DNA from: a virus
Virus record (IMG/VR): IMGVR_UViG_3300030106_001842
Location: 1 to 30,541 of that record
Direction: 5' to 3' (one strand)
Length of the DNA stretch: 30,541 bases
Shown here: piece after piece, positions 1-30,541 of the stretch
Layout of the letters: every line of letters begins with the position of its first letter
Position numbering within the stretch: the stretch's first letter is position 1
Notes under the pieces: model-generated
Database searches by the model: none
The model's input: only the letters and a program-made list of their open reading frames with translations
Told to the model about the DNA's origin: nothing
Translations under genes and position numbers: made by a program

Positions 1-414
1 GAAGATGGTATATACATCAGCTCTTTGAAAGAAGGTCTAAAAACTATTGGTGGTAAAGGTTGTAAAATAGTAGAAGTCACTGAAAATGTGTTATATACGC
101 TTGAGGATGGTAAAATTGTTAACACAAGAAAAATCAAACACAAGCCTATTGAATCTGAAGTTTCTATAAATACTGATTGGAGAAGTTATGGTTCTAGTAA
201 GAGTTACAATAACTATTACAACAACTCACTAAGATACGACAACTATCACTTTGAAGATGATGATGATTTAGACAAAGAATATTTTGACGAAGTTAATGAA
301 CACGCAAACTTTGTTCACGAACTATATTGTACTGATAGATTCACAGAAGAAGAGGCTACAAAATTAATGGAATTGTATAACTATTTAAATACTATGGCTT
401 ATGAGTACTATTAA
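1..414 (+). CDS. Hypothetical acidic protein, 5' end cut by window edge
   Basis: The frame is open from base 1. The first in-window start-like codon is a TTG at 25, with sense codons before it, so the true start is probably outside the window. The visible part is about 137 residues. It begins with a short beta-like segment around KGCKIVEVTENVLYTLEDGK, then has a Tyr/Asn/Ser-rich stretch (SYNNYYNNSLRYDNY) and a strongly acidic patch (FEDDDDLDKEYFDE), and ends in a predicted helix. No catalytic motif is recognised. It overlaps the downstream amidoligase gene by 14 bases, which suggests co-transcription and coupled translation, so it may work with that enzyme, but nothing in the sequence shows how. 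Confidence 0.6.
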   Translation, partial: EDGIYISSLKEGLKTIGGKGCKIVEVTENVLYTLEDGKIVNTRKIKHKPIESEVSINTDWRSYGSSKSYNNYYNNSLRYDNYHFEDDDDLDKEYFDEVNEHANFVHELYCTDRFTEEEATKLMELYNYLNTMAYEYY

Positions 415-1759
415 AGAAGAATTGCAAGAATGTGTATGTGGTGATTGGTTTCCAGCAGATGAGTGTTATGAATTATACAACGGTGGGTTTGTTCACCAAG
501 ATAAAGATGATTATGTAATGCTTAGTAGTGAATGTGACAGTCTTTACATGCATGCTGACGAAGTTATATATTGTGATTGTAATGGGGAGTATTACCCTGA
601 AGATGAGTATTCTGATTTTGAGATTGAGTTTGACAACTATGATGAGGTGTATAGATTCACTGACAATATGCTTTGGGGTTATTATGAAAGAGGCTCAGAA
701 GGTTGGTTTTCTGAAAGAGCTGACTATTCATACTCTAGTAATAATGATGTATATTTTATGACCGAATATGTTGCAGAACGTATGGGTTATATATATTCAG
801 ACGCCAGAGAAGATTGGATACACGAAGATGATTGGGATGAGGATGAAGACGGAGATAGCGGTGCAGAATGGGATAACACTTGGAATGGTTCAAAAGAAAA
901 AAAGCTTCATAAAACCTTTGGTATGCCGTACACCTTTGGTGTAGAGATAGAAACATGCGATGGTTATATGGATTTTAATGCAGATTTGAACCTTAAAGCT
1001 GTACATGATGGTAGTATTAATGGTAAGGAGTATGTTACAGGTTGCCTAAAAGGTAACAGTGGTGTTAATCAACTTCAGGCTATATGTAAAAGGATATCTT
1101 ATTCAGGTTGTACCGTAGACTCTACTTGTGGTATACATGTTCACATAGGTGGCGCTAACTTCAATAGAAGATTTAGTATACTATCTATTATGCTTGGTAG
1201 CATGCTTGAAAATGAAATATTCTCTATGCTACCCAAGTCAAGAAGTAAAAGTAGTTATTGTCTAAAGATACCTAACAAGTTTTATAAATTAAGAACTGTT
1301 AACAAAAGGTTGTATCCAAGGACTCACAAAAGAATGCTTAAACTTCTATCTGAATATGTATACGCAGAAGATTCTAATTTCGATTCTATTAACAACAAGA
1401 AAGGTCACCATCCATACGGTAGGTATTGTTCCTCTAGATATAAATGGTTAAACCTTAACAACTGTAGTTATGAAAAGACTGGTCCTGACACTATAGAATT
1501 TAGGTGTCATAGTGGCTCAAAAGACTTTGAGAAAATCTATAATTGGATTTTGATATGTATGTGCTTTGTAAGGTATGTAGAAAATAATTCAAGACAAATT
1601 ATAGAATCTTACAATGCGTGGATAAATGGACATCGTCCACACGAAGTATCAGGTGGAGTAACTCTGCGTGACATAGTCTCAGAAGGTCTTGGTAAGGACG
1701 GCATGTTCTTATTAGAATATATAGACAAGAGGAAAGACAAGTTCCTTAAGCAGGATTAA
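401..1759 (+). CDS. Glutamine-synthetase-fold amidoligase with Cys-containing acidic N-terminal region
   Basis: The C-terminal two thirds carry signatures of the phage/bacterial COOH-NH2 ligase superfamily (Pfam Amidoligase_2 type). These are FGVEIET at 179-185, a DGS...EYVT segment at 203-213, CGIHVHIG at 243-250 and IEFRCHSG at 365-372. In this family the acidic and His residues of these motifs bind metal and ATP, and the enzyme joins a carboxylate to an amine through an acyl-phosphate. The substrate is unknown; peptides, cell-wall components and gamma-glutamyl compounds have been proposed for relatives. Residues 1-165 are unusual: C11/C13, C22, C45 and C58/C60 suggest a metal-binding ribbon, followed by an Asp/Glu-rich linker. 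The ATG at 401 overlaps the previous gene by 14 bases. A gamma-glutamylcyclotransferase-like gene at 7832 could act on related bonds. The family call is fairly secure; the reaction is inferred. Confidence 0.85.
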   Translation: MSTIKEELQECVCGDWFPADECYELYNGGFVHQDKDDYVMLSSECDSLYMHADEVIYCDCNGEYYPEDEYSDFEIEFDNYDEVYRFTDNMLWGYYERGSEGWFSERADYSYSSNNDVYFMTEYVAERMGYIYSDAREDWIHEDDWDEDEDGDSGAEWDNTWNGSKEKKLHKTFGMPYTFGVEIETCDGYMDFNADLNLKAVHDGSINGKEYVTGCLKGNSGVNQLQAICKRISYSGCTVDSTCGIHVHIGGANFNRRFSILSIMLGSMLENEIFSMLPKSRSKSSYCLKIPNKFYKLRTVNKRLYPRTHKRMLKLLSEYVYAEDSNFDSINNKKGHHPYGRYCSSRYKWLNLNNCSYEKTGPDTIEFRCHSGSKDFEKIYNWILICMCFVRYVENNSRQIIESYNAWINGHRPHEVSGGVTLRDIVSEGLGKDGMFLLEYIDKRKDKFLKQD

Positions 1760-1774
1760 TCGCTGCTCAATTAG

Positions 1775-1849
1775 AAAGGTGTGTGTATAAGTTATATGTC
1801 CGTAACTTAGTCACTTTAAAGAGTTCGGTGGCACACACCTTTTTATAAT
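1775..1849 (+). terminator. Branched stem-loop with T-rich tail; candidate terminator or structured RNA
   Basis: AAAGGTGTGTG at 1775-1785 pairs perfectly with CACACACCTTT at 1832-1842, an 11-bp stem followed by a T run. Inside the 46-base loop a second perfect 7-bp hairpin forms (TAAGTTA 1788-1794 with TAACTTA 1803-1809), and a weaker third arm is possible around 1812-1830. The position 15 bases after the amidoligase stop, plus the T-rich tail, fits a terminator. The three-way-junction layout is more elaborate than a simple terminator, so it could be a small RNA or a processed leader. Confidence 0.5.
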
Positions 1850-1924
1850 TTATTTTGTTGTTCACTATCATATGTTAAAAACTTTATTTTATTATTAACA
1901 ATTATTTACTTAAATTTACAAACC

Positions 1925-2161
1925 ATGAAAAATATTATACTAGTATGTATTGTATTAGTAGGCGTGTGTCTATTAATATCTTTGACTAAACTTGGTCAAA
2001 AATCTCTTCTTGTAGAATCATTACAGGAACAAAATAACAATCAAAAATTATTTATAGAACGTTTACATGAATCTATTGAATATAACTATGCACAACAACT
2101 TGAGTTAGAAATTATGGACTTAGGCGCTCAGTTAGATTCAATGAAATTAAAATATGATTAG
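1925..2161 (+). CDS. Small membrane-anchored coiled-coil protein
   Basis: Residues 3-20 form one strongly hydrophobic segment (NIILVCIVLVGVCLLISL) after a short positively charged start, so an inner-membrane anchor with the rest in the periplasm or cytoplasm is likely. The remainder is rich in Glu, Gln and Leu (LVESLQEQNNNQKLFIERL) and should form a coiled coil. It is the first gene after the structured element at 1775-1849 and is followed within 2 bases by another small gene. A TAAATTTA sequence at 1911-1918 just before the ATG resembles the Bacteroidota -7 promoter box. No family is recognised. Candidate roles are a membrane tether for the replication machinery or a host-modifying protein; neither can be shown. 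Confidence 0.65.
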   Translation: MKNIILVCIVLVGVCLLISLTKLGQKSLLVESLQEQNNNQKLFIERLHESIEYNYAQQLELEIMDLGAQLDSMKLKYD

Positions 2162-2163
2162 TT

Positions 2164-2355
2164 ATGGAAAAAGAAAATAAAAATTATTCAGTATCAATAT
2201 GGGATATTCAATTCTATATGGTAGATGAAGATGGTAACGAAAAATTAGATAAAAATGGGAAAATACAAAAATATGAATTAAAACCCATGAAGTTTAAACC
2301 ATTAGAATATCTATGCGAAGATTTAACAGAAGATGAATTAATTAAACTTAAATAA
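2164..2355 (+). CDS. Small hypothetical protein in replication operon
   Basis: This 63-residue protein is charged and soluble-looking. It has an Asp/Asn/Gly turn-rich centre (VDEDGNEKLDKNGK) and an acidic helical end (LCEDLTEDELIKLK). The central D-x-D-G-N-E and K-N-G-K pattern looks like two short beta hairpins; it is loosely like an EF-hand loop but lacks the flanking helices, so calcium binding is not claimed. It starts 2 bases after the previous stop and ends 8 bases before the helicase-loader-like gene, so it belongs to the same transcription unit. No homologue family is recognised. Confidence 0.6.
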   Translation: MEKENKNYSVSIWDIQFYMVDEDGNEKLDKNGKIQKYELKPMKFKPLEYLCEDLTEDELIKLK

Positions 2356-2363
2356 ATAAAATT

Positions 2364-2669
2364 ATGGAAAAATTATTTGATTATTTCTGGAAAAAATACC
2401 CCAAGAAGGTGGGTAAAAAACAATGCAAAGAGTATTGGAAAAAGCTAAAACCTTCTCCTGAATTATATACTATTATGATGGTTGCTTTAGACAAGCAAAA
2501 GAAATATAAGGATATATGTAATACAAATAATGTTTTTTGTCCTGAATTTCCTCACCCTATTAGATGGCTTAAACACGAAAGATGGGAAGATGAGGTTCCA
2601 AGTATAAAAGAAACATTAAACAATTCAGTATATGTTAAACCTAAATACAAAAATTATGATGAAAGATAA
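2364..2669 (+). CDS. Helicase-loader-like replication protein domain (stand-alone)
   Basis: The 101-residue product contains the pattern found at the C-terminus of many phage and plasmid replication proteins. There is FDYFWKKYPKKVGKK near residues 5-19, a Trp-Lys-Lys-Leu segment (YWKKLKPSPEL, 24-34), a central helix with DKQKKY, and EFPHPIRWLKHERWEDE near residues 61-77. In larger proteins this domain follows a DNA-binding winged helix and is linked to bringing the replicative helicase to the origin. Here it stands alone with no DNA-binding half, and the DnaB gene follows after one short gene. The A-rich leader AAATAAAATT precedes its ATG. The domain recognition is from memory of the conserved pattern; the loader role is inferred from that and from the neighbourhood. 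Confidence 0.65.
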   Translation: MEKLFDYFWKKYPKKVGKKQCKEYWKKLKPSPELYTIMMVALDKQKKYKDICNTNNVFCPEFPHPIRWLKHERWEDEVPSIKETLNNSVYVKPKYKNYDER

Positions 2670-2853
2670 ATTAGATAAAGCAATAATAGTAAATTCTATA
2701 GAAACTTTTAATGCTATAGAATATTTTGAAAGCTTTAGAATGGAAGAGTTAAAACAAGACGACCAGTTTTATATAAAACATATGATTAAGTACATAAAAT
2801 ATTTAGAGTTCAAAATAAGTATTAAAAATAAAGCTTTGGACTATGAACTCTAA
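2656..2853 (+). CDS. Small hypothetical protein between loader-like and helicase genes
   Basis: The frame is open from an ATG at 2632, but two adjacent ATGs at 2656 and 2659 cut the overlap with the previous gene to 14 bases or fewer and start directly with the charged sequence MMKDKLDKAIIV. The 2656 start is therefore preferred. The product of about 65 residues is predicted to be almost all helical (EYFESFRMEELKQDDQFY, then MIKYIKYLEFKISIK) and has no recognised motif. Its end overlaps the DnaB start by 11 bases. Wedged between a loader-like protein and the helicase, it may be part of the same loading complex, but that is an inference from position alone. Confidence 0.55.
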   Translation: MMKDKLDKAIIVNSIETFNAIEYFESFRMEELKQDDQFYIKHMIKYIKYLEFKISIKNKALDYEL

Positions 2854-4144
2854 CAGATTAGAATTAGAAAGGATATTGCTTGGTAAGTTAATCAACAATC
2901 CAGAAAATTATTATAACAATCACTCTTTGTTAAGTCACTCACTATTTGAGAACTCTGACCACATAAAATTATTTAAGTTGTTAGACAAACAATACCAAGA
3001 TAATGGTAAAATAGATTTAACAGATTTTTATATGTCCTTTTCAAATACATCAATAGCCATTGAAGTTGCACAAAAATGCACAGAAATGGCTTATGATGGT
3101 TCTACTTGTCAGTCTATCATATTGGTACTCAATCAGTTAAGTAGAAAGAAAGAACTTAAAATGATTTGTATGCAAACTATAGATAAAATAGATAATGATG
3201 AAGATTTATTTGATACAGTAGACTATATAGAACAAAATGTTCATAAGATAGGTAGTGTTGATAATAATGAATTATTTTCTATTGGTGAGCAAATGCCCAG
3301 TATGCTTAAGAATTTAGAAAAAAATATGAATTCTAGTGGCATGACAGGTATACCTAGTGGCTTTGAATCTATTGATAAGTTTACAAGTGGTTGGCAAAAA
3401 CAAGATTTAGTTATAATTGGCGGTGCTTCATCTATGGGTAAAACCAGTTTTGCTTTAAATGTAGCTGTTAATGCCGCTCACATAGGGCATTCTGTTGTTA
3501 TATTTTCTTATGAAATGTCTGTTAATCAAATGCTTATGCGTATGATAAGTGGTGACACTAATATTAATAACAAGCATTTACTTAAAGGTACTATATATGA
3601 AGATGAGTTAGTTAAAATACACCAAAGTGTAGGTGATTTTGAAAAACTTAATATGTATATAGATGAATGTAGAAACACATCATTAAAATATTTACTAAAC
3701 AGAATAAGACAATATGTTGTTGCAAAGAAAGTTGAAATGGTCGTTGTAGACTATCTTCAATTAATATCTTATAGTATGCGCGGTAGGACAAGAGAACAGG
3801 AAGTATCTCAAGTTGCTAGGGCATTAAAGAATATAGCTAAGGAATTAGATATAACTGTAGTAGCTTTATCTCAACTATCTAGAAATGTTAGTAAAAGAGA
3901 AACAGGTAGACCAACTCTAGCGGACCTAAGAGAATCAGGCGAAATAGAACAAGCTGCAGATGTTGTAGCATTTGTTTATAGACCTGAATATTATGGACTT
4001 AAGACTGATGACAATGGCAATAGTATAGAGGGTATGGCTGAGATAATATTTGCTAAAGGTAGAAATATTGGTATTGGTAGTAAGTACTTAAGATTCATAG
4101 ACTATCTAACTAAGTTTGAAGAGTTGTCAACATTCAACACTTAA
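2843..4144 (+). CDS. dnaB: Replicative DNA helicase, DnaB family
   Basis: This is a complete DnaB-type hexameric helicase of 433 residues, close to the family's usual length. Residues 1-110 form the helical N-terminal domain (starting LERILLGKLINNPE), followed by a linker and the RecA-like motor. Walker A is GGASSMGKTS at 193-202 and Walker B is VVVDYLQL at 300-307. The SQLSR segment at 343-347 and DLRESGEIEQAADVV at 361-375 are the usual family motifs, and FAKGRNIGIG at 403-412 matches the arginine-finger/DNA-binding end. It unwinds the fork for phage replication. It overlaps the preceding small gene by 11 bases and is preceded by the loader-like gene at 2364. No intein or frameshift is visible. 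Confidence 0.96.
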   Translation: MNSNRLELERILLGKLINNPENYYNNHSLLSHSLFENSDHIKLFKLLDKQYQDNGKIDLTDFYMSFSNTSIAIEVAQKCTEMAYDGSTCQSIILVLNQLSRKKELKMICMQTIDKIDNDEDLFDTVDYIEQNVHKIGSVDNNELFSIGEQMPSMLKNLEKNMNSSGMTGIPSGFESIDKFTSGWQKQDLVIIGGASSMGKTSFALNVAVNAAHIGHSVVIFSYEMSVNQMLMRMISGDTNINNKHLLKGTIYEDELVKIHQSVGDFEKLNMYIDECRNTSLKYLLNRIRQYVVAKKVEMVVVDYLQLISYSMRGRTREQEVSQVARALKNIAKELDITVVALSQLSRNVSKRETGRPTLADLRESGEIEQAADVVAFVYRPEYYGLKTDDNGNSIEGMAEIIFAKGRNIGIGSKYLRFIDYLTKFEELSTFNT

Positions 4145-4172
4145 TAACTTCTAAATTATTTTGTTTTTTTCT

Positions 4173-4203
4173 TTTGTATATTTGTATTTATTTAGTAGAT
4201 TTG
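4173..4203 (+). promoter_or_regulatory. Candidate Bacteroidota-type promoter upstream of the HU-like gene
   Basis: TTTG at 4173-4176 is followed after 19 bases by TAGATTTG at 4196-4203, an exact match to the Bacteroidota -33 TTTG / -7 TAnnTTTG promoter pattern with the usual spacing. A second TAnnTTTG match (TATATTTG, 4177-4184) overlaps it. The 66-base gap between the DnaB stop and the next ATG is one of only two sizeable gaps in this block. The -7 box ends only 7 bases before the ATG at 4211, so the transcript would have little or no leader. Confidence 0.45.
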
Positions 4204-4210
4204 TACAACT

Positions 4211-4435
4211 ATGATTAGGTTTGACGACACAGCAAAAAGGTTATCTAAAAAGTTGAAAATTAGTAAAGAACTTGTAAAGAAAGTTCTTAACAAAACTTTT
4301 GATGAAATAGAAAACAATCTTAAACGTGATAAAAATTTTATGTTTAAGGGTTATGCTAAATTTGTCAAGTCTAAGCAAAAGAAAAAACCGATTACAAAAA
4401 ACGAATTATTTAATTTAAAAACGAAAGACAAATGA
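4211..4435 (+). CDS. HU/IHF-like DNA-binding protein, short form
   Basis: The 74-residue product matches the start of HU-family proteins. Two helices (TAKRLSKKLKISKELVKKVL, then FDEIENNLKRDKNF) lead into MFKGYAKFVKSKQKKK, which lines up with the HU beta strand that usually reads ...GFGTFEVRER.... The long DNA-embracing arm and the C-terminal helix of full-length HU (about 90 residues) are missing or replaced by a basic tail. A homodimer that binds or bends DNA at the origin or in recombination would be expected, though without the arm it may bind differently. It has its own candidate promoter and its ATG-TGA overlaps the next gene by 4 bases, so the recombination genes may be co-expressed with it. 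Confidence 0.6.
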   Translation: MIRFDDTAKRLSKKLKISKELVKKVLNKTFDEIENNLKRDKNFMFKGYAKFVKSKQKKKPITKNELFNLKTKDK

Positions 4436-5067
4436 AACCGAATATAATTATTGTTGGACCATCAGGTTCAGGTAAATCTAGTTCAATACGAAATTTACAA
4501 CCAGAAAGAACAGCTGTTATTAATACTGAAAGAAAACAGTTACCGTTCAGGAACGCAAAAGAATTTATGAATGTTCCAATTAAAAGCGTGGCAGAGTTTC
4601 ACGCAGCTTTAGATAAAGCTATGTCAAGTGATAAAGTAGATACTATAATCGTAGAATCTTTTACCTCTCTTATAGAAATCATATTTAGAGAAGCTGATGT
4701 AAGATACAAAGGCTTTGATGTATGGAGTTATTACAACAAAGAGATAGATAAGATACTTGATAAGTCTAAAAACTCTAATAAGTATGTTGTATTTACTGCT
4801 ATAGATAGCGTGTATGATGGGGATAATGGTGTTGAAGAGCGTTATGTTGCAGTAGATGGTAATAGATGGAAGAAAAGAGTTGAGAAAGAGTTTGTAGTGT
4901 GCTTGTTTACTGATACAAGAAAAACAGATAATGAAGTAAGCTACAGATTTAGAACAAACACTACGGGTAGAGATTCTGCAAAGAGTCCTATGGGTATGTT
5001 TGATAGTTTGCACATAGATAACTGTTTAAAAACTGTTATAGATAAGTGTGAAGAATATTATAAATAA
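4432..5067 (+). CDS. Sak4-like RecA-core ATPase (AAA_24 type), recombination
   Basis: This is a P-loop NTPase of 211 residues with Walker A GPSGSGKSS at 9-17 and a hydrophobic strand ending TIIVES at 71-76 as Walker B. Length, motif order and the later segments (DSVYDGDN, VDGNRWKKRVEKEFVV) fit the phage nucleotide-binding family that includes Sak4, a stripped-down RecA core promoting single-strand annealing. Sak4-type proteins are usually encoded beside a dedicated SSB, and the next gene here ends like an SSB. It overlaps the HU-like gene by 4 bases. The likely role is recombination-dependent replication or break repair together with the nuclease at 6810. The ATPase fold is secure; the Sak4 assignment is good but rests on pattern and context. 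Confidence 0.75.
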   Translation: MKPNIIIVGPSGSGKSSSIRNLQPERTAVINTERKQLPFRNAKEFMNVPIKSVAEFHAALDKAMSSDKVDTIIVESFTSLIEIIFREADVRYKGFDVWSYYNKEIDKILDKSKNSNKYVVFTAIDSVYDGDNGVEERYVAVDGNRWKKRVEKEFVVCLFTDTRKTDNEVSYRFRTNTTGRDSAKSPMGMFDSLHIDNCLKTVIDKCEEYYK

Positions 5068-5088
5068 GTTTAACTAAAATCGAATAAA

Positions 5089-5637
5089 ATGTTTCCCAAA
5101 TTGAATGAAACCAAATTAAAGACTCCTGATACTAAGTCAGATTACTTAGGACCAGGAGCGCACACAGTAGAAATTAGAAAGTTTAAAACTAGTGATGAGG
5201 TACCAGGGTATCAAAGTACACCATATACAGAATTTATGGTGGGTAATGATTCAGGTATTGCATTTCTAAAGTTCACAGGTGTAGATAACTATACTAGTGA
5301 GGCAGCTGCAAGAGTTAGAACAGAGATATTTAAATCTTTCCTAACGGCAGCAGGTTGTATAAATTTCACAGACCCACATATTGCTTGTAATTCTATATTA
5401 AACAATAAGGTTGAAGTGTGTTTAGCAAAAAGGGAGTATTGGACTACAGACAAAGATACCAATAAGCCAGAAATAAAATCAAGGGTAGAATACAAATTTG
5501 CCAGTCCTCACGGAAGAAAGATAACTTTCAAGGATAGTTACAACAAACCTATGTCAGCTGAAGAAAGAGCTAGATATGATGATGCTGTAAATCTTTCAAG
5601 TGTAGGGGGTGGTGATGATGTAGAAGTACCATTTTAA
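5089..5637 (+). CDS. Single-stranded-DNA-binding-like protein with acidic SSB tip
   Basis: The 182-residue product ends in GGGDDVEVPF. That is an acidic tail with a hydrophobic-Pro-Phe tip, the hallmark by which bacterial SSB proteins recruit partners (compare the DDDIPF end). The body is beta-rich with Lys/Arg and aromatic residues (YTEFMVGNDSGIAFLKF, RVEYKFASPHGRKITF), compatible with an OB fold, but no classical SSB sequence signature is visible. Its place directly after the Sak4-like ATPase supports a recombination SSB. It would coat single strands during replication and recombination and stimulate annealing. It could instead be a non-OB protein that has acquired an SSB-like tip. Confidence 0.6.
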   Translation: MFPKLNETKLKTPDTKSDYLGPGAHTVEIRKFKTSDEVPGYQSTPYTEFMVGNDSGIAFLKFTGVDNYTSEAAARVRTEIFKSFLTAAGCINFTDPHIACNSILNNKVEVCLAKREYWTTDKDTNKPEIKSRVEYKFASPHGRKITFKDSYNKPMSAEERARYDDAVNLSSVGGGDDVEVPF

Positions 5638-5647
5638 AATTTAAGAT

Positions 5648-5818
5648 ATGAAATTAGTAAATTATTTTACCTCAAATGCAAGACAATTAGATAAGTTCAA
5701 GTTAGAATTTAGAATGTTAGGATTTACTTTTATAGAATTAAAGTTTGATGTATCACGAAAGTGTTTCAAATTTGTTCTATTAAATGTAGGAATAGCAACT
5801 AAAAATTGTGTTTGTTAA
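5648..5818 (+). CDS. Small hypothetical protein (56 residues)
   Basis: An ATG at 5648 opens a 56-codon frame ending in TAA at 5816-5818, directly abutting the ATG of the next gene at 5819. The product starts MKLVNYFTSNARQL and ends IATKNCVC, with alternating hydrophobic and basic residues between. The predicted layout is one helix followed by three short strands. It fills an otherwise 181-base gap in a tightly packed operon and begins 10 bases after the SSB-like gene, which is why it is called despite its size. There is a cluster of three cysteines in the last 18 residues. No family is recognised. Confidence 0.5.
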   Translation: MKLVNYFTSNARQLDKFKLEFRMLGFTFIELKFDVSRKCFKFVLLNVGIATKNCVC

Positions 5819-6223
5819 ATGGGTAGTAAGCACTTAGCATATATAAAAAATGGTAAAGTGACTTATCAAAACAAAGAATTGTTTGATGACCACATGCTTA
5901 GTTACGAGGGCAGAACTGTAGTTATTACAGTGGGGGAGCAGAGAAAGAGACGTAGTCTTAATCTCAACTCGTATTATTGGGCAGTGGTCGTCAAGCTTTT
6001 GTCTGAAGAAACAGGATACGACAAAGATGAAATGCATGAGGTGTTAAAATCTATGTTTCTTAGAACAAGATATCAAATAAAGGGAGTGTGGGTAGACAGC
6101 ACTAAATCAACAACCAAGCTATCTCACAAAGAAATGAATGAGTTTATAGAAGAGGTTAAACGATTTGCGTCTACAACATTAGGTTTATATATACCAGACC
6201 CAAACGAAGTTGATTATGAATAG
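5819..6223 (+). CDS. NinB-like recombination protein
   Basis: The 134-residue product resembles lambda NinB (Orf). It has a VVITVGEQRKRRSLNLNSYYW segment corresponding to NinB's strand plus R-S-L-x-x-N-x-x-x-W motif, then a helix and a loop, and STTKLSHKEMNEFIEEVKRF corresponding to NinB's C-terminal S-T-S/T-x-x-x-x-x-E-x-x-E helix. NinB proteins bind single-stranded DNA and can replace RecFOR in phage recombination. It sits between SSB-like and RusA-like genes, the same company NinB keeps in lambdoid phages, and overlaps the next gene by 8 bases. The identification is by motif spacing only; overall identity appears low. Confidence 0.6.
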   Translation: MGSKHLAYIKNGKVTYQNKELFDDHMLSYEGRTVVITVGEQRKRRSLNLNSYYWAVVVKLLSEETGYDKDEMHEVLKSMFLRTRYQIKGVWVDSTKSTTKLSHKEMNEFIEEVKRFASTTLGLYIPDPNEVDYE

Positions 6224-6608
6224 TTTTTTTATACTAGGTAATGTTCCATCAAGTAAGAATGGAAAAAGGTGGACAGGAAAGTATCTTATACACAGTAAGA
6301 CTACTATGAGATATATAAAAGAAACCAAAGATGATTACCTAAGACTAAGAAAAGCATTTACAACTGAGTTAAAAAAGTATGAACCCCCTTATATAATATC
6401 ATTTAAGTTTATAAGAAACAGTAAAAGAAAGTTTGATTATGTCAACCCCTTACAAACAGTGCAAGACCTTATGGTTAAGTATCATTGGATAGAAGATGAC
6501 AACGCAACATTCTTATTACCTGTATTTGAACCCTATGAATATAATAAAGTTAAACCAGGTGTATTAATCACCATAAAACCGAATAACAATGACAAAGAGA
6601 AGAAGTAA
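6216..6608 (+). CDS. RusA-like Holliday junction resolvase
   Basis: The product begins with GNVPSSKNGKRW and carries the RusA pattern near its centre: a strand, RKFDYVNPLQTVQDLMV at 71-87, then HWIEDDNATF at 90-99. D74, D84 and D94/D95 are the likely metal-binding acids, as in RusA's R-x-D-x-D-N...D...ED-D layout. RusA dimers resolve four-way junctions left by recombination, which suits the neighbouring NinB-like, Sak4-like and nuclease genes. The ATG at 6216 overlaps the previous stop by 8 bases and starts right at the conserved N-terminal strand. An in-frame TTG at 6210 adds two residues but is less likely. Length (130 residues) is normal for RusA (about 120). Confidence 0.75.
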   Translation: MNSFFILGNVPSSKNGKRWTGKYLIHSKTTMRYIKETKDDYLRLRKAFTTELKKYEPPYIISFKFIRNSKRKFDYVNPLQTVQDLMVKYHWIEDDNATFLLPVFEPYEYNKVKPGVLITIKPNNNDKEKK

Positions 6609-6813
6609 TACTCACTATACTAGATTGTTAGATTACTTAAAGCAATTTAAAAGCATAACAAGTCTAGATGCAATAAGAGATTTAGGTAACACTAGATTAT
6701 CAGCTACTATATACACACTAAGAAGTGATGGATATAATATAGAAAGTGAAGATATTAAAGTTAGCAACAGATGGGGTGGCTCAACCACTGTATCAAAATA
6801 CACATTAGTATGA
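6589..6813 (+). CDS. Small helix-turn-helix protein (HTH_39 type)
   Basis: The 74-residue product reads LLDYLKQFKSITSLDAIRDL followed by GNTRLSATIYTLRSDGYNIE. This is the winged-helix pattern of the HTH_39 family common in phages: a first helix, an I-T-S-x-x-A-I turn, a recognition helix with R-L-x-x-x-I-x-x-L-R, then a wing with G-Y-x-I. It ends in a beta hairpin (STTVSKYTLV). It overlaps the RusA-like gene by 20 bases and its stop overlaps the nuclease start (ATGA). A DNA-binding accessory or regulatory role is likely; no operator could be assigned. Confidence 0.75.
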   Translation: MTKRRSNTHYTRLLDYLKQFKSITSLDAIRDLGNTRLSATIYTLRSDGYNIESEDIKVSNRWGGSTTVSKYTLV

Positions 6814-7604
6814 GACCAAAAATAAAATTAATAAAAGACGCAGAAGTTACAGATAAAACTTACTACGAAGACTGTATGTATATGTCTAACTCTATGCTTA
6901 AAATGTTTATGGAAAAATGTCCTAGATATTATGTTCATAGACTAGAAAATCCTTTAAACCCTTCGGCAGCTATGAAGTTTGGAACAGCTTTTCATATGCT
7001 TGCCTTAGAGGGTGCTGATAAATACAAAGAACATTATATTGAAGAGCCTGATGTAGATAAAAGAACAACATTGGGTAAGGTTACCTTAGAAAAGTTTAAT
7101 AAAACATTAAACGGTAGACAAATTGTTTCTATGAAGGATAACTTAAGAGCTATGGGTATGTATGCAGAACTATCAGAAAACAAAAACTTTCACCTTATAG
7201 AAGAATGTGATGAAATAGAACAGATATATCTATGGAAGAATGAAGATATGGATATACTTTGTAAAGGTAAGTTTGATGCTGTTAACACCAAGGAAAAGTA
7301 TATAGTAGATTTAAAGACTACAAGAAATGCTTCTCCAGAAAACTTTACAGAATTAATTATGAATGCTAAGTATCATATGCAGGCGGCGTATTATCTTGAT
7401 GCATTGGGGTATGACGATTATTATATTGTCGCTATTGAGAAGGATGCACCGTACTGTATATGTACTTACAAGCTTAGTAAAAATATTATTAACCAAGGTA
7501 GAGAGCTTTACATGAGTGGGTTGCAATACTACACTAGTATATTAGCTGGTCCAAATGAAGTAGAAATGCTTGATTATAATGGAGGCGATATATATACTTT
7601 GTAG
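6810..7604 (+). CDS. PD-(D/E)XK nuclease, RecE/Cas4-like phage exonuclease
   Basis: The start at 6810 (ATGA overlap with the previous stop) is preferred over the upstream in-frame ATG at 6771 because it gives the normal N-terminus and a minimal overlap. The 264-residue product shows MSNSMLKMFMEKCP at 25-38, FGTAFHMLALEG at 57-68 with H62, GKFDAV at 153-158 with D156, YIVDLKTT at 164-171 with D167 and K169, and MQAAYYLDAL at 190-199. This is the motif set of the RecE/Cas4-like branch of the PD-(D/E)XK superfamily (DUF3799-type phage exonucleases). It would resect double-strand ends to give single strands for the Sak4-like annealing protein. All expected catalytic residues are present. Confidence 0.85.
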   Translation: MRPKIKLIKDAEVTDKTYYEDCMYMSNSMLKMFMEKCPRYYVHRLENPLNPSAAMKFGTAFHMLALEGADKYKEHYIEEPDVDKRTTLGKVTLEKFNKTLNGRQIVSMKDNLRAMGMYAELSENKNFHLIEECDEIEQIYLWKNEDMDILCKGKFDAVNTKEKYIVDLKTTRNASPENFTELIMNAKYHMQAAYYLDALGYDDYYIVAIEKDAPYCICTYKLSKNIINQGRELYMSGLQYYTSILAGPNEVEMLDYNGGDIYTL

Positions 7605-7628
7605 ATGTATTAACTTAAATAAATTATT

Positions 7629-7844
7629 ATGACAAAAATTAATCCAAAAAAACTTTCAGAAGCAATAGCTTTAAGTGAAACCAAAAATATATATGGTGAA
7701 GAAGCTATGTACAGAAATAACTACGATGAGTTTAGAGGTTTAGTAATGCATGATATTGTTAAAGATACTTACAATAAAATGTGTGAAAAATACTATAAAG
7801 TCATTATGTCTGCAATAGAAGAAAAGGAGAAATGGCAGAGTTAG
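7629..7844 (+). CDS. Small hypothetical helical protein
   Basis: The 71-residue product has no recognised motif. It is mostly helical, rich in Lys, Glu and Tyr, with the segments PKKLSEAIALSETKNIYGEE and HDIVKDTYNKMCEKYYKVIM. The ATG follows an A/T-rich leader (TAAATAAATTATT) typical of this genome, and its end overlaps the next gene by 13 bases, so it is probably translated as part of the same operon. It may be an accessory to the neighbouring nuclease or to the cyclotransferase-like enzyme; the sequence does not decide. Confidence 0.6.
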   Translation: MTKINPKKLSEAIALSETKNIYGEEAMYRNNYDEFRGLVMHDIVKDTYNKMCEKYYKVIMSAIEEKEKWQS

Positions 7845-8185
7845 TATTTGTATACGGAACCTTACGAAAAGGTCACGGTAATCATGTGCTTTTAAAAGAT
7901 TCAAAGTTTATTGACTATGGTTTTACAAAAGATAAGTATGCTATGTATCATACTGGTATACCATTTGTTAATGAACATGAAAAGGTGTCTAACATATTTG
8001 GTGAAGTATATCAAGTATCTGGACATGTATTGGAAATGTTAGATTTATTAGAAGGTCACCCTTCTTGGTACACAAGAAAAAAGATAGCTGTGCGTGGTAA
8101 TAAAAAGAAACACCACGCATGGCTATACTTTAATGATAATAATTCAGGTGTACTAATAGAATCAGGAGACTATGAAGATAAATGA
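7832..8185 (+). CDS. Gamma-glutamylcyclotransferase-like (AIG2/GGCT) protein
   Basis: The product starts MAELVFVYGTLRKGHGNHVL. The YGTLRKG motif at 8-14 is the substrate-binding loop of the GGCT/AIG2 fold. The catalytic acid is most likely E74 in MLDLLEGHPSWYTRK, the family's conserved L-E-G-x-P-x-x-Y block. GGCT enzymes cyclise gamma-glutamyl groups to pyroglutamate and free the attached amine; other members act on gamma-glutamylamines. At 117 residues it is a minimal but complete domain. It overlaps the genes on both sides (13 and 4 bases). Its pairing in one phage with an amidoligase at 401, which could make such amide bonds, is suggestive. The fold is secure, the substrate unknown. Confidence 0.85.
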   Translation: MAELVFVYGTLRKGHGNHVLLKDSKFIDYGFTKDKYAMYHTGIPFVNEHEKVSNIFGEVYQVSGHVLEMLDLLEGHPSWYTRKKIAVRGNKKKHHAWLYFNDNNSGVLIESGDYEDK

Positions 8186-8427
8186 AAAAGCACACTAAGA
8201 TATATTTAAAATATTTTAACTATGCTTTAGACGATATCATACCATGCACGGTATGTAATAGACAAGCTGTTGACATCCATCACATTGAAAGACGTGGGAT
8301 TGGGGGGTCAAAAAACAGAGATTACATAGAGAATCTTGCAGCCTTGTGTAGGGATTGTCATAATAAAGCTGAAAGAAATAAAGAGTTCAACTTAATGGTA
8401 AAAAAACGCCATCTAAAATTATTATAA
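8182..8427 (+). CDS. Small HNH-type nuclease
   Basis: The 81-residue product has the beta-beta-alpha-metal nuclease pattern. There is a first CxxC at C22/C25 (PCTVCNRQ), the DIHHIERRG motif at 31-39 with H33/H34, then GGSKNRDYIENLAALCRDCH at 41-60 with N51 and the second zinc pair C56/C59 followed by H60. The active-site order H-N-H and both structural zinc pairs are intact, so it should be active. Small HNH proteins in this position in phages are often recombination or repair nucleases (NinG/Rap-like); a homing nuclease is less likely because it lies in-line in the operon, overlapping both neighbours by 4 and 1 bases. Confidence 0.8.
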   Translation: MKKHTKIYLKYFNYALDDIIPCTVCNRQAVDIHHIERRGIGGSKNRDYIENLAALCRDCHNKAERNKEFNLMVKKRHLKLL

Positions 8428-8888
8428 TGAGATTAACTAAAGAACAATCAACAGGTAATGAATCAATAGACAACCTGTTAATATTAACGTGTAGACTTGC
8501 TAAAGTTAGTGTAAGCGACCTATTAGGTTCTACGAGAACGGCTAAGGTAGCAGAAGCTAGGGTTTGTGTTGGTAAAGTATTAAGAGAATGCTTTGATTTA
8601 ACCCAAGTAGAAGTTGGTGAAATACTTAACAGAGACCATGCTACTGTACATTTCTACGAAAAAGAACACTCTACAAGAGTTAAGTTTAGATACTATTCAT
8701 CTATGTACAATGAACTAAAAATGTTTGCAAGAGATGAGGGTTATGAAATAGACTCTTCTTCTGTAGTTAGGAATTCTGAAGTAGATAAGTTGCGTATAGA
8801 AATATCTACTTTGCGTAGTCAAAACAAGAGACTAAGAAACGAACTAAAGCTAGTAGAATCATTTAAGAAAAGTTTATTATCTTTGTGA
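8427..8888 (+). CDS. DnaA domain IV-like DNA-binding protein with coiled-coil tail
   Basis: Residues 26-90 match the DnaA C-terminal DNA-binding domain: VSVSDLLGSTRTAKVAEARV, a helix, LTQVEVGEILNRDHATVHF with the signature RDHATV at 69-74, then a basic helix. In DnaA these residues read the 9-base DnaA box. There is no AAA+ ATPase domain. Instead the C-terminus (about 118-147, VDKLRIEISTLRSQNKRLRN) is a heptad-like coiled coil, probably for dimerisation. It could be the phage's origin-binding protein, or it could compete with host DnaA. It is the last gene of the + block and starts with a 1-base TAATG overlap. The domain match is strong; the role is inferred. Confidence 0.75.
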   Translation: MRLTKEQSTGNESIDNLLILTCRLAKVSVSDLLGSTRTAKVAEARVCVGKVLRECFDLTQVEVGEILNRDHATVHFYEKEHSTRVKFRYYSSMYNELKMFARDEGYEIDSSSVVRNSEVDKLRIEISTLRSQNKRLRNELKLVESFKKSLLSL

Positions 8889-8893
8889 TAACA

Positions 8894-8963
8894 AGAAAAA
8901 AAGGAATGCGTAGGTTGCAAATTGATTTTTGCGTAAAACATAATACCGAAGTTCCTTTTTTCT
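8894..8963. terminator. Bidirectional terminator between convergent gene blocks
   Basis: AGAAAAAAAGGAA at 8894-8906 faces TTCCTTTTTTCT at 8952-8963. They pair with a one-base slip in the A/T run, giving a stem of about 12 bp with A/T tracts that read as a U-tail on either strand. A smaller hairpin (GCAAA 8917-8921 with TTTGC 8928-8932) sits in the loop. It lies exactly between the stop codons of the + block (8888) and the - block (8962), the right place to stop transcription from both sides. Confidence 0.55.
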
Positions 8964-10248
8964 AATTTATAGGCACATTGTAAAAGAATTCTGCTTGTAA
9001 TCCATTGTTCTTACTCCATATAAAACCATGCGCCCTTTTTATATTACCCACATATCCTTTATCATCATGCCATTGGTCGGTTGCACACATACTACCTAAG
9101 TTCCTTACAGTGATTCCACTATACTCTTTAGTGGCACCAATCTTATTGTGATGAACTCCGTGTAAATGACCTCTATGTAACTCTACATAATCCACATCAC
9201 TCCACATTTCTTTAAACCTTTGAGGTAGTATTTGAACAGCTTTCTCAGCTTTCATCTTATGTCCGTGGTCAAACGCAATAAGGTTTTTACCGTATTTAAG
9301 GCCTTTCATTAACGGTCTAGTGTTATCTACTAGAACATTGTCATTCTGCTCGTAGAACAGCTCTAATGCGTCCCCTAAGTACATTATACACTCTTCATCG
9401 TGATTCCCTGGCATAACAACCACATGAACAGGGCATATTGAAGCTAATTCATCTATAGCCATTATCATAAGCCTTCTAGCTCTTTTATACATTTCAATAT
9501 GGTGGTCACTGTTAAACTGAGGAGTCCCCTTAGTAGTGCGCGGTATTGGTTTGTCTCCATCTGTATTTAACAAATCATTTCCAACTACAAACAATATTTT
9601 ATCTATAGTAAATGATGATGCTCTCATTAATAAATGGTCTATAGCTTTCATTAACCTTTCCTCTGCAATATCCATGCTATACTCATCACCTATAATACCA
9701 ATCTTACCTAAGTGTAAATCATACGCACCAATCTCCAATAAATGTGGTGACTCATCTTGTCCTTTAATTATTTTTTTGTGCTTTGGTACTCTCTTAACAT
9801 GTTGCGACAAATCTTCCATCAAACCTTTTCTTGTAAGCTCTAGATTCTTAAATGGGTTAGCTCTTTTTAACTTTGCTTTACAACGGTACATTGTAATGGT
9901 TACTGGCTTTCTTTCATTATCAAAACCTGTTTGTTCGTATGTACCAATATCGTACCAGTCTACTTCCCATTCACTATCATTGACATCAAATGCTTTCAAC
10001 AAATCATCTAACGACTTTACCCTTATTGTATCTTCTGCTATTATAAATCTACCTTCTGGACCCTCTTCCATGCTCAACTTCTCTTTCTTTTTAGTTCTAT
10101 TATTAGAATGAGAACCTCTTATTGTTCTTGCAACACTTCTTACTTGTTCGTAGTTAGTGCCAAACATTGCAGCAGTATTAGCATAATCTCCATTTTGTTT
10201 GTCAGGGTTTTCTAATAAATATTTTTTAACTTCTTCTGATTTCTTCAT
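8962..10248 (-). CDS. Calcineurin-like metallophosphoesterase with N-terminal helix-turn-helix region
   Basis: Residues 168-428 form a metallophosphoesterase domain with all five metal motifs: AYDLHLGK with D177/H179, VVGNDLLN with N224/D225, PGNHDEE with N282/H283/D284, FDHGHK with H328, and HRGHLHG with H361/H363. Such phage enzymes hydrolyse phosphodiester or phosphomonoester bonds; SbcD-like nuclease activity is one option. Residues 1-50 look like a small helix-turn-helix (NTAAMFGTNYEQVRSVARTI), and a basic spacer (RTKKKEKL) follows. The start overlaps the previous gene by 23 bases. It is the last gene of the - block, ending inside the bidirectional terminator. The phosphoesterase call is secure, the substrate unknown. 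Confidence 0.9.
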   Translation of the reverse strand: MKKSEEVKKYLLENPDKQNGDYANTAAMFGTNYEQVRSVARTIRGSHSNNRTKKKEKLSMEEGPEGRFIIAEDTIRVKSLDDLLKAFDVNDSEWEVDWYDIGTYEQTGFDNERKPVTITMYRCKAKLKRANPFKNLELTRKGLMEDLSQHVKRVPKHKKIIKGQDESPHLLEIGAYDLHLGKIGIIGDEYSMDIAEERLMKAIDHLLMRASSFTIDKILFVVGNDLLNTDGDKPIPRTTKGTPQFNSDHHIEMYKRARRLMIMAIDELASICPVHVVVMPGNHDEECIMYLGDALELFYEQNDNVLVDNTRPLMKGLKYGKNLIAFDHGHKMKAEKAVQILPQRFKEMWSDVDYVELHRGHLHGVHHNKIGATKEYSGITVRNLGSMCATDQWHDDKGYVGNIKRAHGFIWSKNNGLQAEFFYNVPIN

Positions 10249-10663
10249 AATCTGGTATTTTTATTTCTTCTTCACAAAATAACATAATGCTTTTTGAATC
10301 TATACCCATTTCATCTGCTAAGTTTTTTATTTTAAAACCTACTTTTAAATTATCATAAAATAAACTTACATCACATATATATATAGATGGATGTCTTAGT
10401 ATATGATATTTAATATAAGCTTCCATAGAGTCTACTTGTTTAAATGTTCTATTATCTAAGTTATTTTGTTTCAATGGTTTTATATAGGCAAGTTTTAAAA
10501 TATCATCGTCTTTGTTTTCTGATGGATTGTTTATGGTAGATAGGGAGCCGTCTGTATTGATTAAGTCCCACTTGCCTGGTAGATTTTTAAGTTTTGGGTC
10601 TAAATCTGATTTATTTTCTGTAACAAATACAGCAGCTATTATTAAATGTGTTTTTGGTTTCAT
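10226..10663 (-). CDS. Hypothetical protein
   Basis: The 145-residue product has no recognised motif. It starts with a hydrophobic strand (THLIIAAVFV), followed by an Asp/Asn/Pro-rich loop region (KNLPGKWDLINTDGSLSTIN), then alternating helices and strands (KQVDSMEAYIKYHILRHPSI, YICDVSLFYDNLKVGFKI) and an acidic end. The first strand is too short and too polar on its flanks to be a signal peptide. It overlaps the phosphoesterase gene by 23 bases, so the two are probably translated together. An 81-base gap lies upstream. Confidence 0.6.
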   Translation of the reverse strand: MKPKTHLIIAAVFVTENKSDLDPKLKNLPGKWDLINTDGSLSTINNPSENKDDDILKLAYIKPLKQNNLDNRTFKQVDSMEAYIKYHILRHPSIYICDVSLFYDNLKVGFKIKNLADEMGIDSKSIMLFCEEEIKIPDYEEIRRS

Positions 10664-10745
10664 AACAAAACGTACCCAATATCCTAATTTTTTTTTAAAA
10701 AAGTGTATAATTATAGTGGTTTTATTAACAAAATAGTGTTAATTA
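10664..10745 (-). promoter_or_regulatory. AT-rich gap with inverted repeats; possible promoter or operator
   Basis: This is the widest gap in the - strand block. It holds a perfect 7-bp inverted repeat (ATTAACA 10724-10730, TGTTAAT 10737-10743, 6-base loop), a 10-base palindrome TATAATTATA at 10706-10715 and a T9-A6 tract around 10688-10702. The hairpin has no U-run after it on the - strand, so a terminator is doubtful. A promoter or operator for the two genes that follow (10663 and 10248 starts) is possible. No exact TAnnTTTG box was found. Confidence 0.3.
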
Positions 10746-11024
10746 CTACTTTTTACCCCTATTTCTAGCCCTATTTCTTTTTTGAGCTTCTAATATAAGA
10801 CTTCCGCCACGAGTGTGGGACATATCTTTTTTATCACCTTTTCTACTTAATTTACTTTTTTTATTTGCTTTATTTAAAGAAGCTCTATATTTTCTTCTTT
10901 CTGTAGAACTATGATATTTGGTATCGTATGCTTTCTTTTTATCTCTAGATTTTTTATTTTTTGCGTAGAACTTTGCTGTTCTAGAAGTACCATTTCTTTT
11001 ACCTGCTAATGTATTCCTTGCCAT
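10746..11024 (-). CDS. Very basic small protein, possibly a degenerate HNH-like domain
   Basis: The 92 residues are about one third Lys and Arg (KNKKSRDKKKAYDTKYHSST, RKYRASLNKANKKSKLSRKG). The end GDKKDMSHTRGG...KRNRARNR resembles the GDGKD-x-x-H block of small phage HNH-like proteins, but the later Asn and His are not in place. If it is such a relative, it is probably inactive as a nuclease. The charge fits DNA binding or packaging inside the virion. It is the last of five consecutive small basic genes transcribed after the holin. The function is not known. Confidence 0.6.
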   Translation of the reverse strand: MARNTLAGKRNGTSRTAKFYAKNKKSRDKKKAYDTKYHSSTERRKYRASLNKANKKSKLSRKGDKKDMSHTRGGSLILEAQKRNRARNRGKK

Positions 11025-11025
11025 T

Positions 11026-11295
11026 TTAATTGTGTTGTATTATTCCGCCAAGACCTTTTTTCTTTTTTCTTTTATATCTACTAACTCTACCCTTTGTATT
11101 TTTTTCTTTTTTAGCACGAGCCTTTTCAGAAGCACTTAACTCACTCCATGTACTAGGTGTTTTTTTTGACACTCTTTTAGTGGGTCTAAATGTATTTTCT
11201 CCTTTAGAATAATCTTTATTACCCCTAGGAGTTCTCCAATCCTCTTTAAACCAACGTTTAAGAGCTAATCCTTTTTTGGTTTTACGTACAGCCAT
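11026..11295 (-). CDS. Small basic protein with KRWFKEDW / RPTKRVSKKTPSTW motifs
   Basis: The 89-residue product carries GLALKRWFKEDWRTP at 9-23, FRPTKRVSKKTPSTWSELSA near 36-55 and a Lys-rich end. This motif pair (K-R-W-F-x-E-x-W, then R-P-[ST]-K-R-V-[ST]-x-x-T-P) is, from memory, a widespread domain of unknown function in marine phages, algal viruses and protists (DUF5872-like), often fused to a KDACY.KV..RY domain. Here that second domain is the separate gene that precedes it in transcription, sharing one base (TAATG). The role is unknown; the charge suggests nucleic-acid contact or a virion component. The absence of the usual cysteines between the two motifs is notable. Confidence 0.65.
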   Translation of the reverse strand: MAVRKTKKGLALKRWFKEDWRTPRGNKDYSKGENTFRPTKRVSKKTPSTWSELSASEKARAKKEKNTKGRVSRYKRKKKKGLGGIIQHN

Positions 11296-11486
11296 TAATC
11301 TTTTTGATATTCAAATAAACAACCAATCATACCACCGTGTTTCATTTTTTTCTTTTTCTTTTTACCTCCTTCACCCCAATTAGAAACTCCAACTTTTCTA
11401 CATTTTGCCATAGCGCCACTTCTGTATGCTGATGTTTTAGGTCCGTACCTACTTACTACTTTATGATAACATGCGTCTTTTGCCAT
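11295..11486 (-). CDS. Small basic protein with KDACYHKVVSRYG motif and KHGG motif
   Basis: The 63 residues begin AKDACYHKVVSRYGPKTSAY and continue SGAMAKCRKVGVSNWGEGG, a compact motif with two conserved cysteines seen in many marine phage and algal virus proteins of unknown function. A seven-residue Lys run and MKHGGMIGC follow. The KHGGM element recurs in the protein at 14570-15253. The gene shares one base with the next one and sits 6 bases after the preceding 42-residue gene in transcription order. The two cysteines may bind a metal across the dimer. The function is not known. Confidence 0.65.
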   Translation of the reverse strand: MAKDACYHKVVSRYGPKTSAYRSGAMAKCRKVGVSNWGEGGKKKKKKMKHGGMIGCLFEYQKD

Positions 11487-11492
11487 AATTAT

Positions 11493-11621
11493 TTACTTTT
11501 TTTTAGGAGCAGTATGCCCATATCCTTTTTTCTTTAATTCTAAATGTTTTTTATATGTATTAGCTTTTACTGCTTTACCAGCTTTACTATACATCGTGTG
11601 TGCTTTAAATTTTTTTGCCAT
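11493..11621 (-). CDS. Very small basic protein (42 residues)
   Basis: The ATG lies at 11621-11619 and the TAA at 11495-11493. The product begins MAKKFKAHTMYSKAGKAVKA and ends LELKKKGYGHTAPKKK. From memory this matches a recurring small marine-phage protein with the pattern K-A-x-T-Y-x-x-H-L-x-L-x-K-K-G-Y-G-H. It fills the 137-base space between the neighbouring genes with 2- and 6-base gaps and shares their charge. The function is unknown; a role in DNA condensation or the virion is possible. Confidence 0.6.
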   Translation of the reverse strand: MAKKFKAHTMYSKAGKAVKANTYKKHLELKKKGYGHTAPKKK

Positions 11622-11623
11622 AA

Positions 11624-11953
11624 CTAATCGTGTTGCGAATACATTCCTCTAGATGGCGTAACACACCCAGATTCACAATTCCATTTTCTTAATGATTTAT
11701 TTATTCTTGAATTAGGGTCTCTTGCCGTCTTTGCACTAGTTCTTCTTTTTTTCATACCCTTCATTCTAGCACAAAAAGACTTTCTTCTCTTAGCAGCCTT
11801 ACTACCTTTTTTTAATTTCTTAGGGTCTGTGGTAACAGCAGTTTTAAGCTTAGAGCCTGGATTAGCTCTTCTATATGAAGCTACTCCTTTTTTATTTAAA
11901 CCTCCACTAGGACTTTTACCCTCTTTACGTTGCCACGCAGGTGATTTAGCCAT
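11624..11953 (-). CDS. DUF6321-like small basic protein
   Basis: The 109-residue product begins with SPAWQRKEGKSPSGGLNKKG at 4-23, continues YRRANPGSKLK, then RKSFCARMKGMKKRR near 57-71 and SLRKWNC near 88-94. This motif string is characteristic of a widespread phage domain of unknown function which I recall as DUF6321, common in cyanophages and other marine phages. The R-x-x-S-F-x-A-R-M-x-G-M core is intact. Its role has not been shown. It begins 2 bases after the holin stop and is followed within 2 bases by the 42-residue gene, so it belongs to the post-lysis cluster of small basic genes. Confidence 0.8.
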   Translation of the reverse strand: MAKSPAWQRKEGKSPSGGLNKKGVASYRRANPGSKLKTAVTTDPKKLKKGSKAAKRRKSFCARMKGMKKRRTSAKTARDPNSRINKSLRKWNCESGCVTPSRGMYSQHD

Positions 11954-11955
11954 AA

Positions 11956-12342
11956 CTATTTATTTTTACCATTTTTAAGCTTTTCGATGGACCTTCCTCC
12001 GAAATAACTCCCCACGATTGTTATTAAAACAAGTTGTAACAAATCTGTCCATTTTTCTTCAACATGAAACTCTATAGTTCCAGCATCTATGAATATTAAT
12101 AACATAGTACATACAAGAACAAATATAAGTGTCATAGGCCTTACATTCTTACTCAACCAGCTATCTGATTTCATATCTGCAACCCAACGTTCTGTTACAT
12201 TCTTTTGTAAATCATTTTCAGAATCAAGAATCATTTTCTTCATCTCATTCTTTAATTGCATCTTTTCTTCTTTAGTTGTCACCACATTGTCTATGATGTT
12301 CCCTGCATCACCAACAAGTTTATTTAAAATTCCTTTTATCAT
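11956..12342 (-). CDS. Holin, 3-TM / gene-transfer-agent-release family
   Basis: The 128-residue product fits the Holin_3TMs pattern. It has an amphipathic N-terminus with IIDNVVTTKEEKMQLKNEM, then ERWVADMKSDSWLSKNVRPM at 51-70, a hydrophobic span TLIFVLVCTMLLIFIDAG at 71-88, and a second span LLQLVLITIVGSYFGGRSIE at 101-120. The SDSWLSKNVRP and YFGGRSIEK blocks are the most conserved parts of the family. It forms pores in the inner membrane that let the endolysin reach the wall. The endolysin gene lies immediately before it with a 4-base overlap, making a classical lysis cassette. A second holin candidate is at 14323. Confidence 0.85.
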   Translation of the reverse strand: MIKGILNKLVGDAGNIIDNVVTTKEEKMQLKNEMKKMILDSENDLQKNVTERWVADMKSDSWLSKNVRPMTLIFVLVCTMLLIFIDAGTIEFHVEEKWTDLLQLVLITIVGSYFGGRSIEKLKNGKNK

Positions 12343-12809
12343 AATCCTTTAAAATTGGTTTGTACTTCTCTATACTTTGTTTTGTTATTATCATCTTTAT
12401 ATGCCTCTAATACTTGTTTTCTATTCTTTTTTGGGTTGTAAGATATATGAATCCAAGAGTAATCAAACTCATTAATCATTTGGTCAAAATCTAAACCCAT
12501 TTCTAATATAGTATCAAAGATAACTTTATTATCCATTTCATTGTCCCTTACAAACTGTATGTCCGCCGCCATTCCCTTTGAATGCTGTGAGCGAGAACTT
12601 CCTCCTATAGCACGATTCAGAGCTGGGCTTCTGTACCCTGAGGTTATTCTTATAGGACCTATCTTATCTCTAACAGGCTGTATAACATTATCTATAAGCT
12701 TCTTTAAGTTAGCTAAATGCACCTCTGTAGGCTTATTGCTTATTCCCTTTCTAGATGCAGTTGCGCTGTTTACAAACTCCCTTAACATAAAGTTTCTACT
12801 TAATCTCAT
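12339..12809 (-). CDS. Endolysin, peptidase M15-like (D,D/L,D-peptidase)
   Basis: The product is a small single-domain M15 peptidase of 156 residues. The zinc site is visible: RITSGYRSPALNRAIGGSSR at 54-73, then SQHSKGMAADI at 74-84 giving ligands H76 and D83, and SWIHISY at 118-124 giving ligand H121. The general acid is probably E/D near 109-117 (FDQMINEFD). It cuts peptide cross-links of peptidoglycan. There is no signal peptide, so it depends on the holin encoded by the next gene, with which it overlaps by 4 bases. The first residues LSRNFMLREF are typical of phage M15 enzymes. Confidence 0.9.
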   Translation of the reverse strand: MRLSRNFMLREFVNSATASRKGISNKPTEVHLANLKKLIDNVIQPVRDKIGPIRITSGYRSPALNRAIGGSSRSQHSKGMAADIQFVRDNEMDNKVIFDTILEMGLDFDQMINEFDYSWIHISYNPKKNRKQVLEAYKDDNNKTKYREVQTNFKGL

Positions 12810-13069
12810 GCGTTTAAAAGTTTAGTTTTTAATTGTAGTGTAACCTCCGCGCTATTGTTTACAGACACAGACTTTATATTGTCTAATATAACAGGCTTTT
12901 GACTATCTACATATATACAAGTTCTATTGGTAACTTTTGTATTACTAATATACGAAGGAATTTTTACACTTATACTTGGCTTTGTTACAGATAGTGTTAT
13001 AGTAACCTCTCCAAAACTTACTCCCTCTATTTGTATTGGGTCTATATTTGAAGTATAATATACAGACAT
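12806..13069 (-). CDS. Small beta-rich hypothetical protein
   Basis: The 87 residues alternate hydrophobic and Ser/Thr residues (VSFGEVTITLSVTKPSISVK, VILDNIKSVSVNNSAEVTLQ), suggesting an all-beta fold. No signal peptide, membrane segment or catalytic motif is seen. It lies between the Ig-like protein at 13072 and the endolysin (4-base overlap), with tight spacing on both sides, so a minor virion or tail accessory is most likely. The family is not recognised. Confidence 0.6.
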   Translation of the reverse strand: MSVYYTSNIDPIQIEGVSFGEVTITLSVTKPSISVKIPSYISNTKVTNRTCIYVDSQKPVILDNIKSVSVNNSAEVTLQLKTKLLNA

Positions 13070-13071
13070 AA

Positions 13072-13581
13072 TTAAGGGGTTTCTTCTGGCTCTGGCTCTG
13101 GCTCTGGGTCTGGGTCTGGTTGAGAAAAAATATAAGAAATACCACCAGCGCTAATGTTTTGGTCTTCTACAACCCAATCACCATATAGCCACACATAATA
13201 TCTATCATTAGCATCATAAGTAAATAAAGTGTATTGGTATTTTCCAGGCCAAGGAGCATAAGGAAACCCACTCTCGTTATCCCACTCTATAGTTATTTTA
13301 CCATCTTCAGTTGTAACATTCATAAAGTTGGTTAAAACACCACCAGTACCACCTGAGGTAGTTTGCTCAAAATTAGCTACAGAAAGATATAAATTTGCGC
13401 CATTGTTTTGGTATATTCTTAAAATAGCACTATCTCCCAATGTGGGGTTTGTAGTATCACTAGTAAAATCATAATCACCACCACCAGCATTTTTTACATT
13501 TACAACTAGCTTAAAGTGACTATTTCTCATAGACTTTATTCTAAGTTTTTGTGCCTGATGTGTAACTACTGTATTTGCCAT
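13072..13581 (-). CDS. Beta-rich tail/fibre-like protein with Pro-Glu tail
   Basis: Residues 1-150 are beta-rich and resemble the Ig- or BppU-like first domains of phage baseplate or fibre proteins. There is a strand LRIYQNNGANLYLSVANF, then GKITIEWDNE, then WPGKYQYTLFTYDANDRYYV and VWLYGDWVVEDQ. The last 17 residues are a run of Pro-Asp and Pro-Glu pairs ending in EETP, encoded by six hexamer repeats. Such a rigid, acidic tail may be a linker or an exposed arm. It shares one base with the thioredoxin-like gene. A virion surface role is inferred from fold pattern and position. Confidence 0.55.
   Translation of the reverse strand: MANTVVTHQAQKLRIKSMRNSHFKLVVNVKNAGGGDYDFTSDTTNPTLGDSAILRIYQNNGANLYLSVANFEQTTSGGTGGVLTNFMNVTTEDGKITIEWDNESGFPYAPWPGKYQYTLFTYDANDRYYVWLYGDWVVEDQNISAGGISYIFSQPDPDPEPEPEPEETP
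13085..13120. repeat. Hexanucleotide tandem repeat, six units
   Basis: Six consecutive 6-base units TCTGG[C/C/C/G/G/T] cover 13085-13120. On the coding strand they read CCAGAN and encode Pro-Asp/Pro-Glu pairs at the end of the 169-residue protein. The unit length keeps the reading frame, so slippage would change the number of Pro-acid pairs without breaking the gene. Confidence 0.9.
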
Positions 13582-13982
13582 TACTGAAATTTATTTAACG
13601 TCAATGTGTCCACTGAATTCTGTATTGTTTTTTTATCTGCATCTAATTGAAACATTACATTTGGTTTGAACCTTTCCTTCTCTTCGCCATTATCAAAGAT
13701 GATAACGGTTGGAATCGCAGAAATGTCATAATCCATTTGAACATCCATATGAGCAGAAATATCAACTCTATATACCACACAGTCTTTTAATTTTATAAGT
13801 TCTTTAAACTCATTACTAGCGTTCCAACCTGCCCAAAATTCTACCACTACTATGTCTTTGGCTATTTTTTTATTAAAGTTGTTAGAAGTAATAAAGTCTT
13901 GACTAAATGTAGTTCCACAAATAAACATAAACACCATCATTAAGATGTATAAGTATGATGATATGTCTATTCTATGAATCAT
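13581..13982 (-). CDS. Exported thioredoxin-fold protein lacking redox cysteines
   Basis: Residues 1-28 form a signal peptide (hydrophobic SSYLYILMMVFMFICGTTFS after a basic start), predicting export to the periplasm. The mature part has the thioredoxin pattern: strand VVVEFWAGWNASNEFKEL at 45-62, strand VVYRVDIS, then ISAIPTVIIFDNGEE at 87-101 with the cis-proline P91. The active-site W-C-x-x-C is replaced by W-N-A-S-N (53-57), so both redox cysteines are gone. It cannot act as an oxidoreductase and may be a binding or chaperone module, or block a host thioredoxin-like partner. It overlaps its neighbours by 1 and 4 bases. Confidence 0.7.
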   Translation of the reverse strand: MIHRIDISSYLYILMMVFMFICGTTFSQDFITSNNFNKKIAKDIVVVEFWAGWNASNEFKELIKLKDCVVYRVDISAHMDVQMDYDISAIPTVIIFDNGEEKERFKPNVMFQLDADKKTIQNSVDTLTLNKFQ

Positions 13983-14323
13983 TTTTTTAGCTCTTTTATA
14001 TCTTCCTTAAGTTCATCTAAAACTTTTATTATATTATCAATCTTCTGCCTAGCCATCTCATCCTTCATATTAAATTCCATTCTAGTAGGAGGCCAAGTTT
14101 GTGAAGCGGCAGGGTCTCCCATATCTATTGTGTACGTTCCTGTACCTGGCTTAGGTTTCTCTAAGGCTTCTTCTACTTTATCTTCTAACTCTACAAATTT
14201 AGAGTTTATACTACCCATTAAACCAAAATAAGCAGAAACAACAGTGGCTATACCTACAGCAATACCTACTAACGTTTTTACGCTAACCTGAAATTTACTG
14301 TCTTCTGATAACTCTTTAGCCAT
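13979..14323 (-). CDS. One-helix membrane protein with coiled-coil
   Basis: The 114 residues show a single membrane helix (VKTLVGIAVGIATVVSAYFG, 15-34) after a short charged start, a coiled-coil stretch (FVELEDKVEEALEKPKPG), a linker with WPPTRMEF and a second coiled coil to the end (IDNIIKVLDELKEDIKELKK). From memory, small marine-phage proteins share the start AKEL.EDSKF, one helix and an R-x-E-F-x-x-K-D segment. Placed among lysis and membrane genes, it may be a spanin-like or holin-modifying protein; no lipoprotein partner typical of spanins is adjacent. It overlaps its neighbours by 1 and 4 bases. Confidence 0.65.
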   Translation of the reverse strand: MAKELSEDSKFQVSVKTLVGIAVGIATVVSAYFGLMGSINSKFVELEDKVEEALEKPKPGTGTYTIDMGDPAASQTWPPTRMEFNMKDEMARQKIDNIIKVLDELKEDIKELKK

Positions 14324-14559
14324 TATTTATTACAATCTTTACATTTATTGTTTCCAGCAAATTTTTCTACACCACTAATACCAAAGCAACCTAGAACAAC
14401 CCATACAAATGAGTCGTACACAAATTCATTAATAACTAAATCAGAACCAGCAGCACCAGTTACTAAATCAATTATCATTACAATAACCATAATTAAAAAA
14501 GCTATAAAACCTACTACAGCCTTTTCGTTCCAATCATTGGAGTCTTTAAATATATTCAT
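14323..14559 (-). CDS. Two-helix membrane protein, possible holin
   Basis: Residues about 14-35 (AVVGFIAFLIMVIVMIIDLV) and 47-66 (VYDSFVWVVLGCFGISGVEK) form two hydrophobic helices in a 78-residue protein with charged ends, the size and topology of small phage holins. The C-terminus has a CKDC pair. It ends in a TAATG overlap with the coiled-coil membrane gene, so the two may be made in fixed ratio. With a clear 3-TM-family holin at 11956, this may be an antiholin, pinholin or another membrane factor; no direct evidence separates these. Confidence 0.55.
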   Translation of the reverse strand: MNIFKDSNDWNEKAVVGFIAFLIMVIVMIIDLVTGAAGSDLVINEFVYDSFVWVVLGCFGISGVEKFAGNNKCKDCNK

Positions 14560-14569
14560 ACTTTAAGAT

Positions 14570-15253
14570 TTAGTCGTATTGTTGAGTAAATGTGTCTCTA
14601 TTACCTTTAGATTTTTTTACCATTCCACCGTGTTTCTTGGTATCAAAAAAACCTTCAGGTAAATCAGCATCTCTTAAGGGTCCTATTTTTTCATACATTT
14701 GTTTACCAAACGTTAATTTGGGAGTAGGCTCTATGCCAAAAGGTCTGTTCATTGTCAGTGCATCAACTGGGTCAACGTTCATACTATCAAGTAATTTTGT
14801 ATAGTCATAAGCAGCTATAGAATCACTTTTAGAAAATTTATCATCATCTGTCATTCCACCCATTCTGTATTTTTTATTTTGTTTCATATCATTATTATTA
14901 TCATGTCCTTTTATATAATTAGTTATAGAATCTGGCTCATTAGAATCATCTACCATGCCACCATGTTTTCTTACTTTAGAAGGAAGGCTAAGTTCAGATT
15001 CATCAGGAACAAAGTCTCCCAAATCGCCCATTTCTTGACTCTTTTTACTAGTTTCTACAAGGCTTTTTAACGCATCAAATACAGTTGGGTTTTTTGGGTT
15101 ATATTTTTTTTGAAAAGCAGTAGCAGCGTCTTCACCCATAAAATCGCTAAGTTTTCTATACTCATAAACATCTATTGAATCTTGTCTAGAAAAGTTATCG
15201 TCATTTATTCCTCCATTAGCATATCGTCTTGTTTTTTTTCTTTTTTTATACAT
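14570..15253 (-). CDS. Repeat protein with GGM motifs and internal duplication
   Basis: The 227-residue protein carries four copies of a short motif: YANGGINDDNFSRQDSI near 11-27, RKHGGMVDD near 94-102, YRMGGMTDDDKFSKSDSI near 129-146 and KKHGGMVKK near 207-215. Copies 1 and 3 extend into matching 30-40-residue blocks (D-S-I-x-x-Y-[ED]-Y-x-K-L-x-D-x-M), so an ancestral unit was duplicated. Lys-x-Gly-Gly-Met elements recur in marine phage proteins and are found again in the small protein at 11295 (MKHGGMIGC). No enzyme motif is visible. A scaffold, virion-internal or multivalent binding role is possible; none is proven. Confidence 0.6.
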   Translation of the reverse strand: MYKKRKKTRRYANGGINDDNFSRQDSIDVYEYRKLSDFMGEDAATAFQKKYNPKNPTVFDALKSLVETSKKSQEMGDLGDFVPDESELSLPSKVRKHGGMVDDSNEPDSITNYIKGHDNNNDMKQNKKYRMGGMTDDDKFSKSDSIAAYDYTKLLDSMNVDPVDALTMNRPFGIEPTPKLTFGKQMYEKIGPLRDADLPEGFFDTKKHGGMVKKSKGNRDTFTQQYD

Positions 15254-15255
15254 AG

Positions 15256-16005
15256 TTAATCTATTTTATATTTAACAACACCGTCTTGGATATAAAGTCC
15301 CTCAGGTTCTTTTATTGCTTGCCCCAACAAGTTATAAATTCTGTTATCTGCTTTTGATTGATTTAATAAATCAGGTAGGTTAGATGTGCAAGGAAGGCCT
15401 GTATCACAATCTAAATACTCTGTGTTTATAATTTCTACATACTCTATTATAGTGTCTGTAGTAAAAAATTCTATATATTCAGTTTCTATTTGTACTATTG
15501 TATCAAAGATAAATACATCTACATATTCTATAACATCAATGAATAAAGTGTCTAATACATCTTCATATATAGTTAGTGTGTCTGTTATGTATATATATTC
15601 AGGAACAAATGTTTCTACCTCTACTGTGTCTATTACAATTTGAGTTATATATTCTATATCATATATAGTATCTGTTTGAAAAATTGTTTCATATATGTAA
15701 ATAGGAACATCTACAAATAATGTATCACAATCTGGCGGAGGTGGTAAACAATCTAATAAATTTGTAGGTACAGCAGGTATACCATCATCTCCTGTTTCAT
15801 CGTCTCCATTTACACAATCTAACCAACCATCGTTGAGATAATAGAGACCATTAAGACCATTAGGTACACAACCATTAGGAGAATAAACCGTCCAATTGCT
15901 TTGGTCGTCACCACAATAAAACCCTCCTTGCGCAACGCATTCTTGACAATTTGTTTGAGCAAATCCATAATTAAATACAAATAATAATATTAATAACTTC
16001 TTCAT
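15256..16005 (-). CDS. Secreted protein with LDL-receptor-A-like motif and T9SS-like C-terminal tail
   Basis: MKKLLILLFVFNYGFAQ at 1-17 is a signal peptide with a typical Bacteroidota FAQ cleavage end. Residues 19-70 are Cys-rich and end NDGWLDCVNGDDE, spaced exactly like the calcium-binding DG-x-x-DC-x-x-GSDE box of LDL-receptor class A repeats, preceded by C-V-P like that repeat's CIP. Residues 93-200 are a low-complexity run of Asp-Thr plus Tyr/Ile/Val/Glu (TDTLTIYEDVLDTLFIDVIE), probably an extended beta linker. The end (NRIYNLLGQAIKEPEGLYIQ, 221-240) looks like the last strands of a T9SS type A sorting domain. It may be sent to the host cell surface or mimic such a protein; virion attachment is the alternative. 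Confidence 0.65.
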   Translation of the reverse strand: MKKLLILLFVFNYGFAQTNCQECVAQGGFYCGDDQSNWTVYSPNGCVPNGLNGLYYLNDGWLDCVNGDDETGDDGIPAVPTNLLDCLPPPPDCDTLFVDVPIYIYETIFQTDTIYDIEYITQIVIDTVEVETFVPEYIYITDTLTIYEDVLDTLFIDVIEYVDVFIFDTIVQIETEYIEFFTTDTIIEYVEIINTEYLDCDTGLPCTSNLPDLLNQSKADNRIYNLLGQAIKEPEGLYIQDGVVKYKID

Positions 16006-16006
16006 A

Positions 16007-17098
16007 CTACAAAAATAAGTAATTTATTCCAATCTTAAATTCGTAAACAGGTCGCATCCAGAATCTTTGGTGAGTTCCTTCAATAAAGAACCCTAGATTC
16101 TTAGAAAACTTAACACCGAATACTAATCCCATGTCCCACTCTATTATGGCTGGTATGCTCTCCTGAGCCCAATCTTCGTCATTATAGTCAAAGCTATAGT
16201 CATCTAGACCGAAGTGGTAAGGGAGAACATTCATCCAGCCGTGTAACCACCAATTAGAAGACCATTTATAATAAGCCGCTCCAACAACAACAGATAGTTC
16301 TTTTTGTAAACCTAACTTACGTAGTTCTCTGTCATTAAAGTCATCAATAGCATTACCAAAATGATGCTTCATAAATTCTCCCGTAGTATGAGCAACTTGT
16401 ATAGAGTCTCCACTAGATACATCAAACCAATCATAGTTTACATATCCTGCTTGACTCCATTGTTCACTTACATACCCAAAGTCCTCTGCAATCTCAGAGA
16501 ACGGCGTTACAGCTGGGTCCCAAAAATCATATATTGGGAGAAAACCATATGTAGGGTGCATTCTAAAAGCAGCACCCATTGAGAAATCAAAGTTTCCCAA
16601 GCTTTTTCGCCATCTTATATCAGATAGCATATACTTTAAATCAAACTTTTGGTTGTCTACAAATTGAGCTTTTACAAGGTACGAATCACTCAAATAACGT
16701 AGGAAATAATCTTGATTTATAAACTCATTCCCTCTATCTCGTACTAAAGATATATTAGCAAGGTACTCAAAGCCTTTAGCGTTACCTACAGGAGCTTTAT
16801 TTGATATTTGTGACTCTGTACCATCATAAAAAGTTTTGACCTTGTATTCGTAATCAAAACGAGCCACCTTACGTAGTCCTATAGTGTAGTTATAATCAAA
16901 AGGATTAACCTGTGTTATATCTATTAACTCCTTGTCTTCTATCTTAAACATACCATCTTCTAGTGTAGAAGAACCTGTAGAACTTGACACATAGAACGTA
17001 GAGTATTTAAAAAAGTTTTTAATCTCTTGGGAACAACATTTTTTTGGAGTAGCACAAGATATCAATAGAACTACTATTAGTATTATTGCTTTTTTCAT
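16007..17098 (-). CDS. Outer-membrane beta-barrel-like lipoprotein
   Basis: The N-terminus MKKAIILIVVLLISCATPKK has a lipobox LISC with C15 as the lipidation site, so the mature 349-residue protein should be membrane-anchored. The body is rich in aromatic residues and alternating strands (SVVVGAAYYKWSSNWWLHGW, EWDMGLVFGVKFSKNLGFFI) and ends EFKIGINYLFL, an aromatic and hydrophobic end like that of outer-membrane barrels. The combination suggests an outer-membrane protein made late in infection, perhaps to block receptors against superinfection, or a virion component with barrel-like strands. No enzymatic motif is seen. It sits 2 bases from the structural gene on one side and 1 base from the secreted protein on the other. 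Confidence 0.55.
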   Translation of the reverse strand: MKKAIILIVVLLISCATPKKCCSQEIKNFFKYSTFYVSSSTGSSTLEDGMFKIEDKELIDITQVNPFDYNYTIGLRKVARFDYEYKVKTFYDGTESQISNKAPVGNAKGFEYLANISLVRDRGNEFINQDYFLRYLSDSYLVKAQFVDNQKFDLKYMLSDIRWRKSLGNFDFSMGAAFRMHPTYGFLPIYDFWDPAVTPFSEIAEDFGYVSEQWSQAGYVNYDWFDVSSGDSIQVAHTTGEFMKHHFGNAIDDFNDRELRKLGLQKELSVVVGAAYYKWSSNWWLHGWMNVLPYHFGLDDYSFDYNDEDWAQESIPAIIEWDMGLVFGVKFSKNLGFFIEGTHQRFWMRPVYEFKIGINYLFL

Positions 17099-17099
17099 A

Positions 17100-17708
17100 T
17101 TAAAAAGTTTGTGTAGGAGCGGCTTTTAAATAGCAAACAAGCTGGTCAGCAGCTGTAGAGCCAACAAATCTCCACCTCCCCTCTAAGGTAGTTCCAGCAG
17201 TTAAAGCTTGGTCATTTTCAAGAGCGGCACCTGCCACATTAGCTGTGGTTCCAGAAGGTATAGTTTGATAATCACTATGAGGCACATAAGTCCCTCCATC
17301 TGCAGCTACGGTTCCTGGCCATCTATTCGTAATAGGAACTAAAACATCTATAGTACTAGCCTCTAAAGCTTGAATAGCAACTATTTCAAAAGGCATCCAT
17401 TTGCTTATTACAGCATCATCTGCTAAAGGAATATGACTTCCATTTTTTAATGTTATTTGTGTAGCCGAGTCTATTGATTCTATTGTTCCAATAGCTTTAT
17501 TACTTAACGCGTCTACTAATTTATCTCCTGCACTAAAATTAGTTGCGGCAGAAGTTCCGTCAACAGTTAATACTTTAACGCCTCTATTGACAGCGCCATT
17601 TATAAGAGTTTTGTTCGCAAATACTGGACCTATTCCAGATAAATCTAAATCTTTATTATCATTAACTACTATAGCTCCATCATATATGGTTGATTTTATT
17701 CCAGGCAT
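17100..17708 (-). CDS. Probable virion structural protein
   Basis: The 202 residues are rich in Ala, Thr, Gly and Val with alternating strands and turns (KTLINGAVNRGVKVLTVDG, KAIGTIESIDSATQITLKNG) and no signal peptide or catalytic motif. The segment VDGTSAATNFSAGDKLVDA followed by IGTIESID resembles decoration and spike proteins that describe a value with its range, a layout common in marine phage structural genes. The neighbours are other likely structural genes. It could be a decoration, collar or spike protein; the exact place in the virion is unknown. Confidence 0.55.
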   Translation of the reverse strand: MPGIKSTIYDGAIVVNDNKDLDLSGIGPVFANKTLINGAVNRGVKVLTVDGTSAATNFSAGDKLVDALSNKAIGTIESIDSATQITLKNGSHIPLADDAVISKWMPFEIVAIQALEASTIDVLVPITNRWPGTVAADGGTYVPHSDYQTIPSGTTANVAGAALENDQALTAGTTLEGRWRFVGSTAADQLVCYLKAAPTQTF

Positions 17709-17728
17709 AATTTTATTTTTTTATATTA

Positions 17729-17866
17729 TTATCTTCCTCCTCTTGTTTTTGTAGCACCTCTAGTTACTCCTACTTTTCCTTTAGCAGCAGATTTTCCTCT
17801 AGAACCAGCCCTTCCTTTTGGTTTAGATGTTCTACCACCTTTTAAATTTTCTAATAAACTACCCAT
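17729..17866 (-). CDS. 45-residue Arg/Gly/Lys-rich protein
   Basis: The ATG lies at 17866-17864 and the TAA at 17731-17729. The product has LKGGRTSKPKGRAGSRGKSA and ends in TRGATKTRGGR. It is about one third Lys/Arg and one quarter Gly, without any acidic residue except one Glu near the start, so it resembles an RGG-type nucleic-acid-binding tail. It lies between structural genes with 20- and 24-base gaps. It may bind packaged DNA or RNA, or be a disordered virion component. It falls below usual gene-finder length limits and would easily be missed. Confidence 0.55.
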   Translation of the reverse strand: MGSLLENLKGGRTSKPKGRAGSRGKSAAKGKVGVTRGATKTRGGR

Positions 17867-17890
17867 TATATTTTATTTTAATTGTTAATA

Positions 17891-18331
17891 TTAACTATCT
17901 TCACTAAATAGTGCCACTTCATATTCCATGCTACCACTTGATTGCCCAACAAATACATCTAAATGTCCAGCATAAGGAATTACAAAAGCGTTTCCTTCAT
18001 ATACTCTACCTAATAAATTATTAGCATCATCAGGAGAGTTTCCATCTTTTACAAATATTTCTAAATAATCACCAGATGTTGTTGATAGATTCTTTATATA
18101 TAATACATGCGCTTTGTCATCATCAAAGTCTGCTTCATCTATAATTCTTAAAGCAGTTGTAGAACCGTGACTTCTTCTTGATACACCTGAGAAGTTATCT
18201 AAACCTTCTGTTCTAGTTCCTGCTTTTTTTAACTGAAAGTTACAGTTTAAACTAAGTGGATTAGAAGTTAAGTTATTAGATGTAATTGATAAGTTAACTG
18301 TTGTTGTTGGTGATATTAATTTTGTTGCCAT
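17891..18331 (-). CDS. Probable structural protein, paralogue of the upstream gene
   Basis: The 146 residues align along their whole length with the product of 18345-18821. Shared positions include LTSNPLSLNCNFQL with LTSDNINISQTFEL, TEGLDNFSGVSRR with VTGLKNTTGVRRI, LYIKNLSTTSG with IWIHNPNTTTNG, YEGNAFVIPYAGHLD with WEGKSCLIPIQGHTA, and a final EYEVALFSED with EYCIFAETVD. The fold is probably an all-beta sandwich. No signal peptide is present. Tandem duplicates of this kind are usual for virion decoration, neck or spike proteins. It starts 13 bases after the stop of its partner. Confidence 0.6.
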   Translation of the reverse strand: MATKLISPTTTVNLSITSNNLTSNPLSLNCNFQLKKAGTRTEGLDNFSGVSRRSHGSTTALRIIDEADFDDDKAHVLYIKNLSTTSGDYLEIFVKDGNSPDDANNLLGRVYEGNAFVIPYAGHLDVFVGQSSGSMEYEVALFSEDS

Positions 18332-18344
18332 ATTATATTATTTT

Positions 18345-18821
18345 TTAAGCTTTACCTAATTCGTTTGAAGTTGAATCAGCATCTACAGTTTCTGCGAATA
18401 TACAATATTCAACAAAATCAGCTGCGTTTGCAGTTGTAACCGTTATATCTGAAGCTGCAGTGTGTCCCTGTATAGGAATCAAACAGCTTTTACCCTCCCA
18501 AAGTTTTCCAACAACACAATTTTGAGCAGAAGCATTAGTTGCTGTAATAGTAACATATACACTACCATTTGTAGTTGTGTTAGGGTTGTGTATCCATATC
18601 CAAGCAGCTGCATCTGCAGCACCGTGTAAATCAGCATCAAATACTACTACACCTCCATTTGCAGCCTCTATTCTTCTTACCCCTGTTGTGTTTTTTAATC
18701 CTGTAACGTTATCAATAGCAGTCAATTCGAATGTTTGACTGATATTAATATTATCTGAAGTCAACCCTGTACTATTTAAAGTAATGGTTGCTGTTGTTTT
18801 TGGTGTTGTTGAATACGCCAT
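18345..18821 (-). CDS. Probable structural protein, paralogue of the downstream gene
   Basis: The 158-residue product is beta-rich with strands such as TATITLNSTGLTSDNINIS and SVYVTITATN, a conserved GVRRI turn and an I-P-I-x-G-H segment shared with the next gene. It is Ala- and Thr-rich and has no export signal. It is the first gene after the giant gene in transcription order and follows a 53-base AT-rich gap that holds a TATATTTG box on this strand. A virion role (decoration, neck or spike) is inferred from composition, duplication and location. Confidence 0.6.
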   Translation of the reverse strand: MAYSTTPKTTATITLNSTGLTSDNINISQTFELTAIDNVTGLKNTTGVRRIEAANGGVVVFDADLHGAADAAAWIWIHNPNTTTNGSVYVTITATNASAQNCVVGKLWEGKSCLIPIQGHTAASDITVTTANAADFVEYCIFAETVDADSTSNELGKA

Positions 18822-18844
18822 TGTCTTTTGATTTTATTATTATA

Positions 18845-18852
18845 CAAATATA
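18845..18852 (-). promoter_or_regulatory. TAnnTTTG box upstream of the structural genes
   Basis: Read on the - strand this is TATATTTG, an exact match to the Bacteroidota -7 element, 23 bases before the ATG at 18821. It lies in the only sizeable gap between the giant gene and the structural genes. No -33 TTTG was found at the usual distance, and in AT-rich DNA such matches arise by chance, so the call is weak. No terminator hairpin was seen after the giant gene's stop, so read-through is also likely. Confidence 0.3.
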
Positions 18853-18874
18853 CTAAATTTTATTATATGAGTTT

Positions 18875-21800
18875 TTAGTCTTTAGCAAACCTCTCTCTTA
18901 CAACACTAGGGAATAACCTAGCTAATCTACCCCTAGCTTTTGATTGGCCTTTGTCTCCATACTTAGCATCTCTTTCATAAACATCTCCTGACACTAATTC
19001 TTTCATACCAAATACCATATTTTCCCCTGTTTGTAGGGCAGGTACACCTGCCATGTATCTCCATTTATCTACATTAACCATTAGGTTCATATCCCAAAAT
19101 AACTTATTTAAATACTTAACTGTTCCAGTTTCATCATCACCCTCTCCAAATGGTTTTAACGCGGCTATCATGCAAAGAACTAACATAGAACCACCTGTAC
19201 CTCTTGCGAATCTTAATACAGCTTCCTGTCTGTGTTTAGGTAGTTTACTATATTCTTCTTTAAAGTCTCTTATCCCAAATTTTCTTTTATTATACATAAC
19301 GTCTATAAGGAACTCAGGCGCAGCTCTATAAGCACCTATGTAACCCCTACCACTTCTTGTTAACTTTTCTGAAGATAACCTATCCATAATAAAAGTAGGA
19401 AGCCATCTTTTAAATTGTAATACCCCATGGAGTATACTGTAGTGTTGTATCAACCTTTGGTCTAAAGCAGTGTAACCTTTACCTTGAACTTCATATACTT
19501 TTTGTTTCATTTCGTCAGCCTGATTCTCTAAAGCTCTAAACTCAGCTTCCTTGCCAGGTATAACCCTAACCTCACCATCAACTACCTCAAAAGAATTCCA
19601 TTGATTTTCTTTTATCATTCCAACAAATTGTGTTCTTTGTATATACTTTTCAGAACCAGTCATAAAAGCAAATACCATTTCACCAAAACCACTAGCAAAT
19701 AAATCTTCACTAACTTGTGCTTGAGCATCAGTGATTAACCCAAAGTATTTTGTAATAGCTCTTGTTTTATCTGCGTTTGTTTTATTAAAACCTTTTATTC
19801 CAAAACCAAAATATCTTCTTTCACCTACAATCCAGCCAACTCCATTCTTTTTATCCCTTAACCCTTGTTGTCTAAAGGTATTGTATTTACCAATAGCAAT
19901 ATTACCTACTGCTGCAGTAAAATTCAAACCAAGACCAACAAACATAGTCCATTTATGTAAAGCCTCAAACACATTATCAGCCCAATGTCTTTTCCCGTCT
20001 TTTGTAAGAAAAGATTTTCTACCAGCTTTTCTAGCATACTTTTCTAGTAGCAATTCTTTAATCCATCTTTGGGCCTTTGGGTTGTTTTTAAAAGAAGCAT
20101 AAGATATAGCAGCATCAATAGCAGGTATTTGTTCTATAATACCTTGGTGCTTAAAACCTTCTTGACTATCTAACCCATAGTTAAATACCATTTTATTTAC
20201 ATATGTAGTTAACGACCTGTGTAAATCAATGGTTGCACCAAAGCCAGAACTAAAAGAACGTTGACTTAAATACCTATCTATAACCTCTGGTTGAACTATG
20301 TTTGAAGCGTCATCTGCTGTAACAATAGGATTACCTATAGCATCTGTACCTTTTTCTACATATTGATTTGCTTGTTTAATTAGTTTCTTTAACTCTCTTC
20401 TTACAGCAATATCTGATTTACTTGTTTTTTTATTAGCTTGCTTTGCCATGTACTCATTAATAATCTCACCCAAAGGTCTAGCTTCTGTTTTACCTTCTTC
20501 TAATACATACACATCTTTTAGTTTATTAGAGTAGTTGTGCATTATATAAGAGGCTACAAGGTTTCTAGCAAGAGCCATCTCTGTTATGGAGGCGGTTAAA
20601 TGAGGAACATAAGTCTTTCCTTTATCCTGGTCTTTTGGTAAAACAATATTACCATCTTCACCTATCTTTTGATTTAAATGATTCTTAACCATTCCAGTCA
20701 TCTCCATAAACATCTCTCTATAAGCTAACTCTTCTTGTGTAAGTTTATTTTTTATAGCAACTATCTCTTCATCATTCTTTAATCTTAGATGTCTTTTTAC
20801 GTATTCACCGTCTGGGCTTAACTCTTCGTGTACATAAGTTATGTTTTCAAATAACTTTCTGTTATAGTAGTATTTAATAACAGCTGGTCCAAATCTATAT
20901 AATAAACGTTGTACTTTACTAAGTTTCTTTTTTAATAAAGCTTGGAAAGCTGTGTCCATTTTCTTATTTAACTTAGCCATATCCTGTTGATAAGATATTT
21001 CAGACTCACTAAGTCTATTAAGCACACCACCAATCTCAGCTCTTTCTGGGTTACTTATATCTGGGTTTAACCACATATCACCCCCACCAATATCTTCTCT
21101 TAAAGAATCAGGGTTTCTGTATTTTACTTTAGCTGCCTCTAATTCAGATATCAACTTTTCTCCTAATCTATTTTTCTTTGCTTTACTTAAGTTATCATTA
21201 ACAGCTTCTAAACCAATCTTAGCTCCAAGTACCCTAAGGAAAGCTTGGTAAATCTTAGCTCTAGCTTCAGTGTCTAAAGGTCTAAGTTCATTTTTTATTA
21301 TTTGCTCTAACTGTAAGGCAGTGTATTTATCTGACTCTATTTCTAATACACCAAATTCATTAGGTGATAAGTATTTAGCAGAAAGTTCGTTAGCTGTACG
21401 TAAATCTTGTTTATACTTATCATATTCTTCTAAACGCATTTTTCGTTCTTTCTTATTCAAAAGAGAAACATCTACTTGTTTTGTTTTACCTTTGTTAACA
21501 TATTGCTGGAAAGTCATTTCTCTTTGGAAATCTAGATAGTCTGACATATCCTTAGACATATACATATATTTAGATGCAAACTTACCATTATAGTCTACTA
21601 TCTTATCTCCATTTATAACTTCTTTTGCTTTGTATATATCACCCTCTTTCTTTACATATATCTTATTACCTGTATCTAAATCAACATGAGAGTATTCGTA
21701 ACCTTCTTCTTTAAGACTTTCAACATTAGCATTATCTTCTACTTGAACCTCTTCTGCGGAGTTTATATATTCTATGTCTGTATTGTGTTCAAGTAAACTA

Positions 21801-24800
21801 GACTCACTTGGTAGTAAAGAGTCATGTGTAAAGCTAGCTTCAACAGGATATAAAGCTGTAGAACCCCCCTCTATTTGACTAACTTTATAAATAGCTGTTA
21901 CACCATTAGATAGTTCTATAGATTTAACAGAACCACTTGGTATGTTACTAAGACCTTTTTGCACAGTCAATACACCATTTTCAGATGTTACTGTTCCATT
22001 GCTTTCTACACTTAATGGTTCAGCCTTTTGTCTTATGTTAAAGTTTACATAATCTTCTACTTGTTTTCTATAAGCTTCTGAAAGAAATTTAGGTCTTTGT
22101 TTTTTAACGTGAGACTGGCTTTTTTTAGATATTTTTTTTGTACGACCACCTAAGTATGGTAGTATAGCATTAGGACCACTATGATTATTCATTACTAAAT
22201 CCCATAATAATAAATAGTCTTGTACATATCTTGGTAAAGCTTCAAAGTCTTTCGCAACTTGTTTTGCGTTTGCATTTCTTAAAGCGCTAGTAGGAACTAG
22301 ATTTTTATTAGTAGACTTTTTCTTTACTAAGTTAGTTGGTGTAAACACATATTCACCATCTTGTTTAGAAACCTCAACAGGAGTAGAAGAACCTTTTTTA
22401 TCTTTTCTTGTTATAAAGTTACTTTCTTTAGTCTCTTGTATTTTAAAATACTTATTTATAAATGGGTGTTTAGCTACCTCTATTTGTTCTAAGTCTTGTT
22501 TAAGTATTGTTTTAATAGATGACATAGAGCCATAAGAGTCTATAAAGTCTTGAGAGTCTTGAAGTACCCTAGGCATAGCGTCTAAATTAATTTGATACGA
22601 ACCATCTTGAGCTAATCTCCAAGAACGAACTAAGTCTTCTACTTGTTTAATGTTTTCTTTTTTGTATTTCTCTACAATGTTATTATAACCCTGAGAGTTT
22701 GCTGGGTCCATTACCTCAAGCATTTTAGAACTTGCAGCAAGAGCATTTACATTTCTTCTTAATATAGGGTTTTTAATATTTAAAGAGTTAACAAAGGTTG
22801 TGTATTGACCTTTGTTTATAAGTTCATTTAGTTCTTTAGGATTCTTAATAGAAGTAACTAAGCCTGTAACATTTATGTTTCTATTTTTCATTAAAGAAAC
22901 AATATCTTTCAATAGTTGTTTCTGTTCTGTGTGTGTTTCAGGTATAAAGTTCTCTAGGTTAACTAGCTTTCTTAAAGTCCAAGAAGGTGAGTTGTATTTA
23001 TTGAAGTTGTAAAAAAGATTTCTAATTGCAACATCTTGACTACCATCTGCAACTTTACTAATATCTATATCAGAAACCTCACTAAGCTCTTTTACTTCTC
23101 TATTTACATCATTTTTTATAAACTCATTTAAGGTGGTTCCATTATTTTGAAAATCAGATACTGCTCTTTTCATAAATGGAGAGTTAATTAATACCACAGC
23201 ATCATTAAAAGAAATACCCCTCATAACAAGCTCTGTTAGTGGACCCACTGTTACAGAGTTCATATTTAATTTAGCCCCTCTACCTTTGTTTGCTTCATCT
23301 AAGAATATGTTTAGTATACGAGCTAAAGAAATCCACGCATTGTTATTATCTTTGTAACTACTTTGTAAAGCATTCTTACCCACGTTAACTTTTAAATCAG
23401 CAACCTGAACGTTATGTGTGCTTAGTATTTTATGGAACGTATTAATAGAAGCTGATGTGCCTATATTACCTCTACCCATTATGTTAGAACGATACTTAAG
23501 GTTGTCACCTAAAAAGCTTAAATCATTTATGGTTGCCTCTATAGGTTTTAATCCAGCTTTTACAAGAGCTCTTTCTGCATTATCTGCAAACGACTCAAAG
23601 TCAACAGCTTCTTGCATGTGTTCGATATTAGCAGAAAGGGTAAGGAAGTTAAACATTTTATCAAACGAATCATTGTATTGTTTAGCTTGTTTAGACCTAC
23701 CCATTATATGTAAAGAGTCTCCGTCCATATCAGAACCTATAATATCAGATAGGTCTGAAGGTATTTGCACAACACTACCAGTTTCTCTAAATACAGATGT
23801 AACAACAGCTGGTATATTATCTCCCATTTTAGAGTTAGGTATTCTAGTTAATATAATCTTATCTCCTTCTTTAAAACCTAAACTAACATCTAAAGCAACT
23901 TCTGCAGGCTCAAGGTTTCCATTTTCATCTAACCTTGGTTTACCCTCTTTATCAAAATAACTTTGTAGTCCAGCAGATTCAGATATATCTCCTGTTTCTA
24001 TCTCTGTTCCATAACCAAAGTCTGTTGTTTGGTAACCAACAGTACCAGAGCCTTGTGGAGTTCTAATTCTTAATAACCTTTTCTTAACAATAGATATTAT
24101 TTTACTTCTTAATATCTCTACAGAACCACTGTCGTAACTACCATCTTTTAATAAAGCCATTGCAGATTCTCCGTATATATCTACATCTGTTTCTTTTATT
24201 AACTCTTCTCTTAATTCATTAATAGACTCTACACTAACCTCACCATTACCAGACATAAACTTAGAGAACTTACTTAACTCTTTTCTAGAAAATATCTCTA
24301 AACTTTCTAACACAGCTAAACCTTCAGATTGCGTTTCTGGGTTAGATAGTAAATTTAAAATAAGTTGTTTGCTTACTATTGATGTAGTGTGCTTTCTATC
24401 TAATTCTGTCTGAACACCTAAATACTTTCCATCTAAACCATTAAGGTCTTCATCTTTAAATAACCCATCTTGATGTTCATTTAAAGCGACACCGCCATCT
24501 TTATTCAACTCAACTAATTTGTTCATGTCAATTAATTGATTTTTAAACTTATTAGATTGAACCTTCATTGCAGAACTAAAAGCAGCCATAGGAATAACCC
24601 CCTCTTTTCTTCTTAATTTTAATGCTTCAGCAATAGGCTTTAAATTAGGGTTTAATTTTAAAAATGAATCAGATAATACAAATGTATTAGTCTTTAAATA
24701 AAAAGGGTATCGTTTACCTACCACACCTTCAAATGTTTTGTTATCTACGTTTTGTCCATAGTAAACAAACTTATGGTGATTACCCACATTTCTTCTACCC

Positions 24801-27800
24801 CCATAACTAACACCAACTATTTGAGAGTCTTCTGGTAAAATAAACGACGGAGCATCTGTTCTGTTAATCTTTCTTGATTTGCCATCTTTATCTTTTATGG
24901 TTAATGTTTCATCTTTTAACATCAAAGGTTCAAATCTTCTTCCGTGATTTACATTCATAGCAACAGAACCTGCTGCTCTTTTTATATAGTCGTCATTATT
25001 TTTAAAATACTCCGCCTTACCAATTAAAAGGTCTTTGGCATAATATTTGTTTATAGCATTGTTTAGGACTATTTGCTCTAAAGCTTTAGTGTTTCTAGAT
25101 AAAGACTTTAAAGAAGTGTCTTTCGAACCTTTAATTATTCTTTGTAAGCCTTTTACATCTCTTTGTATATCAGCGTCTGTAAAATTAAAATACGCATCTC
25201 CATTTGTAAACTTAACCCCATCTTGATTAAGTTTATCTTTAATAACTCTACCCTCTTCTAGTGTTAACAATTTAGTGTTAGTAACATGAAGGTTCATATC
25301 TTTATCAGCTACAATAGATACTGACTGACTATATGTTTCATTACCATTAACTATGGCTTGAGCTATTAAACTAACCTCTAGTATTGTTTTTTCATTAGCA
25401 GTTTCATTACCTGAGTCTATACCCTTACCAAGTACTACCGAACCATTTATTTGAGCTACATTAATCTTTTCTTCTCTATTAAGTATATAGTTATTAGTGT
25501 ACACATTGTCACCAAACATATCTTTTATTTCTTCGTCACTCATAGATGGTAACTGTTCTTCTACCAAAACATCTGCTTGATGTCTTTTAGATATAAAGTT
25601 TTTCTTATTGCCTTCAGGTGTAAGTATTTGAGAAGAAAAATCACCAAGAGCTATCTCTGATGATAGGTATTGTGTAATAATATTTTGAGCCTTATATCTA
25701 TTAGAGAATTTAAGACCACCGCCTTGATGAAGTTGTATAGTGCCATCTGCATTTAAGAAAATTCTAGCTTGAGTATTGATATTACCTTCCTTAATAACTC
25801 CAGACCTTCTAATTAATTTACCTATACTAATTATATCTTCTTTAGATATAAGCTCATCTTGTAAGGCTTGTTGTGTCTTTTCACTTGACTCCCAAGCTCT
25901 CCAAGCCTTAACACTTTCTTTGTTAAATCTTTCAGCGCTAAAACCAACTTGCCAGCCAGCTTTTTTGCCATTTAATTTATAAGTTTCAATCATACCATGG
26001 TCTTCTATTAGTTGGTCAACCAAGGTTTTATTTGTTTCTTTATCTTTAGTTACAAACTTATCAACAAAGTCTTTACTTATTAAGTCTGCATTTATATCGT
26101 CCTTATATTCACTTAAATAATTATCTGTTAAAAACTTAATAACAGCTTTCTTAGATTCACTAGGATTCTTTGCTTCCTTTAACGAATCACTCAAAGTAAT
26201 AATAGAAGATAAAAATTTTATTTTACTTATTTCTTGAGAACTTAATGTTTTACTATCTTTAGGTTTATCAACAGTTATAGATTGTCTAAATCTTTTTTCT
26301 ATATCTGTTTTTATAGTGCTAGCATCTACACCAAATGTTTGTTTAATGTTTGTTATAACTTCCCCTTTTTTGTTTTTAAATACATTTATATTATGAAAGT
26401 TTATTTGTTTATAAGAAGAAAGCTCATGGTGGTAATCTAAGATTGGACTAGCTAAACTCATACCTTCTGATGCATACACCTCATTCATATAAACAAAGTA
26501 TCTAGCTAACAACTCTTCTTCTCTACTTAAAAGTTTAGGAGACAAAGTTAATGTTCTTATGTTATCATCAATTTCTTGTTCAAAACTTTTAGGGTTGTTT
26601 CTATACTTAAAAGCTTTGTTGTATAAAGCTGACTTTATCTGTCCGTGTGTTACAGGTATACCCTGTACACTTTCTCCTAACTTAACATAAGAAGATATGT
26701 CTTTACTTATATTTTCGTTTACCCCATTTCTGTTATCAAAGTCAAATAAATTGTACTCATTTTCTTCTAAATCTTGTTCTGTTGAGCTAATATTTTCTTG
26801 AGCGTTACTAAAAGCAAGTACTTTGAAAGCTGTATTTAAAATATTATTTCTATTGTTGTTGTAGTGATTTAATTCATTACTACCCTCTGGGTATAATTCT
26901 TTTATAAAAGAGTTTACTTCTTGTCTGTTTTCAGATATAAAAGTAGACACAGCTTTTTTACCAGCTACAGTTAACATTCCATCTTTAGTTCTATATAAAG
27001 AACCTTGTAGTTTATCGTCTAATTTAGACTCTTGTTTTAAGGTTTCTAAATAACCTAATATGTCTGAGGATATTTGATTAGTTAACATAGTAGAGTTTAA
27101 GTCTTCTACATGTAGCATTTTATCACTACCCAGTCTATCCCTTCTTATATTATAAGCAGGTCTTTCTTTTCTAGAGTCTTTTATAAGAGTGTCAATAACA
27201 TTGTCTAGTTTAGCAAGCTCTGAATTACCAGTGTTTTCTAGTATAGTCTTAGATTCTTTTTTAGTAAACCTACTTTTTATCTTAGAATAAAACCTTTTAA
27301 CTATATTATCTCTTTTCTTATCATCTTTTTTTAATATATCCCCATTAGTTTCTTGAGCTTCTGTTTTAGACATAAGGTCTACTATTACCTCTTCAAGAAT
27401 AATTCTTTGTTCTACATCTGGCAATAAAGTAAATCCTAACTTCTTTGCTTCTGGTTTTAAGTATTCTAAATAACCATTTATTGATTTATCTGCACTATCT
27501 GTTTGTTTTGCCCAAGCAGTAAAACTTAGTATGCCGTCAAACTTTATTAAGTCATTAAGAGTTTTTACTACACCATTAGAGTCTTGTAACAATAATTGAT
27601 TAGTGTAACTAGGGTTAGACATCTTCTTTTTAAACAAAGGTTGGTTAACAACTAACTCAATAGCTTCTTTTATTATAGGATTAACCACCCTATTTCCTTT
27701 GCTATCTACTTTATATGTACCATCTTTATTTGTTTCATACCACATTTCATTTACATAGATGTGATTAAGCTCATGGAATATAGTTTCTTGTGTAGCAGTA

Positions 27801-30538
27801 TTGCTGTTTAAATAAATACTTAAACCTTGAGCCATACCATAATATTTTTTAGAATCATCTGTTCTAAACATATAATCAGCTACAACAGGATTAATACCTT
27901 TTTTCCTAAGCATTTTTATGATAACCTTTTCCTGTGCTATATTTCTTTCTGCTGGTTTACCAGACATAGCTTTTTCTACTTTACCTACAGAACCTAGTTT
28001 TAATGATGTGTTTTGTAATTCTGCTTTTTCTTTTTCAAGAATTTCTATTCTATCTTTTATATCTTCAGCAAGACTCTTAGACTTTAATACAGGCTCTACT
28101 ATAGTTTGACCTAAATACTCAAACGTTCCATATTCAAGAATACCATCTTTAATAGCTTGTTGCAATGTACGGTAGTTTTTGTCACCCTTAAATGTAGGGC
28201 TACTTTTTTGAGATGTATTTAAATTATTCCACCAGTTTAATGCTTTTTGAACTTTTTCTGGAATTTTAATTGTATCAGCTCTAGCTTGTTCTATATCTTG
28301 GTCTATCTCTGTTATTCTTTTTCCTGCATCTTCCCTTTTCTTATGCTCTTGAAGTAAAGTGTTGGTTGTATTAAAATATTCTGCTTGCACGACTATCTCT
28401 TGTGCTGTAAGAGTTTCTCCAGCTATTTGTTTACTAACTATGTGTCTTAATAAAGGAGCAATAGCATTACCAGTTCTTGTGTAAAACTTAAGAGCATCTT
28501 TTAACTGCTTGTTATTTAATCTACTTTTTTTACTAGTTAAAGGAGCAGATTCTTTTTTATTAATTCTTTTTACAGAGTCTAATGTTTTTTTATCATTAGT
28601 CTCTTTCATAAAAACTTCTGATGCTTTTGTAAAACTTTCTCTAGTTCCCTTTGCCTTAGTCTCAGTAGCAGGAGCCTGCTCAACAGCAGTTGGTGTAGTG
28701 ACCTCTTTTTCTCTAGCCATGGCTTCTCTCATTCTAGCCTGCTTAGCACTTAAAGCTTCTTTTTGGTTCATTACATTTTGGTCTTCTAAGGAATACACTT
28801 CTTGCATAGCACCTGTAATACCTTCAATGTCTTGCTGGTAAGCCTGATTGGTTTGAAGCTGTTCTTGTTTTATAGCTTCTATTTGAGCGTCAATAAAATC
28901 TTTTCTGTTTTTATATTCAGGTTGTTCTCTTTTACTTTCCCATCCTTGTATTTGTGATTCATAAAAATCATTACTATCAGCTAGCTCTTCTCTAGAGTGT
29001 CTCATTACATGGGATAACTTAACTAATTGTTGTCTACCCCTAGAACTTAATTTTGATAAAGATTTTGGAGCAAAACCCATTTGAGAAAAAGAATCTGCCA
29101 TAGAGTCCATTGTCTCAATTAAATGTTTTCCTTCTTTTTCAGTTATTCTACCTGCTGCAACTTCCTTTTCTATGTTAGCTTTACCAAGGTCTTTCTCTCC
29201 ATTACCTATTATATTGGCAATAAGGTCTTGTTTGTATTGTTCGTGTTTATGTATTTCTGATTCTGCTTTACTATCTATACCACTTTGAAAACCTTTTTGT
29301 CTTACTATTTCAGCGGCCTTAGCGAATACCATTGAGGAGCCAGTATCATCAGATAAAAGAGTGCTTTCTATCTTTTCATCTAAAGCAAAGTTTCTTTCTG
29401 CAGCAATATTAATACCATCTTTAAATGCATTATAAACAACACCAGCACCACCGCCAATACTTCCCATAGCAAAAGATATAACTCTTGTGTCTGCAACTTC
29501 TGGGCTATTATAATACTCCCAATAACCAACATCATAATCTTCTCCTGTTGCCTCAGCCACTCTTTTATTAACTCTCCAGTCTTGATAAACCTCTTGTAAC
29601 TCTTCAAGTTTACCGTCACTGATAACAACACCAGAACCTATTAAAAGGTCTGAAGCTGCATTTTTAAAGTTAACACCTGATTTAAGTTTTAATCTACTAC
29701 CTATTGCGCCAACACCTTTTGTTAATATACTATATTGAAGACCATCTACCATTATCCATTTAGCATTGTCTTTCATTACATTCCATCCAGCCATTGCTGC
29801 TTGGTCTTTTGTCGCTCCACCTTTTAATGCGTCTCTATAACTTTGACCAGCAAGCATGGCTCCTTCAGCAAAGTTACCTCCTATTGCTCCTCCAAAAAAC
29901 TGAGCAACATCTTCTCCTTTAATAACTAATCTAGAAGCATTACCCCCACCTTTATTACCAAAGTATCTAATATTTTTTGTCAATTTATCTGAACTAAATA
30001 CAGTAGCTTTACCAAATTTAGTAGAGTTTGCCAATCCTCTAGCCACCTTAGCTCCACCTGAAGCTGGTATTAAAAAAGTTAATAAGTTAGGAATTTGTTT
30101 AACTAACTTAGTATAGTAAAACTTAGGATTAAGTAATTGTTTATAAGAACCTTCTTCTAATCCAGACATATCTATTTTATCGTCCCAAGTTTCCATTTCT
30201 TCACCTAAGTTTCTTAAGGCTCCAGTAAAAGAAAGGTTCATATCTACCCCAAGTAGTGGGCCATAATCAAGAGAAGCGCCACCACCAGGCATAAGGTTAG
30301 CAGAAGATTTATTAAGCCAATCTATAGTATCAGCAAACCCAACTAAAACTTGTCCAGTACCAGCAGCAAAGCTTCTTAAGAATTCTCCAGCTACAGAATA
30401 ATCTCTAACAGATATACTAGAATTATAAGCTGCAGTTTTAGCTATCTCTCCAGCTTCTTCAGGTAGCTCCATAAAGTCTAACACATTAGTTCTTTGCTCA
30501 TATTCTTTCATAAAAGCTTGACCTTCTGTGTATCCCAT
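18875..30538 (-). CDS. Giant virion protein with RNA-polymerase-like double-psi-barrel motifs and HELNH zincin site
   Basis: At least 3887 residues; the frame remains open upstream of the first ATG (a Tyr codon lies before it), so the true start may be outside the window. Hydrophobic Gly/Ala segments around 148-166 and 208-226 (FFGGAIGGNFAEGAMLAG) suggest a membrane-crossing ejected protein. H922-E-L-N-H926 with E1049/E1050 in LEEVIVD forms a gluzincin-like site. FSSAMKVQS with K1992 resembles the lysine block of the beta-type barrel. TRIPNSKMGDNIP from about 2231, then IIGSDMDGDSLHIM with D2270/D2272/D2274, resembles the beta-prime barrel metal loop DxDGD, and FLDEANKGRG near 2412-2422 follows as in related giants. 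The C-terminal 700 residues are helical with further hydrophobic segments near 3540 and 3780. The virion RNA polymerase role is inferred. Confidence 0.8.
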   Translation of the reverse strand: MGYTEGQAFMKEYEQRTNVLDFMELPEEAGEIAKTAAYNSSISVRDYSVAGEFLRSFAAGTGQVLVGFADTIDWLNKSSANLMPGGGASLDYGPLLGVDMNLSFTGALRNLGEEMETWDDKIDMSGLEEGSYKQLLNPKFYYTKLVKQIPNLLTFLIPASGGAKVARGLANSTKFGKATVFSSDKLTKNIRYFGNKGGGNASRLVIKGEDVAQFFGGAIGGNFAEGAMLAGQSYRDALKGGATKDQAAMAGWNVMKDNAKWIMVDGLQYSILTKGVGAIGSRLKLKSGVNFKNAASDLLIGSGVVISDGKLEELQEVYQDWRVNKRVAEATGEDYDVGYWEYYNSPEVADTRVISFAMGSIGGGAGVVYNAFKDGINIAAERNFALDEKIESTLLSDDTGSSMVFAKAAEIVRQKGFQSGIDSKAESEIHKHEQYKQDLIANIIGNGEKDLGKANIEKEVAAGRITEKEGKHLIETMDSMADSFSQMGFAPKSLSKLSSRGRQQLVKLSHVMRHSREELADSNDFYESQIQGWESKREQPEYKNRKDFIDAQIEAIKQEQLQTNQAYQQDIEGITGAMQEVYSLEDQNVMNQKEALSAKQARMREAMAREKEVTTPTAVEQAPATETKAKGTRESFTKASEVFMKETNDKKTLDSVKRINKKESAPLTSKKSRLNNKQLKDALKFYTRTGNAIAPLLRHIVSKQIAGETLTAQEIVVQAEYFNTTNTLLQEHKKREDAGKRITEIDQDIEQARADTIKIPEKVQKALNWWNNLNTSQKSSPTFKGDKNYRTLQQAIKDGILEYGTFEYLGQTIVEPVLKSKSLAEDIKDRIEILEKEKAELQNTSLKLGSVGKVEKAMSGKPAERNIAQEKVIIKMLRKKGINPVVADYMFRTDDSKKYYGMAQGLSIYLNSNTATQETIFHELNHIYVNEMWYETNKDGTYKVDSKGNRVVNPIIKEAIELVVNQPLFKKKMSNPSYTNQLLLQDSNGVVKTLNDLIKFDGILSFTAWAKQTDSADKSINGYLEYLKPEAKKLGFTLLPDVEQRIILEEVIVDLMSKTEAQETNGDILKKDDKKRDNIVKRFYSKIKSRFTKKESKTILENTGNSELAKLDNVIDTLIKDSRKERPAYNIRRDRLGSDKMLHVEDLNSTMLTNQISSDILGYLETLKQESKLDDKLQGSLYRTKDGMLTVAGKKAVSTFISENRQEVNSFIKELYPEGSNELNHYNNNRNNILNTAFKVLAFSNAQENISSTEQDLEENEYNLFDFDNRNGVNENISKDISSYVKLGESVQGIPVTHGQIKSALYNKAFKYRNNPKSFEQEIDDNIRTLTLSPKLLSREEELLARYFVYMNEVYASEGMSLASPILDYHHELSSYKQINFHNINVFKNKKGEVITNIKQTFGVDASTIKTDIEKRFRQSITVDKPKDSKTLSSQEISKIKFLSSIITLSDSLKEAKNPSESKKAVIKFLTDNYLSEYKDDINADLISKDFVDKFVTKDKETNKTLVDQLIEDHGMIETYKLNGKKAGWQVGFSAERFNKESVKAWRAWESSEKTQQALQDELISKEDIISIGKLIRRSGVIKEGNINTQARIFLNADGTIQLHQGGGLKFSNRYKAQNIITQYLSSEIALGDFSSQILTPEGNKKNFISKRHQADVLVEEQLPSMSDEEIKDMFGDNVYTNNYILNREEKINVAQINGSVVLGKGIDSGNETANEKTILEVSLIAQAIVNGNETYSQSVSIVADKDMNLHVTNTKLLTLEEGRVIKDKLNQDGVKFTNGDAYFNFTDADIQRDVKGLQRIIKGSKDTSLKSLSRNTKALEQIVLNNAINKYYAKDLLIGKAEYFKNNDDYIKRAAGSVAMNVNHGRRFEPLMLKDETLTIKDKDGKSRKINRTDAPSFILPEDSQIVGVSYGGRRNVGNHHKFVYYGQNVDNKTFEGVVGKRYPFYLKTNTFVLSDSFLKLNPNLKPIAEALKLRRKEGVIPMAAFSSAMKVQSNKFKNQLIDMNKLVELNKDGGVALNEHQDGLFKDEDLNGLDGKYLGVQTELDRKHTTSIVSKQLILNLLSNPETQSEGLAVLESLEIFSRKELSKFSKFMSGNGEVSVESINELREELIKETDVDIYGESAMALLKDGSYDSGSVEILRSKIISIVKKRLLRIRTPQGSGTVGYQTTDFGYGTEIETGDISESAGLQSYFDKEGKPRLDENGNLEPAEVALDVSLGFKEGDKIILTRIPNSKMGDNIPAVVTSVFRETGSVVQIPSDLSDIIGSDMDGDSLHIMGRSKQAKQYNDSFDKMFNFLTLSANIEHMQEAVDFESFADNAERALVKAGLKPIEATINDLSFLGDNLKYRSNIMGRGNIGTSASINTFHKILSTHNVQVADLKVNVGKNALQSSYKDNNNAWISLARILNIFLDEANKGRGAKLNMNSVTVGPLTELVMRGISFNDAVVLINSPFMKRAVSDFQNNGTTLNEFIKNDVNREVKELSEVSDIDISKVADGSQDVAIRNLFYNFNKYNSPSWTLRKLVNLENFIPETHTEQKQLLKDIVSLMKNRNINVTGLVTSIKNPKELNELINKGQYTTFVNSLNIKNPILRRNVNALAASSKMLEVMDPANSQGYNNIVEKYKKENIKQVEDLVRSWRLAQDGSYQINLDAMPRVLQDSQDFIDSYGSMSSIKTILKQDLEQIEVAKHPFINKYFKIQETKESNFITRKDKKGSSTPVEVSKQDGEYVFTPTNLVKKKSTNKNLVPTSALRNANAKQVAKDFEALPRYVQDYLLLWDLVMNNHSGPNAILPYLGGRTKKISKKSQSHVKKQRPKFLSEAYRKQVEDYVNFNIRQKAEPLSVESNGTVTSENGVLTVQKGLSNIPSGSVKSIELSNGVTAIYKVSQIEGGSTALYPVEASFTHDSLLPSESSLLEHNTDIEYINSAEEVQVEDNANVESLKEEGYEYSHVDLDTGNKIYVKKEGDIYKAKEVINGDKIVDYNGKFASKYMYMSKDMSDYLDFQREMTFQQYVNKGKTKQVDVSLLNKKERKMRLEEYDKYKQDLRTANELSAKYLSPNEFGVLEIESDKYTALQLEQIIKNELRPLDTEARAKIYQAFLRVLGAKIGLEAVNDNLSKAKKNRLGEKLISELEAAKVKYRNPDSLREDIGGGDMWLNPDISNPERAEIGGVLNRLSESEISYQQDMAKLNKKMDTAFQALLKKKLSKVQRLLYRFGPAVIKYYYNRKLFENITYVHEELSPDGEYVKRHLRLKNDEEIVAIKNKLTQEELAYREMFMEMTGMVKNHLNQKIGEDGNIVLPKDQDKGKTYVPHLTASITEMALARNLVASYIMHNYSNKLKDVYVLEEGKTEARPLGEIINEYMAKQANKKTSKSDIAVRRELKKLIKQANQYVEKGTDAIGNPIVTADDASNIVQPEVIDRYLSQRSFSSGFGATIDLHRSLTTYVNKMVFNYGLDSQEGFKHQGIIEQIPAIDAAISYASFKNNPKAQRWIKELLLEKYARKAGRKSFLTKDGKRHWADNVFEALHKWTMFVGLGLNFTAAVGNIAIGKYNTFRQQGLRDKKNGVGWIVGERRYFGFGIKGFNKTNADKTRAITKYFGLITDAQAQVSEDLFASGFGEMVFAFMTGSEKYIQRTQFVGMIKENQWNSFEVVDGEVRVIPGKEAEFRALENQADEMKQKVYEVQGKGYTALDQRLIQHYSILHGVLQFKRWLPTFIMDRLSSEKLTRSGRGYIGAYRAAPEFLIDVMYNKRKFGIRDFKEEYSKLPKHRQEAVLRFARGTGGSMLVLCMIAALKPFGEGDDETGTVKYLNKLFWDMNLMVNVDKWRYMAGVPALQTGENMVFGMKELVSGDVYERDAKYGDKGQSKARGRLARLFPSVVRERFAKD

Positions 30539-30541
30539 ATA

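Follow-up and report, generated by a model that had tools for sequence, protein, structure and literature searches.

A Predicted Two-Barrel RNA Polymerase Within the Giant Single-Chain Protein of an Uncultured Crassvirus-Type Phage Lineage

The Window and Its Giant Open Reading Frame

The stretch of DNA analyzed here (the window) is an entire virus record of 30,541 bases. It carries a giant open reading frame (ORF) on the minus strand (18875..30541) that encodes 3887 amino acids from its first ATG and whose 5' end is open at the contig edge. Two further records, G001 (62,941 bases) and G002 (24,647 bases), share 97% identity with the window over the searched RNA polymerase (RNAP) region. The giant frame of G001 has 77 further codons ahead of the first ATG in the window, and the window protein therefore lacks its N-terminus. 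The G001 giant gene extends from position 51805 across the contig end, and with the part beyond that end added we estimate its full length at ~4,040 amino acids. The first 98 bases of G001 are repeated identically directly before its last two bases, and this terminal repeat suggests that the genome in this record is complete, at about 62.8 kb. Uncut giant ORFs of the family, from the loci of our profile scan, range from 3,744 to 4,701 amino acids, each in one ORF. The same single frame occurs in many records, which rules out a single assembly artefact as its source.

The gene order in G001 is terminase, portal, capsid, tail proteins, a stabilization-type protein of 1991 amino acids, three smaller proteins of 527, 767 and 612 amino acids, and then the giant gene, which stands in the structural arm. 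Comparable sites are occupied in phage phi14:2 by gp078-gp076, which follow three smaller virion-protein genes, and in crAss001 by gp47, which follows gp44-gp46. The proteins gp076, gp077 and gp078 of phi14:2 are annotated as structural proteins detected by MS/MS.

Several other genes of the window can be described. Positions 1-414 encode the last part of a protein that, in its G001 copy, starts like a class-II glutamine amidotransferase as judged by eye. An Amidoligase_2 gene lies at 401-1759 (2.1e-19) and a gamma-glutamyl cyclotransferase gene at 7832-8185 (4.3e-24). The three are possibly a peptide- or glutamyl-modification set, and phi14:2 gp048, gp049 and gp051 carry comparable annotations. 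The product of the phage gene at 8427-8888 contains a Bac_DnaA_C DNA-binding domain (E 3.9e-9), and positions 10746-11953 encode a tandem run of small proteins (92, 89 and 109 amino acids) that are very rich in lysine and arginine and perhaps condense DNA.

Conserved RNA Polymerase Motifs

The initial annotation placed three RNAP motif blocks in the giant chain, and all three are found there on the minus strand. The sequence FSSAMKVQS begins at residue 1987 and includes the predicted lysine of a beta-like barrel, K1992 (codon 24563..24565). The sequence TRIPNSKMGDNIP begins at residue 2231 and holds the R-x-P motif of a beta-prime-like barrel (R2232-I-P2234, 23837..23845). The third block, GSDMDGDSLHIM, begins at residue 2268 and contains the predicted metal loop D2270-M-D2272-G-D2274 (23717..23731). 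R2232 and D2270 are 38 residues apart; the corresponding spacing in the E. coli beta-prime subunit is ~35.

Related loci numbered 52 in a portal scan and at least 80 in a TerL scan. A protein search with residues 1850-2500 matched 18 of 29 longer related virus records, with best E values no higher than 4.2e-18. The giant ORF was examined in 17 of the 18; G012, whose match is nearly equal to that of G013, was left out. D.DGD occurs exactly once in every one of the 17 ORFs, and HExxH is present in 16. K1992, R2232, P2234, G2268, D2270, D2272, G2273 and D2274 are identical in all 18 rows of the alignment, the window included, as are R1854, D1895, K1923, K1949, Q2043, Q2058 and N2289. The layout that had been read as a beta-prime barrel, with R-x-P leading to the metal loop, is thus conserved throughout (R2232, P2234, D2270, D2272 and D2274, 18/18) and also aligns with the phi14:2 enzyme. 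A wider profile scan returned 38 loci; because it required the pattern G[SA]D[LKM]DGD, all of them carry that motif by construction. Together with the window, 33 of these form a 34-row alignment, from which five near-copies, duplicates or truncated loci were excluded. K1949, K1992, R2232 and P2234 are invariant in all 34 rows. Invariance across so diverse a family rules out a chance motif.

Conventional searches gave no indication of a polymerase. Searches of the window giant with Pfam and PHROG matched no RNAP family, a single-sequence phmmer search of the PDB with the same protein returned nothing, and Pfam identified no RNAP family in the 34 members of the RNAP alignment. One explanation would be an ejection protein that retains its RNAP-like part as a remnant, either decayed or structural. 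The divergence is high enough that a tblastn search with residues 1601-2800 matches none of 50,697 phage records at E 0.01, and so finds no member of the family in a named phage. However, a remnant would be hard to reconcile with catalytic residues that remain invariant in 18 of 18 rows while identity to the window falls to 19%, and we consider this reading scarcely credible.

Relationship to the phi14:2 Virion RNA Polymerase

The virion RNAP (vRNAP) of phi14:2 is called gp66 in the literature, corresponds to gp077 of KC821624 and has been deposited as PDB 6VR4. A profile of the 18-row family alignment identified this enzyme (6vr4_A) as its top match in the PDB at E 9.3e-15, followed by gp96 of phage P23-45 (3.7e-4 and 6.1e-4) and one other chain at 0.29. 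With the 34-row profile the match to 6vr4_A improved to E 7.8e-19.

Whole-length comparisons were made by hhalign with a profile built from 34 giants. The ranges given here are from the run without realignment, because realignment shrank several of them to a few columns. Residues 1819-2459 (23162..25084, minus strand) align to residues 859-1657 of phi14:2 gp077 at E 1.7e-14, and the aligned pairs include K1949/K1027, K1992/K1065, R2232/R1322 and D2270/D1361. The RNAP region also matches proteins of the uncultured crAss-like phages cr118_1 (3.3e-14) and cr1_1 (1e-6), crAss001 gp50 (2.2e-11) and CrAssphage LMMB (8.4e-9). In control comparisons, phi14:2 proteins that had been reversed or shuffled (six in all) gave E values of 0.054 or worse; comparisons with phi14:2 gp079-gp081 gave 0.085 or worse, and those with crAss001 gp45 and gp46 gave 0.65 or worse.

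The fold points the same way. An AlphaFold2 model of residues 1750-2689 (22472..25291, minus strand; pLDDT 82.8, pTM 0.81) has 6VR4 as its best Foldseek match in the PDB (E 3.0e-21, TMq 0.67), followed by QDE-1, RDR2 and P23-45 gp96. The Foldseek rmsd to 6VR4 is 10.1 Å across all columns, which counts against the match. VIA aligned 824 residues of the model to 6VR4 at 4.7 Å with a Z of 17.0; the Z for QDE-1 (17.3) ties with this value, but with far fewer residues aligned (475). A search of a viral library with the model returned many crAss-like proteins, that of phi14:2 among them. Comparison with T7-like domains covers the two modelled regions, residues 1750-2689 and 752-1131, the first of which matches two-barrel polymerases.

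A comparison of profile and structure with the phi14:2 enzyme had been named in the initial annotation as the check on its polymerase reading, and 6VR4 is the best PDB match by both routes. The single-chain two-barrel reading is accordingly backed by the profile matches to 6VR4 and gp077 and by the predicted fold. The same matches rule out an unrelated protein that happens to carry DxDGD. Homology, fold and invariant active-site residues together support the identification of the centre of the chain (about residues 1790-2690) as a DNA-dependent RNA polymerase that belongs with the crAss-like vRNAPs and has two barrels in one chain. Homology predicts that the beta-like barrel contributes K1992 and the beta-prime-like barrel the metal-binding residues D2270, D2272 and D2274.

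Other Modules of the Giant Protein

The window chain is collinear with three adjacent, separate virion proteins of phi14:2, in the order gp078, gp077, gp076. Residues 132-313 (29600..30145, minus strand) form a gp078-like module (phi14:2 gp078 residues 155-351, E 1.9e-7), and residues 3523-3877 (18908..19972, minus strand) form a gp076-like module (phi14:2 gp076 residues 975-1399, E 1.7e-8) that is also matched in hhalign by crAss001 gp49 (4.3e-8) and a 2007-amino-acid protein of cr1_1 (1.5e-8). Between the gp078-like and RNAP parts sits a zincin-like metallopeptidase domain with an HExxH...E signature.

To follow the modules through the family, profiles were built from nine close relatives each (six for the C-terminal module) and run on 25 other giants. 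The RNAP profile matches all 25. The gp078-like module (profile of residues 49-313) is found in 23; of the two misses, L177 is cut by a contig end and L191 is real. The gp076-like profile matches 22, and all three misses are cut at the 3' end by contig ends. The zincin-like profile matches 20 of the 25, missing L184, which has no HExxH, and L188, L189, L192 and L193, in which HExxH is present but the match falls below the profile threshold.

The zincin-like domain spans residues 890-1062 (27353..27871, minus strand) and contains the candidate residues H922, E923, H926 and E1050, with the HELNH motif at residues 922-926 (27761..27775). An HExxH motif with a downstream glutamate is the order expected of a gluzincin. 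Both Q1044 and E1050 are present downstream of HExxH in 32 of 32 rows, these rows having been selected for HExxH; the motif is absent from two of the 34 giants, L151 and L184. The L151 giant matches the zincin-like profile (1.1e-32) without an HExxH, and so it is the motif that is missing there and not the domain. The model of the region (residues 752-1131) has a pLDDT of 65.8, and with this low-confidence model the best Foldseek E is 1.4 and the best VIA Z is 4.7, neither to a zincin. A profile of the region matched nothing in the PDB. Pfam likewise found nothing in the window region, and among 33 members its matches to peptidase families were one weak Tox-MPTase2 (0.0027) and one SprT-like (0.087). 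The initial annotation's protease-like site thus survives as conserved HExxH, Q1044 and E1050 residues and gains no zincin match from Foldseek, VIA or the PDB profile search. Because the model of the region is poor and matched nothing, the label zincin is taken from the motif.

A Pfam E3_binding (peripheral subunit-binding) domain lies at about residues 800-860, before HExxH, in L179, L181 and L182 (best E 8.5e-12). Six of the 33 members of the zincin-region alignment A3 match this family.

Pore-like segments had also been described in the chain. At a threshold of mean hydropathy >=1.6 the window giant contains no such segment, and two of nine giants scanned have one each. The related phi14:2 gp078 has a single segment (residues 172-190) above this threshold, which falls within the module it has in common with the window giant. 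The chain may therefore form a pore or may not.

Relationship to Crassvirales

Pfam matches above cut-off in G001 are Crass_capsid (6.4e-36) for the capsid and the tail-ring families CrAss_Ring_1 (2.7e-28) and CrAss_Ring_2 (6.4e-13) for two tail proteins. Its terminase, portal and capsid each fall into a head family of PHROG. The G001 portal is less than 30% identical to those of named phages, nearly all of which are crAss-like among the best 60 of 139 matches. In an unrooted portal tree of 19 rows, from which cr114_1 and cr7_1 were excluded because their translations end prematurely, the window family makes up a single branch (100/100) with crAss001 and phi14:2 beside it (91/91), a join of long branches that may be false. 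Judging by these relatives, the host is probably a member of the Bacteroidota.

G001 encodes a Bac_DNA_binding (HU/IHF-type) protein in its replication arm (15990-16214), and no IHF-type protein was found among the five structural-block proteins scanned. Inspection by eye of the G001 ORF list (L006-L009) found no ORF that obviously encodes a DNA polymerase.

Proposed Role of the Giant Protein

From the demonstrated homology, fold, invariant active-site residues and module order, we consider it very likely that in this crassvirus-type phage the giant serves as a cargo (ejection) protein made by fusion, with a vRNAP at its core. The chain would be packaged in the head, as its homologs among the virion proteins of phi14:2 and crAss001 imply; detection of crAss001 gp47, gp49 and gp50 in virions by mass spectrometry is described in PMC10172136. 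It would then be threaded through the tail partly unfolded, as in the model put forward in that paper, and refold in the host. There the RNAP would transcribe early phage genes without host RNAP, a role for which the phi14:2 polymerase is the precedent (PMC10136315). The outer modules may help in crossing the envelope; the zincin-like domain may cut its own chain or a host protein.

The polymerase could instead be a real two-barrel RNAP that is made during infection and does not enter the virion, as with gp64 of P23-45, which shows that a related two-barrel enzyme need not be a virion protein (PMC10770324). However, the giant gene stands in the structural arm, and the phi14:2 relatives of the modules fused to the polymerase are annotated as virion proteins detected by MS/MS, with further virion detection described in PMC10172136. 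We regard a non-virion enzyme as improbable.

A narrower proposal is compatible with an injected vRNAP: the uncut chain would be held in the entry pore and transcribe during DNA entry, and the zincin-like domain would not process it. Entry-coupled transcription has been hypothesized for vRNAPs fused to large proteins (PMC10770324) and is raised as an open question for coliphage N4 in a preprint (PMC12633501). The homology of the N-terminal module to phi14:2 gp078 and the presence of one ORF throughout the family are in keeping with such a chain, whereas the window giant offers no segment above the hydropathy threshold, and tethering cannot be essential since phi14:2 delivers the modules as separate proteins. 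We give this proposal a little less than an even chance. A more tentative scheme, and on balance a rather unlikely one, would turn the entire injected transcription kit of a crassvirus into one polyprotein, cleaved by the zincin domain it contains while injection proceeds or afterwards so as to free active RNAP; the giant would then correspond by convergence to the N4 vRNAP, with polymerase folds that are unrelated.

A search of G001 intergenic DNA for a repeated early-promoter k-mer found nothing above shuffled sequences, which counts against the proposed role. A scan for TTTG-N-TAnnTTTG, which we take to be a host-type promoter motif, gave 4 matches against 2.5 expected. The papers searched yielded no virion proteomics or biochemistry for the window phage.

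If the giant is an injected vRNAP, these data add an uncultured lineage to those with a packaged two-barrel RNAP. The lineage is represented in many IMG/VR records, and one of its members is apparently complete at about 63 kb, compared with about 100 kb for phi14:2 and crAss001. The full fusion fixes the stoichiometry of the modules at one to one, and it makes the passage of the vRNAP through the tail, whole or cut, a directly testable question.

Comparison with Known Systems

The initial annotation described the fusion of the polymerase with a protease-like site and pore-like segments as apparently unusual. It is less so than this suggests, because partial fusions occur in named crAss-like phages (CrAssphage LMMB, cr118_1 and cr1_1). 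In the five named crAss-like phages examined, such parts are divided over two or three genes and not joined in one ORF as in the uncultured family described here. Crass-like RNAP genes are described as reaching about 6000 amino acids (PMC10136315), and fusion of vRNAPs to large proteins is described for crAss-like and N4-related phages (PMC10770324). In the titles and abstract openings listed by our literature searches on crAss-like RNAPs and proteases, we found no report of the full one-chain fusion.

Cellulophaga phage phi14:2, among the nearest known systems, has the two-barrel core, the aligned K, RxP and DxDxD motifs and the order gp078-like, RNAP, gp076-like in common with the window chain. 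It differs in encoding these parts in three genes (gp078, gp077 and gp076, with 1797, 2180 and 1421 amino acids) where the window family has one ORF, and in its genome of 100 kb compared with about 63 kb. Its metal loop reads DFDID and that of the window family DxDGD, which counts against the likeness. In addition, the phi14:2 HExxH lies within gp076 (residue 245), whereas that of the window stands before the RNAP; the match between the two is not significant (hhalign E 0.22).

Other crAss-like phages divide the block elsewhere. CrAssphage LMMB encodes an 'RNAP associated protein/zincin protease fusion' (1957 amino acids) followed by an 'RNAP catalytic subunit/RNAP subunit fusion' (4070 amino acids). 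The first contains a gp078-like part (4.2e-5) and HExxH, and in the second the RNAP is fused to a gp076-like part (1.3e-5), so that two genes hold what is a single chain in the window. In cr118_1 (4946 amino acids) and cr1_1 (4551 amino acids), HExxH and the RNAP DxDxD share one ORF, as in the window, but the next gene is separate; it is gp076-like in cr1_1 and weakly so in cr118_1 (1667 amino acids, 0.0054). The gp078-like part is weak in cr1_1 (0.0019) and was not found in cr118_1 (0.91). In Bacteroides phage crAss001 three genes are used. The RNAP (gp50) and the gp076-like gp49 are recognizable, and gp47, which is encoded on the other strand from these two, has an HExxH near its end that is in register with that of the window, albeit weakly (E 0.023); gp47 has no significant gp078-like match (0.1 or worse). 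Matches in Fpv1 are weak (RNAP 0.00057, next protein 0.002), and the 1551- and 2085-amino-acid proteins of ProJPt-Bp1 have no significant match.

A fixed order of all four modules is contradicted by the HExxH of phi14:2 gp076, by that of Fpv1, which follows the RNAP motif (residue 4179), and by a second HExxH in the protein following the cr1_1 giant; the position of the HExxH domain varies among lineages. The layouts suggest that a conserved series (gp078-like, RNAP, gp076-like) underlies the cargo of crassviruses and is divided into three genes, two genes or one at different joints. In the window protein, an RNAP of a known type is part of the most complete fusion, at the extreme of a known series.

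More distant systems share parts of this design. The Thermus phage P23-45 likewise carries a two-barrel vRNAP inside a giant virion protein, gp96 (profile E 3.7e-4, VIA Z 11.1), but that enzyme is described as clamp-less and fused to a tape measure protein (PMC10770324). The eukaryotic RNA-silencing enzymes QDE-1 and RDR2 have the two-barrel fold in common with the window protein (VIA Z 12.6-17.3). In organization the parallel is coliphage N4, whose giant, injected gp50 is described as joining an N-terminal part to a polymerase and a domain with HExxH (PMC12633501, PMC5512222). The N4 polymerase is of the T7-like single-subunit type and its HExxH domain follows the polymerase (preprint PMC12633501), so that a giant injected chain combining a polymerase with an HExxH domain would have been reached in the two cases by way of different polymerases.
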